Under the pieces are notes generated by a model, which did not search any database, was not told where the DNA came from, and saw only the letters and a program-made list of their open reading frames with translations. 60,033 bases of DNA from a candidate division WOR-3 bacterium (lineage in GTDB: Bacteria; SDB-A): contig JAFGON010000022.1 of NCBI GenBank assembly GCA_016926475.1, forward strand, positions 1 through 60,033, written 5' to 3'. How positions within the stretch are numbered: the stretch's first letter is position 1; each line of letters starts with the position of its first letter. Shown here in pieces: positions 1-60,033 of this stretch. The position numbers were made by a program, and so were the translations under genes.

Positions 1-24
1 ACGATTTTCGGTTAGCACGTTTTT

Positions 25-53
25 TTGATTTATATGCACCAAAGAGATATAAT
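25..53 (+). promoter_or_regulatory. Sigma-70-type promoter for first secreted protein
   Basis: TTGATT at 25-30 and a perfect TATAAT at 48-53 are separated by 17 bases. Transcription would start near 60, right before the AAAGGAGG ribosome site at 61-68, giving a 5' leader of only about a dozen bases. Seen in sequence; activity is inferred. Confidence 0.6.
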
Positions 54-72
54 CATACAAAAAGGAGGTTTC

Positions 73-1299
73 ATGAAATTTATTCTGACGGTTTTCATTA
101 CATTTGCTCTCCCGGCTATAGCCTTTTCGAACGCCGAAAGAGCTGAAATTTGCGGCATAAACCCATGGACAGGGCAAGAAACGCCTGTCTATCAGAAGTC
201 GTCCGTTCCGAGGTCTCCGGTTCTTTTGATCCCCGATTCAAACGCGGATGTAGTGGGTATGTTCTCTCCAAACGATGGTTCTTATCTTGGGAATATTATT
301 GTCGACGACCCTACCGGAATAAACTATGACCTTTCAACACCGATAAACGCCATACATGGACCTGCAAAAATAATATTTCTTTCTGACCAGGTATCAGACG
401 CAGTCTACGCTTTTGACTCTTTGGGCAACTTTCTCTACATCGCAGCGGACACTTCAGACGGCTTGAACAATGTAAGGGGCATCGCTTTCAGAAACGACAC
501 CCTTTTTGTCACGAATGGAACAGGAAACAAAGCCATATACATGTTCAGCGGGCCTCACTTATTTGCGGGCTTTTTCGTCCCGTCGGGAACTATAGATCCT
601 TTCGATATCCTATTCCTTTCAGACGGAAGCGCTTTGGTCGCAGACATCGAGGGTTCTTCCGACAACGTAAGGCTCTACGACCCTTCGGGTAGTTTCGTAA
701 AACAGATAATTTCCATAAATTTTCCCGAGCAGATAAACACCGACCCGGTCCTTCCCGGCGCTTTCTTAGTCGCGGGTTTTTCCGCCGACAACATAACTGA
801 CTTCGACACTAGCGGAGCCGTTTTCAGAACACTGCCTTTCAGCGGCGCAAGAGGCGTTTACAGGCTCGGAAACGGAAACATTCTCGCGACGAGTTCTACC
901 GGCGTGGTCGAACTCGATTCTGCGACAGGCTCTCAGGTCGCTGTTGAGTATGCTGGTCAATGCAGGTTCATAGAACTCTACGATGCGTCTCTCGGAGTTG
1001 AAGAACCGGTAGAACAACCCGTCGGAATAAAGGCTTTGAGGGTTTCTCCAAATCCTTTTGACGGAGACCTAAATGTATCCTTCAGCCTTACCAGCCCTCA
1101 ACGCGTCTTTGTCAGCGTCTATTCAGTCCTCGGTTCAAAAGTGAGAACTCTCAGTGAAGGAGTCCTTGAACGGGGGGACCATTGCTTTGTATGGAACGGA
1201 AAAGACGACAGCGGCGCTGAATGCCTGAGCGGAGTCTATTTCATAACAGTGACAACCCCTGAGGGCGAATCAAACCAAAAAGTCGAGTATCTCAAGTAA
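73..1299 (+). CDS. Secreted protein with T9SS-type C-terminal sorting domain
   Basis: The start is the ATG at 73, seven bases after a strong AAAGGAGG site; an upstream in-frame start at 25 falls on the promoter and would displace the signal peptide. The product is about 408 residues. Residues 1-19 form a Sec signal peptide. The middle (about 40-310) has repeated short beta motifs of the kind found in NHL/propeller-like folds (aspartate-rich turns, 'AFDSLGNF', 'LYDPSGSF'). From about residue 322 to the end is a FlgD-Ig-like/T9SS type A sorting domain: 'SPNPF', then 'VYSVLGSKVRTL', a 'WNGKDDSG' turn and 'SGVYFITV'. By family knowledge such a tail routes the protein across the outer membrane through the type IX system. 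The cargo function is unknown. Confidence 0.88.
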   Translation: MKFILTVFITFALPAIAFSNAERAEICGINPWTGQETPVYQKSSVPRSPVLLIPDSNADVVGMFSPNDGSYLGNIIVDDPTGINYDLSTPINAIHGPAKIIFLSDQVSDAVYAFDSLGNFLYIAADTSDGLNNVRGIAFRNDTLFVTNGTGNKAIYMFSGPHLFAGFFVPSGTIDPFDILFLSDGSALVADIEGSSDNVRLYDPSGSFVKQIISINFPEQINTDPVLPGAFLVAGFSADNITDFDTSGAVFRTLPFSGARGVYRLGNGNILATSSTGVVELDSATGSQVAVEYAGQCRFIELYDASLGVEEPVEQPVGIKALRVSPNPFDGDLNVSFSLTSPQRVFVSVYSVLGSKVRTLSEGVLERGDHCFVWNGKDDSGAECLSGVYFITVTTPEGESNQKVEYLK

Positions 1300-1317
1300 T
1301 CACTTTTGGTTATTAAG

Positions 1318-1347
1318 AGCCGGTTCATCTGAGCCGGCTTTTTTTTT
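1318..1347 (+). terminator. Rho-independent terminator
   Basis: Inverted repeat AGCCGG (1318-1323) / CCGGCT (1334-1339) with a 10-base loop, followed by a run of nine T. It ends the transcript of the secreted protein just upstream. Confidence 0.85.
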
Positions 1348-1383
1348 ATAATAATCAGTATAAGTAATATAAAAGGGGAGGTT

Positions 1384-1887
1384 ATGAAAATATTATTATC
1401 TGCTATATCTTTCATTTTTCTTCCAATTCTGCTCTTTTGTCAAACCATTACATGGGCTAAAGCTTTCGGAACAAATACATATACCGAATCAGCCCATACT
1501 GTCAGACAGACCCAAGACGGAGGGTATGTTTTATGCGGCTGGACGGATTCCTACGGTTCCGGTAACCGTGATTTCTATATGATAAAAACCGATTCAGCTG
1601 GACACGCAGTCGGCGTAGAAGAAAATATTGTTCCTTGGGTTGATTTTCATAATTATTCAATTGACTATTCCAAAAACTCTGCGAGAATTTGCTTTTTCGG
1701 AGAAAATCTTCAAGGCCTGCGACTGAAATTTTTCGATACATCCGGAAGAGAGGTTTTACTCAACGGGACATATTCATACAAAGATGGAAAAGTGGAATGT
1801 CTAATAACAAAATCCATAAGTGGTGTATATTTTTTCAGAACTGAAAATCTTTTGGATAATTTCGAAGGAAAATTTACAGTATTTTAA
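1384..1887 (+). CDS. Short secreted protein: one repeat unit plus T9SS sorting domain
   Basis: The ATG at 1384 follows an AAAAGGGGAGG ribosome site. Residues 1-19 are a signal peptide ending at 'LLFCQ'. Residues about 25-73 hold a single unit of the repeat 'QTQDGGYVLCGWTDS...FYMIKTDSAG', which in related FCB and candidate-phylum proteins normally occurs many times in a row. The sequence then jumps straight into a C-terminal sorting domain (about 85-167; 'LRLKFFDTSGREV', 'SGVYFFRTE'). The 167-residue length is far below the usual several hundred for this architecture. That suggests loss of the internal repeats by recombination, although the reading frame is intact. It may be a functional minimal protein or a decaying copy. 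The role is unknown. Confidence 0.75.
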   Translation: MKILLSAISFIFLPILLFCQTITWAKAFGTNTYTESAHTVRQTQDGGYVLCGWTDSYGSGNRDFYMIKTDSAGHAVGVEENIVPWVDFHNYSIDYSKNSARICFFGENLQGLRLKFFDTSGREVLLNGTYSYKDGKVECLITKSISGVYFFRTENLLDNFEGKFTVF

Positions 1888-2018
1888 TTACAAACAATAT
1901 GTCGCTGTTCTGGTTTATTCAGCGATTGTACTTTAACTTTTGGCAGTGATTGATAGACAATTGGCTTTTTAAGATTTATTGCCTTGAAGACTGAATAAAA
2001 TCATTCAATAAAACCCTC

Positions 2019-2047
2019 TTCCCTAAATACTCGCCAGTTCTTATAAT
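2019..2047 (+). promoter_or_regulatory. Candidate promoter for the DUF503 operon
   Basis: A perfect TATAAT at 2042-2047 lies 17 bases after a weak -35, TTCCCT (2019-2024). The start codon of the first operon gene is 30 bases downstream. The rest of the 189-base gap upstream (1888-2076) holds only a weak CGCTG/CAGCG hairpin near 1904-1925 and no gene that I can support. Confidence 0.45.
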
Positions 2048-2076
2048 ACTTTCTATAAGACAAAGGATTCAAAAAT

Positions 2077-2358
2077 ATGTGCGTAGGTTTGGTAAACTTC
2101 ACCCTCTCAATCGAGTGGGCGTATTCGCTCAAGGACAAAAGACAGGCGGTCAGGAGCGTAAAAGAAAGGCTCAAAAACAAATTCAACGCCTCGGTCGCCG
2201 AGACAGGCGACCACGATTTGTTCAACCGGGCAACGCTTTCTGCCGCTGTCGTCGGCAGCGACAAAAGTTCTGTCGAACCACAGATACACACAATGATAAA
2301 ATACGTCGAAAACGACAAAAATGTCAGGCTTGAAGGTGTCAGTGTCGAGTATCTCTGA
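2077..2358 (+). CDS. DUF503 (YlxP-like) protein
   Basis: A 93-residue protein with the typical DUF503 pattern: 'WAYSLKDKRQAVRSVKERLKNKFN' (about 14-37), 'VAETGDHDLFNRATLSAAVV' (about 40-59) and a short C-terminal strand. The family is a small ferredoxin-like alpha-beta fold. It is often encoded between infB and rbfA and is suspected of a role in ribosome assembly or RNA binding, but its biochemistry is not established. Here it is not beside infB/rbfA; it opens a run of overlapping genes. An AAAGGA site precedes the ATG at 2077. Confidence 0.85.
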   Translation: MCVGLVNFTLSIEWAYSLKDKRQAVRSVKERLKNKFNASVAETGDHDLFNRATLSAAVVGSDKSSVEPQIHTMIKYVENDKNVRLEGVSVEYL

Positions 2359-3124
2359 AAAGAGAATTGGAATAGTTGGACCCGGAAAAGTGGGCGCCAC
2401 GCTCGCTTACGCTTTCAGGCAAAGGGGTTTTGCGGTCTCTGTAAAAGCTAAAAAAAACTTGAAGCCATCCACGCGCAGAAGTTTGAGATTTCTTGGAATA
2501 AAAGTTTTCAGCGAATCTCAGCGGTTTATGTCGAATTCCGATATAATCTTCATCTGCACCCGGGAAAAAGATATTTTTCCAGCTTATGGAGAAATCGAAG
2601 GTTTTTTGACAAAAAACCATTTCTTGGCTCATACAAGCGCTTCTTTTGCCGCCCGGGGAAACCTCAAAGGTATGCCGGTGTTTCATCCATACAGATCTTT
2701 TCCAGATGCAGAAAATGATTTTAAGGCATTAGAAGGAGTCCTTTTCGGAATTTCAGGGAAGGGCGACCTAAGAATTCTTTTTAAACTTGCAAAAAAACTC
2801 GGAGGAAAACCGGCGGAAATCCCCGAAAAAATGCTCCCTCTTTACCACGCTTCGGCTGTCATTCTCGTCGAGGGCGCCGTAAAAACGGTTGCAAAAGCCT
2901 CCATGATGCTTGAAATGACAGGTTTTGAAAAAAATCAAGCCAAGGAGATTTGCACGGACTTCGCCCTAAAAATGCAAAAAAACATACAAAAATACGGAAT
3001 AGAGGCGTCCGAGACAGGACCAGTTTCGAGAAAATCACAAGAAATCATCGACAGGCATTTAAAAGAGATAAAAAAACTCTTCCCCGAGTGCCTCCAACTA
3101 TACAAAGCTCTTGTCCAAAAATGA
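2321..3124 (+). CDS. Rossmann-like / DUF2520 domain protein
   Basis: The N-terminus (about residues 15-130) is an NAD(P)-binding Rossmann domain with the GxGxxG motif 'GPGKVG' at 20-25. The C-terminal half is an all-helical DUF2520 domain, the arrangement of a family related to ketopantoate and pyrroline-5-carboxylate reductases. 'FHPYRSFPD' followed by a helical dimerisation region fits. The substrate is unknown. The gene overlaps the end of the DUF503 gene. The ATG at 2321 has no ribosome site, whereas a GTG at 2342 sits five bases after GAAGG and is a good alternative start. Its stop overlaps the next start as ATGA, implying translational coupling. Confidence 0.8.
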   Translation: MSGLKVSVSSISEKRIGIVGPGKVGATLAYAFRQRGFAVSVKAKKNLKPSTRRSLRFLGIKVFSESQRFMSNSDIIFICTREKDIFPAYGEIEGFLTKNHFLAHTSASFAARGNLKGMPVFHPYRSFPDAENDFKALEGVLFGISGKGDLRILFKLAKKLGGKPAEIPEKMLPLYHASAVILVEGAVKTVAKASMMLEMTGFEKNQAKEICTDFALKMQKNIQKYGIEASETGPVSRKSQEIIDRHLKEIKKLFPECLQLYKALVQK

Positions 3125-4212
3125 AGGACATACATCCGGTAAAACTCAAGAAATACGGAGTTCAAATAAAACCCGCGCAGGGTTATTCGGGCAGACTCAA
3201 AATTCCAAAATCCGCTCAATACATAATGGCTCAGATCGAGAAGGAAAAGAATCTGGGAACAGTTACGGTTTTCGGAGCCGGACCCGGTTTCCTCTCCCTG
3301 CCCCTATCGAAGTTCTGCGAAAAGGTCATAGCTGTGGAGTGGAACCTGACACCTTACAGAATTTTGAAAGAAAACATTCGAAAAAATTCCCTGAAAAATG
3401 TTTTTCCCGTTTTGTCCTTTGACCTCAGAGAAAAGTCAGATCTGATAGTCGTCAATTTAGACCCTCACGGCGGAAGGGAGTTGACGGTATCAATGTTTCA
3501 AAAATCCCTGAAAGCTCTGAAAGAAGGAGGAGGTCTGCTTTTCGCCGGAAGAAGGGATTTCGGTGCCAAATGGTACCAGAAATACCTGAAGACGCTCTTT
3601 GAAAACGTCGAAGTTCTCGACATAACAGGCGGTTACAGGGTGATTAAATGCGTACAGAAAAAAGATTCCGAACCGCAAAATTTTGCGAGAGAACTTGTAT
3701 ACAATGGAAAAAAATTTATGACCCTGCCCGGGGTTTTCTCGAGAAAAAAGATTGATGAAGGTTCAAAACTTCTCATACAAAACGTCAAAACCTCTAAACA
3801 TAAAAAGATAATAGACTTCGGCGGAGGATACGGCGCTATCGGTTTAAGCCTTTCAGGGCTCGCCCAAAAATGCTATTTGATCGAGAACAACCTCATAGCC
3901 ATAAAATGCTGTGCCAAAAACCTGTGTCTGAACAAAGCCATGAATTGCCAACTTATTTTCGAGGAAAGGGTCCCCGAAAACCTCTTCGGGACGGTTGATC
4001 TTTTTGTCTCAAACCCCCCGACGCATTTCGGCGGAAACACGGCAGATTTCATAATAGATCAAGCTTACAGAGCTCTTGCAAAAGACGGGGTCGCCGCTTT
4101 CGTCGTCCACAGGACGGGCGGATACTCTTCAAGACTTAAACATGTCTTTAAAAACGTCGAAATAGAAGAAAACGGTTTTTATTCTGTTCTAAAGGCAAAA
4201 AAATGTTCTTAA
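3121..4212 (+). CDS. RsmC-like tandem SAM methyltransferase
   Basis: The start is the ATG at 3121 within an ATGA overlap with the upstream gene; longer in-frame extensions would run inside that gene. The 363-residue protein has two class I SAM methyltransferase domains. The first carries motif I 'FGAGPG' at 51-56. The second carries 'DFGGGYG' from 232 and the catalytic-type 'SNPPTH' at 297-302. NPP(F/T)H in the second of two tandem domains is the mark of RsmC/RlmG-type enzymes, which make m2G in rRNA. In E. coli RsmC the first domain is degenerate, but here its SAM motif looks intact. The rRNA target is an inference. Confidence 0.75.
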   Translation: MKDIHPVKLKKYGVQIKPAQGYSGRLKIPKSAQYIMAQIEKEKNLGTVTVFGAGPGFLSLPLSKFCEKVIAVEWNLTPYRILKENIRKNSLKNVFPVLSFDLREKSDLIVVNLDPHGGRELTVSMFQKSLKALKEGGGLLFAGRRDFGAKWYQKYLKTLFENVEVLDITGGYRVIKCVQKKDSEPQNFARELVYNGKKFMTLPGVFSRKKIDEGSKLLIQNVKTSKHKKIIDFGGGYGAIGLSLSGLAQKCYLIENNLIAIKCCAKNLCLNKAMNCQLIFEERVPENLFGTVDLFVSNPPTHFGGNTADFIIDQAYRALAKDGVAAFVVHRTGGYSSRLKHVFKNVEIEENGFYSVLKAKKCS

Positions 4213-5732
4213 ACCCTGTGCTGTTGCTTCTGTCCTCGGCGGCTGTATTCCCAATCATAATTCACCTCGCCAGAAAATACGGCAAAAAAGAAATGGTGTT
4301 TCCCGCCTCCTGCCTCATTGAAGATTGCCCCTTGCCTCTGAGAAAAAAATTCAAACTGAAAAGACTAATTCAGCTCATGCTGAGGATTCTCATCATATTT
4401 TCTGCAGCAACGGCATTTTCAATGCCTGTTCTGGGTTGGAGGTTTCCTTTCAGCAGGACGGTTTCGAATTCGGCTGTAGTCCTCGACGTTTCCGAAAGCG
4501 TCACTAGAAGCGGGATTTATGCTTTCGAAGAATCGAAAATTTTTGATTATGTGTCGATTGTCTGCGTCACGGGGAAAGGCGAAACGAAAATATTGAACCC
4601 CGACAGCTTTTCAGAAGAACTCAACTCCGAAAGAATGGGAAGCCGGACGGCGGATATTCCACTGGCGTACCTCCTCTGTAAGGACAAAGGAGCGAAAGAG
4701 TTTTTTTTAGTATCAGACAGTCAGAAAGCATCATGGAAAGGCATGGAATTTCTTTTGATGAAATTCAAAGCCGTCTGCTTTCCAAAAACTTCCTATCTTT
4801 TCACAATAAAATCAATCGTCTTCCCGCCGTGGTCTGTCGCCGGCGACACCGCGATTATTTTTATCTCTAAAGAAACCGGATCTGACCTCTGGATTTCTTC
4901 CGGCGACAAAACCGAACATTTTCTTGGCGATGCCGAAGTTTTCATACCGGTTTTTTTAGAAGACAGATCGGAGACATTAACGGTTTTCTCATCGGCGGAG
5001 ACCCTCGAAATTACTGTTAATTCAATGGGAACAATCCCCGTCTTTTCAAACAGCGAAGAAATCCTCGACAGATTGACCTGTCTTTTCCCGAGTCCAATTT
5101 TTCAAAGAACTCAATCCCCAGAAAGCGCGGATCTCATCCTTTTGGATGAAGGCGAGCCCTTGAACTTTTATATCCCTTTTTCGAATGACCGGAATATGAT
5201 TCTTTTTTTGGAAGACGGGTCAAAACTCGGAAATTACGCCAGGTCGAATTTTAGCGTCAACCCAGTGTCAGAGATTTCCGGGCATTCGGTGATCAGAGAG
5301 GGAGTTTTGAGCTTTTTGGGAGTCATCGCCTCATCCCACGTCTCAATAGAAAATTATGACAACTCCTCTGTTCTTTCGAGGTTTGAAAACGGGGATCCGG
5401 CTCTTATAAAGAACGACAATGCCTACGTTTTCAGTTTCAACCCCTCAAATTCAACAATTTTTCAAACCGAGCAATTTCCTCTGGCTCTTTTGAACCTTGC
5501 TTTCGAAGGAAAATCGAGTTTCTCCGAAAATCCCTACGTGCCTGTTGAAGAGCGTTCATCCGGCCTATTTGACGAAGAGAGTTTACATATACAGACCGTT
5601 TCAATCGAAAATCTCTCAGAAAAAGCCATGGAAAGCGCCTCTTTTGACATAAGCCCTTTTTTGACATATTTTCTTTTTTTTCTCGTCGCCGTCGAAGGTA
5701 CATACTCATACTTTCTAAAGAGGTGGAGTTGA
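4203..5732 (+). CDS. BatA-like membrane protein with VWA domain
   Basis: A 509-residue protein. The N-terminus has the BatA-type double membrane segment (about 5-22 and 55-78) separated by 'HLARKYGKKEMVFPAS'. It is followed by a von Willebrand A-like region with MIDAS motif DxSxS at D95-S97-S99 ('LDVSESV'). A long extracytoplasmic beta-rich region follows, and a final membrane helix at about 483-503. In Bacteroidota-type genomes, proteins of this shape sit in bat/MoxR operons and are thought to assemble envelope complexes, but no moxR or other bat gene is nearby. It overlaps the methyltransferase upstream by 10 bases and the next gene by 10 bases. Confidence 0.75.
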   Translation: MFLNPVLLLLSSAAVFPIIIHLARKYGKKEMVFPASCLIEDCPLPLRKKFKLKRLIQLMLRILIIFSAATAFSMPVLGWRFPFSRTVSNSAVVLDVSESVTRSGIYAFEESKIFDYVSIVCVTGKGETKILNPDSFSEELNSERMGSRTADIPLAYLLCKDKGAKEFFLVSDSQKASWKGMEFLLMKFKAVCFPKTSYLFTIKSIVFPPWSVAGDTAIIFISKETGSDLWISSGDKTEHFLGDAEVFIPVFLEDRSETLTVFSSAETLEITVNSMGTIPVFSNSEEILDRLTCLFPSPIFQRTQSPESADLILLDEGEPLNFYIPFSNDRNMILFLEDGSKLGNYARSNFSVNPVSEISGHSVIREGVLSFLGVIASSHVSIENYDNSSVLSRFENGDPALIKNDNAYVFSFNPSNSTIFQTEQFPLALLNLAFEGKSSFSENPYVPVEERSSGLFDEESLHIQTVSIENLSEKAMESASFDISPFLTYFLFFLVAVEGTYSYFLKRWS

Positions 5733-6067
5733 TACAGAGTTACTCCTTCGGAAAGATCATGATTAATTCCGAGGTTTATCAAAAAGACCTGCTCATACTG
5801 GGGCAAAAAGTTCTGTCGCCCTGGATCAGAAAGGAAGGGCACAGACTTTCAATTACTGACGTCGAAGAAGTCATACTTTTCGCACCCCAGGTTTTCATCA
5901 TAGGAACTGGTTTTTGGGGCATGATGAAAGTCGACGATGAATTGATCATTCTTTTTAGAGAAAAGGGCTGTAAAGTTTACGTCCTGAATTCAAAGGATGC
6001 GGTTCTCAAATTCAACGAAGAGAAAGAACTCTTTAAGGCCGCCGCGGCTTTCCACCTGACCTGCTGA
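5723..6067 (+). CDS. Mth938-like (DUF498/AAMDC) domain protein
   Basis: A 114-residue protein matching the Mth938-like fold: 'SYSFGKIMINSEVYQKDLLI' (about 6-25), 'TDVEEVILFAPQVFIIGTGFWG' (about 45-66), then 'GCKVYVLNSKDAVLKFNE'. Family members include NDUFAF3 and AAMDC; bacterial members have no settled function. No ATG precedes the conserved 'SYSFG' block, so the start must be the GTG at 5723 or the TTG at 5729; the ATG at 5759 would cut into the domain. It overlaps the BatA-like gene by 10 bases and closes this five-gene run. Confidence 0.7.
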   Translation: MELIQSYSFGKIMINSEVYQKDLLILGQKVLSPWIRKEGHRLSITDVEEVILFAPQVFIIGTGFWGMMKVDDELIILFREKGCKVYVLNSKDAVLKFNEEKELFKAAAAFHLTC

Positions 6068-6127
6068 AATAATAATTAAAAGATCCGAAAAAACCAATTA
6101 ACTAATTCCTTCTATCCCATAATTTGC

Positions 6128-6133
6128 TAAAAT
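6128..6133 (+). promoter_or_regulatory. Candidate extended -10 element for hutH
   Basis: TAAAAT at 6128-6133 is preceded by TGC, an extended -10 signature, with no clear -35. It lies 27 bases before the GTG start at 6161 and a CGGAGGA ribosome site. Confidence 0.4.
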
Positions 6134-6160
6134 ATTACTTTTATCTAAACGGAGGAATCT

Positions 6161-7675
6161 GTGAAAAGAGTCATTATATCTGAAAAGAACATATCAATCG
6201 AAGATGTCTTGTCCGTCGCGGTGGATAAAACCAGGGTATCAATTTCAAACAGCGCCATAGAAAAGATTCAAAAAGCGAGAAAAACCGTTGAAAAGGCTTC
6301 TCTCGGGAACGTTTCCGTCTATGGAATAAACACCGGCTTCGGTTCACTCGCCGAAAAGAAAATAAGCCCCGAACAGGTAGAAAAACTACAGCTCAACCTC
6401 GTCCTTTCGCACAGCTCAGGAACAGGACCTTTGTTGGATGAAGACGCGGTCAGGGCGATGATGTTTCTAAGAGCCTGCGTAATGGCGAAAGGTCATTCGG
6501 GCGTACGACCGGAAGTTGTCATCTTATTGAAGGACATATTGAACCACAGGGCGTATCCGCAGGTGCCATCACTCGGATCCGTCGGAGCTTCAGGCGATTT
6601 AGCTCCACTGGCACATCTGACTCTCGGACTGATAGGCAGGGGAAATTTCATATTCGAAGGAAAAATAATCTCCGCCGATAAATTTTACAAAAAAACAGGC
6701 CTAAAACCGCTTGTGTTGAAGGCAAAAGAAGGACTTGCCCTGTTAAACGGAACCCAGTTCATGACGGCAGTTGGAATTCTCGCATACCAGAAAGCGGAAA
6801 ATCTGTCTTTTTCTTCGGACGTCTCCGGAGCTTTGACCCTCGAGGCTCTCGACGGAAGACCAGAAGCTTTCGATCAGAAAATTCACGCTTTAAGGCCTTA
6901 TCCCGGTCAAATCAAAACGGCTGAAAACATAAGAAAACTCATAAAAAACAGCAAAAACATATACAGGGACAAGTATTCCAGGGTTCAGGATCCCTATTCG
7001 CTTAGATGCATGCCGCAAGTTCACGGTGTTTTAAAGGGTTCACTGACGGCGGCAAAAAAAACCCTCGAAACAGAGATAAATTCGGTGACCGACAACCCGA
7101 TTGTGTTCCCGGAGCAGGGAGAAATTCTCTCAGGCGGGAATTTTCACGGACAACCTATTGCCTACACCATGGACTCTTTAAGCCTAGCCCTGACAAATAT
7201 CGGTGCGATATCAGAGAGAAGAACAGACCTTCTTCTCGACGAAAAAAGAAGCGGACTCACGCCATTTTTAGCTTCAGAACCAGGTGTCGAATCCGGTTAC
7301 ATGATAGCTCACCTTACAAGCGCCTCATTGTTAAACCTCGTAAAAAAAGCCGCCCAACCCTGTTCATCGGATTCGATGCCCACATCCGCGGGAAGAGAGG
7401 ACCATGTCAGCTTCGGGTCAAACTCAGCTCTCACCTGCATGGAAGCTGCAGATCACGTCTCGACAATCATCGCTATTGAATTCTTGACCTCCTCAAGAGC
7501 AGTTGACCTTTTCCGGAAAAAAGACAAACTCGGCATCGGCACTGAATTGGCTCATAATTTTATCAGAAAAATAATTCCTTTTCAGAAGAAAGATCATGTT
7601 ATATCCAAGGAAATAAACGGTTTAAAAAAAAGTCCCAACGACGGTTCTTTTAATTTTATAAAACAAGAGATATAA
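6161..7675 (+). CDS. hutH: Histidine ammonia-lyase
   Basis: Removes ammonia from L-histidine to give urocanate. The 504-residue length is typical. The Ala143-Ser144-Gly145 triplet in 'GASGDLAPLAHL' forms the MIO electrophile autocatalytically. 'LSH' at 82-84 is the histidine-selective signature; tyrosine and phenylalanine lyases differ there. Downstream blocks 'NFHGQPIAY', 'SERRTDLLL' and 'SSDSMPTSAGREDHVS' are those of HAL enzymes. The start is a GTG at 6161, eight bases after CGGAGGA. No hutU, hutI or hutG is nearby, so the rest of the pathway is elsewhere or absent. Confidence 0.93.
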   Translation: MKRVIISEKNISIEDVLSVAVDKTRVSISNSAIEKIQKARKTVEKASLGNVSVYGINTGFGSLAEKKISPEQVEKLQLNLVLSHSSGTGPLLDEDAVRAMMFLRACVMAKGHSGVRPEVVILLKDILNHRAYPQVPSLGSVGASGDLAPLAHLTLGLIGRGNFIFEGKIISADKFYKKTGLKPLVLKAKEGLALLNGTQFMTAVGILAYQKAENLSFSSDVSGALTLEALDGRPEAFDQKIHALRPYPGQIKTAENIRKLIKNSKNIYRDKYSRVQDPYSLRCMPQVHGVLKGSLTAAKKTLETEINSVTDNPIVFPEQGEILSGGNFHGQPIAYTMDSLSLALTNIGAISERRTDLLLDEKRSGLTPFLASEPGVESGYMIAHLTSASLLNLVKKAAQPCSSDSMPTSAGREDHVSFGSNSALTCMEAADHVSTIIAIEFLTSSRAVDLFRKKDKLGIGTELAHNFIRKIIPFQKKDHVISKEINGLKKSPNDGSFNFIKQEI

Positions 7676-7677
7676 AC

Positions 7678-7914
7678 TCAATGGTGTAAACCCAGAGCTC
7701 TGTCTATAGCAGGTTTGTTGAAGCCTACAATTATTTTGCCGCCGATATCTACAACGGGAACACCCATTTGCCTGCTTTTTCTTACCATTTCCTCCGCAGC
7801 AGCTTTATTCTTAGAAACATCTACTTCGCTGAAGGGAACGCCTTTTTGTCTGAGATAAGTTTTTACAGAACCGCAATATGTGCATGACGGCGTCGTGTAG
7901 ACTTTTATATTCAT
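7678..7914 (-). CDS. Glutaredoxin-like protein
   Basis: A 78-residue thioredoxin-fold protein. The redox motif is C11-T-Y-C14 ('TPSCTYC'); 'MGVPVVDIGGKIIVGF' holds the cis-proline that completes the glutathione/thiol site. It belongs to the short glutaredoxin/NrdH/YruB-like group. The start is the ATG at 7914, directly after an AGGAGGA site on the minus strand (about 7918-7924). It converges with hutH with two bases between the stops. A partner reductase is not visible here. Confidence 0.85.
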   Translation of the reverse strand: MNIKVYTTPSCTYCGSVKTYLRQKGVPFSEVDVSKNKAAAEEMVRKSRQMGVPVVDIGGKIIVGFNKPAIDRALGLHH

Positions 7915-7991
7915 AAATCCTCCTTTTCGGGATAAATATAGCGGAAAAAATGAAATTGACAATGGTTGACTATGCCTTTTTAATTTAAAAC

Positions 7992-9374
7992 ATGCCCCTC
8001 GACAAAAACGACAATTCCCTGAACTGGAAAAAGATAATTCTTTTTTGGACTCCCCTCTCCTTTACATGGCTTATGATGTCCATGGAGGCTCCTTTTATCA
8101 CGGCAATAATCGGCAGGATAGTCGAAGCGAAGTACAACCTCGCCTCTTACGGTGTCGCGTTTTCAATAGCTATGCTTATAGAAGCTCCGGTAGTCATGAT
8201 TCTTTCAGCTTCCGTCGCTCTGGTCAACTCAAAGAAAAACTACATCAAACTCAGAAATTTTATTTTGACCATAATCGTTTCGGTGACACTTCTCCATATA
8301 TTTATCAACTTGCCCTTTGTATTCGGCTATATTTCTGGGGATGTTCTGAAGTTAGACCCTAAAATCGCATCCCTCGCGCATTCCTCTTCCATAATAATGA
8401 TCCCTTGGGCCGGCGCTATCGGTTACAGAAGGTTCTACCAGGGAATACTTATAAGGATGGGGCAGACAAAAAAAGTCGCCGCCGGAACATTCGTAAGGCT
8501 ATTTTTCATGACGGCGACCGGTCTTTTTTTGTTTTTATTTACGGATATCCCGGGAGCCTGCGTAGGAGCGGCTTCTCTATCCGTCGGAGTGATCCTCGAA
8601 TCCGCTGCCACTCGTATTATGGCAATCAAGGCAGTCAAAAAGGTGACCTCAGGCGGTGAAGACCAAAAGCTTTTGTCGCTATCCGATATCGTAAAGTTTT
8701 ATTACCCTCTCGCTTTGACATCTTATTTGATCCTGGGAATCAACCCGATACTGACTTTTTTTATGGCAAAAGGAAAAATGCCGGTAGAATCCCTCGCCGT
8801 CTTACCCGTTATAAACGCTTTTATTTTCATATTCAGGAGTTTCGGTCTTTCTTTTCAGGAAGCTGCCCTCGCTCTTCTTGGTAAAAATTACGACAACTTC
8901 ATACCTCTCAGGAATTTCGCCTTGGTCCTCGGTATACTCACAAGTTCCCTTGCCGCTTTGGTCTCCGTGACTACCCTGTCTCTCCTGTGGTTCAAGCATG
9001 TTTCTTTTTTGTCCGAAGAACTTTTAGCCCTCACTCTTTTCCCGACCGTGGTCCTTTCAATTATGCCGTCTTTGACGACTCTTTTGGCGTGGCAGAGATC
9101 CGTTCTCGTCAACTCGAGGCTGACTTATCCAATAACAATAGCGACCGCACTCGAAGTAATCGCTATAGGTATTTTGATGACTTTCTCGGCGAAAATTTTA
9201 AACCCGGTCGCCATCTATTCAGCTGCGGTTTCCGTAGTACTCGGAAGAGCTCTCGCAAATTTATACCTGTATTTTCCATACAGAAAAATCGTCTTTTCCC
9301 ACGGTTATAAACCAAGTTTCTACAGATCGTATATAAGGCTTTTTGACAAGGTCAATTCGGAGGTAAAAACATGA
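7992..9374 (+). CDS. MATE/MOP-superfamily-like membrane transporter
   Basis: A 460-residue integral membrane protein with about 12 hydrophobic segments spread over its length. The spacing and motifs ('WTPLSFTWLMMSMEAPFITA' near 20-39; 'GYRRFYQGILIRMGQT' near 143-158; 'FRSFGLSFQEAALALLG' near 278-294) resemble the MATE/MOP flippase superfamily, in particular proteins of the ANKH (progressive ankylosis) type. ANKH proteins export pyrophosphate, ATP or citrate in animals; the substrate of bacterial members is unknown. The stop overlaps the start of the PRPP-synthetase-like gene (ATGA), so the two are probably translated together. Assignment to the ANKH branch is tentative. Confidence 0.65.
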   Translation: MPLDKNDNSLNWKKIILFWTPLSFTWLMMSMEAPFITAIIGRIVEAKYNLASYGVAFSIAMLIEAPVVMILSASVALVNSKKNYIKLRNFILTIIVSVTLLHIFINLPFVFGYISGDVLKLDPKIASLAHSSSIIMIPWAGAIGYRRFYQGILIRMGQTKKVAAGTFVRLFFMTATGLFLFLFTDIPGACVGAASLSVGVILESAATRIMAIKAVKKVTSGGEDQKLLSLSDIVKFYYPLALTSYLILGINPILTFFMAKGKMPVESLAVLPVINAFIFIFRSFGLSFQEAALALLGKNYDNFIPLRNFALVLGILTSSLAALVSVTTLSLLWFKHVSFLSEELLALTLFPTVVLSIMPSLTTLLAWQRSVLVNSRLTYPITIATALEVIAIGILMTFSAKILNPVAIYSAAVSVVLGRALANLYLYFPYRKIVFSHGYKPSFYRSYIRLFDKVNSEVKT

Positions 9375-10495
9375 TAAACATGGACAAGTTCAGCCAAAAT
9401 TTCATCACGCCCGAGAGGTTCGACAAAACGAAGAGCCGGCTTCTTCACGGACCCAACGGCTGGCTTCTTTTCGTAGCTTGTAATTCCGGAATATCTCTCG
9501 TGCAGGACATCAAACGCCACTACGAAGAAATGCTGAAAGTAAACGGAAGCTACTTGAAAGAGATTCCTCTCATTGGAACAGACAACAACCCCCTGACGAT
9601 GATTTTTCAGGACACCGAGACATGCCCTCGCCTGACAAGGCACGTAGCGGGATCAAACGCTTTTGTCTTTCAGTGCATACATGAAAACAAATCCAGCAAC
9701 TCCGTCAACGAAAACCTCCAACAGCTTCTTCAGTCGGTGAGGACTTTAAAAGCTCACAGGGCTCAGACCGTAACTGTTGTAACTCCCTATTCGCCTTATT
9801 CACGTCAGGACAAGCCCACTTTCATGCAGAGGGAAGCGACACTCGCCAAACTTTTCGCCGACCAGCTAAAAGTCGCCGGAGCAAACATACACCTGACCTA
9901 CCATCCCCATGCATTGTCTCTTTTCGGTTTATACGAGCCTGACATGACTCTTGTCGCTCTGAGCGGACTCGACCTGTTCCTGGAAATATTCTGTGAATTC
10001 AAAAACAGCAAAGAAGTTGTAGCGGTCTCAACCGATTCCGGCGGCGCGAAGTTCACCGTTCATTTTGCAGAGAATATGGGGGTTTCACACGCGATAGTAA
10101 ACAAATTCAGGCATGGAAAAGATTCATCGGATATGTTAGGAGTCATAGGCGATCTCGAAAACAAAAAAACGGCCCTGATAACTGACGACGAGACGGTGAC
10201 GGGAAGCTCTTTCCTGAACGTTGTAAAAAATCTCAACCTGAACCACGGAATACAAAATATACACGTCGGAATATCACATTTGAAGATGAAGGAGAACAAC
10301 ATCCCCAAACTCGTCGAGGCGCACGAGAAATACGGGCTTTCGAAAATGCATGTCACCGATTCTATCCCGCAAATCCCTGAAATATTGAACCTTGATTTTG
10401 TCGAAGTACACAGCCTTGCGAGGCGCTTTGCTTCAACTATCAACAGGCTTCACAACGATGTCTCTGTAAGCGAGCTCTTCTCTTCAATTAAATGA
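9371..10495 (+). CDS. Divergent ribose-phosphate pyrophosphokinase
   Basis: By homology it would make PRPP from ribose 5-phosphate and ATP. The fold of two phosphoribosyltransferase-like halves is recognisable over 374 residues: 'VTPYSPYSRQDKP' stands for the usual 'IPYFGYARQDR' flexible loop, 'YHPHALSLFGLYE' for 'DLHAxQIQGFF', and 'VSTDSGGAKF' for 'SPDxGGxxR'. The PRPP loop reads 'ITDDETVTGSS' where typical enzymes have 'VDDxxDTGGT'. The N-terminal FSDGE nucleotide motif is not obvious, and the protein is about 60 residues longer than usual. A GGAGG site precedes the ATG at 9371, which lies in an ATGA overlap with the transporter gene. It could be a specialised synthetase or a PRPP-binding paralogue. 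Confidence 0.75.
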   Translation: MINMDKFSQNFITPERFDKTKSRLLHGPNGWLLFVACNSGISLVQDIKRHYEEMLKVNGSYLKEIPLIGTDNNPLTMIFQDTETCPRLTRHVAGSNAFVFQCIHENKSSNSVNENLQQLLQSVRTLKAHRAQTVTVVTPYSPYSRQDKPTFMQREATLAKLFADQLKVAGANIHLTYHPHALSLFGLYEPDMTLVALSGLDLFLEIFCEFKNSKEVVAVSTDSGGAKFTVHFAENMGVSHAIVNKFRHGKDSSDMLGVIGDLENKKTALITDDETVTGSSFLNVVKNLNLNHGIQNIHVGISHLKMKENNIPKLVEAHEKYGLSKMHVTDSIPQIPEILNLDFVEVHSLARRFASTINRLHNDVSVSELFSSIK

Positions 10496-10507
10496 AAATT
10501 TTCAAAC

Positions 10508-10536
10508 TTCAGTCCCTTCGGTAAACGTGTTAGAAT
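10508..10536 (+). promoter_or_regulatory. Candidate promoter for lipoprotein gene
   Basis: Extended -10 TGT-TAGAAT (TAGAAT at 10531-10536), 17 bases after a weak -35 TTCAGT (10508-10513). The gene starts 30 bases downstream after AAGGAGG. Confidence 0.4.
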
Positions 10537-10565
10537 GTATTGATCAAGCTAAATAAGGAGGAAAG

Positions 10566-11495
10566 ATGAAAAAGTACGCCGCTCTGATACTAATTTTTCT
10601 GCCGCTGACATTGTTTGTCTCCTGCACAAAAGATTCCTCGCCCACACAGCCAACAAACACAGGTTGCGTGGACGGATATTTCAGGCTGCCTTCGGGAGAC
10701 TTTCCCGTGCCGGGAGCCACCGTTTCAGTCGGCAACATCACCACTACGACAGCTTCAGACGGTTATTTTATGCTGCAAAACGTGCCTGAAGGCGATCAGG
10801 TCCTGACTGCGACAAAGGAAGTCTTCACAGCTTCTGCAACTGTCACGGTAGTCAAAAACGACACTGCTTCGAGAACGCTTTATTCTTCTGTTCCCGTGAG
10901 AAGCTATTTCCTCGTAGTCTACGGAGGGGATTTCTGGGACGAACTGACAACGGTTCTAAAGACCGCCGGCATCTCATACGATTCAGTCAACCTTCACAAT
11001 TTGACCTCCAACGACATAAACGGGAGAAAATACATTTTCTTGGTCTCAGACAGCGGTTATGTATCCAACACTTACCCCGCAGAACTCAAAAACTGGGCTG
11101 AACAGCAGGGCAACCACCTCTACGCTTCGAGCAGCGCTTACATTTGGCTTTTGGGCATGTTCCCCGGACAATTCGAAAGGTACAACACGGACGGCATGGC
11201 AGGCACCGCCACAAACATTGTCATCGAGTCTTCACTTTCTTCCTACGTCGGGGGAACTCTTTCTGTTGTCTTTACGTTGCCGTATGTCCCGATAAGCATG
11301 ATTCAGACAGGAGTTACAGCCCTGATAAGAGCCACTGTGCCAGTCGAGGGGGGGCAATGGCTTTCAGACTCCCCTGTAGCTTTCAGGTGGAGAGAAGGCG
11401 GATCCAACGGCGGAACAATAACTTTCACAAACCTCTACACAGGGATGAAAGGACCGGCTGAGGAAAGGGCTAAAATTTACCTCTCTCTTTTCTGA
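10566..11495 (+). CDS. Lipoprotein with carboxypeptidase-regulatory-like domain
   Basis: A 309-residue protein with a lipoprotein signal peptide; the lipobox 'LFVSC' places the modified cysteine at residue 20. Residues about 35-108 form a CarboxypepD_reg-like beta sandwich ('VPGATVSVGNITTTTASDGYF', then 'LQNVPEGDQVLTATKEVF'). The remaining 200 residues look alpha-beta ('YFLVVYGGDFWDELTTVLKTAG', 'YIFLVSDSGYV', 'LYASSSAYIWLLG'), like a flavodoxin- or glutamine-amidotransferase-type fold found in extracellular proteins. No catalytic residues were recognised. An AAGGAGG site precedes the ATG. The gene converges with purA, leaving two bases between stops. Confidence 0.75.
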   Translation: MKKYAALILIFLPLTLFVSCTKDSSPTQPTNTGCVDGYFRLPSGDFPVPGATVSVGNITTTTASDGYFMLQNVPEGDQVLTATKEVFTASATVTVVKNDTASRTLYSSVPVRSYFLVVYGGDFWDELTTVLKTAGISYDSVNLHNLTSNDINGRKYIFLVSDSGYVSNTYPAELKNWAEQQGNHLYASSSAYIWLLGMFPGQFERYNTDGMAGTATNIVIESSLSSYVGGTLSVVFTLPYVPISMIQTGVTALIRATVPVEGGQWLSDSPVAFRWREGGSNGGTITFTNLYTGMKGPAEERAKIYLSLF

Positions 11496-11497
11496 AA

Positions 11498-12799
11498 CTA
11501 CCAACTGAATATACGCGCGCCGTCTCTCTCTATGAGGTCGGCGCGTTTTGGACCCACCGATACCCATGAAATTCTTACTTCGAGTTGCTCTTCAATCATG
11601 TTCACGTATTCTTTGGCCTCACGGGGCAAGTCGTCAAATCTTCGGACAGACGAAATATCAGTTTTCCATCCCTTGTAACTTGCAAGGACAGGCCTTGCGC
11701 TTTCCAAAAAAGGCGTTGTCAGAAAATTATCCGTCTCCTCTTTTCCTGTCTTGTACTTTACGCAGACAGGTATGGTTTCTAGGTATCCGAGAACGTCCAA
11801 ATTCGTCAATACCACCTGGGTAGCCCCCTGAACCGCGCAACCGTATCTCGTCGCGACGCAGTCGAACCAACCCATTCTTCTCGGCCTGCCTGTCGTCGCG
11901 CCGAATTCTCCGGCGTCCCCTCCTCTATTTCTCAGCTCGTCCGCTTCAGCGCCGAAAATCTCCGCGACAAAAGGTCCTCTGCCGACGCAAGTAGAATAGG
12001 CTTTGACGACTGCGATTACCTCCTTTATCTCGTAGGGTGGTATTCCAGCGCCTACTGACGCGAAACCGGCAAGAGGGGATGATGAGGTTGAAAAAGGGTA
12101 TATGCCATGGTCAGGATCTCTGAGAGAACCGAGCTGACCTTCGAGAAGAATTTTTTTCTTTTCCTTCAAAGCTTCTTTTAAAAACGATGTCGTGTCGGTT
12201 AAATACGGTTTTATCATTTCACCCTGCGAAAGCATCTCTTCCGCCAGTTTTTCAAGGTCAAGTTTTTCCTCTTTGTACAGGTGTTCCAAAAGAATATTCT
12301 TCCGATCCAGGGCTTTCTTCACCGTCGAAAAAAACATTTTTCTGTCGTAAAACATCGAAGCCTCAACGGCGATTTTTGCGCTTTTATCGGAATAAAACGG
12401 AGCTATTCCTGAACCTGTAGAACCGAATTTTTCACCTTTTAAACGCGCTTCTTCAAACCCGTCGAAAAGAACGTGGTAAGGCATGACGATCTTAGCCCTG
12501 TCGGAGACCATTATAGAAGGTTTGGGAACACCTCTTTTCCTGAGAGATTCGATTTCATCCAAAAAACTCTTTATATTAAGAGCGACGCCAGGCCCAAGGA
12601 CATTTTTGACGTGCGGATAAAAAACTCCCGAGGGCAAAAGATGCAGGGCGAATTTGCCGTATTCGTTTATGATAGTGTGACCGGCGTTGTTCCCGCCCTG
12701 AAACCTGACCACTATGTCGGAATTTTTCGCGAAATAGTCGGTCATCTTCCCTTTCCCTTCGTCTCCCCAGTTGGCTCCGACAACTGCAGTTGCTGGCAT
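11498..12799 (-). CDS. purA: Adenylosuccinate synthetase
   Basis: Joins IMP and aspartate using GTP, the first committed step to AMP. The 433-residue length is normal. 'GANWGDEGKGK' at 8-18 is the GTP-binding/catalytic loop (Asp13 is the general base), followed by 'VRFQGGNNAGHT' and later 'TSSPLAGFASVGAG' and 'GRPRRMGWFD'. The start is the ATG at 12799, with AAAGGAG upstream on the minus strand; a TTG one codon earlier is less likely. The upstream rnhC stop overlaps this start (TGATG), so the two genes are probably coupled. Confidence 0.96.
   Translation of the reverse strand: MPATAVVGANWGDEGKGKMTDYFAKNSDIVVRFQGGNNAGHTIINEYGKFALHLLPSGVFYPHVKNVLGPGVALNIKSFLDEIESLRKRGVPKPSIMVSDRAKIVMPYHVLFDGFEEARLKGEKFGSTGSGIAPFYSDKSAKIAVEASMFYDRKMFFSTVKKALDRKNILLEHLYKEEKLDLEKLAEEMLSQGEMIKPYLTDTTSFLKEALKEKKKILLEGQLGSLRDPDHGIYPFSTSSSPLAGFASVGAGIPPYEIKEVIAVVKAYSTCVGRGPFVAEIFGAEADELRNRGGDAGEFGATTGRPRRMGWFDCVATRYGCAVQGATQVVLTNLDVLGYLETIPVCVKYKTGKEETDNFLTTPFLESARPVLASYKGWKTDISSVRRFDDLPREAKEYVNMIEEQLEVRISWVSVGPKRADLIERDGARIFSW
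11516..11549 (+). terminator. Possible terminator for the lipoprotein gene, inside purA 3' end
   Basis: CGCGCCG (11516-11522) and CGGCGCG (11539-11545) pair across a 16-base loop and are followed by TTTT. It would stop transcription from the convergent lipoprotein gene within the end of purA. The T run is short, so the call is weak. Confidence 0.35.
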
Positions 12800-13746
12800 C
12801 AATTCTCCTTTGTGAAACGAGAGTCAAAAATAGTCCCGGGTCGAATGCTTCTCAAAACTTGCTGAGCGGTTTTGAAATTCATTTTAACAGACATTCGCAA
12901 TTCTTTCTCCCCAAAATTCTCGGCAAATTTCAACGCTGTTTTATGCGTTCCTGCGGAACAGCCCAGGGGTATCTTCATTCCGTATTTTTCGGAAATAATT
13001 TTGACCCCGCCTAAAAAAGCGCTTCTGGCCAAAACTGAAGCCGCGGCAACTGCCCGGATGCTTTCGGCTCTGTAAAAAAAGGAGGTCTTCCCATGGAAGA
13101 CATTTGAAAAGTCACAGTTTCGTGAAAATTTATCCACTATTAATGTCCTGGGAAGGTGCCTTTTCGCAAGGTTTCGAACCGTCTCTTTATGAAGATCGCA
13201 GAGAAGTTCGTTCAGCGAATATCCCTTTCTTTTCACTTGTTCATACTTTTCGTTGTAATCCATCGGAGATAAAACGGTGATCTCGAACTTGGACTTGAAC
13301 GCTTCCCCAATATTTTGGGCCAGCGCAATGTTTTTTTCATCAGTGTTCATTTTTGAATCTCTCACGCCCATACGTTCAAGTTCGCATGAATCCTCTTCAT
13401 CGGCAAAAAAAGCCGCAGAGACGAGAGGACCGAAGAGGTCACCTTTTCCTGATTCGTCGCACCCGACAAAGGGGTGCTGAAGATCGAGGTTCTCTGGTTG
13501 TATTTCGGGATTGCCTTCAAAATTTTCAATGAATTGAACAAGGTCTTCGCTGTCTATCTGTGAAAGGTCGAGTCGGACACCTTTTTTTTTGTTGTCATAA
13601 ACCCTGACATGTCCCGAACCTAAACGGCTTTTTACAAAAAATTGTGTTCCTCTCAATATTTCCTTTTCTCCAGACAATTCGGCTCCGGTTTTTTTTAAAT
13701 TTTCCTTTATTTTTTGGACAAGTTCTCTGCGGGAAAACTTATTCAT
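12799..13746 (-). CDS. rnhC: Ribonuclease HIII
   Basis: Cuts the RNA strand of RNA-DNA hybrids. The N-terminal 90 residues are the TBP-like substrate-binding domain that separates HIII from HII. The catalytic domain starts with 'GCDESGKGDLFGPLV' (Asp97, Glu98), where HIII enzymes have DEXGKGD. It continues with 'LIVDKFSRNC' and 'RAESIRAVAAASVLAR', which supply the remaining acidic and helix residues. The start is the ATG at 13746 after AAGGGA; an upstream TTG at 13767 is possible. It overlaps the helicase gene by eight bases and the purA start by one. Confidence 0.9.
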   Translation of the reverse strand: MNKFSRRELVQKIKENLKKTGAELSGEKEILRGTQFFVKSRLGSGHVRVYDNKKKGVRLDLSQIDSEDLVQFIENFEGNPEIQPENLDLQHPFVGCDESGKGDLFGPLVSAAFFADEEDSCELERMGVRDSKMNTDEKNIALAQNIGEAFKSKFEITVLSPMDYNEKYEQVKRKGYSLNELLCDLHKETVRNLAKRHLPRTLIVDKFSRNCDFSNVFHGKTSFFYRAESIRAVAAASVLARSAFLGGVKIISEKYGMKIPLGCSAGTHKTALKFAENFGEKELRMSVKMNFKTAQQVLRSIRPGTIFDSRFTKEN

Positions 13747-15703
13747 CCGTGTATTCCCTTTCAACAAAATCTGTGAGTATCCTGCCTTCAGCTAAAAATC
13801 TCGAGACCTGAGATGTGCTGAAAAGGCTGAAATTCCAATAGTTTCTTGCTGGGTTGATGTATCCCGGTTTTAAAAGAAACAGGTCCCTTTTCGCTCTGGT
13901 CGTCGCCACGTATAACAGTCTCCTCTCCTCTTCAAGATCATCAGGGTCTTCAAGGCATCGGTACGAGGGAAAATAACCGTCGGTGAGGTGTATTATGAAA
14001 ACCGAATGCCACTCGAGGCCTTTTGCCGAATGCACCGTCGATAAGGTCAGAATTTCATCGTCGTCTTTTCCTGCTATTGTGTCGATTTGGCTTTTTTCAA
14101 GAGGTTCGAGAGTCATGTCGGTCAAAAATTCCGCTACGGTAGAATACCTCCTTGCGACAAACACCAAAGAGTCGAGGTCGTTTGCCCTCCTTGAATAATC
14201 CTCGAGGTAAATTCTCAGAAATTTGTCCCTGTAGTATTCGAGCACCTCGGAGACGATTTCTTCAGCAGAGACGGAGTTTTCGTTTAGCAGTTTTGAAAGT
14301 TTTTTTAGTTGGTTGATGTCATCTTTGTAGATTTTTGAAGCGTACAAAGATTCTTGGAGGTTCTCTATTCCACCTTTTTGCGATATTCTTTCAAAAAAGA
14401 GTTTTGCCGTCTTGCTGCCCACTCCTTCTATCAATTTAAGGGACCTGAACCAACTCACAGAATCGCGCGGATTGACGAGAGATTTGAGTATTGAAAGGAC
14501 GTCTTTTATGTGGGAAGCTTCTGTGAATTTCACACCTCCGTATTTTTTGAAAGGAATGCCGAACTTTCTCAGTTCAAGTTCAAGATCGTTGGAGTGCCAT
14601 CCTGCTCTGAAAAGAACCGCCATATCGTTCAACTTCACGCCTTCTTCTCTCAGCTCAAGCAGTTTTTTGCAGACATACCTCGATTGTTCGTTTTCGTCTC
14701 TCGCTTCAACGTAAAGAGGTTTTCTGCCTCCCCTGATATTCGTCCTGAGGTTTTTTGAGTATTTCTCGGACGCGAATTTAATTACTTCGTTTGTCAAGTT
14801 GAGAATATTCTGCGTGCTTCTGTAATTTTCTTCAATGGTGACCACTTCAGTGCCGGGAAAAATCCGCGGAAAATCCATTATGTTTTTGAAATTTGCCCCC
14901 CTGAAGGAATAAATGCTCTGGGAATCGTCTCCGACAGCCATGACGTTTTGATGCTCGGACGCCAGAAGGGCGGTTATCTGGGATTGAATTTTGTTCGTAT
15001 CCTGGTACTCATCCACCATTATGTATTTGTAAAACTCTCCCAGCTTTTTTCTTGTCGAAGGATTTTCCTCCAGCAGCATTTTAAGTTTCACAAGAAGATC
15101 GTCGTAATCCATCAACCCGCCGGTTTTTTTGTTCTCCTCGTATCTATCCCTGAGAAGTTCAATGTCCTGGCAGAGGTGGTAAAACTGCGGATACTGCTTT
15201 TCTACAATTTGAGGGATTTCCGAAAGGCAATTCGAGGATTTGCTGAATATGTCACCGAGAGTCTCTTTTTTCGGGAATCTCGCCTCTTTTCCTGAAAGAC
15301 CCATTTCTGATCTCAGAAGGTTTATCAGGTCTTCCGAATCAGACCTGTCGAGAATCGTGAAACCCGGTTCATACCCCACTTTTTTAGCGTTTTTCCTGAG
15401 AATGTTGTTCGCGAAAGAATGATACGTGCCTCCGGCAACGTGAGAGCACCTGTCGTCGAGAACAGAAGAGGCTCTTCTCAGCATCTCCTGAGCCGCTTTT
15501 CTCGTGAAAGTCAAAAGCAGGATATTTCTCGCGTCCACGCCTTTTTCTACGAGGTACGCCACTCTATAGACAAGTGTCCTGGTCTTGCCGCTCCCGGCTC
15601 CGGCTATGACGAGCAGAGGACCTTCTCTGTGCGTGACCGCTCTCAACTGTTCGGGGTTGAGCTGTTTTTCGTAGTCTACGAGAAGGTTGACTTTTTTCAT
15701 CAT
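13739..15703 (-). CDS. UvrD/PcrA-family DNA helicase
   Basis: A 654-residue superfamily 1A 3'-5' helicase. It has the Q motif 'LNPEQLRAV' (15-23), Walker A 'AGAGSGKT' (34-41), motif Ia 'LLTFTRKAAQEM', motif II 'VDEYQDT', motif III 'VGDDSQSIYSFRGA', motif IV 'NYRST', motif V 'TVHSAKGLEW' and motif VI 'ATTRAKRDLFL'. It probably acts in nucleotide-excision repair or replication-fork rescue as UvrD or PcrA does. The length is a little shorter than E. coli UvrD, mainly at the C-terminus. It lies between a symporter upstream and rnhC downstream, with a short overlap into rnhC. Confidence 0.92.
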   Translation of the reverse strand: MMKKVNLLVDYEKQLNPEQLRAVTHREGPLLVIAGAGSGKTRTLVYRVAYLVEKGVDARNILLLTFTRKAAQEMLRRASSVLDDRCSHVAGGTYHSFANNILRKNAKKVGYEPGFTILDRSDSEDLINLLRSEMGLSGKEARFPKKETLGDIFSKSSNCLSEIPQIVEKQYPQFYHLCQDIELLRDRYEENKKTGGLMDYDDLLVKLKMLLEENPSTRKKLGEFYKYIMVDEYQDTNKIQSQITALLASEHQNVMAVGDDSQSIYSFRGANFKNIMDFPRIFPGTEVVTIEENYRSTQNILNLTNEVIKFASEKYSKNLRTNIRGGRKPLYVEARDENEQSRYVCKKLLELREEGVKLNDMAVLFRAGWHSNDLELELRKFGIPFKKYGGVKFTEASHIKDVLSILKSLVNPRDSVSWFRSLKLIEGVGSKTAKLFFERISQKGGIENLQESLYASKIYKDDINQLKKLSKLLNENSVSAEEIVSEVLEYYRDKFLRIYLEDYSRRANDLDSLVFVARRYSTVAEFLTDMTLEPLEKSQIDTIAGKDDDEILTLSTVHSAKGLEWHSVFIIHLTDGYFPSYRCLEDPDDLEEERRLLYVATTRAKRDLFLLKPGYINPARNYWNFSLFSTSQVSRFLAEGRILTDFVEREYTDE

Positions 15704-15716
15704 CGCCCCCGATATT

Positions 15717-17231
15717 TCAGGGTTTTTCTCTGAAAAGAACCACTGTGAAAAAAGTCCAAAAAGTGCCGAGGATTATTGACCATGGCCAGGCTATGATCTC
15801 CACCCCGAGGGGTCTGAGTAAAAACGTCCTGACAGGAGTTAAAAACCCAATGTTTTGGGAAGTCAAAAAAACCACAAGTAAAATACTTGAAACCATAGAA
15901 AATACGTTTAAGAGGTCTTTTCCCCTTTTCTTTGTCGCAATCGCCGCGAGCATAACCCCGAGAAGGGCTCCGTAAGAGTATCCGAAAACTTTGAATCCGA
16001 GCCAGAGTACGGACTGAGTTCTGCCGAAGAAAACGGCGACGGCGCCGAGAATGGCCACAAATACCGCGACGAGAACCCTTGAAAGGATCACCTCTTTTTT
16101 TCCGTTGAAAGAAAAAAAGTTTTTCAGGATATCCCTGTAGAAAGAGGAAGCCAGAGAGTTCGAAGAAGAGTCTATGGAAGACATAGCCGCCGCGAGAAGA
16201 CCGGCAATCAAAAGCCCCCTCGCCCCCGAAGGTAAAACTGTCTTAATGAAATAAGGGAAGAGATAATCAGGGTTTCCCGCAAGGTATGACGCTGCGACCG
16301 AGTCATGAGGCATAGTCTTGTAATAGACAAACAAAGCGGCTCCGACAGCTAAAAACACCAGAGTCACGGGAAAATTCAAAACAGCTGAGTAGATCAATGC
16401 CTTTCTGCTGTCCCGAAGGTCTCTGCAGGTCAGCGTCCTCTGTACGAAATCCTGGTCTGTCCCCATGACGGCGAGGGTTGTAAAAAAACCGAAAAGAGAC
16501 CCGGCGAGAAAAGATTTGGAGCCCGAAAAATTGAATATAAAATCCGGTGAAGAGCTGTCGAAAGACAGATGAAATATCGTGAATTTACCCTCTTGAACTC
16601 CGACAGAGATGAACTGCGAAAAACCGTCGGGCAGGGATTTCAACACGAAACCGACCGTGAAAACAGCCGCGGCGATGAAAAGGCAGAACTGAAAAAAATC
16701 CGTCCAAATAACCGCTTTTATACCTCCGAAAGAAGTGTAAAGAAGCGCAATAGCGCAGACGTAAAACACCGAAGAGAAAAAAGAGATGCCGAAAATCACG
16801 GAAAGACCAACAGCGCAAGCCGCCAACCTGACCGAACTGGCAAGTATTCTGCTGACGATGTAAATTGCGGATGAGGACAACCAGGTCGCCTTTCCGAATC
16901 TGTTGCCTAAAAATTCGTAGGGAGTCATCACCTTTCTGCCGTAAAAAGCTTTCAGAAATACAAACGAAACCAAAATTCTAGCAAAAAGGTCTCCGAAAGC
17001 GAGTTGAAGGTAGTTGAAATCCCCTCCCTGGGCGACTACAGAGCCTGGAACTCCAATGAAAGTCATCGCTGAAAGCGCGGTCGCGTATATGGAAATTGTA
17101 ACCGCCCACCACTTCATAGCCCTTCCTGCCAAAAAGAAGTCCTCCGCCGACTTTTCCTTTTTTCCGGACCAAATACCAAGAGCTATGACGGCCGCGGAAT
17201 AAAAAACTATGACAACTATATCCAAAAACAT
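15717..17231 (-). CDS. Sodium:solute symporter (SSS family)
   Basis: A 504-residue inner-membrane protein with about 13 hydrophobic segments. The N-terminus 'AEDFFLAGR' followed by 'WWAVTISIYATALSAMTFIG' is the SSS hallmark, with the sodium-site helix. 'TSFGGIKAVIWTDFFQF' (about 168-184) and 'GLLAAAMSSIDSSSNSLAS' (about 341-359) are further family signatures. The substrate (sugar, amino acid, organic acid) cannot be told. There is no ribosome site before the ATG at 17231, and the predicted promoter is so close that the transcript may be leaderless. Confidence 0.9.
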   Translation of the reverse strand: MFLDIVVIVFYSAAVIALGIWSGKKEKSAEDFFLAGRAMKWWAVTISIYATALSAMTFIGVPGSVVAQGGDFNYLQLAFGDLFARILVSFVFLKAFYGRKVMTPYEFLGNRFGKATWLSSSAIYIVSRILASSVRLAACAVGLSVIFGISFFSSVFYVCAIALLYTSFGGIKAVIWTDFFQFCLFIAAAVFTVGFVLKSLPDGFSQFISVGVQEGKFTIFHLSFDSSSPDFIFNFSGSKSFLAGSLFGFFTTLAVMGTDQDFVQRTLTCRDLRDSRKALIYSAVLNFPVTLVFLAVGAALFVYYKTMPHDSVAASYLAGNPDYLFPYFIKTVLPSGARGLLIAGLLAAAMSSIDSSSNSLASSFYRDILKNFFSFNGKKEVILSRVLVAVFVAILGAVAVFFGRTQSVLWLGFKVFGYSYGALLGVMLAAIATKKRGKDLLNVFSMVSSILLVVFLTSQNIGFLTPVRTFLLRPLGVEIIAWPWSIILGTFWTFFTVVLFREKP

Positions 17232-17240
17232 GACAGTCGA

Positions 17241-17270
17241 AGTATAACAGCGGTGAAAGCTTCATGACAA
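17241..17270 (-). promoter_or_regulatory. Promoter for symporter gene (near-leaderless)
   Basis: On the minus strand TTGTCA (17265-17270) and TATACT (17241-17246) are separated by 18 bases. The start site would fall about 2-4 bases before the ATG at 17231. Confidence 0.5.
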
Positions 17271-17300
17271 TCTCATACTTGGTTTTAGAAAATTTTATTG

Positions 17301-17328
17301 TTGACCTTTTTATGCATTGATGTAAAAT
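17301..17328 (+). promoter_or_regulatory. Promoter for large secreted protein
   Basis: TTGACC (17301-17306), 16-base spacer, TAAAAT (17323-17328). A 5' leader hairpin CGGCAT/ATGCCG (17337-17342, 17349-17354) follows near the predicted 5' end and may stabilise the message. Confidence 0.6.
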
Positions 17329-17383
17329 ATAAAAGTCGGCATATAAACATGCCGGAAGAGTAAAAATTTCACAAGGAGGATCT

Positions 17384-19414
17384 ATGAGAAACCTTACGGT
17401 TTTCGCGGTGATTCTGTCTTTCGCCGCGGCTGTTTTCGCAGCCAATCCTAACAATGATGCTGCACCCTACGTTCAGTCTCTCCCTTCAAACACAGAAGCA
17501 ATTGAAATGCCTTTGGTCTGGTCTCTGAATGTCCAGGCATTAGGAGCAAGCAACAGGTGTCTCGGCGTTGAAGTAATAGACGATTCTCTTATGATTGTCA
17601 CCGACGCGAACACTACTGGCTGCGTATTCCAGCTGATAAATTATGTCTCAGGAACCATCCTCGGAACCGTCCCCCAGCCCGGTCAAACCGGTTGGGGACA
17701 CAGAGACATGGACAGAGACGCCGGAGACACAATATACGCAGGCGGAGCCACAGGCACGACAGTGTACGGATACACCTGCACTGTCAACCCTTTCGCAATG
17801 ACTTCAGCTAACTCCTACACCGGACAGTCAAACCCTAATAGAGCTATTGCATGGCTTCAGGGAGACACTTTCTGGACAGGAAACTTCAGCACATCCATGG
17901 GTTATTTCACAAAAACCGGAGCTGTCTGGAGCGGCACAGGCAACTATTCTGTATACGGTTCCGCTTATGTGCCCTCTTCGGTTCCAAACGGCGACAAAGT
18001 ATGGTACCACGGACAGGTGACAAACCCCGCCGGATGGGAATGCACCTGGTTCGGTTTGAACCCCCACACAGGCACATGGACAGGTGAAACCCTTTATTGT
18101 CAGATCCCCGCTTTCGCCGCAGGATATGCCGATGCTATGGCCGGCGGCGGCGACTTCGTTGATGATTTTATGGGATTTGGTCCCTGCCTCGTCGGATTCA
18201 CTCAGGGAGACAACGACTTTGTCTACGCTTTATCCCTCAACCCGACCATAAACGACGTGGGAATCAGGAGTGTCGTCGAGCCTCATCCAGGACAGTATCC
18301 TCCAGCGACGGCTATAACTCCGCAATGCTGGGTTTATGCAGATCCTTACTGCTCCGGACCCCAGACATTCGATGTAGATTTGACCATTGAAGAATCGGTT
18401 TCTGGCGTCATATACGACGAGACCGTCGGTGTCACCAACCTCGCCCCCGGAGACTCACAGCTCGTCACTTTCCCGAACTTCACGACATGGTGGTACAGGC
18501 ACAACTTCACGGCTACATTCATCACCAACCCGGGCGGAACCATCCCGACAAACGACACGGTATCTGTCGAATTCCACACTTTCCTCTTCCAGGACCTCTA
18601 CGTAGAGGACTTTGAAGCCGACAGTGGAGACATGACTGTCACGGGGACAGCAAGCGTCTGGCAGTGGGGAGCACCCACAACAGGTCCCGGAGCGGCGCAC
18701 AGCGGAAGCAACGTCTGGGCGACAGTCCTCGCGGGCAACTACCCGAACAGCGCGCATGCTCAGCTGACGACTCCCGCAATAGCACTTCCCGCTGACATGT
18801 CCACAGCCGAATGCTACTTCTGGATGTGGTGGGACACAGAAGCGAACTACGACGGCGAAAACATGAACATCTCAACAGACGGCGGGACTTCATTTGTCGC
18901 GTTTTCAGCAGTAACACCCGCGTACAACGGGACAGGCAATTCTTCGAATCCTCTCGGACAGGTTCCCTGCTGGACTGGCCACACGACCGGCGCTTCTTGG
19001 CAGCAGTATGTGATGGACCTCTCCTCATACGGCGGACAGACGATACTGCTTCAGTGGGACTTCGGTTCTGACGGTTCTGTTGCATACCCGGGATTCTACA
19101 TCGACGATGTCACAATCAGAATACCCAACGCCGTCGAAGAAAATCCGATAGTCAACCCGGATGTATTCTCCGTCAGGCCAATGGCACAGGTCGGAAACAC
19201 CCTGAGTTTGGCACTATCAGTTCCTTCTTCAACCCAGGTCAGATTCGAGGTATTCGACGCGACGGGAAGGCTTGTTGCAGTTCCTTTCTCGGGAACCGTC
19301 AACCAGTCAAGTGTTCTTTCGTGGAAATCCGACAATGTCTCAAACGGCGTCTTTTTCTACAAAGTCACCGCTAACGGCAGTACTTACACCGGAAAGTTCA
19401 CGAGAGTTTTCTAA
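17384..19414 (+). CDS. Large secreted protein with jelly-roll and T9SS sorting domains
   Basis: 676 residues, with ATG at 17384 after ACAAGGAGG. Residues 1-20 are a signal peptide ('FAAAVFAA'). The first 280 residues have repeated aromatic and glycine-rich beta strands of propeller type ('DTIYAGGATGTTVYGYTC', 'GDTFWTGNFSTSMGYF'). Residues about 300-400 look like an Ig-like domain ('VYADPYCSGPQTFDVDLT'). Residues about 405-580 form a MAM/'immune inhibitor A'-type jelly roll ('VEDFEADSGDMTVTG', 'WMWWDTEANYDGENMNIS', 'FYIDDVTIR'). The last 80 residues are a T9SS/FlgD-like sorting domain ('FEVFDATGRLV', 'SNGVFFYKVTANGSTYTGKF'). No protease site was seen. It is probably a surface or secreted structural or binding protein. 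Confidence 0.88.
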   Translation: MRNLTVFAVILSFAAAVFAANPNNDAAPYVQSLPSNTEAIEMPLVWSLNVQALGASNRCLGVEVIDDSLMIVTDANTTGCVFQLINYVSGTILGTVPQPGQTGWGHRDMDRDAGDTIYAGGATGTTVYGYTCTVNPFAMTSANSYTGQSNPNRAIAWLQGDTFWTGNFSTSMGYFTKTGAVWSGTGNYSVYGSAYVPSSVPNGDKVWYHGQVTNPAGWECTWFGLNPHTGTWTGETLYCQIPAFAAGYADAMAGGGDFVDDFMGFGPCLVGFTQGDNDFVYALSLNPTINDVGIRSVVEPHPGQYPPATAITPQCWVYADPYCSGPQTFDVDLTIEESVSGVIYDETVGVTNLAPGDSQLVTFPNFTTWWYRHNFTATFITNPGGTIPTNDTVSVEFHTFLFQDLYVEDFEADSGDMTVTGTASVWQWGAPTTGPGAAHSGSNVWATVLAGNYPNSAHAQLTTPAIALPADMSTAECYFWMWWDTEANYDGENMNISTDGGTSFVAFSAVTPAYNGTGNSSNPLGQVPCWTGHTTGASWQQYVMDLSSYGGQTILLQWDFGSDGSVAYPGFYIDDVTIRIPNAVEENPIVNPDVFSVRPMAQVGNTLSLALSVPSSTQVRFEVFDATGRLVAVPFSGTVNQSSVLSWKSDNVSNGVFFYKVTANGSTYTGKFTRVF

Positions 19415-19423
19415 AACTTCCAA

Positions 19424-19449
19424 GGGCGGGTAACTCCCGCCCTTTTTTT
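19424..19449 (+). terminator. Strong Rho-independent terminator
   Basis: GGGCGGG (19424-19430), loop TAACT, CCCGCCC (19436-19442), then seven T. It ends the large secreted protein transcript. Confidence 0.93.
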
Positions 19450-19581
19450 ATCCTTAAAATTTCCTGTTCAGAAAAGGTATTGAACCATTCTGTTTTTACC
19501 AACATAAAGCTAAAAATTATTTAGACCGGACCAGCGCTTAATGCGGGGGATGTTTTAAAAGGGAAAAACCAATATTAGTGG

Positions 19582-19626
19582 GCGCGTATATAAAACTCAT
19601 TGGAACGTTATATACGCGCTTATTTT
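19582..19626. terminator. 12-bp perfect inverted repeat between convergent genes
   Basis: GCGCGTATATAA (19582-19593) pairs perfectly with TTATATACGCGC (19608-19619) over a 14-base loop. It is followed on the plus strand by TTATTTTTT and lies eight bases beyond the stop of the minus-strand VWA gene. It is probably a (bidirectional) terminator; a protein-binding palindrome is the alternative. Confidence 0.55.
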
Positions 19627-21351
19627 TTACATGTGGGAAAGTTTACCGAGGATCTCGAGTTCTTTGGAAAGAGTCGTGTCTCCCAGGACATCGGCTTCAC
19701 TTTGGAAATAATCATTGAAATCCTGGAACAGCTCCGAATAATGAGAAGAGACTTCTAATTCCATGGATTGTCTTTCCCACCTTCCAAGCTCTACGATTTC
19801 TTCGTCGAAGACCACTATGCCGGTGTTCATGCTGACAAGCGGCGAAGAAGAAACCAATTCTCCGCCGGATCTTTGGTCTACGAGCCAGCTCTTGACGAGT
19901 TCGACATACCTGGCGAGCAGTATGCCCTTCCTTATTCCGTTGTTGTCGTAAAATTCTTCTCCGGACGCTTCGAAATCAATTTCTTCGGAACTTTCGTCTC
20001 TGTCGCCGTTTCTGTCTTGGTAGGAAACTCTCAAGGAAATTTCACCGTCGGAAGAAATCTTCTTTAATCTCAAAAGGACGAGTCCTCCCCTGGTTTCTCC
20101 TCCTTCACTTTTTGAAGGAAACAAAGTATTGACCTTCATTATCTGCCCGGTCGAAAGGTCGGCTTCAGGTGAACCGTAGACCTTTTCTATTTCGTACCCT
20201 TCCGATTCGAGTACCAGCTCTAGGTCGAAGACGAGAGGGGTGACCATATAATCAAAATTCTCGTCCATTTGCTCTTTGAACTGAGAAGAGGAATGCACGC
20301 TGAAATAATTGGCACCTTTGATCTTGGTCAGGATTTCGACGAGTTCTGTGTTCAGATCCACGCCTATTCCTATAAAAGTCGTGAAAACACCTCTTTCGGA
20401 ATTCTTTTCGAACATTCCGAAAAGGCTGTGTTCGTCGGTAGAACCGGTGTTGGGCATTGCGTCTGTCAAAAATATAACCCTGTTTTCGTATTCGGACATG
20501 TCGAGGCTCTCAAGGCTGTCGAAAAGCTGTGAAGCTATTACCATACCGGCTTCCATGTTCGTCCCGCCCTGAGGTGTGATTTCGAGAACATGTCCCCTTA
20601 TGCTCTCCATGTCCGTCTCGTCGACTCTTCTCAGAGGCTTCGCAAGGTACCCGTTGTCGTCAAAAAGCACTATACCAAACCTGTCTTCCTGTCCAAGATG
20701 TCCCATGAGGGCTACAACAGCTTCGTTGGCGATTTCCATTTTCGACTTGCTGAAATCATCCTCTTCATCTACTTCCTGTTCGTTTCCGAACCTGTCGTAG
20801 TAGTACATGTCGAAAGGACTGCCCATAGAGCCCGAAATATCGAGGACGACCACGAGGTTGAGTTTTTTTCTCGAAAAATCGCTTTCTTTCAGGCCTGAAT
20901 TCAAACCTACTGACAAATAATAAATCGGTTCAGAAGTAAAAGGGTCAAACGAAACTGCTCTGCTGTATGACGGACAGAAAAGCTTTTCGCAGGGTTCAGT
21001 CTGCCCGGTCTCAAAGAAATAATCATAGTAAATGCCTTCTACCGTGATGTCCGTAGGCAGAGGGAGGTATCCATTTTCAATATTTTCCCTGAAATTGTTT
21101 ATGTCTTTCGCCCCGCCGACAGAGAAACCCAGTGCGTCTTCTTCAGCCATTGACTCGTAAACCATGGGAGATCTCTGAGCTCCCCCGTTGCTGTATGAGT
21201 TGTAGGTCTTAAAAATAAAACCGTCTTCATCATATTCGCCGGATCTATACTGCCAGTCGTCTACCTTTTCCTTGATGATTTCCTTTGGTGTGCAGGAAAA
21301 CAAAGCCAACAGAAAAACTACAGCCGCGTAAAAAAATGCGTTCATTTTCAT
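19627..21351 (-). CDS. YfbK-like von Willebrand A lipoprotein
   Basis: 574 residues. The lipoprotein signal ends at 'LFSC', with Cys20 the lipidated residue. Residues about 75-115 ('GAKDINNFRENIENGYLPL') match the VWF-A N-terminal region of the YfbK family. The VWA domain runs from about 163 to 350, with a complete MIDAS: DISGS at 171-175, 'GGTN' and 'FLTDAMPNTG'. The rest resembles the DUF3520-type C-terminal domain ('SLRVSYQDRNG', 'RYVELVKSWL'). Such proteins are envelope-anchored metal-dependent adhesion or scaffold proteins of unclear role. Start: ATG at 21351 after AAAAGGAGG. It lies 54 bases after cysS and may be co-transcribed with it. Confidence 0.85.
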   Translation of the reverse strand: MKMNAFFYAAVVFLLALFSCTPKEIIKEKVDDWQYRSGEYDEDGFIFKTYNSYSNGGAQRSPMVYESMAEEDALGFSVGGAKDINNFRENIENGYLPLPTDITVEGIYYDYFFETGQTEPCEKLFCPSYSRAVSFDPFTSEPIYYLSVGLNSGLKESDFSRKKLNLVVVLDISGSMGSPFDMYYYDRFGNEQEVDEEDDFSKSKMEIANEAVVALMGHLGQEDRFGIVLFDDNGYLAKPLRRVDETDMESIRGHVLEITPQGGTNMEAGMVIASQLFDSLESLDMSEYENRVIFLTDAMPNTGSTDEHSLFGMFEKNSERGVFTTFIGIGVDLNTELVEILTKIKGANYFSVHSSSQFKEQMDENFDYMVTPLVFDLELVLESEGYEIEKVYGSPEADLSTGQIMKVNTLFPSKSEGGETRGGLVLLRLKKISSDGEISLRVSYQDRNGDRDESSEEIDFEASGEEFYDNNGIRKGILLARYVELVKSWLVDQRSGGELVSSSPLVSMNTGIVVFDEEIVELGRWERQSMELEVSSHYSELFQDFNDYFQSEADVLGDTTLSKELEILGKLSHM

Positions 21352-21405
21352 ATCCGCCTCCTTTTGAAAATTTTACTCTAAAGGAAAAGCTTTTATTCCA
21401 TGCGG

Positions 21406-22797
21406 TCACTTTTTTTTGAGTTTTGAACCTTCCTTTGAATCGAGCACCTCGTAACCCAGCTCATCAATTTTCAACCTCAATTGGTCGGCTCTTTCGAAAT
21501 CCCTTTTCTTCCGGGCTTCGTCTCTCTCTTTTAAAACATCTAAAACTTCTAATGGAATCTCCTCATCCTTGACCGACAAAATGTCCAACCCCAGGACATT
21601 GTCGTATATTTTCAAAAGTGAAAGTTTCGTCCAATCTGAAATTTTTGCGTCTGAAAGCGAATCCCAGAGGACAGCGAGAGCTCTTGGTGTATTCAAATCG
21701 TCGCATATTTCCCTTGCGAAACAAGCGGCGTACTTTTCATCGGGTGTTGCTTTCTCTTGGACTTTTGAATGGAGTAAATCCCGCGCCCTGTTTTTCAGTT
21801 TTCGCATGGCGTTTTTCGCTCCATCGAGCGCTTCAAAGGTGAAATCGAGTTTTTTTCTGTAGTGTGCGCTCAGCAGAAAATACCTGTAGTCGAGAGGGTC
21901 GTATCCGTCTGCGGTCAAAGCATCCAAAGTCAGAAAATTTTCCTTTGATTTAGCCATCTTTTCCCCTCCTCCGATTACGAGCCAATCGGAGTGAAGCCAG
22001 TAATTCACCCATTTGTGCCCGAAAGCGCATTCACTTTGAGCGATTTCGTTCGTGTGGTGAACTGGTATATGGTCAATGCCTCCCGTGTGGATGTCTACAC
22101 GCTCTCCCAAATATCTGGAAGCCATGGCGGAACACTCAATATGCCAACCTGGAAAGCCTCTTCCCCAGGGGGATTCCCACTGCATGGAATGACTTTCGTA
22201 TTTGTATCTAGTAAACCACAGGACAAAGTCGAAAGGATTTTTTTTATTCGAATCCTTTTCTACCCTTGACATCTGTTTTTCTGGATCCCTTTCGAGTCTG
22301 GCGAAATCATTGTATTTCTCGAATTTTGACGTGTCGAAATATACGTTTCCTCCGGCGATGTAAGTAAACCCATTATTTTCGAGTCTTCGGATCAGTTCAA
22401 TCATATCCTCTACATGTTCCGTAGCTCTCGGCATGATCTGCGGCATGAGGATATTCATTTTTTTCAGGTCTTTGATAAATGCAGATTCATAGAATCTCGC
22501 TATTTCAAGCGGTGTTTTTCTTTCCCTCACCGCGCCTTTTTCGAGTTTGTCCTCTCCTTCGTCGGCGTCATCGGTCAGGTGCCCGACATCTGTTATATTC
22601 ATGACGTGTTTGACGGAAAAACCGGCGAATTCGAGTGTTCTTCTCAGTATGTCGGAAAAGACATAAGCCCGAAGGTTTCCTATATGCGCGTAGTTGTAAA
22701 CGGTAAGACCGCATGTGTAAATACCCGCGTTTCCTTTTTTTATCGGTATAAACTTTTCCTTGGCATGGCTGAGTGTGTTTGTGAAAAAAACGTCCAT
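21406..22797 (-). CDS. cysS: Cysteine-tRNA ligase
   Basis: Charges tRNA-Cys. 463 residues, the usual length. Zinc and ATP motifs are present: '[13 protein letters not shown]' (about 29-41) contains the first zinc cysteine and the HIGH-equivalent HIGN. '[13 protein letters not shown]' and '[18 protein letters not shown]' supply the other zinc ligands. The KMSKS loop reads KMAKS ('[17 protein letters not shown]'). The C-terminal '[27 protein letters not shown]' is the anticodon-binding tail typical of CysRS. An AAAGAGGT site precedes the ATG. It is the last gene of the long minus-strand run, 11 bases after hldD. Confidence 0.96.
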
Positions 22798-22808
22798 TTT
22801 ACCTCTTT

Positions 22809-23792
22809 TCAGAGAATTGCAAACCCTTTAGAAAGGTAATTTTTTACGTAGTCATCTACGCTGTCTTCCAGATCCGGGAAATTTTGGGAGAACCCGGCAT
22901 TAACAAGTTTTCTGTTGTCGGCCTGGGTGTAATTCTGGTAACGGTCTCTTAGGTTTTCGGGCATTTCCACGTATCTTATGTCCTGTTTCAACCCCATAGC
23001 GGAAAAAACAGCCCTGGCTAAATCGTTCCATGTTCTCGGTTTGCCGGTTCCGAGGTTGAAAATACCGCAGACATCTTTTCTCTCAAAAAGCCAGAATATT
23101 GCTTTTTGACAGCTTTTCACATATACAAAATCTCTGACCTGTTCTCCGTCCCGGTATTCCGGACAATTCGACTTGAACAACTCGACGTATCCCTTTTCCA
23201 TTATGCTGATGTAAGATTTATAGACGACGCTTGCCATTTCGCCTTTATGGTATTCATTCGGTCCGAATACGTTGAAGAACTTCAAACCGGCTATTTTGGA
23301 AACCAACCCTGTTCTGAGAGCAAAACTGTCGAAGGCCGCTTTTGAAAAACCGTAGGCGTTGGAGGGTTTCAATTTCAAAGTGTTCTCGTCGTCGTCCCCA
23401 AAACCGCTTGAACCGTCTCCGTATGTAGCTCCGCTGCTCGCGTATATGAAACGTATTCCTCTTCCGGCGCACCAAAGGGAAAGATCCTTGGTATAGCTGT
23501 AATTATTCTTCATCAGGTAATCGGCATCTTTTTCAGTTGTTGAAGAGCAAGCCCCCATGTGGACGACACATTCCACAGACCCGTCAAATTTCCTTTCATG
23601 CAGCATTTTCAAAAAATCTTCTTTTTGGATGTAATCCTGAAAATATTTACCGGTCAGATTTCTCCATTTGTCGCTTTTCCCTAAATCGTCGACGACGACT
23701 ATATTTTCTAAGCCAATGGAATTGAATAGGGATAAAATGCAACTCCCTATAAAACCAGCTCCTCCCGTCAGTATAATCTTTTTACCCTTCAT
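22809..23792 (-). CDS. hldD: ADP-L-glycero-D-manno-heptose 6-epimerase
   Basis: Converts ADP-D,D-heptose to ADP-L,D-heptose for the LPS inner core. It is an extended short-chain dehydrogenase of 327 residues with the NAD(P) motif 'TGGAGFIG' at 9-16. The family-specific 'GACSSTTE' and 'DADYLMKNNY' are clear, as is the catalytic YxxxK ('AYGFSKAAF'). 'KFFNVFGPNEYHKGEMASV' and 'GIFNLGTGKPRTWNDLARAV' also match HldD. It overlaps ddl by four bases (ATGA). It works with the GT9 enzymes and the gmhB-like phosphatase at 39-41.5 kb. Confidence 0.93.
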   Translation of the reverse strand: MKGKKIILTGGAGFIGSCILSLFNSIGLENIVVVDDLGKSDKWRNLTGKYFQDYIQKEDFLKMLHERKFDGSVECVVHMGACSSTTEKDADYLMKNNYSYTKDLSLWCAGRGIRFIYASSGATYGDGSSGFGDDDENTLKLKPSNAYGFSKAAFDSFALRTGLVSKIAGLKFFNVFGPNEYHKGEMASVVYKSYISIMEKGYVELFKSNCPEYRDGEQVRDFVYVKSCQKAIFWLFERKDVCGIFNLGTGKPRTWNDLARAVFSAMGLKQDIRYVEMPENLRDRYQNYTQADNRKLVNAGFSQNFPDLEDSVDDYVKNYLSKGFAIL

Positions 23793-24874
23793 AATGTCTC
23801 TTTGAAGTCACAGGATAGGACTCTCTCTCTTTCATGCCTTTGTAAAGCGAGTTCCACAAGTCTGGTTATCAGTCCCCGAGAGTCTACTCCTGTTACTTCC
23901 CACAATTTAGGGTACATGCTTATCGATGTGAAACCCGGAATTGTGTTTATTTCGTTTATAAAGATTTCGTCTCCTCTTATAAAAAAATCGACACGAGCCA
24001 TTCCTTCGCAGTAAAGGCATTTGAAAGCTTCAACAGCCAATCTCCTCACCTCGCGCGAAATTTTACCAGGAAGGTCAGCCGGATATATTATCCGGGCGGA
24101 ATCCTTGTCTATGTATTTAGCCCTGTATGAATAAAATTCGGATTTCACTAAAATTTCTCCCGCTATCGAAGCTTTGGGTTCTTCGTTTCCGAGAACAGCG
24201 CATTCAATTTCTCTTCCTTCTATAAATTCTTCAAAAATTATCTTTTCCGAAAACTTAAATGCGTTTTCGACCATTTCCGTGAACTGCTCTTTGCTTCTAA
24301 TTTTTCCTACACCTACCGAAGATCCCGAATTTGAAGGTTTTACGAAAAAAGGCGATCCTAGTTTTTTTTTCACGCTTTCAAAGGACGGTTTCAAGTCAGA
24401 ATTTTTTCTGTGGCAGATGTATTTGCAAATCGGCAATTTTCCGTGCTCAAGAAGTTTTTTTGAAACCTCCTTGTCCATTGAGATTGCCGAACCGAGTACA
24501 TCAGCGCCTACGAAGGGAAGATTCAAAATTCTGAAAAAACCCTGAACAGTCCCGTCTTCGCCCAAAGCGCCGTGTAGAACCGGAAAAACCGCGTCCACGC
24601 TGATATTTTTTTTTCTTGACCCCGTGAAAAAAAGACAGGAGCCTCCCTTCCGAGGCACGGGAAATACTTCAACTCCTTTTTGTCTTTCGCAGAAAGGATT
24701 TATTTTCATCAGCTTCCATGTACCATCTCTTTCAATCCTCACAGGCAGGACATTGAAAAGGTTCCTGTCCGCTGAATTAAAAACAAATTCCGCCGAGACA
24801 AGAGATATTTCGCGTTCTGTCGATTGTCCTCCGTAGAGCAGGACAAGATTCTTTTTAGGCTTTTTTTTCATCAT
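23789..24874 (-). CDS. ddl: D-alanine-D-alanine ligase
   Basis: Makes the D-Ala-D-Ala dipeptide of peptidoglycan precursors, an ATP-grasp enzyme in the cytoplasm. 361 residues, the longer Ddl type. 'LLYGGQSTEREISLVSA' at the N-terminus is the family signature; 'FPVLHGALGEDGTVQG' and 'FVKPSNSGSSVGVGK' are the nucleotide and substrate loops; 'ARVDFFIRGDEIFINEINTIPGFT' supplies the magnesium ligands. The start overlaps the end of cinA by about 20 bases (ATG at 24874 or 24871), and the stop overlaps hldD. Confidence 0.95.
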   Translation of the reverse strand: MMKKKPKKNLVLLYGGQSTEREISLVSAEFVFNSADRNLFNVLPVRIERDGTWKLMKINPFCERQKGVEVFPVPRKGGSCLFFTGSRKKNISVDAVFPVLHGALGEDGTVQGFFRILNLPFVGADVLGSAISMDKEVSKKLLEHGKLPICKYICHRKNSDLKPSFESVKKKLGSPFFVKPSNSGSSVGVGKIRSKEQFTEMVENAFKFSEKIIFEEFIEGREIECAVLGNEEPKASIAGEILVKSEFYSYRAKYIDKDSARIIYPADLPGKISREVRRLAVEAFKCLYCEGMARVDFFIRGDEIFINEINTIPGFTSISMYPKLWEVTGVDSRGLITRLVELALQRHERERVLSCDFKETL

Positions 24875-26099
24875 AGTTATTCTGTAAAAATCTTCTCAAA
24901 AGGTTAAGGGCAAAAAATGAAAATGAAATTTTGTTTTTCTTTCGGCCGCCAAAACCAATGTATCTTTCTGTTTGTTTATATTTTTCTGAACTTATTGACA
25001 CGTACAGAAGACCGACGGGTTTCTCTGCTGTCGCACCCGTGGGTCCTGCTATTCCTGTTGAAGACATACCTATGTCGGAACCAGAAATTTTTCTTATATT
25101 CTGCGCCATTTTCTCCGCCGTTACAGGACTCACCGATCCATGCTTTTGTATTATCAGCGGATCTACACCTAAAATTTCGTTTTTGGATCTGTCACTGTAT
25201 GACACGATCGACATCTTGAAGTATTCTGAAGAACCTGGAACATCGGTGAGCATATTTGAAATATAACCTCCAGTGCAGCTCTCTGCCACAGAAATCGTCA
25301 AAGAAAATTTTCTGAGCAAGCAGGCGACAATTTCCTCAATATTATTTCCGTCTTCGCTCCAAATCCATTCACCAGCGGTTTTGACGATTTCATCTCGCGC
25401 CGAGATCAGGTTATCTTCGCCGTTCTTTTCTTCTATTCTTAAGTCAATTCCGCTTTCTTGAGGTAAAAAAGAAACTTTAGAAAATTCAAAAATTCGGGTT
25501 TTTTTCGATAGAACCCCGAACAGGTCAGACTCAGGAATGCCGAAAGTTCTGAAAACAATACTTTTCTTCGGTTTCTCTCCGGATCTTCGTTCCAAATAGC
25601 GCTTAAAGTGCTCTCTGAATAGAGCTTGAACCTCATGGGGGACACCGGGCAAAAAAACATAAATCTTCATGTTTTCTTCTACCGAAAAAGAGCATGCAGT
25701 TCCCTCTGGGTTTATCCAGATTTCAGACCCTTCGGGTATTTCAGCCTGTATCTCGTTGGCAGGATTCATTTGCCTGCCTTTTGATTCAAAGATACCTTTA
25801 ATATGGTCAAGCGCTTTTCCGTCGAGGGCAAGTTTTCTCGCAAAAAAATCTGAAGCCGCAAACCTAGTCAGGTCGTCATTCGTTGGTCCCAACCCTCCGG
25901 CGATAAAAATAACGTCCGTGTCTTTGCCGCATTTTTCAAGAGCGGCGATTATAGAGTTTTTTTCGTCTGGGCAGAAAGTAATTTTCCCCACCGAATATCC
26001 GCAACTCGTCAATTCAGACGCTATAAAAACTCCGTTGACATCGGCTTTTCTGCCGTCAACAAGTTCATCTCCGACGAGAATAATCTCAGCTTTTTTCAT
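24855..26099 (-). CDS. cinA: CinA-family protein (nicotinamide mononucleotide deamidase type)
   Basis: 414 residues, with both CinA domains. The N-terminal molybdopterin-binding-like (COG1058) domain has 'AEIILVGDELVDGR' and 'IFIAGGLGPTNDDLTR'. The C-terminal amidohydrolase domain (about 255-405) has 'SVAESCTGGYISNMLTDVPGSS' and 'GIAGPTGATAEKPVGL'. By family knowledge the C-terminal domain converts NMN to nicotinate mononucleotide, and the N-terminal domain can be an ADP-ribose pyrophosphatase. It overlaps rseP by four bases and ddl by about 20, inside the envelope operon. Confidence 0.93.
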   Translation of the reverse strand: MKKAEIILVGDELVDGRKADVNGVFIASELTSCGYSVGKITFCPDEKNSIIAALEKCGKDTDVIFIAGGLGPTNDDLTRFAASDFFARKLALDGKALDHIKGIFESKGRQMNPANEIQAEIPEGSEIWINPEGTACSFSVEENMKIYVFLPGVPHEVQALFREHFKRYLERRSGEKPKKSIVFRTFGIPESDLFGVLSKKTRIFEFSKVSFLPQESGIDLRIEEKNGEDNLISARDEIVKTAGEWIWSEDGNNIEEIVACLLRKFSLTISVAESCTGGYISNMLTDVPGSSEYFKMSIVSYSDRSKNEILGVDPLIIQKHGSVSPVTAEKMAQNIRKISGSDIGMSSTGIAGPTGATAEKPVGLLYVSISSEKYKQTERYIGFGGRKKNKISFSFFALNLLRRFLQNNYDEKKA

Positions 26100-27499
26100 G
26101 CGAAAAGGTTCAAAATATCATTTGCGGTTACCAATATGGCAAAAAACAACAGCAAAGAGAATCCAGCTGCTTGCATTATCTTTATCGTCTTGGCTGGAAT
26201 CTTTTTTCTCGTCAAGGATTCGACCAGGTGTATCATGACATGTCCTCCGTCAAGAGGCAAAAACGGCAGCAAATTGAATATTGCGAGGTTGAGGGAAATA
26301 AAACCCGCCAAAAACAGGAACGTGTCAAAACCCATCTTTGCAGCCTTGGATGTCTCATGAAAAACCCTCACAGGTCCTCCGAAAGTCTCCCTCAGAGTTA
26401 TTTTTTTTGAAGCTATCATTTCTGGTATCTTCGCTAAAATGACAAAAGTCATTCTTATCTGATCCAGAGACATTTTAGCCGCTTGAAAAACACCTGTTCT
26501 TCTCGATGGAAGATTTATGCTGATACCGATCAGTTTCCTGCCGTCTATTTCAATCGGTTTTATATTAAAAATCAAAATTTCTCCTGATCTTGACGCGGCA
26601 AAAACGAATTCATCGCTTTTAACCGAATTGATTAGAACCGAAACATCCTGCCAGAATTCGACCTCATATCCGGAAACAGACCTCTCCGACTCGGTGGCCG
26701 TGAACACTATTGACACAGTGTCCAAAAGAGCTTTGGGAAATCCTTTTTCTTCGAGAACAACAAGCTCTTCTTCCTGCAAAACACCCGAAGGGGCAATAAA
26801 CAAAATCGTGTCTCCTGCTGCCATGCCTGCACTTTCAGCAGGTCCCGATGACACCTCTCCAACCACCGGTTTTATCATTGGGGTCAAGCCTCTCAAAAAA
26901 GGATCTGACGAATCAGGTGCAACCCTGTAAGTTTTAGTCTCCTTCACACCTGATATAGACCTCGAAACGACAATTTCGACCTCTTCTCCTGAAACTTCAT
27001 TCAGGGCAATCTCAATATCCCCCCATTCAGATACTTTTTGTTCACCCACAAAAAGAACTGAATCTCCTGATCTCAAACCCGCTTCCCACGAAGAGGAATT
27101 TCTGTCTATTCTTCCCGCAGAAGTCACCGGTATATAATAACCGCTCATCAGAAGATCCGCGAGAAACATGAAAGACCAAGCCAGGATAACGTTGAAAAGA
27201 GGTCCAGCTGTAACAATAGCTGTCTTTTGGAAAAAATTCTTCGATCTGAAATCGTCTTTTTCAAATTCGCGTTTTCCATCGTCCGCGTCAGCTTCGCCCT
27301 TCATTTTGACAAATCCTCCCAGAGGTATTGCGGACAATTGGAAATACGTTCCTTTAGCACTGAACCCGAAAATTTTAGGCCCGAATCCCACAGAGAATTT
27401 CGGGACCGAAACGCCGAAAGCTCTTGCAAAAATAAAGTGGCCGAATTCGTGGAAAGATATCAAAATTCCAAGCAAGACTATGGTTGAAAGAAAATTCAA
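26096..27499 (-). CDS. rseP: RIP site-2 metalloprotease RseP
   Basis: An inner-membrane intramembrane protease that cleaves anti-sigma factors and remnant signal peptides. 467 residues. The zinc motif HEFGH is at 17-21 in the first membrane helix and the second zinc-ligand motif 'LDGGH' is near 416-420. PDZ-like domains lie between ('AGLRSGDSVLFVGEQKVSEW' and 'ESAGMAAGDTILFI'). The start is a TTG at 27499 in a TTGA overlap with the dxr stop; no ATG precedes the HEFGH helix. Its place after dxr is the standard order. Confidence 0.94.
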   Translation of the reverse strand: MNFLSTIVLLGILISFHEFGHFIFARAFGVSVPKFSVGFGPKIFGFSAKGTYFQLSAIPLGGFVKMKGEADADDGKREFEKDDFRSKNFFQKTAIVTAGPLFNVILAWSFMFLADLLMSGYYIPVTSAGRIDRNSSSWEAGLRSGDSVLFVGEQKVSEWGDIEIALNEVSGEEVEIVVSRSISGVKETKTYRVAPDSSDPFLRGLTPMIKPVVGEVSSGPAESAGMAAGDTILFIAPSGVLQEEELVVLEEKGFPKALLDTVSIVFTATESERSVSGYEVEFWQDVSVLINSVKSDEFVFAASRSGEILIFNIKPIEIDGRKLIGISINLPSRRTGVFQAAKMSLDQIRMTFVILAKIPEMIASKKITLRETFGGPVRVFHETSKAAKMGFDTFLFLAGFISLNLAIFNLLPFLPLDGGHVMIHLVESLTRKKIPAKTIKIMQAAGFSLLLFFAILVTANDILNLFA

Positions 27500-28635
27500 A
27501 TCTCACCCGTCAATTCATGCACTTTAGATCTTGCCCATTTTTCGGCTTGAAAAATAAGTTCTTCGCATGGTTCCTGGGTCTCGTGAGAATTCATCGCCTC
27601 TCTGATAATTTCCGTTATTCTTCCGAAGTTGATTTTTCCTTTGAGGAAGAGGTTTACCGCTTCTTCATTGCTCGCGTTGAAAACGGCAGGCATGGTGCCT
27701 CCTTGCTTCAGCGCTTCGTATGCGTAAGAAAGAGCAGGAAATCTTTTATAGTCAGGCTCGTAAAATTCCAGAGGCGAGACTTCGTGCAGTTTAATTTTTC
27801 TTATTATTCTATCTTCCCTTTTTAGGAGGTTGAGAGCGTACTGTATGGGCAGCTTCATGTCGGGCGTCGCTATTTGCGCCAGCAAAGAACCGTCTTTCAA
27901 TTCGACGAGTGAGTGGACGACAGAGGAAGGATGGATGACAACTTTAATTCTATCCGGTTCTAGTCCGAATAAACGCGACGCTTCTATGACTTCGAGACCC
28001 TTGTTGACCAAAGATGCGGAGTCTACCGTGATTTTGGCTCCCATATTCCACGTTGGATGCCTAAGCACTTCTTCGATCGAAGCATTTGACGGATCCGATT
28101 TGTCTCTCAAAGAGCCTCCCGAAGCTGTGAGGATCACGCTCTCGATTTCACTCTTTTCTCTTCCCTCCAGGAGCTGAAAAACCGCGCTGTGTTCGCTGTC
28201 GACTGGTATTATTCTTCCTTTGCCCTTGGAGAGGATTTCATTTATCACCTCGCCGAAAGCTACAAGAGTTTCCTTGTTTGCAAGAGCGACCGTCTTACCG
28301 GATAACAGGGCGTTTTTTGTCGGCAGAAATCCAGCGCTCCCTACGATCGCGTTTAAAACCATTTCCGCGTCATCTTGTTTACAGACTTCAGAGGCGGCAT
28401 CTGGTCCCATGAAAATCTTCACTCCTTTCAATTCACGAAGGATTTCCACTCCCGGTGATGTATCGTCAGTGATAATGATTTTTGGAACTTTAAATTTTCG
28501 GGCTATAAAGGCCAATGCTTTGATGTTTCTGTTCGCTGATATAGCCGCCAGTCGGTACTTTTCAGGATACTTTTCCACGATTTCAAGAGTCTGTCTTCCA
28601 ATGGACCCGGTCGCGCCGAGGACAATTAAATCCAT
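27496..28635 (-). CDS. dxr: 1-deoxy-D-xylulose 5-phosphate reductoisomerase
   Basis: Second step of the MEP isoprenoid pathway: DXP to MEP with NADPH. 379 residues. The NADPH motif 'GATGSIGRQT' is at 7-16, 'ALANKETLVAFG' follows, 'PVDSEHSAVFQ' provides the metal ligands, and 'TASGGSL' and 'GAKITVDSASLVNKGLEVIEA' form the substrate loop. It feeds isoprenoid synthesis, and so the product used by UppS in the same run. It starts two bases after the end of cdsA. Confidence 0.96.
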   Translation of the reverse strand: MDLIVLGATGSIGRQTLEIVEKYPEKYRLAAISANRNIKALAFIARKFKVPKIIITDDTSPGVEILRELKGVKIFMGPDAASEVCKQDDAEMVLNAIVGSAGFLPTKNALLSGKTVALANKETLVAFGEVINEILSKGKGRIIPVDSEHSAVFQLLEGREKSEIESVILTASGGSLRDKSDPSNASIEEVLRHPTWNMGAKITVDSASLVNKGLEVIEASRLFGLEPDRIKVVIHPSSVVHSLVELKDGSLLAQIATPDMKLPIQYALNLLKREDRIIRKIKLHEVSPLEFYEPDYKRFPALSYAYEALKQGGTMPAVFNASNEEAVNLFLKGKINFGRITEIIREAMNSHETQEPCEELIFQAEKWARSKVHELTGEI

Positions 28636-28637
28636 TT

Positions 28638-29513
28638 TCAGCTCATCAGAAAATTGTTGAGAAGCAAAATCACAAAAGAAGAAAAAAACACGCTGTCAAA
28701 TCTGTCGAGAATTCCTCCGTGGCCGGGGAGAATCCCTGAAGACTGTTCGATTTTGGCGTCTCTTTTCATCATTGATTCTACCAGATCACCGAGCTGGGAA
28801 GCTATGCCGCCGAGTAATCCGGAAAATAGGATGAAAATCCACGGCAGATGAAGAGCAGGGCATAGATAGATCTGAATTGCCTTAATAAGAACGGCTCCTG
28901 AAATAGCGCCCGCTATTCCGCCGATGCTGCCCTCAATAGTTTTTTTGGGGCTTATAGATGGAATCAGAGGTCTCTTCCCCAAGAGATATCCGAAAGTGAA
29001 GCCGAAGGTGTCAGAAAGCCAAGCGACAGTGAAAGCAAGGCAGACCAGATAGATCCCCAGTTGGTCACCTAAATACATGCCCTCACCAGCTCTTCTGAGA
29101 AGCGAAAGGCTTGAAAAACCCCATGAAACGTAAACGGTCGCATAAACAACAGAAGATATCCTTTTGGCGAAATTCTCCGGCTTTTCCGTGACAATTTCTA
29201 CGAAAAAAAGGAAAAATACGAAAGCGGAAATCAGAAGCGGGTGTATTCCGGAAAAATAAGTGTTGGAAAGAAGGAAGCATATCCCGGAGATTACAAAAAC
29301 ATACCTCATTTTGCTTTCCGCCCCTTTCTCAATCCCCAAAGCTTTCTGAGATATATTATAAGCTTCCGTCGAAGATACTACAGCGGTTATCAACAGAGGG
29401 ATGAAAAAGAACAGCCCCCCTTTAATAATAAAAAAAATTATCAAAGGAATAAAAAATACAGCTACAGCTATTCTGGCAATGACGTTTTTTCTGGTGGTAA
29501 AATTACGGCTCAA
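28638..29513 (-). CDS. cdsA: Phosphatidate cytidylyltransferase
   Basis: Makes CDP-diacylglycerol from phosphatidate and CTP in the inner membrane. 291 residues with about eight membrane segments. The family signature lies in the C-terminal third: 'SDTFGFTFGYLLGKRPL', 'SPKKTIEGSIGG' and 'GDLVESMMKRDAKIEQSSGILPGHGGILDRFDS', shown here only in part by its key DxxxSxxKRxxxxKD-like arrangement. It overlaps uppS by four bases. Confidence 0.94.
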   Translation of the reverse strand: MSRNFTTRKNVIARIAVAVFFIPLIIFFIIKGGLFFFIPLLITAVVSSTEAYNISQKALGIEKGAESKMRYVFVISGICFLLSNTYFSGIHPLLISAFVFFLFFVEIVTEKPENFAKRISSVVYATVYVSWGFSSLSLLRRAGEGMYLGDQLGIYLVCLAFTVAWLSDTFGFTFGYLLGKRPLIPSISPKKTIEGSIGGIAGAISGAVLIKAIQIYLCPALHLPWIFILFSGLLGGIASQLGDLVESMMKRDAKIEQSSGILPGHGGILDRFDSVFFSSFVILLLNNFLMS

Positions 29514-30229
29514 ACTCTTCCGTACCTTCGCTGTCTTTTAGAATATTCCTCCAGGGCTTCGTCTAAATCCGCGGCGGAAAAATCCGGCCATAACTTGTCA
29601 GAAAAGAACAATTCGGCATACGCGGCCTGGTATATCAAAAAATTTGACAACCGCTGTTCTCCGCTTGTCCTTATTATGAGATCAGGATCGGGAATATCAT
29701 TCGTATAAAGGTATTTTTTAAAATTATTTTCGTCTATTTTCGTGACTTTGCCATCTGCGAAGTCGTCCAACACTTTGTTTACAGCGTTGACGATTTCGTT
29801 TTTCCCGCCGTATGAAATCGCTATCAGCAGGTTCAGCCCTTTGTTGTCTTTGGTTCTATCTGACGATTTTTCCATTTCTCCCAAAATGGTTTTACTTAAA
29901 GAGTCTTTGTCCCCGATGAATGAAAGCTTGACATCGTTTCGCATCAGCTCGTCAATTTCAGATTTAATAAGCCTTTTGAACATTTTCATTAGAAATCCCA
30001 CTTCTTCTTTGGGTCTTTTCCAGTTTTCTGTTGAAAAGGCGTAAAGCGTAAGGTATTTTACGCCGATTTCACCGGCGTGTTTGACAATCCTGCGAACAGC
30101 GTTGACGCCTTCGACGTGTCCTGAAATCCTCGGCAGTTTCCTCTCTTTTGCCCACCTGCCGTTGCCGTCCATTATAATGCCGATATGAACAGGTATCTTC
30201 AAGTTTTCTTTTTGGGAGGTCATCCTCAA
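29510..30229 (-). CDS. uppS: Isoprenyl transferase (undecaprenyl diphosphate synthase)
   Basis: Builds the C55 lipid carrier for peptidoglycan and LPS by cis-condensation of isopentenyl diphosphate. 239 residues. 'IGIIMDGNGRWAKERKLPR' carries the catalytic Asp and the FPP-binding residues, 'YLTLYAFSTENWKRPKEEV' is the second signature, and 'DPDLIIRTSGEQRLSNFLIYQ' with 'WPDF' closes the site. The start is TTG at 30229 (TTGA overlap with the frr stop) or ATG at 30223; neither has a clear ribosome site. The reading frame end overlaps cdsA. Confidence 0.95.
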   Translation of the reverse strand: MRMTSQKENLKIPVHIGIIMDGNGRWAKERKLPRISGHVEGVNAVRRIVKHAGEIGVKYLTLYAFSTENWKRPKEEVGFLMKMFKRLIKSEIDELMRNDVKLSFIGDKDSLSKTILGEMEKSSDRTKDNKGLNLLIAISYGGKNEIVNAVNKVLDDFADGKVTKIDENNFKKYLYTNDIPDPDLIIRTSGEQRLSNFLIYQAAYAELFFSDKLWPDFSAADLDEALEEYSKRQRRYGRV

Positions 30230-30789
30230 ATTGTCTTGATTTCTTTTTCTTTGCTTTCTACAATCTTTTCAATTAACGAAATATATTCGTTTGTGAGTTG
30301 CTGTATCTCCTCTTCGTACACTTCGTGTTCATCGTCGGATATTTCATTGCTTTTCAGCATTTTTTTCGCCTGATTGATAAATTGATGCCTTGTGTTTCTG
30401 ACTGTGGTTTTTACCTCTTCACCCAATTTTTTTATATGCTTCACCCCTTCTTCTCTGCGGTCTTCCGACAGCATTGGAAAGATGAGCCTTATCACTTTAC
30501 CGTCGCTCTGCGGGTTTACACCTATGTTGGAAGCCGCGATGGATTTTTCGATTTCTCCTATCAAAGATTTGTCGTAGGGTTGAAGGACAATCATTCTCGG
30601 CTCAGGTATTGTGACGTTGCAAACTTGCTTGACCGGGGTGTCGTTGCCGTAATATTTTACCGTGATTCCTTCCAGCAAAGCGGGAACTGCTCTTCCAGTT
30701 TGAATTTTCGACAGCATCCCCTTGAAATGCTCTACACATTTTTCCATCTTATCTTTTTCAACGCTTATGAGTTTTTTGAGATCAGGCAT
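30226..30789 (-). CDS. frr: Ribosome recycling factor
   Basis: Releases ribosomes from mRNA after termination, together with EF-G. 187 residues, full length. 'LSKIQTGRAVPALLEGITVKYYG' and 'PEPRMIVLQPYDKSL' are standard, followed by 'NPQSDGKVIRLIFPMLSEDRREE' and a long C-terminal coiled coil. Start ATG at 30789. It lies 9 bases after pyrH in the canonical rpsB-tsf-pyrH-frr order. Confidence 0.97.
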   Translation of the reverse strand: MPDLKKLISVEKDKMEKCVEHFKGMLSKIQTGRAVPALLEGITVKYYGNDTPVKQVCNVTIPEPRMIVLQPYDKSLIGEIEKSIAASNIGVNPQSDGKVIRLIFPMLSEDRREEGVKHIKKLGEEVKTTVRNTRHQFINQAKKMLKSNEISDDEHEVYEEEIQQLTNEYISLIEKIVESKEKEIKTI

Positions 30790-30798
30790 AACCCCTCC

Positions 30799-31509
30799 TC
30801 ACTGGATTAGTGTGCCGACATTTTTGCTGAAAACAGCAGCCGCCAGATTTCCCTTTTTATACATGTTGTACACCATTATTGGTATGTTGTTTTCTCTGCA
30901 AAGAGAAATAGCCGTCGCATCCATCACTTTCAAGCCTCTGTTTATTACGTCGAGGTACGTAAGTTTGTCGAATTTCTTGGCGTCGGGATTCATATTAGGG
31001 TCTTTGTCGTAAACACCGTCAACTTTCGTGGCCTTTATGAGAATTTCAGCTTTGACTTCTGCGGCTCTCAACGCCGCTGCTGTGTCCGTGGTAAAAAACG
31101 GATTCCCTGTTCCGCCTGCAAAGATGACGCATGTTCCGCTGACCATGTATTCCCATGCTTTTTGCGGTGTGTAAACTTCGGCTAATTGGGGAACATCGAG
31201 AGCTGAAAGTATGGAAGTTTTTACGTTTTTTAAAGATAGAACTTCTTTAAACAGAAGAGCGTTGATCATCGTCGCGAGCATTCCCACTTGATCCGCGACA
31301 ACTCTTTCTACTCCGAGGCTTTCAATAATTTCCTGCCCTCTGAAAATATTGCCAGCCCCTATAACAAGTCCTATCGAGACGCCTTTGCTGGCAACATCCG
31401 CCATTTCGCTGGAAATATGCTGAAGAAGCTCGGGAGAAACAACTTTGCCCTGCTCGCCTATGGCTTCTCCGCTGAGTTTTATCATCACTCTCCCGAAAGA
31501 GGGTTTCAT
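30799..31509 (-). CDS. pyrH: UMP kinase
   Basis: Phosphorylates UMP to UDP; an amino-acid-kinase-fold hexamer usually controlled by GTP and UTP. The true start is the ATG at 31509 (ATGA overlap with the tsf stop, GGGAGAAG ribosome site); the longer frame upstream lies inside tsf. 236 residues. 'RVMIKLSGEA' at the N-terminus, 'VIGAGNIFRG', 'ADQVGMLATMINAL', 'GGTGNPFFTTDTAAALRAAE' and 'ATKVDGVYDKDP' are all diagnostic. Confidence 0.96.
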   Translation of the reverse strand: MKPSFGRVMIKLSGEAIGEQGKVVSPELLQHISSEMADVASKGVSIGLVIGAGNIFRGQEIIESLGVERVVADQVGMLATMINALLFKEVLSLKNVKTSILSALDVPQLAEVYTPQKAWEYMVSGTCVIFAGGTGNPFFTTDTAAALRAAEVKAEILIKATKVDGVYDKDPNMNPDAKKFDKLTYLDVINRGLKVMDATAISLCRENNIPIMVYNMYKKGNLAAAVFSKNVGTLIQ

Positions 31510-32108
31510 TCTTCTCCCAGCTGCATCCTGTAGAATCTTTTTATCTGTATGTTCTCTCCTGTCTTGGCTATAGCTTCTTTGACCACATCTTCCACAGTTT
31601 TCGATTCTTCTTTGAAGAAAGGCTGGTCGTAAAGGCATGCTTCTTTGAAAAACTTTTTCATTCTGCCTTCGACTATTTTTTCAATCATCTTGTCTGGTTT
31701 TCCGGACAGCTTTTCCTGATTTGTGTAGATTTCTCTTTCGGTTTCGACCAACTCTGTGGAAAGATCTTCTGCTCTCAGGGCTTTTGGTGAAGAAGTCACA
31801 ACCTGAACCGCCAAATCTTTTGCGAGTTCTTTGAATATCTCTGTCCTCGCGACAAAATCGGTTTCACAGGCGAGTTCTACAAGCCCCGCGATTTTATTCT
31901 GGTGCAAATAACAGGCTATCATACCTTCTTTGGTCGCCCTGCTGCTCTTGGAGTCGGCTTTAGCTATGCCCTTTTCCCTGAGGACCTTAACTGCTTTACC
32001 TACGTCCCAACCAGTCTCTTCTAAAGTGGCTTTGCATTCTTTGATTCCTGCGTCGGTTATCTTTCTCAGTTCCTTAACCTTTTCCATATTTATATCTTTA
32101 TCTGGCAC
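31506..32108 (-). CDS. tsf: Elongation factor Ts
   Basis: Guanine-nucleotide exchange factor for EF-Tu. 200 residues: the short type with an N-terminal UBA-like domain ('VKELRKITDAGIKECKATL', 'VLREKGIAKA') and one core domain ('VELACETDFVARTEIFKELA'), where many bacteria have a longer second core. It ends with 'ETREIYTNQEKLSGKPDKMIEKIVEGRMKKF' in part and a conserved C-terminal module. Thirty-two bases separate it from rpsB. Confidence 0.96.
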   Translation of the reverse strand: MPDKDINMEKVKELRKITDAGIKECKATLEETGWDVGKAVKVLREKGIAKADSKSSRATKEGMIACYLHQNKIAGLVELACETDFVARTEIFKELAKDLAVQVVTSSPKALRAEDLSTELVETEREIYTNQEKLSGKPDKMIEKIVEGRMKKFFKEACLYDQPFFKEESKTVEDVVKEAIAKTGENIQIKRFYRMQLGEE

Positions 32109-32140
32109 TTTTCCTCCAATGGTCTAAAACGGTATTTAGA

Positions 32141-32911
32141 TCATAACTCGTTGAGTTCAATCTTTTCCAATATCTCTTCCTCTATTTCCGATTCTTCCCC
32201 TTTTTCCTCGATGGGCTGTTCTTCCTTGTGCTGGGATTTTCCGAGTAAAACTGAGTCGGCAAGATATTGCGTTATCAGAGCTATTGATCTCATGGCGTCG
32301 TCGTTTGCCGGGATTACATAGTCTATTGGGTCAGGGTCTGAGTTCGTGTCTACTATACCCACAACGGGAATCCCGAGAATTTTTGCTTCGTGAACGGCTA
32401 TGTTTTCGTGTTTGACGTCGACTACGAATATCGCGGAAGGAAGCATATCCATTTCTTTTATACCGCTTAGGTATCTTTCCAGTTTTTCTTTCTTTTTTTC
32501 CATGTTCAAAATTTCTTTTTTCGTCAGTCTTTCAGAACTTTTCTCGTGCAGCTTTTTTTCAAGTTCTTTCAGTTTGGATATGCTGTTTCGAATTGTCTTG
32601 AAATTAGTGAGAGTTCCGCCGAGCCACCTTTCCGTGACGCTGAATACTCCGGCTCTTTCAGCCTCAGAAACTATTATGGGCCTGGCTTGCCTTTTAGTCC
32701 CCACGAAAAGAATAGATTTTTTTTCCGAAGAAATCTTTGCCATGAAATTCGAAGCGTATTCAAGTCCGGAAACCGTTTTTCTTATGTTAATTATGTGAGT
32801 TCCCTGCCTGACGTCGAAGATGTAGGGTTTCATTTTCGGGTTCCATCTGTCGGTTTTGTGTCCGAAATGGGCACCGGCTCTGAGAAGCTCGGTGATTTCG
32901 ATATTGAGCAT
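32141..32911 (-). CDS. rpsB: 30S ribosomal protein S2
   Basis: 256 residues. 'LLRAGAHFGHKTDRWNPKMKPYIF' (partly quoted), 'FVGTKRQA', 'RWLGGTLTNFKTI' and 'GIPVVGIVDTNSDPDPIDYVIPANDDAMRSI' are S2 signatures. The C-terminus is acidic ('EEKGEESEIEEEILEKIELNEL' type tail). Two adjacent ATG codons occur at 32914 and 32911; the second is five bases from the AAAGGAGG site and is preferred. The 93-base leader holds a strong hairpin (separate entry). Confidence 0.96.
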   Translation of the reverse strand: MLNIEITELLRAGAHFGHKTDRWNPKMKPYIFDVRQGTHIINIRKTVSGLEYASNFMAKISSEKKSILFVGTKRQARPIIVSEAERAGVFSVTERWLGGTLTNFKTIRNSISKLKELEKKLHEKSSERLTKKEILNMEKKKEKLERYLSGIKEMDMLPSAIFVVDVKHENIAVHEAKILGIPVVGIVDTNSDPDPIDYVIPANDDAMRSIALITQYLADSVLLGKSQHKEEQPIEEKGEESEIEEEILEKIELNEL

Positions 32912-32949
32912 CATTCCTCCTTTTGGGTTTGTCTTCCATGATCGTCGGC

Positions 32950-32983
32950 GTTTGCCAACCTGAATATCAGGACCCAGGCAAAC
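32950..32983 (-). promoter_or_regulatory. Structured rpsB leader hairpin
   Basis: Between rpsI and rpsB, GTTTGCC (32950-32956) pairs with GGCAAAC (32977-32983). Inside this, CCTGA (32959-32963) pairs with TCAGG (32967-32971), leaving an internal loop of 2 and 5 bases and a 3-base tip. There is no T run, so it is not an ordinary terminator. Position and shape suit an autoregulatory S2 leader or a processing site; this is an inference. Confidence 0.55.
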
Positions 32984-33007
32984 TCAGACCATGTGATTTT
33001 TTCAATA

Positions 33008-33412
33008 TTAACGTTTAGAAAACTGGAATCTTTTTCTGGCTTTGGGTCTACCGTATTTTTTTCTTTCTACAACTTTCGCGTTTCTCGTCAAGAAACCGTG
33101 CTTTCTGAGTTCGGCTTTTTTTTCGGGAAACAATGCCGCCAGAGACCTGGATATTCCGAGCTGGAGAGCTCCGGCTTGTCCGGTCACTCCTCCTCCGTCG
33201 ACTTTGGCGAGGACATCGAATTTGGAGCTGACTTCAAGAGTTCTGAGAGGAAATTCGACAAGAGTGAGAACGCTCCCTCGTTTAAAATAATCGCTGAATG
33301 TTCTTCCGTTTATCATCCTCTTGCCGTTGCCGGGGATAAGCCTTACCCTGGCCACAGCAGTCTTTCTTCTACCTGTGCTGATATTTTTCTTCTTTTCGAA
33401 TTCTTCGGTCAC
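33008..33412 (-). CDS. rpsI: 30S ribosomal protein S9
   Basis: 134 residues. 'STGRRKTAVARVRLIPGNGK', 'INGRTFSDYF', 'VDGGGVTGQAGALQLGISR' and the basic tail 'KKYGRPKARKRFQFSKR' are diagnostic; the C-terminal lysine/arginine end reaches the P-site tRNA. It follows rplM by eight bases, the universal rplM-rpsI pair. Confidence 0.97.
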   Translation of the reverse strand: MTEEFEKKKNISTGRRKTAVARVRLIPGNGKRMINGRTFSDYFKRGSVLTLVEFPLRTLEVSSKFDVLAKVDGGGVTGQAGALQLGISRSLAALFPEKKAELRKHGFLTRNAKVVERKKYGRPKARKRFQFSKR

Positions 33413-33420
33413 TTTTCCTC

Positions 33421-33849
33421 CTAAATTCTTATCTCTTCAGGTTTTTGAGCCTGTTGCCTGTGCTCGTTGCCCTTGTATACCTTGAGGTTTCTGAGAATTT
33501 TTCTTCCAAGAGGACCCTTGGGGAGCATACCTTTAACAGCTTTTTCTATAAGCCTTTCCGGGTTCCTCTGGAGAACTTGCCTTGCTGTTCTCAAAGTTAT
33601 TCCGCTCATGTAGCCGGAATGTCTCCAATAAACTTTTTTGTCCATTTTTTTACCTGTCAGAACAACTTTCTCGGCGTTGAGACATACCACGTTGTCGCCG
33701 CAGTCGAGAAAAGGAGTGAAGTAAGGTTTGTTTTTGCCCCTGAGAATTTTAGCAATTTCAGAAGCGAGGCGACCAAGAGGCTTGTCTTTGGCGTCGATCA
33801 ACACCCACTTTTTTTCTCTTTCATCTTCTTTCGGTATGAATGTTTTCAC
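33421..33849 (-). CDS. rplM: 50S ribosomal protein L13
   Basis: 142 residues. '[22 protein letters not shown]', '[18 protein letters not shown]', '[11 protein letters not shown]' and '[13 protein letters not shown]' are L13 signatures. The start is a GTG at 33849 after GGAG. It begins the translation/envelope run; a near-consensus promoter lies about 80 bases upstream. Confidence 0.97.
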
Positions 33850-33929
33850 TCTATGACTCCTTTATGATGAATATTCAGATAAAAAAGCTCTGTAAAAAAG
33901 CTTTTCATTGATAAAATTCAAGGACGAGT

Positions 33930-33958
33930 ATTTTATCTGTAGAGATATGTTTTGTCAA
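33930..33958 (-). promoter_or_regulatory. Near-consensus promoter for rplM-rpsI
   Basis: On the minus strand a perfect TTGACA (33953-33958), a 17-base spacer and TAAAAT (33930-33935). Leader to the rplM GTG is about 75 bases. It may drive all of rplM through cysS, since no convincing terminator appears within that run. Confidence 0.8.
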
Positions 33959-34004
33959 TAATTTTATCGAAAAATCGACCTTGTAAGAGTTTTTAGCCTG
34001 GAGC

Positions 34005-35819
34005 TCATTCGCTATGTTGGCAGGTTTTCAACTTCTTGATCTCCACCATAAGAGAAAAAATATCCGATGGAGAAACGTCCGGCAGTCTTTGGGCTTGGCC
34101 TAAATTGATGGGTTTTACCTTGGACAGCATCTCTTTGGCGGAGTTCGACACATTTTTGACCTTGGAGAATTCAATTTCACTCGGAATAGATATATTTTCG
34201 TATTGCTTCATCTTGGTAGCTTCTTCTGCTTGACGTTGCAAATAACCATCGTAGATGATTTCCGACTCCAACCTCTCGACAATATAATCCCATTCCTTCT
34301 CGGAAAGGTTCTTTTTCACATCGGCGACAAAACTGATTTCAGATGTTTTTTTTGTACCCGCTTTTACCGCGTTTAGAAGCCTTTCCTCCCTCAGCCGCGT
34401 CATAATTCCGTTTAAAATAATCTCGAGTTTTTCGAAATTCTCAATTATCGGCTTTTCGACAAGACGGTATTTTTTTGAGACGCTTGAAAGTCGCTGCCAT
34501 GCATTGTCCCTTCTCAAAAGAAGTCTGAATTCAGACCGCGAAGTGAAGAGCCTGTAAGGCTCATTGACGCCTCTGCTGACCAGATCGTCTATCATAACTC
34601 CGATGTAGGCCTCTTCCCTGCCCAAAACGAGTTTCTCCCGTCCTGTCGCGTGGCAAGCGGCGTTTATACCAGCCACTATCCCCTGTCCTGCCGCCTCTTC
34701 ATATCCTGAAGTCCCGTTCAACTGTCCGGCCGCGAAAAGACCCGAGATGATTTTAGTCTCCAGCGTCGGGTGAAGATTCGTCGGTTGAAGGTAATCGTAT
34801 TCAACAGCGTAACCGGGGACGACTATTGTGGCGTCTTTAAGCCCCGAAATTGTCTTGAGTACATCCTGTTGAACGTCCATAGGCAGCGAGGTGGCGAATC
34901 CGGAGAGGTATTTCAAATCATCGTCGAGACCTTCGGGCTCCACGTATATCGGATGCCCTCCCCTGTCTCCAAACCGCATGACTTTGTCCTCTATGGAAGG
35001 ACAGTAGGGCGGACCCATACCGGTTATTACACCAGTGAAAATTGGGCTTCTGTTTATGTTTTTTCTTATGACTTCGTGAGAACCCATAGATGTTTTGGTC
35101 GCCCAGCAAGAGACGCGATTTTTTAAACTTTTCCTGTCCGTACCCATGGAAAATGAATATGGAAACTCGTCTCCCTTCTGCTCCGTCATCTCTGAGTAGT
35201 TGATGGTTTTGCCGTCTATTCGCGGGCATGTTCCAGTTTTGAGCCTTTCAAGAGTAAACCCTTTTTTTTTCATGTCCTCGCTCAGAAATTCAGAGGTGTG
35301 GTCTCCTCTTCTTCCTCCCCTGGACTTTTCAAAGCCGGTGTACATAATTCCGTTTAGAAAAGTTCCCGGAGCCAAAACAGCCGCTTTGCATTTGACGGTA
35401 CCTTCAGTTGTCTCGACCGCCCTGATTTCTCCATTCTGAGCGTCAAAAGCCACCGCTTCAGCCTCGTGTATCTTAAGGTTCTTCACGGAGAAAAGCGCTT
35501 TATGCATTTCTTTTATGTAGGTTGCTCTATCCACCTGGATTCTCAGCGCTTTAAGGGCTGGTCCTCTCCCCGGCCTCAGTGTTCTGAATTGTATCCCCGC
35601 TCGGTCGGCTATAAAACCTATTACCCCCCCGAGAGCGTCTATTTCGTGGACAAGGTGGCTTTTTGCCTGCCCTCCGACGGCGGGATTGCAGGACATGTGA
35701 CCGATGCTTTCCACCTTTGCAGTGATGAGCATTACATCATCGGCAATTTTCGAAGCCGCGTAAGCCGCTTCGCATCCGGCGTGCCCTCCTCCTATGACTA
35801 CAACTTGAGTTTCCAACAT
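34005..35819 (-). CDS. mnmG: tRNA uridine-5-carboxymethylaminomethyl synthesis enzyme MnmG (GidA)
   Basis: With MnmE it modifies U34 of tRNAs to cmnm5U, using FAD. 604 residues, slightly short of the usual 620. '[14 protein letters not shown]' near the N-terminus is the FAD motif; '[26 protein letters not shown]' and '[21 protein letters not shown]' (given in part) are family blocks; '[21 protein letters not shown]' binds the flavin. The C-terminal helical domain for MnmE and tRNA contact is present. MnmE is not in this window. It lies 11 bases after hisS. Confidence 0.96.
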
Positions 35820-35830
35820 GCTTGAGAAAA

Positions 35831-37093
35831 TTAAAAAACTGCCGGAAATTCTCCAACGGAGACAGTTCTTTCTTCCTGGGTTTTCATGTTTTTGACCTTT
35901 ATCATTCCATTTTGAAATTCATCAGGAAACAAAACCGCGCAAAAACGGGCTCCTTTTTTGGCCCCTTCAGAGAGAGCGGATTTTATTTTTCTGCATTTAA
36001 AATCCAAATCGGCGGACATGTTTTCGCGCCTGGCCGCGAGAGCCAATTCAAAACCAGACCTAAGGCGGTTTTTCTCAAGAGGGATGATATAAAAATCCAG
36101 TTCAGATCCATTTTGTATAAGCTTTCCCATTTCTTCGAGAATGTCCATGATAACCACGTCTCCAAATCCAAAACCGACTCCCGACAAAGGCTTTCCTCCT
36201 ATTTTCTCGAGAAGCCCGTCGTATCTGCCACCTCCGGCTATAGCTCTGGAATGGCCGGCTCGTGAGTACATCTCAAAAACGATTCCAGTGTAGTAAGAAA
36301 GCCCTCTTACAACCGATGGATCCAAAACCACATAATCCTTGTAGTCACCGAGGTTTTCGATTAGTGACTCGACTTCAGCGGTATTTTCATTTTCTCCCAA
36401 AACGCTTTTCAACCCTTCTGTCTCGCAAGCTCTATAAAGCTCCAGGATTTTTTCCGGCACGGCCTTTTTGGCCGTAGCTTTTCCCAGCATTTCTAAAAGT
36501 TCCGGTTCTGAAACCTTGTCTTTTTTATCTATTACAATCATCGCTGGAGGCAAAAGTCCATCGTCAAGCCCGGCTTTTTTAAGAATGTCTTCGACAACTT
36601 TTCTGCTGTTCAACTTTACAACAAACTCATCTTTGTCCAAGCCGAGTTTTAAAACCGCCGCAACGAGCATAGAAATGATTTCAGCTTCCGCCGTTATATC
36701 ATGAACGCCCAAGATGTCGGCGTTCCACTGGTAATGCTCTCTTTTCCTCCCTTTGGTCATTCTCTCGTACCTGAAGCATTGGGCTATCGTGAACCATTTT
36801 ATAGGTATCTGCAGCGCGTTCTGCTTCGCGGCAATCATTCTCGCAAGCGAAGGGGTCATCTCCGCTCTAAGAGCCAGATCCCTGCCCGATTTGTCTTTGA
36901 AAGAATACAGCTGTTCCGATATCTCCTCTCCGGCTTTTCTCGTGAGAAGTTCTAAGTTTTCGACGACAGGAGCGTCATAAGGATCAAATCCCCAGAGTTG
37001 AGAGACCTCTCTCCATACAGAAAAAAGCCATTCCCTTTTTTTCATCTCTTCGGGATAGAAATCTCTCATCCCTCTGACAGGATTCAGATTCAT
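35831..37093 (-). CDS. hisS: Histidine-tRNA ligase
   Basis: Charges tRNA-His; class II synthetase of 420 residues. Motif 1 region '[11 protein letters not shown]', motif 2 '[24 protein letters not shown]' (given in part), and the histidine-binding '[13 protein letters not shown]' followed by motif 3 '[28 protein letters not shown]' are all present. A short anticodon-binding domain ends the protein. It lies one base after the small outer-membrane-like protein gene and 11 before mnmG. Confidence 0.96.
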
Positions 37094-37094
37094 G

Positions 37095-37607
37095 TCAAAA
37101 ACCTATCTCCATTTCTCCGGTTATCCCTCCGCCAAACTGCCATAAAATTTCCGATGATTCGTTCACATCCGGAACTACAGCTCTGGCTGTGAAGTTCACT
37201 CCAAAATTCTGGGACACCGCGTAGTTCAAATCCCCAAGAGCTTGCAAACCGAGGGTTCCCTCGTCTTCGTCGTTTTCCAAAGAAGTTTGAGTCTGATAAT
37301 AACCGAGACCTCCTCCTACTCCAATTTGAAAACCCGTTTTTAAATCGGGATGAAAAACCGCGTCCAGTGTTCCTCTTCTGTGATTATAGTCGACGGTGTC
37401 CTCCGACCAGGTTGAATAAGCTCCTGTCCCCCTCAGCGAAAAGATTGATGAAACGTAGTATTCCGCCCAAGTCTCTACAAGCGGAGCGTAATTGGCGTCT
37501 CCCGGCGGATCCCAAAGAGACACGGTAGTCCCGAATCTTAAAAGAGGGGAAGCGCCGAGTGAAGAAAAAACCGCCATAAATGTAATTGAGAAAACAAAGA
37601 TTTTCAT
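37095..37607 (-). CDS. Small outer-membrane beta-barrel-like protein
   Basis: 170 residues. Residues 1-19 form a signal peptide ('AVFSSLGAS'). The remainder alternates hydrophobic and polar residues in short strands ('YYVSSIFSLRGTGAYSTW', 'GFQIGVGGGLGYYQTQ', 'LGLQALGDLNYAV', 'NFGVNFTARAVV') and ends in Phe ('EMEIGF'), as expected for an eight-strand-type barrel recognised by BamA. No specific family was recognised. The promoter upstream of the next gene probably drives it too. Confidence 0.7.
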   Translation of the reverse strand: MKIFVFSITFMAVFSSLGASPLLRFGTTVSLWDPPGDANYAPLVETWAEYYVSSIFSLRGTGAYSTWSEDTVDYNHRRGTLDAVFHPDLKTGFQIGVGGGLGYYQTQTSLENDEDEGTLGLQALGDLNYAVSQNFGVNFTARAVVPDVNESSEILWQFGGGITGEMEIGF

Positions 37608-37621
37608 TTTTATGCCTTTTT

Positions 37622-38044
37622 TTATTGGTTGACTGGAGGAGGAGGCGGCGGTGTTTGAGTTGGCTGCTGCTGCAGATAGATGTTTGTCCCCTGTCCGGTT
37701 TGGCTGTTTTGCACCCTTCCATAAAGCCTCATTTTCATCTCTTCAAGTTCCCTTTCTATAGGCCATTTAGAAAAAGCGAGAACGAGCGCAAAAATCATAA
37801 GCACCAAATGACCAATCCCCGGCAGCAAGATGAACAAGCTGAAAGCGCCGGAGTATCCTGTCTTGTCGAAAATTCTCCAGAGCACAATTATCTGGAATAC
37901 AAAAACGCCGATGAATACAAGGCCTAATACTATTATCCATATGATGCCGAGAGCCATGAATGTCCCAGCGATGCCTTCCGCCTCGTAGTTCTGAGAGCTT
38001 GTCGAGGAATACTGAGACAGAAGAGAACTCAACAGAAGATGCAT
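37622..38044 (-). CDS. Small membrane protein with proline-rich tail
   Basis: 140 residues, with ATG at 38044 after AAAAGGAGG. Two or three hydrophobic segments (about 27-55 and 68-92) flank 'VLWRIFDKTGYSGAF', a pattern seen in DUF5684-like small membrane proteins. A charged stretch follows ('WPIERELEEMKMRL'). The C-terminus is glutamine- and proline-rich (six consecutive prolines). The function is unknown. Confidence 0.65.
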   Translation of the reverse strand: MHLLLSSLLSQYSSTSSQNYEAEGIAGTFMALGIIWIIVLGLVFIGVFVFQIIVLWRIFDKTGYSGAFSLFILLPGIGHLVLMIFALVLAFSKWPIERELEEMKMRLYGRVQNSQTGQGTNIYLQQQPTQTPPPPPPVNQ

Positions 38045-38084
38045 AGAACCTCCTTTTACAGTCCTGTCGTTCGGTTAAAACTTT

Positions 38085-38114
38085 ATATTATCCTCTACTG
38101 TTGATTAAAGGCAA
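38085..38114 (-). promoter_or_regulatory. Promoter for small membrane protein gene and hisS-mnmG
   Basis: Minus strand TTGCCT (38109-38114), 18-base spacer, TAATAT (38085-38090), about 45 bases before the ATG at 38044. Confidence 0.5.
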
Positions 38115-38157
38115 GATTATTAAGGAAATTTTTAGAATCAGGATTGGGACGGCTCTT

Positions 38158-38565
38158 TTAGTTTTGGTCGAGGTTCTTTTTTTTAAGCTCTTTTTGTTTT
38201 TTTCCTATCACGGCTATGTGAAAAATAACGCATTCAAAAAAGTCCGATATATTTTCGTCAAAATAGTCTTGCGCGCCCATGACACGGGACAAGATTCCGC
38301 AAAAAACTATTTTTGTGACGAGATCAACTCCTTTTTTGAAAAGGTTCTCCGGCATTTGACAAATCGCCTCGGCTAAAGAATAAGATTGAGCGTGAAAATC
38401 TTCGTAAATTCTTATCTTGGTCTCGGTTAAAAGCTCAATGTTTTTTAAACTCGCGTCGCAAAGAGACTGAAGTTTCTTGCCCATTGAACTTCTCGCTTTA
38501 ATGAAGTCCTCGGAATCTAGGTAATCTCCGAACTCGTCGTTGAAAAAATCCGAATAATCTCTCAT
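38158..38565 (-). CDS. Hypothetical acidic protein, probably leaderless
   Basis: 135 residues, not recognised. The N-terminal half is acidic and helical ('RDYSDFFNDEFGDYLDSEDF'), the middle is amphipathic, and one moderately hydrophobic stretch lies near 83-95 and another near 112-121. The tail is lysine-rich ('KKQKELKKKNLDQN'). There is no ribosome site, but a -10 element ends six bases before the ATG, so transcription could begin at the start codon itself. A shorter opposite-strand frame here (38101-38376) has no supporting signals. Coding status is likely, not certain. Confidence 0.55.
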   Translation of the reverse strand: MRDYSDFFNDEFGDYLDSEDFIKARSSMGKKLQSLCDASLKNIELLTETKIRIYEDFHAQSYSLAEAICQMPENLFKKGVDLVTKIVFCGILSRVMGAQDYFDENISDFFECVIFHIAVIGKKQKELKKKNLDQN

Positions 38566-38571
38566 AAATGA

Positions 38572-38599
38572 ATTTTACCAGATTACCCGGAAAACTCAA
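38572..38599 (-). promoter_or_regulatory. Promoter giving a leaderless transcript
   Basis: Minus strand TTGAGT (38594-38599), 16-base spacer, TGG-extended TAAAAT (38572-38577). Six bases separate the -10 from the ATG at 38565. Confidence 0.5.
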
Positions 38600-38609
38600 C
38601 AAAAAAAAC

Positions 38610-38638
38610 TTTACTCACACCTTTAACTTAAGTATAAT
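38610..38638 (+). promoter_or_regulatory. Promoter for the GT9/LPS-core gene run
   Basis: TTTACT (38610-38615), 17-base spacer, perfect TATAAT (38633-38638). An AAGGAG site and a TTG start at 38674 follow. Confidence 0.65.
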
Positions 38639-38673
38639 CTAAATCGACACTTCAGCTAATTTAAGGAGTTTGT

Positions 38674-39051
38674 TTGGAAGAAAATTCACAGGCGGTTAAA
38701 CCTACCTTCAGAAGTTTTTTTTGGTCGAAGACAGCTGCTACTTTAGAGATAATCATAGGGGCTTTGCTGTGCTTTTTTCCTTTGTCTGTGATTCTCGGGA
38801 TTTTTTTGATAATCTCAGGGTCTCACCTTTACTCGATTTCCAATTCTTTTTCCCGTTCTGAAAACGAAATTTCAATGGTTGGAGAAACGCAAAAATACTA
38901 TAAATACAAAACTGTCGTTTATTCGTTGATATTGCTTTTTTTCATCGGCGTGGTTTCTCTTCTAATAATGTTTTTCAGCGCCATGGCCGGCGCGTTTTCC
39001 GGCGCTTCTTACGCATATACTTCTGACATGCATAATTTCTGGCAGTTTTAA
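38674..39051 (+). CDS. DUF5362-like small membrane protein
   Basis: 125 residues. Two long hydrophobic segments (about 23-52 and 82-112) with 'KYYKYKTVVYSLILLFFIGV' between them resemble DUF5362 proteins. The start is TTG at 38674 after AAGGAG; no ATG precedes the first helix. The TAATG at 39049-39053 overlaps the stop with the next start. The role is unknown; it opens a run of LPS-core genes. Confidence 0.65.
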   Translation: MEENSQAVKPTFRSFFWSKTAATLEIIIGALLCFFPLSVILGIFLIISGSHLYSISNSFSRSENEISMVGETQKYYKYKTVVYSLILLFFIGVVSLLIMFFSAMAGAFSGASYAYTSDMHNFWQF

Positions 39052-40031
39052 TGAGGTTTGTCGCGCTCAGGTATGGACAACTCGGCGACGTAGTTCTGTT
39101 GTCGTCTCTTATAGAGTCAATATCCAAAATTGAAAACTCCGAATTTTTTCTCGGGACAAGAGAAATTTATTCGAACCTGTTCAGAGACGATCCAAGGGTC
39201 AAAGGGATGTTTTTTTTAAAAGACGATTCTCCCCGTTCTATACTGAAACACGCCCATGAAATCAAAATGGCCAAGCCCGACGTGACCATAGACGCCCACC
39301 TGAAGACAAGAACTCTTCTTCTTTCACTTTTGATCGGCGCTAAAACAGTTCGGTATGACTCGAGAAAGAAAGCGAGAAGGCGAATCGTCAAAACCAAGAA
39401 GTTGACCTGCGCCCCTTTTTTTGTCTACAGAGCTTACACTGAGACTCTTTTAAAGCTCGGTTTCGAAAATGGCATCCTTTCGCCTCCAAAAATCATAGTG
39501 GGTGAAAAGTCTCTAAAAAAAGCGCGTGAAATTATTGGTAAAGGGAAAACAGTTGCCATTCATCTGAATTCTTCATACAAATCCAAAATACCCGACGTGG
39601 AAAAGATGTCTGAGCTGTCAGAAGAGTTGGCTCTCATGGGTTATAAAAGAATCCTCTTAGGACCTGAAGATTCAATGCAAATACCGGCAGACATTAATCT
39701 GCTCGGCAAGACAGGTGATCTTTCTTTTCTTGCAGCCCTGTTGAAAACTTCTTCGGTTTTAGTGACAAACGATTCGGGACCTCTTCATCTGGCTGAAGCC
39801 GTCGGCACTCCAGTCGCGGCTATTTTCTGTTCTACTTCTCCCGCTTTCGGTTTCATGCCTTGGAAAAAAGAATCTTTTTATACTGCTCCAGAAATCAATT
39901 GCCATCCCTGCACTCTTCACGGAACCGATTTTTGCCGGAGAGGGGATTTTTTCTGCACAAAGTATTTCACGCCAAAATCAATCGCCGAAAAAGTGAGCTC
40001 TATCTTTGAAAACCGCTTTGTATCTGCCTAA
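39051..40031 (+). CDS. Glycosyltransferase family 9 (heptosyltransferase-like)
   Basis: 326 residues, GT-B fold. The N-terminus 'RYGQLGDVVLLSSLIESISK' is the GT9 acceptor-domain signature. 'SVLVTNDSGPLHLAEAVGTPVAAIFCSTSP' (given in part) is the ADP-heptose-binding block. GT9 enzymes add heptose to the LPS inner core at the inner membrane. A cysteine-rich segment near the C-terminus ('CHPCTLHGTDFCRRGDFFC') resembles that in WaaC/WaaF-type proteins. It overlaps the next GT9 gene by 26 bases. Confidence 0.85.
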   Translation: MRFVALRYGQLGDVVLLSSLIESISKIENSEFFLGTREIYSNLFRDDPRVKGMFFLKDDSPRSILKHAHEIKMAKPDVTIDAHLKTRTLLLSLLIGAKTVRYDSRKKARRRIVKTKKLTCAPFFVYRAYTETLLKLGFENGILSPPKIIVGEKSLKKAREIIGKGKTVAIHLNSSYKSKIPDVEKMSELSEELALMGYKRILLGPEDSMQIPADINLLGKTGDLSFLAALLKTSSVLVTNDSGPLHLAEAVGTPVAAIFCSTSPAFGFMPWKKESFYTAPEINCHPCTLHGTDFCRRGDFFCTKYFTPKSIAEKVSSIFENRFVSA

Positions 40032-40992
40032 CCACCTTGGAGATTCTGTCATAGCTTCATCGATAATCCCCTGGATAAAAAGCGAGAGGGGTTCTGAACA
40101 GATAATTTTAATTGGAAATAAATACTTGGAAGGTATTTTCAGAGACTTCCCTGGGACGGAAACTTTTATACCGGTTGAAAAGAACCGAAGAGGATTTTTC
40201 AAGGCAGTACACACCCTGAAAAGAGAAAACGTCGACAGATGTTTTATTTTACCAAAATCATTTTCCTCGGCCCTGATAGCCGCTTTAGCTCAAGTCAAAG
40301 CCAGGATAGGATATTGCACCGACAGCAGAGGTTTTCTACTGACCGAAAAGCATCTCCCCGTAGACCCCAAAAAACGTCATCTTAGATTTTATTATTTCAA
40401 ACTTTTCCATAAACACCTCCTAACTCCTCCTCCTGAAAACATTTCATTTTTTACACCGATTCCGAACGAAAAAACAAAAAATGTTCTGGAAAAGCAGAAT
40501 AAATTCATAACTGTTGACACTGGCGCTGTCTATGGTGAAGCAAAAATGTGGGAAGACGTAAAATGGATAGAACTTATAAAACAAATCGAAAACTTCGTCA
40601 AGGTTCTAATCTTGGGGACAAGAGACTTGTCGGCGTGGAAGGGTTGTTTTAAAAACACCCTGAATCTTTCTTCGAAAACAGAAATAAAAGACCTGCCCTA
40701 TATATTGTCAAAATCCTCTCTTCACGTCTCCTGCGATACTGGAAGCATGCATTTAGCAGCCGCGCTGGGCGTGGACACGGTTTCTCTTTTCGGCTCCAGC
40801 TCACCTGTCTGGACTTCACCCTGGGGAAAAGGTCAAGCCATGGTTATTTACAAGCATTTATCGTGCAGTCCCTGCTTTAAAAAAAAATGCCCCAGAGGAG
40901 AACCAATATGCATGAAGGCAATCGAAGTCGATGAAGTTTTGGATTCCATATTGAAAACACTAAAAGTTGATGTATTGCCGGTAAGGGTTTAA
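40006..40992 (+). CDS. Glycosyltransferase family 9 (WaaF-like heptosyltransferase)
   Basis: 328 residues, a second GT9 enzyme. 'LPNHLGDSVIASSIIPWIK' starts the protein and 'CDTGSMHLAAALGVDTVSLFGSSSP' is the donor-binding block, close to ADP-heptose:LPS heptosyltransferase II. A C-terminal cysteine cluster ('CSPCFKKKCPRGEPICM') is also present. The start is a TTG at 40006 inside the end of the previous GT9 gene; no ATG precedes the conserved 'NHLGD'. The paired GT9 genes presumably add successive heptoses. Confidence 0.85.
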   Translation: MKTALYLPNHLGDSVIASSIIPWIKSERGSEQIILIGNKYLEGIFRDFPGTETFIPVEKNRRGFFKAVHTLKRENVDRCFILPKSFSSALIAALAQVKARIGYCTDSRGFLLTEKHLPVDPKKRHLRFYYFKLFHKHLLTPPPENISFFTPIPNEKTKNVLEKQNKFITVDTGAVYGEAKMWEDVKWIELIKQIENFVKVLILGTRDLSAWKGCFKNTLNLSSKTEIKDLPYILSKSSLHVSCDTGSMHLAAALGVDTVSLFGSSSPVWTSPWGKGQAMVIYKHLSCSPCFKKKCPRGEPICMKAIEVDEVLDSILKTLKVDVLPVRV

Positions 40993-41000
40993 AATCAGGC

Positions 41001-41549
41001 ATGGAAAACTCCCGTGGTAAACCGGCAGTGTTTTTGGACAGGGACGGAACGATACTTGAATTGATCCCTTACCTGAAGGATCCCTCTCAGACTGAACTCG
41101 TGGAGGGAGCGAAAGAGGGCATAATCAAGCTCAACCAGAAAGGGATTTTGACGATTGTAGTTAGCAATCAATCCGGCATAGGAAGAGGTTATTATTCTTT
41201 CAAGGAATTGTTTCTCGTCTCTCAAAAAATGGAAGAACTCCTTCACCCGGCGAAAATTGACGGTATTTATTACGACCCTTCATCCCCCGATCATCATTCA
41301 GGTTTCAGAAAACCGGAAAAGGGAATGATAGATTCCGCTTGCGCCTTTTACGGCATCGATCCTGCAAAATCCTGGATAATCGGAGACGATTATTCCGACC
41401 TAATGCTTTCTTTTAAAACCGGTATCCCTTTTATTCTCGTATTGACAGGATACGGTAAAAACGTCAGGTCTCATCTCTCAGAAATGGAAAATAAATTCAC
41501 AACCGCACAAAACCTCTACGAAGCCGTGGATATTGTTTTAAATGGCTGA
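41001..41549 (+). CDS. GmhB-like HAD phosphatase lacking the zinc cysteines
   Basis: 182 residues. HAD motif I 'FLDRDGTI', motif II 'VVSNQSGIGRGYY' and motif IV 'IIGDDYSDLMLS' match D-glycero-D-manno-heptose 1,7-bisphosphate 7-phosphatase, and the GT9/hldD context fits. GmhB and HisB-N normally carry a zinc loop with cysteines before a CRKP motif. Here the loop reads 'DPSSPDHHSGFRKPEKGM': FRKP is kept but all cysteines are gone. It is eight bases after the second GT9 gene and overlaps the next gene by eight. Confidence 0.8.
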   Translation: MENSRGKPAVFLDRDGTILELIPYLKDPSQTELVEGAKEGIIKLNQKGILTIVVSNQSGIGRGYYSFKELFLVSQKMEELLHPAKIDGIYYDPSSPDHHSGFRKPEKGMIDSACAFYGIDPAKSWIIGDDYSDLMLSFKTGIPFILVLTGYGKNVRSHLSEMENKFTTAQNLYEAVDIVLNG

Positions 41550-42120
41550 TCTTGTCAGAGAATTTATAACATCTTATTCCATTCACTTAGGGCTCGCTCT
41601 TGTCACATCCGGAATTTTATCGGCTTTTTACGGCAACATCCTCTTCAAATATTTCGTTTTGGCGATGGGAATAATCATAGGTCTTTTAGTCGGAGCCCTT
41701 GCAGGAGTTTATTTTTCCGAGAGTTATGTCTTGATATTTTCCGTCTCGCTTCTCGGCGCAATAGCATTTTCAGCTGCTTTCTTTTTATACAGGACAGTTT
41801 CGATATTTTTCATCGGAGGTATTTTGCCTTTTTTCGCTCTTTTGCTTCTTTTAAAGACGAATGTTTTATCTGCCGTCATAGTATCCTTCGCTACCGGATT
41901 ATTGACCGTGTTTTTAAGGAGATATCTTCTCTCCGCATGGTTTTCCGTGTTCGGTGCGGTCATGGTATTTTTCGGTTTGCTGATCATGATAAAAGGATCA
42001 ATCGATCCCAGGATCTACGCTGTATCCGCCTTTTTGACAGCTCTTTGCGGTTTCTGGATACAATTCAGAAGAAGAAAAAAGACATCTCAAAAAAAATCGG
42101 ATAAGCCGAATTCCTCATGA
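41542..42120 (+). CDS. Multi-pass membrane protein (DUF4203/TMEM198-like)
   Basis: 192 residues with about seven closely packed hydrophobic segments and a basic tail ('QFRRRKKTSQKKSDK'). The glycine-rich N-terminal half ('GILSAFYGNILFKYFVLAMG', 'GLLVGALAGVYF') resembles DUF4203/TMEM198-type proteins. The substrate and role are unknown. It overlaps gmhB-like by eight bases and converges with ackA, overlapping its 3' end by six bases. Confidence 0.6.
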   Translation: MADLVREFITSYSIHLGLALVTSGILSAFYGNILFKYFVLAMGIIIGLLVGALAGVYFSESYVLIFSVSLLGAIAFSAAFFLYRTVSIFFIGGILPFFALLLLLKTNVLSAVIVSFATGLLTVFLRRYLLSAWFSVFGAVMVFFGLLIMIKGSIDPRIYAVSAFLTALCGFWIQFRRRKKTSQKKSDKPNSS

Positions 42121-43308
42121 GACAATTTTCAATGTCTCTTTGGCTATCATCAGCTCTTCATTGGTCGGAATAGAAAATATTTTCACCGGGCTTCCTTCTT
42201 TGGAAATCTCGGCTATTTTTCCCCTGACTTTGTTTTTCTCATTATCGAGATGAGCTCCCATGCTCTCCAACCCCGCACAGATCCTCTCTCTTATTTCCCA
42301 TCCGTTTTCGCCTATCCCCGCAGTAAAAACAATCGCGTCAACTCTTCCGAGAGTTACAGCGTAAGAACCAATGTATTTCCTCACTCTGTCGGCGAAAATA
42401 TCCAGCGCCAGCTTAGCTCTTTGATCCCCTTTTTCTTCTTCTCTCTCAATATCCCTCATGTCGCTTGAAATTCCCGAGAGTCCGAGAAGACCGCTTTTTT
42501 TATATAGCAGATCTTTTATCTCAGGAGTGGTCATCTTCAATTCTTCTACCATTGAAACCACCACGGCAGGATCTATATCGCCAGCCCTGGTACCCATTAC
42601 AACCCCGCACATCGTGCCGTACCCAAGACTTGTGTCTATGCTCCTGCCTTGTTTTACAGCCGTTATGCTGCACCCGTTCCCGAGGTGACATGTAACCACG
42701 TTTGTCTCTTCTTCTGGTTTTCTCATTATCTCCGCTGCCTTTTGCGCTACGTATTGGTGGCTCGTCCCGTGAAAACCGTATTTCCTTATTCCTCTTTTTT
42801 CGTAGAACTCGTAGGGCAAAGCGTATATGTAGGCTTCTTTGGGCATCGTCTGGTGAAAAGCGGTGTCGAAAACCGCGACGTTAGGAATATCGGGAAGCAA
42901 TTTTCTCGCGGCTTTTATACCGAGGATGTTCGCCGGGTTGTGAAGAGGGGCTAAGTAAGTGGAGTTTTCAAGGGCTTCCATCACAGCATCGTCTATCATA
43001 ACCGAATGTGTGAATTTTTCTCCCCCGTGAACCACCCTGTGTCCAATTGCATCAATTTCCTTGTAATCGCTTATCACGCCATGTTCTTCGTGAAGAAGCA
43101 GTTTCAGCATTATGTCTAAACCCGTTTGATGATCTTTAACGGGGGTTTCCTCCTTGTGCGAAAGAACGCCGTTTTTTTTATGGGTGACGATTCCTACAGG
43201 CAGAGAAACTCTTTCAATCAGACCGGACGCAAGGCACTTTTCATCTTCTGTTTGGATCAACTGGTATTTTATCGAAGAACTGCCGCTGTTTACCACAAGG
43301 ACTTTCAT
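42115..43308 (-). CDS. ackA: Acetate kinase
   Basis: Interconverts acetyl phosphate plus ADP with acetate plus ATP, a substrate-level ATP step in fermenters. 397 residues. 'VVNSGSSSIKYQLI' (4-17), 'HRVVHGGEKF', 'AVFDTAFHQTMP', 'YGFHGTSHQYVA', 'HLGNGCSITAV' and 'FTAGIGENGWEIRE' are diagnostic. No pta is beside it. A GGAGG-type site precedes the ATG. Confidence 0.96.
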   Translation of the reverse strand: MKVLVVNSGSSSIKYQLIQTEDEKCLASGLIERVSLPVGIVTHKKNGVLSHKEETPVKDHQTGLDIMLKLLLHEEHGVISDYKEIDAIGHRVVHGGEKFTHSVMIDDAVMEALENSTYLAPLHNPANILGIKAARKLLPDIPNVAVFDTAFHQTMPKEAYIYALPYEFYEKRGIRKYGFHGTSHQYVAQKAAEIMRKPEEETNVVTCHLGNGCSITAVKQGRSIDTSLGYGTMCGVVMGTRAGDIDPAVVVSMVEELKMTTPEIKDLLYKKSGLLGLSGISSDMRDIEREEEKGDQRAKLALDIFADRVRKYIGSYAVTLGRVDAIVFTAGIGENGWEIRERICAGLESMGAHLDNEKNKVRGKIAEISKEGSPVKIFSIPTNEELMIAKETLKIVS

Positions 43309-43347
43309 TTTTCCTCCGTATTATTAAATAAAAGAAACAACATCGAG

Positions 43348-43375
43348 TTTATATTTTAATTTATTGTCCCGTCAA
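43348..43375 (-). promoter_or_regulatory. Promoter for ackA
   Basis: Minus strand TTGACG (43370-43375), 16-base spacer, TATAAA (43348-43353), in the 81-base gap between ackA and the upstream methyltransferase gene. Confidence 0.5.
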
Positions 43376-43389
43376 ATCAAACAAAATTT

Positions 43390-44643
43390 TCAATCCGTCT
43401 TAATCAACGCGATCGCTTCGACGTGAGGGGTTAAAGGGAACATGTCAAAAAGCGCCAGTTTCTCGACTTTGTATCCATTTTGGGAAAACACCTGCAAATC
43501 CCTCGCCATAGAAGGAAGATTGCAGCTCAAGTAGAAAATATCCCGAATGTTTTTCTCAATTATTGTTTTAAGGAGCTTTTGGTTTATCCCTGTTCTTGGC
43601 GGATCAACCACAAGGGTAGCGTCTTTTCTGAGCAGGTCGCGTCCGACTTCCCTGTCCTGTATGTTGAAAAACCTGGCTTTTTCCAAACCTTTTTCGTAAG
43701 CGTTGTAGACAGCGTCCATTATCGCCGTTTCGTTTGAATCCACACCGATTATTTTTTTCGCGTAATTTTCAAGCTGAAACGAAAAAAAACCCGAACCGCA
43801 GTAAAGGTCAACGAGCCATTCGCTTTCTCTTATGTTTTCTTTGATGTATTCGAGAATCAAACCTGTAGTCTCCCTGTTGACCTGTACAAAACTCGAACAG
43901 GAGACATACTGGTCTTGGTCAAATGATATCTTCATCCTCTTTTTGCCAAGTGCATGTTCTGTTCTATCGCTTTTTTCACCTGTCAGGTAAACGGACGAGA
44001 ATCCAGCGTCGTCGCATTGATTTAAGTTGTTTGCCCCTCTCTGTTCAGTAATTCTCAAAACCGCCGCGATTCCGTCATCGTAGCTGTTTATCGAAACAGA
44101 ACTCGGATAGTACCCTAGATTTTTTGCGCACAGGGATAAACTCAAAGCGTCATTGAATTTGCCGTTTATGCGGTCTTCAGCCAAAAGGCATTTATCCACA
44201 GGCAAAAAATCTTCGGTTTTTCTTCGATAAAATCCAAGTTTAACGTCTTTCTTCGGAACAGATAAGCTGAGTCTGCATCTGTATTGATACCTTCTATGCG
44301 AAAAAGAGAGTTTGTTTTCTATGGGAAAGTTCAATTTCATTTTTTTCATTATTTCATGAGCTGTCTTTTCCTTTATTGAAATCTCGAGATCCCTTTCAAC
44401 GTGCTGGAAAGAACATCCTCCGCAGGTGAAAAAATACGGGCATTTAACTTTTTGTGAATCTGAAATTTTTTTCTTATACGAAACGATTTGAGCCCTGTCG
44501 TAGTCACTGAAGCTTTCGGTTATTTTTACTTCGACGGTTTCACCTTCTATGGCGTAGGGAACGAAGACAACTTTTCCGCCTATCCTTCCCATTCCTTCTC
44601 CGGAACTGATGTTTTTTTCTATGAATACGTTTTCGAAACTCAT
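43390..44643 (-). CDS. TrmA/RlmD-family RNA (uracil-5-)-methyltransferase
   Basis: 417 residues. An N-terminal TRAM-like domain (about 1-58) is followed by Fe-S cluster cysteines 'CPYFFTCGGC' (about 68-77) plus a later 'DKCLL'. The SAM domain has 'LVDLYCGSGFFSFQL', 'VVDPPRTGIN' and the catalytic cysteine in 'LSCNLPSMARDL'. This is the layout of RlmD/RlmCD (m5U in 23S rRNA) rather than TrmA, which lacks the cluster. The exact target is uncertain. It overlaps tgt by four bases, grouping two RNA-modification genes. Confidence 0.88.
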   Translation of the reverse strand: MSFENVFIEKNISSGEGMGRIGGKVVFVPYAIEGETVEVKITESFSDYDRAQIVSYKKKISDSQKVKCPYFFTCGGCSFQHVERDLEISIKEKTAHEIMKKMKLNFPIENKLSFSHRRYQYRCRLSLSVPKKDVKLGFYRRKTEDFLPVDKCLLAEDRINGKFNDALSLSLCAKNLGYYPSSVSINSYDDGIAAVLRITEQRGANNLNQCDDAGFSSVYLTGEKSDRTEHALGKKRMKISFDQDQYVSCSSFVQVNRETTGLILEYIKENIRESEWLVDLYCGSGFFSFQLENYAKKIIGVDSNETAIMDAVYNAYEKGLEKARFFNIQDREVGRDLLRKDATLVVDPPRTGINQKLLKTIIEKNIRDIFYLSCNLPSMARDLQVFSQNGYKVEKLALFDMFPLTPHVEAIALIKTD

Positions 44644-45761
44644 CTTCTGAAAAGTTCAGATTTACCCTGTGCCCAAGAAGAAAATTTTCCTTCTGCTATT
44701 TTCATTCTTATCTCTTTCATAAATCTCATGTAAAACCTTATGTTGTGAATCGTGCCCAATTGACCCGCCAGAGAATCGCCTGTCTTGAAAAGATGTCTTA
44801 AATATGCCCTTGAGTGATTTCGGCAAGTGAAACAGTCGCAACCCTCTTCAACAGGAGTGAAATCGTCTTTGAACCTGGCGTTTCTTATGTTTATTCTGCC
44901 TTCTTCAAGGCTATAAAAAGTTCCCGTTCTCGCATGCCTTGTGGGGGCTACGCAGTCGAAGATATCCACTCCTCGAGAAACAGCGTAAAGGATGTCTTCC
45001 GGAAAGCCCACTCCCATCAGATAACGGATTTTCTCCTTTGGAAGTTTTTTCGCAGTGTAATCCACCACTTTTTGAACTTCTTCCTTGGGTTCCCCCACGG
45101 CGACCCCTCCTATGCCATATCCGTCAAAACAAAGATCCGTCATCAAATCTATAGATTCCTGCCTTAAATCCGAATGAGCACCACCCTGTATTATTCCGAA
45201 CACTTTTTGATTTTGGTAAGGATTTTTGTCTATAAATACCTTGGCCTGCTTAGCCCATTTGTTGGATCTTCGCATTTTCTCCTTCAAAACAGAATAATCA
45301 GCCGGGTATTGAGGGCATATATCGAGAATCATCGCCACGTCAGAACCTATTATCCTCTGATACTCAATCGCGCTTTGGGGTGTAAGGAAAAACGAAGACC
45401 CGTCTATATGACTTTTGAAAAGAACCCCTTCTTCAGTTACTTTCCTCAGAGAAGACAGGCTCATGACCTGAAAACCACCGGAATCTGTGAACACCACACC
45501 CCTGAAATTCATGAAATCGTGAATTTTTCCGCTTTTCTCGAGAACTTCCCTTCCCGGTCTTTGCATAAGATGGTAAGTGTTTGAAATAATCGCCTGAACG
45601 CCTGTTTCGGAAAGTTGCAGGGAATTTAAAGCTCGAACGTTGGCATACGTGGCAACAGGCATGAAATTAGGAGTGTCCACCGAACCGTTTGTCGTAGTGA
45701 ACACCCCTGTTCTGGCGAAAGAGTCCTGGCTCTCTATTATTATTCTGAAACCAAGAGACAC
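44640..45761 (-). CDS. tgt: tRNA-guanine transglycosylase
   Basis: Swaps guanine-34 for preQ1 in queuosine-type tRNAs. 373 residues. 'TDSGGFQVMSL', 'GSDVAMILDICPQYP', 'GIIQGGAHSDLRQES', 'GYGIGGVAVGEP' and 'FDCVAPTRHARTGTFY' cover the active site with both catalytic aspartates. The zinc site is 'CDCFTCRNHSRAYLRHLF'. The start is a GTG at 45761. It lies 31 bases after secF, an arrangement (tgt near secDF) common in bacteria; yajC, usually between them, is absent. Confidence 0.96.
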   Translation of the reverse strand: MSLGFRIIIESQDSFARTGVFTTTNGSVDTPNFMPVATYANVRALNSLQLSETGVQAIISNTYHLMQRPGREVLEKSGKIHDFMNFRGVVFTDSGGFQVMSLSSLRKVTEEGVLFKSHIDGSSFFLTPQSAIEYQRIIGSDVAMILDICPQYPADYSVLKEKMRRSNKWAKQAKVFIDKNPYQNQKVFGIIQGGAHSDLRQESIDLMTDLCFDGYGIGGVAVGEPKEEVQKVVDYTAKKLPKEKIRYLMGVGFPEDILYAVSRGVDIFDCVAPTRHARTGTFYSLEEGRINIRNARFKDDFTPVEEGCDCFTCRNHSRAYLRHLFKTGDSLAGQLGTIHNIRFYMRFMKEIRMKIAEGKFSSWAQGKSELFRR

Positions 45762-45792
45762 CAGGGCTCTTTCAATCTTTACAATCCAGTTT

Positions 45793-47172
45793 TTAGGCTC
45801 TGGATTTTCCTATAGGCGTGGGAAATCTTTTTTCCCAGTCGTATACAACAGTGGCCACTATGAATATCGAAGAGTATGTGCCTATGATCACGCCCATTAA
45901 AAGGACAAAGGCGAAATCTTTAATTGTCGCCGCTCCGAAAATAAACAGGACGAGCAGGACCAAAAATGTGGTAAAAGCAGTCATGATTGTCCTGCTCAGT
46001 GTCGCGTTAATACTGGCGTTGACGACTTCTTTAAAATCTTTACCTTTGTTCATCCTGTTTACTTCCCTTATTCTGTCGGAAACAATGATGGAGTCGTTGA
46101 TGGAATACCCTATGAGCGTCAGCAACGCCGCGATTGTCGACATATTGAATTCAAAACCCGACACAGCGTATACACCGGCTGTAATGACGACGTCGTGCAA
46201 AAGAGCGACAACAGAAGCTATTCCGAATCTATACGTGAATCTTATGCTTATGTATCCGAGTATTACGGCGATTCCGAGAAGAACCACCCACAGAGTTCTC
46301 ATTCTCAAACTGCTGCTCATTCTTGCTCCGACGTGCTCGGTGCCTTCGATTGACAGTTTGAGGTTTGGATCCCTGTTTTCGAGTTCTTCCTTCAGCATAA
46401 TGTCGATCGAATTCGAAATTTCACCTTCGCCCTGAGTTTCAGGGTACGCTGATTTTTCAAGGGAATCCCATTTTACGGGATCGACGAAGACTCTTACAGA
46501 AAGGGCTGTGTTTTCGGCGTCCAAAAAAACTACCGCGCTGTCTATTCCTCTGCCTCTCATTTTGTCCAGAGTTTTTTCCGCAGGATCCAGAGGGGTGGTC
46601 AACTGAACCAAGCTGTCAAAATAGGTCAGTTTCTTTATTCCAGTTATGGTCCCGGAAAAATCTCCTGCCATGAGAAAAGCCGTGTCTTCACCGAAAATGG
46701 AATATCCTTTGATCTCAAGAAGGTTCGAATCGGCTATAGCTCTGATGTCTTGAGATGAATCCGCTTTTGCGAAAACACCGAGTTCGACTTCCGGCCGCCC
46801 GTATTCTTCGACAAATTTAATAAGGGCGCTGTCTACGCTCGCAACCGAAGAAGATGCCCTGCCGGCAGTATCCTGTGGTATTATCGGCAATCTTATTATG
46901 TATCCATTCAACCTCTCGTTCGAAGTTTCCTGTATTATACTCCTGCCGATACCCATGCTTTGGATTACGCTTCTTATCTGAGAGGTCGTCAAACTTCCCT
47001 CGTCTACGGTCATTCTGATAATCGTTCCGCCGGTGAAATCGATACCCTGCCTTGTATTCCACAAAAACACAAGACTGACAGCCGAAAGGACAAATACAAC
47101 CGCGGACACTATGTATGAAAATTTTCTTACTTTTATAAAATCGAAATGTGTGTTTTTAAAAATCTGCAACAT
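45793..47172 (-). CDS. secF: Protein translocase subunit SecF, with enlarged periplasmic domain
   Basis: Inner-membrane partner of SecD that pulls exported proteins across using the proton gradient. 459 residues against about 320 in E. coli. 'GIDFTGGTIIRM' after the first membrane helix and 'GARMSSSLRMRTLW', 'ALLHDVVITAGVY', 'LTLIGYSINDSIIVSDRIRE' in the C-terminal half are SecF signatures. The extra length is between helices 1 and 2 (about residues 50-280), where most members have about 100 residues. It lies 12 bases after secD. Confidence 0.93.
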   Translation of the reverse strand: MLQIFKNTHFDFIKVRKFSYIVSAVVFVLSAVSLVFLWNTRQGIDFTGGTIIRMTVDEGSLTTSQIRSVIQSMGIGRSIIQETSNERLNGYIIRLPIIPQDTAGRASSSVASVDSALIKFVEEYGRPEVELGVFAKADSSQDIRAIADSNLLEIKGYSIFGEDTAFLMAGDFSGTITGIKKLTYFDSLVQLTTPLDPAEKTLDKMRGRGIDSAVVFLDAENTALSVRVFVDPVKWDSLEKSAYPETQGEGEISNSIDIMLKEELENRDPNLKLSIEGTEHVGARMSSSLRMRTLWVVLLGIAVILGYISIRFTYRFGIASVVALLHDVVITAGVYAVSGFEFNMSTIAALLTLIGYSINDSIIVSDRIREVNRMNKGKDFKEVVNASINATLSRTIMTAFTTFLVLLVLFIFGAATIKDFAFVLLMGVIIGTYSSIFIVATVVYDWEKRFPTPIGKSRA

Positions 47173-47184
47173 TGCCGGTTCCTC

Positions 47185-48705
47185 CTATATGCTCAACTTC
47201 TGAGTGTTAGATCTGACCAAAAGAGTGTCGAAAATAAACCGGCTGACAAAAACGGCTGTGAAAACGTTCGCCACCAATCCGACGCTGAGGGTGACGGCAA
47301 AACCTCTTATTGGTCCTTTGCCGAACCACCAGAGAATCAAAGCGGACAAAAGCGTCGTGACGTTGGCGTCGAGAATAGTCACAAATGCCTTGGAAAAGCC
47401 TGTTTCAACGGCTTTTTTGACAGATTTATTCATTTTAAGCTCTTCTCTTATTCTCTCAAAAATCAGCACGTTAGCGTCCACCGCTGTTCCTATGACAAGC
47501 ACGAGACCGGCTATTCCCGGGAGAGTCAGGGTTAAATTGAAAGCGGAGAGAATGGCCAATAGAAACACCAGATTCAAAACGAGGGCGAAGTCTGCTACCA
47601 AGCCGCTGAACCTGTAATATACGAGCATTATCAACATTATCAAAGCTGCAGCTATTAAAAAGCTTTTTATTCCTGTCCTTATTGAGTCTTCGCCGAGACT
47701 CGGTCCTATCACGAAACTCTCCTCAATATCCGCTCTGGCTGGCATTCTTCCGGCTTGAAGAACAGACGCAAGGGCTTTGGCGTCGTCGAGAGTTCCCCTT
47801 CCGAGGGTAATCGTCGATTTTCCGGTTGTGGAAGCGCTGCTGACAACAGGCGCGGAAAAAACCTCGTTGTCGAGAACTATGGCTATCCTGTTTCCTATGT
47901 TTTCGGAAGTCACTCTCGCCCAGTCTGCTCTCGCCATGCCTCCAATTTCAAGATCCACCCTCGGTTCTGTCTGGCTTTCAGAAGTGCCGAGAGCAGCCCT
48001 AGAGGACACGATCGACGCGCCGTATATCTCCGGAATAGAACTCACCAGAAGGATTTCTCTGTAGTCGGGAATTCCGAAATCTTCACCTTCTTCGACGACG
48101 CTCCACAGTAAAATTTTACCAGAAACTGAATCGGCTATGCCCTGCTGTCTCGCTTCCTGAACCATAGAGTCAAGGTAAACCCAATCCTCAGCGCTGCAAA
48201 TCACGCTCTGCCCTCCCGGAAATGTCTTGAGAAGGGCAGAAAACCTTCCTTCGTTTTCTCTGTCAATTTTATCTATTATGTTCCTGAGTTCTTCAGGTCT
48301 TCTTACGACTCTGAAATCGAGAGTGGCGGTGGTCCCTATGAGTTTTTTCGCAATCATCGGATCCATTTCACCCGGGAGCTCAATTACAATGCTGTTTTCT
48401 CCCTGAACCTCGATTATCGGTTCGCTTACTCCGTATTTGTCGACACGGCTCGATAAAATTTCCACAACTTGGTTTACCATATCTGCGCCGCCCTCGCCGG
48501 AAGTGTCAACGGCGAGAAGAAAGTGAGATCCGCCTTCGAGGTCGAGCCCGAGTCTAATAGATCTCATCCTAAGTGAAGCGTTTTCAGGCAGGTATCTCTC
48601 TTCTCTTGGCAATCTGTAATATTTGTAAGAGAACGAAAGTTGAAAAAGAGAGATGCCTATCGCGGCCACAATTAAAACCAATTTCCATAACTGACTCTTT
48701 TTCAT
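47185..48705 (-). CDS. secD: Protein translocase subunit SecD
   Basis: 506 residues. 'RSIRLGLDLEGGSHFLLAVD' follows the first membrane helix; the periplasmic P1 domain comes next; 'GGMARADWARVTSENIGNRIAIVLDNEV' (given in part) and 'GPSLGEDSIRTGI' precede five C-terminal helices with 'VLVIGTAVDANVLIFERIREEL', which carries a proton-path aspartate. With SecF it would supply the Sec stage for the T9SS cargo proteins in this window. Confidence 0.95.
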   Translation of the reverse strand: MKKSQLWKLVLIVAAIGISLFQLSFSYKYYRLPREERYLPENASLRMRSIRLGLDLEGGSHFLLAVDTSGEGGADMVNQVVEILSSRVDKYGVSEPIIEVQGENSIVIELPGEMDPMIAKKLIGTTATLDFRVVRRPEELRNIIDKIDRENEGRFSALLKTFPGGQSVICSAEDWVYLDSMVQEARQQGIADSVSGKILLWSVVEEGEDFGIPDYREILLVSSIPEIYGASIVSSRAALGTSESQTEPRVDLEIGGMARADWARVTSENIGNRIAIVLDNEVFSAPVVSSASTTGKSTITLGRGTLDDAKALASVLQAGRMPARADIEESFVIGPSLGEDSIRTGIKSFLIAAALIMLIMLVYYRFSGLVADFALVLNLVFLLAILSAFNLTLTLPGIAGLVLVIGTAVDANVLIFERIREELKMNKSVKKAVETGFSKAFVTILDANVTTLLSALILWWFGKGPIRGFAVTLSVGLVANVFTAVFVSRFIFDTLLVRSNTQKLSI

Positions 48706-48767
48706 AGTAAGGGGTCCTCCCTCCTCAAAGATTTATTTGGGTCTGAAAAACAATTTTGAAGTTTATG

Positions 48768-48795
48768 ATTTTACCACAAGCCATCAAGCTGTCAA
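48768..48795 (-). promoter_or_regulatory. Strong promoter for secD-secF-tgt
   Basis: Minus strand perfect TTGACA (48790-48795), 16-base spacer and TGG-extended TAAAAT (48768-48773). The leader to the ATG at 48705 is about 55 bases. Confidence 0.75.
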
Positions 48796-48827
48796 GGATA
48801 AACCTATTTTCTAATTATAATTTTAGG

Positions 48828-48856
48828 TTGACTTGAAAGAGTCATGAGTGTATTGT
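48828..48856 (+). promoter_or_regulatory. Candidate promoter for the polyferredoxin-SprA gene run
   Basis: TTGACT (48828-48833), 17-base spacer, TATTGT (48851-48856). It runs divergently from the secD promoter. The start site would be near 48863, which makes the GTG at 48848 unusable as a start and favours the ATG at 48881. Confidence 0.45.
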
Positions 48857-48880
48857 TCTAAAGACTTTTATAACTATTTT

Positions 48881-49066
48881 ATGAGAAAAGGCGATCTTAT
48901 AACAGGGGTGATAATTTTTGTCGCCGGAATCGCTCTAAAAGCGATAAGTTTTTTCACCAAATCCAAATTCGTCATCAGAGGCACAAACTTCGAGGCTTTT
49001 TGGATACTTTTAGCGATTGGAACGATAATATTTGCTCTTTACCCATTTTTACGTAAAAAAAAATAA
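48881..49066 (+). CDS. Small two-helix membrane protein
   Basis: 61 residues from the ATG at 48881; an upstream GTG at 48848 is in frame but overlaps the candidate promoter. Two hydrophobic segments (about 5-22 and 34-53) end in a basic tail ('FLRKKK'). No ribosome site and no family recognised. It sits first in the run leading to the polyferredoxin and SprA. Confidence 0.45.
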   Translation: MRKGDLITGVIIFVAGIALKAISFFTKSKFVIRGTNFEAFWILLAIGTIIFALYPFLRKKK

Positions 49067-49096
49067 ACGCCATTTTTGGGAAACTGTAGTGACAAA

Positions 49097-49405
49097 ATGG
49101 TAATCCTTGAGTTTTTCACCTTGATTTTCATTTCTCTTGCAAAAATTTCGGTCCCTTTTTTTGAAAACTCCGCTCTCACCTACATACTTTTCATCCCCGT
49201 GGCCGTCGCCCTGGCGATATCGTTTTTGAAAACAAAAAAGCTGTGTTGGCTGAGAATTATAATGCTGGCCTACTTCTTGGCGGTCGCAATTAAACTCTTC
49301 GTGTCCCCTCCCTGCGACAGCCAAAACTCCTTTATCACTTCAGAGTTTTCCGAATGCAGATCATACGCATCGAGGATTTGTCTTTCATGCATAGGAATAG
49401 AATAG
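49097..49405 (+). CDS. Small membrane protein preceding the polyferredoxin
   Basis: 102 residues from the ATG at 49097. Three hydrophobic segments (about 4-20, 24-43, 51-69) are followed by a cysteine-containing soluble tail ('SPPCDSQNSF', 'SECRSYASRICLSC'). The last part overlaps the start of the polyferredoxin gene. I do not recognise a family. The presence of several cysteines next to an Fe-S membrane protein is suggestive but may be a coincidence of the overlap. Confidence 0.45.
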   Translation: MVILEFFTLIFISLAKISVPFFENSALTYILFIPVAVALAISFLKTKKLCWLRIIMLAYFLAVAIKLFVSPPCDSQNSFITSEFSECRSYASRICLSCIGIE

Positions 49406-50289
49406 CCTCTTTTCTGATCAAAATAAGGACATTTATCGGATTGTCCTCCTTTTTCGCGTTCAACAGCTATCTAAAAGGTTTCGGCACGGGAATATTCACG
49501 GGTCAATCTAAACGCTTTTGCGCTCCTTTCATAAATTGCCACAGCTGTCCATCCGCTACATTCGCCTGTCCTGTAGGACTCACTCAGCATTTTTTCACAT
49601 ACAGACACCTTACCGGTCAGATGGTCATACCCAAGTTGTCTCTGGGTTTTCTGATTTTAATATCGCTCGTAATGGGCAAGATTTTCTGCGGATGGCTGTG
49701 TCCTTTTGGGCTCATACAGACTCTTTTATACAAAATCAAAAGCTTCAAAATTCGCATTCCCCACCCTTTAACCCACATGAAATATGCCGTTTTCGCTTTT
49801 TTTATAATTTTCCTACCCCTCTATACCGGCGAACCATGGTTTTGTAAATTATGCCCTGTCGGCTCTTTAGAAGCCGGTGTTCCTCTTGTATCTTTCGGAG
49901 CAGCGAGCTTGGCTTTGAGAGAAATCGCTCAGGCCCTATTTTCCCTTAAATTGTCAATTTTGCTGGTTTTCCTTTTTATGTCAGTCCACACCCAAAGGCC
50001 TTTTTGCAGGCTATTTTGCCCCATAGGAGCTCTTTATTCCTTTTTCGGTCGTTTCAGCCTGATAAGGGTTAAACTCGACACGGACGCCTGCATTTCATGC
50101 GGACTTTGCGAAAAAGTGTGCCCGATCGAACTTCCGATTGACAGGGCTGTAAAATCTGGAAACTGCTTTCTGTGCGGAGAATGCCTCCGGTCTTGCCACA
50201 AAAACGCCCTGTATTACGGTTTAAACGATGACGTGAAAATTTTGAAGGATAAATTTTCCAAACTTTTTCTCTCCAAAAGTATTGAATAA
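49387..50289 (+). CDS. NapH/CcoG-like membrane polyferredoxin
   Basis: 300 residues from the ATG at 49387; a GAGGAT site lies upstream, and earlier starts add residues before the first membrane segment. About four or five membrane helices alternate with cysteine motifs: 'CHSCPSATFACPVG', 'FCGWLCPFGLIQ' and 'CRLFCPIGALYSFF', the last two being the CxxxCP pairs of NapH/NosR/CcoG proteins. Two cytoplasmic-type [4Fe-4S] motifs follow, 'CISCGLCEKVCP' (from 235) and 'CFLCGECLRSC' (from about 260). Family members carry electrons between the quinone pool or ferredoxin and periplasmic redox partners. Its stop overlaps the SprA start by eight bases. Confidence 0.85.
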   Translation: MHRNRIASFLIKIRTFIGLSSFFAFNSYLKGFGTGIFTGQSKRFCAPFINCHSCPSATFACPVGLTQHFFTYRHLTGQMVIPKLSLGFLILISLVMGKIFCGWLCPFGLIQTLLYKIKSFKIRIPHPLTHMKYAVFAFFIIFLPLYTGEPWFCKLCPVGSLEAGVPLVSFGAASLALREIAQALFSLKLSILLVFLFMSVHTQRPFCRLFCPIGALYSFFGRFSLIRVKLDTDACISCGLCEKVCPIELPIDRAVKSGNCFLCGECLRSCHKNALYYGLNDDVKILKDKFSKLFLSKSIE

Positions 50290-53200
50290 AATCCTGAAAA
50301 AACTCCTTTTGCTGGCAATATTATTGCCCTTTACAGATTTTCTCCTTTTGCATTCACTCTCGGCGCAAGAAAGTTTGGCTCAAGAAAGCCCCTTTATCTC
50401 TCCAATAGGAGAAATGCTTCATGACTATGTTTTCAGAAATCTGACAAGGTTAAAATTCCGCCAGACGATACTTCCGGAAAGAGGCCTTCTGATCGAGGAG
50501 GTATTTTACGACTCGATGGCTCTCTGGACTGAGAACATTGTCGCCGTCGAGGACTTCAAAAATTACGCCTACAAACTTTCGCTTAAAAACAAACTCGCCG
50601 ACTACACGGTTGCATATCTTCAGCAGCAGCAGGTCTTCTCCAACCAAGGACTGATACCTGATATAGAACTGCCGATAAGGATGCCGACTGCCATAGCCGG
50701 ATTCATAGGTCAAGGCGGCAATTTAAGGATTAACGGCTCCCAGAGAATTCAGTTCGGCGGAAGCCAATCCACAGACCTAAACGCCGTTCAGACAGAATAC
50801 ACCCAGAACGATTTTCTGCCGGAACTCGAAATGAAACAGCAGTTGAACGTCAATCTGCAGGGCACCATCGGTCAGAAGATAAACGTCTTTGTCGATCACA
50901 ACAGCGAGGCACAGGCGGATTTAAAAAACAAAATCAGGCTTCAATACAGAGGCGATCAGGACGAATTGATACACCTGATTGAAATGGGGCACACCCAATT
51001 GTCCCTGCCGGGAACAGAGCTTATCGGGATGCCCCCGATCCAGATGGGTCTTTTCGGCATTAAATCAGAAATGCAGATAGCCGGAGTCAACATCACAGCC
51101 ATAGCGACAAAAGAAGAAGGAAAGGCAGAGAGCAGGACTTTTGTCGGCAGGGCATCTGTCGACACGATAATCCTCTGGGACACCGATTACATAAGAAGGC
51201 AGTATTTCTGGCTGGGTCTGCCCGGAGATTCCATAGGAGACGTCAACCCGTATGACTCCATAGCCAAACTAATAGTATGGGTTGACGACAACAACGGAAC
51301 CAATAACGCTCTGACCGGAGCAATAAGGGGCGATTTTCATTTTTACACCCAGACCCAGTACTCCGATACTTTGCTTCCTCCCGGGTATTTCGACCCTCAA
51401 GAGGCGGGATCCGACAATTTTTACATTTTCAACTACCAGACTAAAACAATCGAGTTGAGGGTGCCTCTCGACGAGAACTACGCCCTCGGAGTCTGCTACG
51501 TCATAAACAGGAGAAATACGCCAGGCGGGCAGTTTTACCGAACGGACACAGTCGGGACAGTCCGCGACCAATACGACACTTCCCAGACAATCGATATCAA
51601 AGTAATAAAACCGCCTGTCGAAAGGACTTATTTTCCGACTTGGGACCTTCAGATCAGAAACAGGTATTCTCTGAGCTCGACGGCGATAGTCCCAGGAAGC
51701 TTCGAACTGAAGATATACAAACACAACACAGGGTCCGGGATAGACGAAGAGACTCAGGGTTCTACAACTTACCTCAAGCTTCTCGGATTGGACGACGATG
51801 ACGACGGATACATAGACGACGGCAACGTCGATTACGACAGGGGATTCGTCGCTTTTCCAGACACACTTCCCTTCCCATTCGCCAGCTCTGCACTCCTTGA
51901 GCCGGATTCTATAATCTACGACACTACTTCGACCAACGTCGGCAGAAAATATAAACTTGTCGTCTCATACAAAGGCATCAGAAACGTCTTCTCTTTAGGC
52001 GCCATGAACATTCTCGAAGGGTCGGAGGTCGTCACGGTCAACGGCGAGAGGTTGGTCAAAAATGTCGATTACACAATAGATTACGACATAGGGATAATCA
52101 CCTTCCTCACAGACAAAGTCAACGACGTGAACGCGGTGGTCAACGTCGATTTTCAATACGCTCCTTTCATCAGCCTCGCCGACAAATCTCTTCTCGGAGT
52201 CAGGTTTGACTACAGGGTTTCCCCTGCTGTAAACATAGGAGTGACAACTCTCTACAGAAGCGTCAGCACAAAAGAAGAACACCCACAGCTCGGCAACGAA
52301 CCGAGAAACATCACCATGGCAACGGTAGACGCGAGCATGGTCTTCTCTCCGTCGTTCATGACAAAAGCCGTCGACATCCTGCCTTTGATAAGCTCTTCCT
52401 CCCCTTCAAACCTGACGATAAGAGGAGCTGTCGCCTTTTCCATGCCGAACCCGAACACGAAAGGATTCGTGTATTTAGACGACATGGACGGAAACAAAAT
52501 GTCCCTGAACCTCGGCGTCAGCAGGGCTAACTGGCATTTCGGCAGTATACCAGACGATATATTCAACAACGCTCCAACCTACAAAGACACATCCGATCTC
52601 GGAATGGTTTACTGGTACAGCCCCAACGACTGGTTTTCCAAAGGAGACCTTTTCCCAAATCTGCCCGAGACGGAAAGGGACGATGAAATACAGGTTTTGA
52701 GCCTCGTAATTCAGCCGAGAAACGGATCAACTTCTTCTTATGCCTCTCTTCAGCAGTGCATCTCCAAGACCGGCTCGGACCTTTCCCAATTCAGGTATCT
52801 GGAGGTCTGGGTCTACGGAGACAGGGGAAGAGTCAACATAGATCTGGGCTACAACATAACAGAAGACGTAGCGAGAAGAACAGGGGTTTCAGACTCGATA
52901 GGCGGTTGGAACGGCGTCCTAAACACAGAAGACAGAAACAGAAACGGCGTCCTCGACATCGGTGAAGACGTGGGACTTGACGAAGTCGAAGGCAGGGACT
53001 CTGATCACGTCCCGGGAGACGAATGGAACGACGACTACCCGGATCAGGTAAACAATTCCACGTATCGCCAGCTCAAAGGCACAGAGGAAAACACAATTCT
53101 CGACACCGAAGACTTGAACGGCGACGGAATTTTAAACCTTTCAAGGGATTACGTAGAATACACTTTCGTCCCAGGGGACACGACTTTTCTCGACATAGAC

Positions 53201-55885
53201 AGAGGAAATGGCTGGAGGCTTTACAAAATTCCACTCCACGACAGCGGCGTCGGAACATACGTCGGATCTCCGGACTGGGAGAGAATCCGATACGCGAGAA
53301 TATGGGTTGACAGCTTCTCTTCCCAGACCGATTCGATTCTCTTCGGAGGAATCTCTGTATCCGGAAACAGGTGGAAAAGAAACGATGTCTATTCCTTGGA
53401 TTCGACAGCAATAGAGATCCCCCAGGAGTTTTTTGAGGTGACAACCCGCAACAACTACGACGACCCCTCTTACGTTCCACCCTTTGACCCGGGCAAAGAC
53501 AACTACGGCAACACCAAAAAAGAACAATCCATGGCTTTCGTCTTCAGAAACTTGGGCTACAACAGAGTCGGAGGCTGCTACTACGCGACCGTCGTTGAAG
53601 ACAACTACAATAACTACAGAAGGATGCTCCTATACATTCACGGAGAAGGACAGGACGGTTATTTTTCGATAAAATTCGGCGGAGACACCCTCTCTTTCTA
53701 CGAATACAGAGCACCCATACCGACTGGCTGGCAGGAACTTACTGTAGATTTTGAAAAATTCATAGACCTCAAAAAATCCATAGAGGGCGACACCACCGGA
53801 ACATGGAACTCTGAAAACTATTACGTAACGACTTACGGAGCGAACAAACCCTCGCTGACGAAAATCAACAGGACGACAATGAGCGTTGTCAGCGAAGAAC
53901 AGATCACAGGGATAGAGGGTGAGTTGTGGATAGACGATATCAGGCTCGTCTCCCCTTACCGTGAGACCGGCAGAGCCGCGAACCTCAGCGTAGGAATGTC
54001 TTTCGGCGATGTCTTGTCAGTTAACCTGACAGGTTCACAGTACGAAGCGGATTACCAAAAGATAACAGATCAAACCGGAAGCGGCTCCACGACGACAAAT
54101 TATTCCGGAACAGCGATTTTTCAAGGGGGCAAAATATTCCCTTCAAAATGGCTTATATCTTTCCCGTTCACTGCTTCTCTGACCATGTCAGAAAACCTAC
54201 CAAAATTCTACCCGGGTTCGGACATAAGGCTCGACGGTCAGGAGTCGAGGGACAAGTCTTCCAATTCCCAGACCAGGCATTTTTCTTTCGCTTTTTCAAA
54301 GTCCGGAAAAACATTGAACGCTTTAGCTTCGCTTATAATTGACCATTCGAGGTTCAGCTACTCATGGACAAACGTCAACAACCTCTCCTACAACAGAGCC
54401 GATTCATCTTGGGTCAAAACAGCCGTCTATTCATGGACAATCAGCCCGCATATCAAACCGCTGAACATCGCCGGCCAGGAAATAGGGACATTTTTCAACA
54501 ACATAAGTTTCACCTCGACTTATTCCTATACAAAAGTCTCTTCGCATCTTATTCCAGACACCTCCGGTCAACTCCTTCAAAGCCTGCTTCAGAGAAATCT
54601 CAACTCTACGATGAGCCTTAGTTACAACCTTTTAAAACCCATGAACATTACTTATTCGGTTTCCCAGAGCAGGGACCTTGAATTAGATGATTACATATTC
54701 GGAAGGCAGACTATAAAAACACAGAGGGTTTCAGCGAGGTACAGCTCATTGCCCCTTCCCTTTATAAGACCGACAATTTCTTGGGAGACAAACTATTCTG
54801 AAGACTCCCGCCCAGAGCTTCGCATGACCTACGACACGACGGATATTTTCAACGTCTCAAACACCAACACGCTTTCTTTCAACACTACGATAAGTTTCGT
54901 TCAACCCCTCGAATTCGCAGGAAGAATAAGAGACGAGAGCAAGGATTCCGCGGCGTCAGTCGGGTCTCCCCAGTGGATGCTTCTCAACCTCGGAAAACTC
55001 GGCAGGAGCATAACTCCTGTGAGTTTGACTGCATCGAGAACGAGGACGACGCGTCTTTACAGGCTCACGATGACGCCCGACTGGAAATACCAGCTCGGTT
55101 TGGTCGAGAACATAGATCCAGTATCAACAGGCAAATACGTCTCTCCAAACGACTATTTCGGCTGGACTTACAGCTTCACGGGAAGTTCGGGATTCAATTT
55201 CACGTACATAACATCATCTGTTAATTTTGCCTGGTCTAAAAACACAGGCGGCAACATCGGCAACATGACATACACAGAATCGGTGACATGGCCGAGATTC
55301 GTACTGAATTTTTTAAACTTTCAGAAACTTCTGCAAATCAGAGCTCTTGAGAATTCAACGGTTTCTACGGGCTTCACCTCTACGAGAACCAGATCAGGAC
55401 CAGAAGATCAAGATCCGACGAGAAAGACGAAAGGGATAGACTTTTCCCCTCTTGTATCTGTTCAACTTCGGTGGAGAAATGGACTCTCGACAGTTTTTTC
55501 TACTTCCAGAACCCAGAACGACATAGACAACCTCGGCGTCATAAGAACTCTAACGAGACAGGAAAACAACGCTATTTCAGCCACCTTAGGTTATACCTTT
55601 TCAGCTCCGGGGGGCCTGCCTCTTTTCGGCAGAACCCTCAGGTTCAACTCTCTGATGACATTCTCTATCAACTACACTTTCAACACAGCGAAAGAATCCT
55701 ACAGGACTTCAGGAGAAATAATATCCTATAGGTCCAACTACACGATTTCACCGACCGCTTCTTACAATTTTTCACAAAACGCGACAGGTGGTCTAAATGG
55801 CACCTATTCTATCAACGAGGACAGACAAACCGGCAGAAAGATTCGGAACGTAGGTTTGAATGTTTGGGCTGAATTTAGATTCTGA
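50282..55885 (+). CDS. sprA: SprA-family type IX secretion outer-membrane translocon
   Basis: 1867 residues. The start is a TTG at 50282, overlapping the previous stop; the signal peptide follows ('LLLLAILLPFTDFLLLHSLSAQ' in part). The N-terminal region 'LPELEMKQQLNVNLQGTIGQ' with 'NVFVDHNSEAQADLKNKIRL' and 'IHLIEMGHTQLSLPG' is the SprA signature. Acidic DxDxDG-type loops occur near 500 ('DDDDDGYIDDG'), 880 ('TEDRNRNGVLDIGED') and 940 ('TEDLNGDGILNL'). The remainder is long barrel-type strands ending 'NVWAEFRF'. In Flavobacterium SprA is the giant 36-strand pore of the T9SS. Bacteroidota members are longer (about 2,400). The C-terminal-signal proteins in this window are its likely substrates. 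Confidence 0.9.
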   Translation: MNKILKKLLLLAILLPFTDFLLLHSLSAQESLAQESPFISPIGEMLHDYVFRNLTRLKFRQTILPERGLLIEEVFYDSMALWTENIVAVEDFKNYAYKLSLKNKLADYTVAYLQQQQVFSNQGLIPDIELPIRMPTAIAGFIGQGGNLRINGSQRIQFGGSQSTDLNAVQTEYTQNDFLPELEMKQQLNVNLQGTIGQKINVFVDHNSEAQADLKNKIRLQYRGDQDELIHLIEMGHTQLSLPGTELIGMPPIQMGLFGIKSEMQIAGVNITAIATKEEGKAESRTFVGRASVDTIILWDTDYIRRQYFWLGLPGDSIGDVNPYDSIAKLIVWVDDNNGTNNALTGAIRGDFHFYTQTQYSDTLLPPGYFDPQEAGSDNFYIFNYQTKTIELRVPLDENYALGVCYVINRRNTPGGQFYRTDTVGTVRDQYDTSQTIDIKVIKPPVERTYFPTWDLQIRNRYSLSSTAIVPGSFELKIYKHNTGSGIDEETQGSTTYLKLLGLDDDDDGYIDDGNVDYDRGFVAFPDTLPFPFASSALLEPDSIIYDTTSTNVGRKYKLVVSYKGIRNVFSLGAMNILEGSEVVTVNGERLVKNVDYTIDYDIGIITFLTDKVNDVNAVVNVDFQYAPFISLADKSLLGVRFDYRVSPAVNIGVTTLYRSVSTKEEHPQLGNEPRNITMATVDASMVFSPSFMTKAVDILPLISSSSPSNLTIRGAVAFSMPNPNTKGFVYLDDMDGNKMSLNLGVSRANWHFGSIPDDIFNNAPTYKDTSDLGMVYWYSPNDWFSKGDLFPNLPETERDDEIQVLSLVIQPRNGSTSSYASLQQCISKTGSDLSQFRYLEVWVYGDRGRVNIDLGYNITEDVARRTGVSDSIGGWNGVLNTEDRNRNGVLDIGEDVGLDEVEGRDSDHVPGDEWNDDYPDQVNNSTYRQLKGTEENTILDTEDLNGDGILNLSRDYVEYTFVPGDTTFLDIDRGNGWRLYKIPLHDSGVGTYVGSPDWERIRYARIWVDSFSSQTDSILFGGISVSGNRWKRNDVYSLDSTAIEIPQEFFEVTTRNNYDDPSYVPPFDPGKDNYGNTKKEQSMAFVFRNLGYNRVGGCYYATVVEDNYNNYRRMLLYIHGEGQDGYFSIKFGGDTLSFYEYRAPIPTGWQELTVDFEKFIDLKKSIEGDTTGTWNSENYYVTTYGANKPSLTKINRTTMSVVSEEQITGIEGELWIDDIRLVSPYRETGRAANLSVGMSFGDVLSVNLTGSQYEADYQKITDQTGSGSTTTNYSGTAIFQGGKIFPSKWLISFPFTASLTMSENLPKFYPGSDIRLDGQESRDKSSNSQTRHFSFAFSKSGKTLNALASLIIDHSRFSYSWTNVNNLSYNRADSSWVKTAVYSWTISPHIKPLNIAGQEIGTFFNNISFTSTYSYTKVSSHLIPDTSGQLLQSLLQRNLNSTMSLSYNLLKPMNITYSVSQSRDLELDDYIFGRQTIKTQRVSARYSSLPLPFIRPTISWETNYSEDSRPELRMTYDTTDIFNVSNTNTLSFNTTISFVQPLEFAGRIRDESKDSAASVGSPQWMLLNLGKLGRSITPVSLTASRTRTTRLYRLTMTPDWKYQLGLVENIDPVSTGKYVSPNDYFGWTYSFTGSSGFNFTYITSSVNFAWSKNTGGNIGNMTYTESVTWPRFVLNFLNFQKLLQIRALENSTVSTGFTSTRTRSGPEDQDPTRKTKGIDFSPLVSVQLRWRNGLSTVFSTSRTQNDIDNLGVIRTLTRQENNAISATLGYTFSAPGGLPLFGRTLRFNSLMTFSINYTFNTAKESYRTSGEIISYRSNYTISPTASYNFSQNATGGLNGTYSINEDRQTGRKIRNVGLNVWAEFRF

Positions 55886-55891
55886 CCCAGG

Positions 55892-58800
55892 ATGAAAACA
55901 TCGCGCAGATATTGCTCTCTTCTTTTTGTCGACATAGCAGGTTTCTCATCAATAGCTGAAAATTCCGACCCAGAAAACGTCAAAAAAATCCTTCAAAAAG
56001 TTTTTCTTAAATCAAACAGCATTATCAAAAGCTACGGAGGTCATTTATACCAGCTGGCAGGCGACGCAATAATATTTTCTTTTGGCTTTCCCTCTTCTAT
56101 AGAAAACCAAGACGAAAGAGCGCTTCTCGGGGCAATCGAAATTTCAAAACTGTCAAAGGAAATTTCCTCCCAAACAGGCGTCACGATAGAATTTCACATC
56201 GGGCTGCATTCCGGACTTGTGCTCACCGGCGCTATAGAAATCGAAGGGACAAGTTTTCTTTCCATCGTTGGAGACCCTGTCAACGTCGCGAGCAGGCTTC
56301 AGCAGATATGTCCTAAAAATCAAATTTATGTGAGCGACGTTGTGGTGAAAAACACTTCTCACCAGTTCAACTTCAGATTCAAAGCAGAAGTGAATTTCAA
56401 AGGCAAGAAAAAAAGTGTCGCCGTTTACAGGTTTGTTTCCGCAAAGAAAAGACGCCTGAGCAGAAGGGGGATTCGATGGGCGGAGATCCCTCTTGTCGGC
56501 AGAAATAGGGAAATGAAAGAAGCTTTGAATTTCTTCAAAGAAAGAAAAATACTGCCTTCCGTGTTATTCATCTCCGGAGAGCCGGGGGTGGGAAAGACGA
56601 GGTTTGTCGACGAATTTTTAAAAAATAATTTTTCAGAATCGTTACAAATAAAGACCAAAACCCTTTCATACGGATCCGACAGTTTTTACAGTGTCAGACA
56701 ATTCATTCAAAACTTGTTCCCAGAAATTCTGCAAAAAGAAAAAATTTCCGACCTTGAGAATTATTTAAAGACAAGAGGCGTTTTTTACTTTAAATTGGCG
56801 GCTCAAGTATTATCTGAATTCCTCTTTGAAACTCACAAAAAAAGTAATGAGACCCAGAAGACAAGGTTTCTTTTGAAGATAATCACAGATTTAACTCAAT
56901 ACAAGATTAATTCGTCATCAGCGGAAGGGTTGTTTTTGGTCTTTGAAGACCTGCACTGGGCCAGTAAACCTCTTTTTGAAATGATATTTGCTCTTTTATC
57001 GGAGTTGCCGTATCAAAGAGTATCCTTTCTGATGATAGCCAGATATTCAAAACATCTAAATCTATTAAATGAATTTTTGGAAAAATTCAAAAAAATTTCC
57101 ATAGTCAGACAAATAGAACTCATGCCTCTTGAAAAAGAACAATCCGACAAGATGATTTCGTTTATCCTTAAAATCGCAAACATACCAGATGTGTTGAAAA
57201 CAAAAATAATTGACTACAGCCAGGGAAATCCTTTTTTCCTGGAAGAGATCTCAAAAATGCTGGTAGAAAAAGGTGTCGTCTGGAGAGAAAAAAACTCCTG
57301 GAGAGGAAAAGTTCCAAAAAACTTCGAAATTCCACAATCCATTGGAGAAATTATTTTAAGTCGTTTTGACCTTTTGGAAGAAAAAACAAAAAGACTCCTC
57401 GAATTGGCTTCAGCGGCAGGATGTTGTTTTTCAAAGGATATGGTCTTCAAAATCAGCTTTTTAAACGAATTCAAAGCTTTCGAAGAAGCTTTGGAAAGGA
57501 ATTTTGTCACAAAAACAAAACCAGGAGAATACTCTTTTACCCACATTCTGATAAGGGATTCGGTTTATTCAAATCTCTCGAACGAAGAAAAGATCATGCT
57601 TCACAGAGAAATTTTCAACTACCTAAAAAAACTTTACCCTAATGAAATTTCAAAAGCCCATCTTCTCGCACACCACGCTGAGGCTTCGGAAAATTGGGAA
57701 CAAGCATTCAAGTACAATTATATTTCTTCAATTCACGACATGAAGAGATATTCTTTTCACCACAGCATTGAGTATTTGGACAAGTGTGCAAAAATTCTCC
57801 AAAAAAAACTGTACAGGCCTGAAAGTAAACCGCTTTTTGACTACTTCATGTCCAACGCGAGAATACACGGAATAATCGGTAACTACAGGAAATCCCAGAA
57901 GTATTTTCAAGACGCCAGAAAAATTTCTATGGATACGTCTCAAAAAATCGACTATCGGCTTGAACTATCCAACCAGCTATTTCGAGTGAGTCAGTACAGG
58001 CAGGCAAAAGAGCATCTTGAAAATGCTCTTTCTCTCACACTTAAAAACAGAAGTTTACCCGATCGAAGAAAAAAGCTTTTCAACACATACATGAATCTCG
58101 CTGATGTACATTATTTTTTGGGAGACATTAAAGACGCAAAACTGATGTTGAAAAAAGCAAAAAGGTTCATCACTGATAATAAAAGTTACGAATACCTGAA
58201 CTACATCGGCAAGTTGGCTGACATTCTCAACGACAACGGACAATCGCTTAAAGCCCTAAAGATAAGGCTGGAAATTGAAAAGGTTACAAAAAAAAGGAAA
58301 TGGTTGACCTTTTTGTCTACGAACTACAACAACCTCGGAGTTATTTACGACAACGTTAAACAACCCCAAAAAGCATTGACCTCGTACCAAAAAGCAAACG
58401 AAATTGACCACAAAACCGGTTATCTCCTGGGAGAAGCCATAACTTCCTACAACATTTCAACCTACTATTCCGAGTTCGGCAAAAACGAAGACGCGCTTAA
58501 ATGGCTCGACAAATACCATGGATTGAACGTGAAAATAGAAAACAGACTCGGGGAGGGTTATTACAACCTCGGTCTGGCGGAAGTCAGTTACAACAAAAAC
58601 GAAGTCTCGAATTCAGTTGAATATTTGATAATTTCACACAAGGTTTTCAAAGAGCTCAACATAAAAAACATGCGGTATTACCTTCTTCAGCTTTTATTGT
58701 TACGGTCTTCAGAAATTCTCGACAGAAAAACACTGAAAAACTACCTCCCCGAATATAAAAAAACGTTCGGCAAACTGGAAAAAGACGATGAGAAGGAAAA

Positions 58801-59095
58801 TATCTCCGAATATCTCGCGGTGTTGTGTTATGTTTATTTTTCAATCGGACAGCAAAAAAAATTCATATATCTGAGAAAACTGCTCGTAAAAAACCAAAAG
58901 GCAAAACTGCCTGAAGATTTTTATTTTTTAAACGTGTATCTAACACTTTTCAAGGGTTTAGATAAAAATTATGAGAAATTGAAAAAACACGCAAAAAAAC
59001 TTTTAGAGTCCTATGAAAGTAATTTCAAAAGCAGGGAAGACAAGCAAGCTTTCAGAAGACGAAAAATCGTGGCTCAAATCTTGCGACACATATAA
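55892..59095 (+). CDS. Class III cyclase-like / AAA ATPase / TPR signalling protein
   Basis: 1067 residues, starting six bases after the SprA stop. Residues 1-185 are a class III nucleotide-cyclase domain: both metal aspartates are present ('FVDIAGF' near 12-18 and 'LAGDAIIFSF' near 55), as are the transition-state Asn and Arg ('PVNVASRLQ' near 127). The usual purine-selecting Lys and Asp are replaced by Gln and Phe. Residues about 200-450 are a STAND/AAA-type ATPase with Walker A 'GEPGVGKT' near 228 and Walker B 'FLVFEDLHW' near 350. Residues about 600-1000 are TPR-like helical repeats. This is the CyaA/soluble-cyclase-like architecture. Whether it makes cAMP is uncertain. Confidence 0.85.
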   Translation: MKTSRRYCSLLFVDIAGFSSIAENSDPENVKKILQKVFLKSNSIIKSYGGHLYQLAGDAIIFSFGFPSSIENQDERALLGAIEISKLSKEISSQTGVTIEFHIGLHSGLVLTGAIEIEGTSFLSIVGDPVNVASRLQQICPKNQIYVSDVVVKNTSHQFNFRFKAEVNFKGKKKSVAVYRFVSAKKRRLSRRGIRWAEIPLVGRNREMKEALNFFKERKILPSVLFISGEPGVGKTRFVDEFLKNNFSESLQIKTKTLSYGSDSFYSVRQFIQNLFPEILQKEKISDLENYLKTRGVFYFKLAAQVLSEFLFETHKKSNETQKTRFLLKIITDLTQYKINSSSAEGLFLVFEDLHWASKPLFEMIFALLSELPYQRVSFLMIARYSKHLNLLNEFLEKFKKISIVRQIELMPLEKEQSDKMISFILKIANIPDVLKTKIIDYSQGNPFFLEEISKMLVEKGVVWREKNSWRGKVPKNFEIPQSIGEIILSRFDLLEEKTKRLLELASAAGCCFSKDMVFKISFLNEFKAFEEALERNFVTKTKPGEYSFTHILIRDSVYSNLSNEEKIMLHREIFNYLKKLYPNEISKAHLLAHHAEASENWEQAFKYNYISSIHDMKRYSFHHSIEYLDKCAKILQKKLYRPESKPLFDYFMSNARIHGIIGNYRKSQKYFQDARKISMDTSQKIDYRLELSNQLFRVSQYRQAKEHLENALSLTLKNRSLPDRRKKLFNTYMNLADVHYFLGDIKDAKLMLKKAKRFITDNKSYEYLNYIGKLADILNDNGQSLKALKIRLEIEKVTKKRKWLTFLSTNYNNLGVIYDNVKQPQKALTSYQKANEIDHKTGYLLGEAITSYNISTYYSEFGKNEDALKWLDKYHGLNVKIENRLGEGYYNLGLAEVSYNKNEVSNSVEYLIISHKVFKELNIKNMRYYLLQLLLLRSSEILDRKTLKNYLPEYKKTFGKLEKDDEKENISEYLAVLCYVYFSIGQQKKFIYLRKLLVKNQKAKLPEDFYFLNVYLTLFKGLDKNYEKLKKHAKKLLESYESNFKSREDKQAFRRRKIVAQILRHI

Positions 59096-59158
59096 AAATT
59101 TAAACTCTTCAAGAAAAAATTCTTTTTCACGCCAGTTTTTCGGAGATATAATAGAAAA

Positions 59159-59836
59159 GTGGATATTAATCTTTTTTTGAGGTTGATAGTATCATCAATC
59201 CTCGGCGCTCTGATAGGAATCGAACGAGACGTCCACGGCAGAGCGGCCGGGCTTAGAACCCACATACTTGTCTGCTTGGGATCGGCCCTTTTCATGATAA
59301 TTTCATTCAAGATTCCCATGTCTTTCGGTAACAACGGTTCTGCCGACCCGGGAAGAATAGCGGCGCAGATACTCACCGGAATCGGTTTTATCGGAGCCGG
59401 AACAATTCTGAAAGAAGGATTCAACGTCCGCGGCCTGACGACCGCGGCATCTCTCTGGGTCACAGCCGGAATCGGCATGGCGGTAGCCGCGGGTTACTAT
59501 CAGATAGCCCTTTTATCAACTGCCTTGTCGGTGATCACGTTGATGTTTATACATGGTTTGGAGAAGAAGTTCACAAAAGACACTTACAGATTCTTGATCG
59601 TCGAAGCAGACCTCGCGTTTTCACCTTCTGTCCTGACAGATCTTCTCAAAAAACACGGAATAAAAATCATAACCTTCAGCATAAAAAAAGACTTCGCGGA
59701 AAAAACAATTCGCATAAAAATTTACCTAAAACTTTTTCACAGTGGTCCTTCTGACAAACTTTCCCACGAGATAATGAGGGAACTTGAAACGCCTGAAAAC
59801 CAAATAAGATCTATAAGGTGGGACCAGCAGATTTAA
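59159..59836 (+). CDS. MgtC/SapB-family membrane protein
   Basis: 225 residues. The N-terminal membrane domain (about 1-130) has the MgtC signature 'GALIGIERDVHGRAAGLRTH' and 'GIGFIGAGTILKEGFNVRGLTTAASLW' (given in part), with four or five helices. The C-terminal 90 residues form an ACT-like soluble domain ('RFLIVEADLAFSPSVLTDLLK'). MgtC proteins act in magnesium homeostasis and in control of the F-ATPase in pathogens; many free-living members have no assigned role. The start is a GTG at 59159; a GGAGA site lies 12 bases upstream. Confidence 0.88.
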   Translation: MDINLFLRLIVSSILGALIGIERDVHGRAAGLRTHILVCLGSALFMIISFKIPMSFGNNGSADPGRIAAQILTGIGFIGAGTILKEGFNVRGLTTAASLWVTAGIGMAVAAGYYQIALLSTALSVITLMFIHGLEKKFTKDTYRFLIVEADLAFSPSVLTDLLKKHGIKIITFSIKKDFAEKTIRIKIYLKLFHSGPSDKLSHEIMRELETPENQIRSIRWDQQI

Positions 59837-59851
59837 AACCGTAATCTTGCC

Positions 59852-59889
59852 GCTATCGGCATTCTTCATCCGAAGCCGAAAGCTTTTTT
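59852..59889 (+). terminator. Terminator after the MgtC-like gene
   Basis: GCTATCGGC (59852-59860) pairs with GCCGAAAGC (59875-59883) with one A-A mismatch, followed by six T. The final 144 bases of the window are AT-rich and hold no gene that I can support. Confidence 0.6.
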
Positions 59890-60033
59890 CTAAAAGATAT
59901 TTAAGTTAAAAATGTATTGAATTTTCATCCATAGTCTTGATAGGGAAAAAGGCAAATATTTATTTACATGGGACAATTATTAATTAAAATAGTATTGTAC
60001 TTCCGGGTGCTTAAAATTTTGATATGTTTAAAT

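Follow-up and report, generated by a model that had tools for sequence, protein, structure and literature searches.

A polyferredoxin gene overlapping sprA in a WOR-3 bacterium: probable compact packing of a membrane redox module beside a type IX secretion gene

In the window analysed here, a 60,033-nucleotide stretch of DNA from a candidate division WOR-3 bacterium, the gene of a membrane polyferredoxin (PFd) runs into the start of sprA, the gene of the outer-membrane translocon of the type IX secretion system (T9SS). The overlap probably means no more than that a self-contained membrane redox module is tightly packed against sprA, an arrangement fixed in a single small group of genomes. The module would consist of PFd and a small membrane protein ending in CXXC (SMP2), joined in this group by a second small protein (SMP1), and it would lie beside sprA by happenstance. 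The original prediction was of a functional link between PFd and the secretion pore, with packing alone as the other option. It is the latter that we favour: relatives have this polyferredoxin at other places, with redox genes or unrelated genes as neighbours, which largely agrees with one of the outcomes named beforehand as refuting a link, and in those relatives SprA is packed against unrelated genes. The link between electron transfer and the T9SS, however tempting, is not supported, the SprA neighbours in 21 relatives serving as an explicit control. At the same time, the analysis indicates a widespread module of two genes, one for a membrane micro-protein that ends in CXXC and one for a NapH-like polyferredoxin, whose neighbours suggest Fe-S-driven transmembrane thiol reduction.

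Results

All genes of the cluster lie on the forward strand. The first, SMP1 (48881..49066), encodes a hydrophobic protein of 61 aa with two predicted transmembrane (TM) helices and a conserved FVIRGT loop; it has homologues at the equivalent place in G001 and G003, and neither a Pfam match nor a known family was found for it. SMP2 (49097..49405) encodes a hydrophobic protein of 102 aa with three predicted TM helices and the end ...RICLSCIGIE, so that two co-directional small membrane proteins do precede the polyferredoxin, as predicted. PFd itself, a membrane polyferredoxin of the NapH/MauN/CcoG kind, occupies 49354..50289 (311 aa; stop TAA at 50287-50289), and an in-frame ATG at 49387 is an alternative start of the same reading frame. 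SprA/Sov (50282..55885; 1867 aa; TIGR04189, Pfam SprA_N) begins with TTG.

Read at base level, the PFd stop lies eight bases inside the SprA frame (50282..50289), exactly as first described. The TTG at 50282 is likely the true start, since SprA read from it has a sensible signal peptide (MNKILKKLLLLAILLPFTDFLLL...) and the first in-frame ATG comes 132 nt later. The absence of a Shine-Dalgarno-like motif before this TTG, which the original prediction had read as the lack of an independent ribosome site, is real and means little, because among 38 long ORFs of the window, taken from their longest-ORF starts, just 14 are preceded by such a motif. Nor is the overlap as such unusual: overlaps of 1-20 nt occur in 14 of 40 co-directional gene pairs across the whole window. 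A scan of 48650-50500 for promoters and terminators gave no convincing separate sprA promoter, with counts only moderately above those of shuffled sequence.

The order PFd-SprA is kept in all four genomes of the group, which span two genera, so the operon is real; SMP2 stands upstream of PFd in each. The overlap measures 8 nt in the window, 8 nt in G002 and 17 nt in G001, all in one genus, whereas in G003, from the sister genus, it gives way to a gap of about 100 nt. Translational coupling, as originally suggested, is possible within the one genus. SprA is 61% identical between the two genera, and since the order SMP2-PFd-SprA has survived their divergence, some selection on co-expression is possible.

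Outside the group this adjacency was not found. Among 147 genomes of a sister phylum we found SprA in 143 and PFd in 115; 112 genomes have both, 31 SprA only, 3 PFd only and 1 neither, in line with the chance expectation (Fisher P=1). PFd, constant beside SprA in the group, is never adjacent to it in the sister phylum where coordinates are listed, the closest pair being 9.7 kb apart. PFd is the 5' neighbour in none of 21 SprA loci there; a gene of the DXS cluster takes this place in nine, and elsewhere it is, for example, phosphomannomutase or a TIM barrel protein resembling xylose isomerase. The SprA 5' gene overlaps by exactly 4 nt in 9 of the 21. Conversely, the flanks of 30 PFd loci hold no SprA sequence. 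Bacteroidota are the phylum in which the T9SS is best known, and PFd was not found in 297 sampled genomes of that phylum at E<=1e-30.

By Pfam, PFd has two Fer4_5 stretches and a 2x[4Fe-4S] domain, and ferredoxin domains were the sole matches of a sequence search. Across 32 aligned homologues 16 cysteines are invariant, among them C112/C116, C218/C222 and eight at the C-terminus, which gives the NapH/MauN motif pattern. The membrane-embedded cysteine motifs read N-C-x2-C-P-x5-C-P-x-G, C-G-W-x-C-P-x-G, C-x2-C-P and C-R-x2-C-P. The AlphaFold model is of middling quality (pLDDT 73.8; residues 39-71, including the first cysteine motif, below 50), and a PDB search with it matched no solved fold at a useful level. 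Two further ideas about PFd were rejected. Recoding or selenocysteine was dismissed, as the in-frame stops of several homologues lie 5' of the true start; they appear because the aligned stretch reached back into the 3' part of the SMP2 gene, as checked by eye in loci L005 and L018. A dual Sec-Tat polyferredoxin (cf. PMC5449189) does not fit, as no twin-arginine precedes the last TM segment.

SMP2 ends in C-L-S-C-I-G-I-E directly upstream of PFd, and this terminus is predicted to be extracytoplasmic from hydrophobicity and charge, by a simple hydropathy script rather than a dedicated topology predictor. Its terminal C-x-x-C-x-G is invariant in 24 aligned sequences. This recalls the CD1871A CXXC family (NF040920), which is likewise small and hydrophobic with a C-terminal I-C-x2-C-I-G; SMP2 shares the CXXC-x-G end in a short membrane protein and is the best-scoring match to the model in each of the four group genomes. 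Its scores of 12.2-15.1 bits, however, lie below the cut-off of 32, and the alignment covers no more than the final 11 of the model's 38 positions; SMP2 also differs in having 102 aa and three TM segments. Our literature search found no paper mentioning 'CD1871A'.

The two proteins travel together. In 29 of 30 sister-phylum loci PFd is preceded by an SMP2-like protein with C-terminal CxxCxG, and the two reading frames often share 4 nt; several of these loci add a thioredoxin reductase, glutaredoxin, TlpA-like lipoprotein, DsbD-like protein or cytochrome c. Loci L063 and L070 have a thioredoxin reductase-type protein (Pyr_redox), a glutaredoxin and a TlpA-like redoxin nearby, L072 the reductase type and TlpA, L076 TlpA, and L084 DsbD_2; in G004 an AhpC/TSA redoxin lies upstream of PFd and a Pyr_redox oxidoreductase downstream. 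Against a thiol role, neither TlpA nor a thioredoxin adjoins PFd in the window, and the neighbours of many PFd loci are unrelated.

The genome does carry a T9SS. SprA matches TIGR04189 over its full length with 427 bits (cut-off 200), PorV_fam has six matches in the genome, four of them over cut-off, PorU (NF033707) reaches 459 bits against 420 in this lineage, and T9SS-type cargo domains (CTD) give 65 TIGR04183 matches. Of the other components of interest, no GldM (PorM) was matched by HMM, a search that could miss divergent motors, and the one GldL (PorL) match, 18.5 bits on contig C25, is a coiled-coil protein that we judged a chance hit; three Bacteroidota genomes searched alongside scored over the GldL/GldM cut-offs. 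Compared with known SprA/Sov systems, this group lies outside Bacteroidota, no motor was detected in it, and the companions of sprA in its operon are a putative redox module rather than T9SS genes. We found no paper joining the T9SS with WOR-3. A T9SS outside Bacteroidota can go without a recognisable GldLM motor, which makes its energy source a testable question.

Discussion

We propose that SMP2 and PFd form a transmembrane redox module that is probably thiol-directed, a role suggested by gene neighbourhoods in other lineages. A cytoplasmic donor would pass electrons into the C-terminal 2x[4Fe-4S] domain of PFd; they would then cross the membrane via clusters held by the embedded cysteine motifs, arrive at the extracytoplasmic CXXC end of SMP2, and from there may reach thiol proteins of the TlpA/redoxin type or different acceptors in the periplasm. 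This would be the job of DsbD/CcdA, the conduits that supply thioredoxin-like proteins of the periplasm (TlpA type) with reductant from across the inner membrane, done with iron-sulfur clusters; SMP2 and PFd are unrelated to DsbD/CcdA in sequence, and the analogy is drawn from gene neighbours. sprA follows in what looks like one transcription unit with them, and within this genus it may be translationally coupled purely for the sake of expression. In the literature searched, we found neither a description of the function of such a module nor a paper combining polyferredoxin, CXXC and thiol.

Three other readings deserve attention. First, the pair may serve respiration and not thiols, as a quinol dehydrogenase resembling NapH or as a donor that supplies electrons to cytochromes or reductases of the periplasm, with its place beside sprA equally incidental. 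NapH/MauN (TIGR02163) is the best family match of PFd, at 90.9 bits, and shares with it a polytopic layout, a pair of C-x3-C-P (Fer4_5) motifs and a 2x[4Fe-4S] domain at the C-terminus; NapH is known as part of the quinol dehydrogenase NapGH (PMC5449189). In addition, the module has cytochrome c554 next to it in locus L087 and, in L066, a protein resembling molybdopterin oxidoreductases in its vicinity. The score, however, is far under the family cut-off of 213.05 bits, and unlike NapH/MauN, PFd has an extra invariant N-C-x2-C-P-x5-C-P-x-G near the N-terminus and a constant CXXC small-protein partner, and neither NapG nor NapC nor a nitrate reductase was seen among its neighbours in the window or the sister-phylum loci read. 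The SMP2 CXXC lacks the H of a haem site, and thioredoxin-family genes are the commoner redox neighbours. We regard this reading as rather unlikely.

Second, the terminal CxxC of SMP2 might supply the missing ligands of a [4Fe-4S] site that PFd holds in the membrane, making SMP2 a structural subunit and the pair a ferredoxin-dependent electron entry of another membrane complex. Apart from those of the ferredoxin domain, PFd has nine cysteines (C62, C65, C72, C112, C116, C164, C167, C218 and C222), one more than two clusters need, and the SMP2 motif, placed at a free C-terminus, hardly varies in sequence. The CXXC could as well be a redox-active thiol, and we consider the ligand role unlikely.

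Third, PFd and SMP2 could be a dedicated T9SS accessory in this group, reducing or isomerising periplasmic disulfides of SprA or its cargo, or energising a T9SS that lacks GldLM, with the overlap fixing the ratio. The order kept in two genera, the overlap in three genomes, the undetected motor and the ties of PFd to thiol-redox genes elsewhere all point this way. So does a cysteine pair in the SprA of this group, C826 and C1099, present together in 8 of 25 aligned SprAs: the two could form a disulfide, which would give some meaning to a gene for thiol redox chemistry upstream. However, four sampled sister-phylum SprAs with such a pair are not beside PFd, at least 31 genomes of that phylum keep SprA without a detected PFd and others have both without adjacency, the 297 sampled Bacteroidota genomes yielded no PFd, and G003 has not kept the overlap. 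Nor is there an obvious need for fixed stoichiometry between a pore in the outer membrane and an Fe-S protein in the inner one. This makes a dedicated accessory improbable. The bolder version, an Fe-S-driven thiol reductant conduit unrelated to DsbD/CcdA and recruited here to the motor-less type IX translocon for redox control of C826-C1099 or cargo, seems to us very improbable indeed.

Compact packing accordingly remains our preferred reading of the PFd-SprA overlap. On the other side of sprA, a nucleotide cyclase/AAA ATPase/TPR protein gene (55892..59095, forward strand) follows it in all loci that are complete there, namely the window, G002 and G003.

Gene order at the window locus and within its group

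The gene for the NapH-like membrane polyferredoxin (PFd, 311 aa; 49354..50289, plus strand, TAA stop at 50287-50289) runs into that of SprA, the T9SS outer-membrane pore (50282-55885, plus strand, TTG start at 50282), and the overlap described in the original prediction is right to the base. The two small membrane proteins placed before PFd are also present, as hydrophobic ORFs of 61 aa (SMP1) and 102 aa (SMP2). As for the ribosome site, no Shine-Dalgarno-like motif lies 5' of sprA, but the motif is present in fewer than half of the window's long ORFs. Judged by its profile score, SprA is a true TIGR04189 member because it reaches 427 bits against a cut-off of 200; PFd has domain content of the NapH/MauN/CcoG kind and scores far under the NapH cut-off.

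Among the genomes searched, the window's group comprises four members in two genera, including WOR-3 Zod_Metabat.185 and a MAG named Desulfuromonas sp. SDB. PFd lies directly 5' of a single-copy sprA in all four, and SMP2 precedes PFd in each; the SMP1 ORF was recovered in three, the fourth (G002) being not aligned. A nucleotide cyclase/AAA/TPR gene (55892-59095 in the window) follows sprA 3' at the group loci complete in that region; members of its similarity cluster also lie near sprA, on the opposite strand, in two sister-phylum genomes (L096, 14122-17262; L109, 2-2467). The overlap measures 8 nt in the window's genome and in G002, and 17 nt in G001 if an ATTG start is used, whereas G003, from the other genus, has a gap of ~100 nt and no overlap. 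Thus, the SMP2-PFd-sprA operon is conserved in the group, and the overlap is a genus-level trait. Of 40 co-directional neighbour pairs in the window (at least 100 aa), 14 overlap by 1-20 nt; in this genome, therefore, an overlap alone does not point to a special relationship between two genes. The secD-secF pair (45793-48705) is divergent from the SMP1-SMP2-PFd-sprA cluster (48881-55885), so that an inner-membrane export pair and the T9SS pore operon share an intergenic region; secD is divergent in all four genomes.

PFd and SprA in the sister phylum

In the sister phylum, to which WOR-3 bin77 belongs (147 genomes), SprA was detected in 143 genomes and PFd (E<=1e-35) in 115, 23 of the latter being partial or weaker matches. 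Both genes are present in 112 genomes, SprA alone in 31, PFd alone in 3 and neither in 1, which is what chance would give (P=1); these genomes are drafts, which makes absences soft, and the adjacency result is independent of absences. PFd was next to SprA at none of the 21 SprA loci inspected as a neighbourhood control. The gene directly 5' belongs to a 1-deoxyxylulose-5-phosphate synthase cluster in nine, to a phosphomannomutase cluster in two, encodes a xylose isomerase-like TIM barrel protein in one, and is one of assorted others in the rest; a classic 4-nt overlap occurs at SprA in 9 of the 21. Tight packing of SprA against unrelated genes is thus a habit. Conversely, no SprA was found in the flanks of 30 PFd loci, which are the best-scoring matches and not a random sample. 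A SprA position was listed alongside 63 PFd genes; 53 of these are on a different contig from SprA and ten on the same one, the nearest at 9.7 kb. With a query that does find PFd in the sister phylum, none was detected at E<=1e-30 in 297 Bacteroidota genomes, only a few candidates per genome being scored. The neighbourhood comparison therefore upholds the PFd-sprA order throughout the group but not at sister-phylum loci: the operon is real but group-specific, and the functional coupling to T9SS first read from the overlap is not supported.

Relation to the T9SS

Three SprA cysteines, C826 and C1099 among them, are conserved in all four group members. Of 25 SprAs in the alignment, eight have both C826 and C1099 and one has a cysteine at a single one of the two positions, a pairing that suggests a disulfide in some SprA lineages. 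This leaves room for redox maturation of SprA; however, PFd does not adjoin SprA at the four sister-phylum loci of the sample whose SprA has both cysteines. We consider it very unlikely that PFd/SMP2 is a dedicated T9SS accessory.

The whole-genome profile searches proposed earlier confirmed PorV in the window's genome, with six PorV-family matches; PorU adjoins PorV (459 bits against a cut-off of 420), and about 65 CTD matches indicate T9SS cargo, some coinciding with FlgD-type Ig domains. For the motor, GldM (PorM) was not found in the group or in six sister-phylum genomes and GldL (PorL) gave only a chance-level coiled-coil match there, while three Bacteroidota genomes were positive in the same searches. 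This lineage possibly has a motor-less or divergent-motor T9SS. In Flavobacterium, the translocon is driven by the GldLM motor (PMC10994853). T9SS in further FCB phyla has been suggested earlier (PMC11285876). Two T9SS-type cargo genes lie in the window (25-1299 and 17384-19414; Por_Secre_tail / TIGR04183 matches), the second additionally encoding an InhA-like MAM domain.

A putative membrane redox module

PFd and SMP2 appear to make up a membrane redox module of their own, one that is widespread and has been little described. In 29 of the 30 sister-phylum loci, the gene immediately 5' of PFd, often overlapping it by 4 nt, encodes a small membrane protein that ends in C-x-x-C-x-G plus a few residues; the window counterpart is SMP2, ending ...RICLSCIGIE. 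The shortest SMP2-like proteins (44-50 aa) have a positively charged N-terminus followed by a single TM helix and a short tail with the CXXC, which the positive-inside rule predicts to be outside. The CD1871A family (NCBIfam) is defined by a similar C-terminal motif, and the SMP2 terminus is its best match in each group genome, but under the family cut-off. Across 32 homologues, PFd has 16 invariant cysteines (C62, C65, C72, C112, C116, C167, C218, C222 and the ferredoxin-domain eight), and C164 nearly so.

In the best-known relative, NapH, there are four TM segments and the [4Fe-4S] clusters sit on the cytoplasmic side (PMC5449189); PFd differs in an extra N-terminal cysteine motif. If PFd has four TM helices, hydropathy puts this motif and C164/C167 in loops outside, and C112/C116 and C218/C222 inside. 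The clusters could then form a wire through the membrane that ends close to the CXXC of SMP2. We offer this as a hypothesis because the AlphaFold model, helical as expected, has its uncertain part just where the first cysteine loop lies.

From gene neighbourhoods alone, we infer a thiol-redox role for PFd/SMP2. L063 and L070 have the order thioredoxin reductase-type protein, glutaredoxin, TlpA-like redoxin, CXXC protein, PFd; a TlpA-like gene is found at L072 and L076, with the reductase additionally at L072. The SMP2-like/PFd pair of G004 comes after genes for an AhpC/TSA redoxin and a DUF6029 protein; next after the pair is a pyridine-nucleotide oxidoreductase that has a hydrophobic stretch at its N-terminus. 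A DsbD_2 protein is upstream at L084 and cytochrome c554 at L087; unrelated neighbours occur at other PFd loci. The DUF6029 protein may serve the pair as an acceptor or as a structural partner. Its gene lies directly upstream of the pair in about a dozen loci (L088, 8772-10229; L092, 3-773; L024, L060, L062, L064 and others), and the protein has a conserved C-terminal GGLVCSGGVCRFEEPFKGVK stretch.
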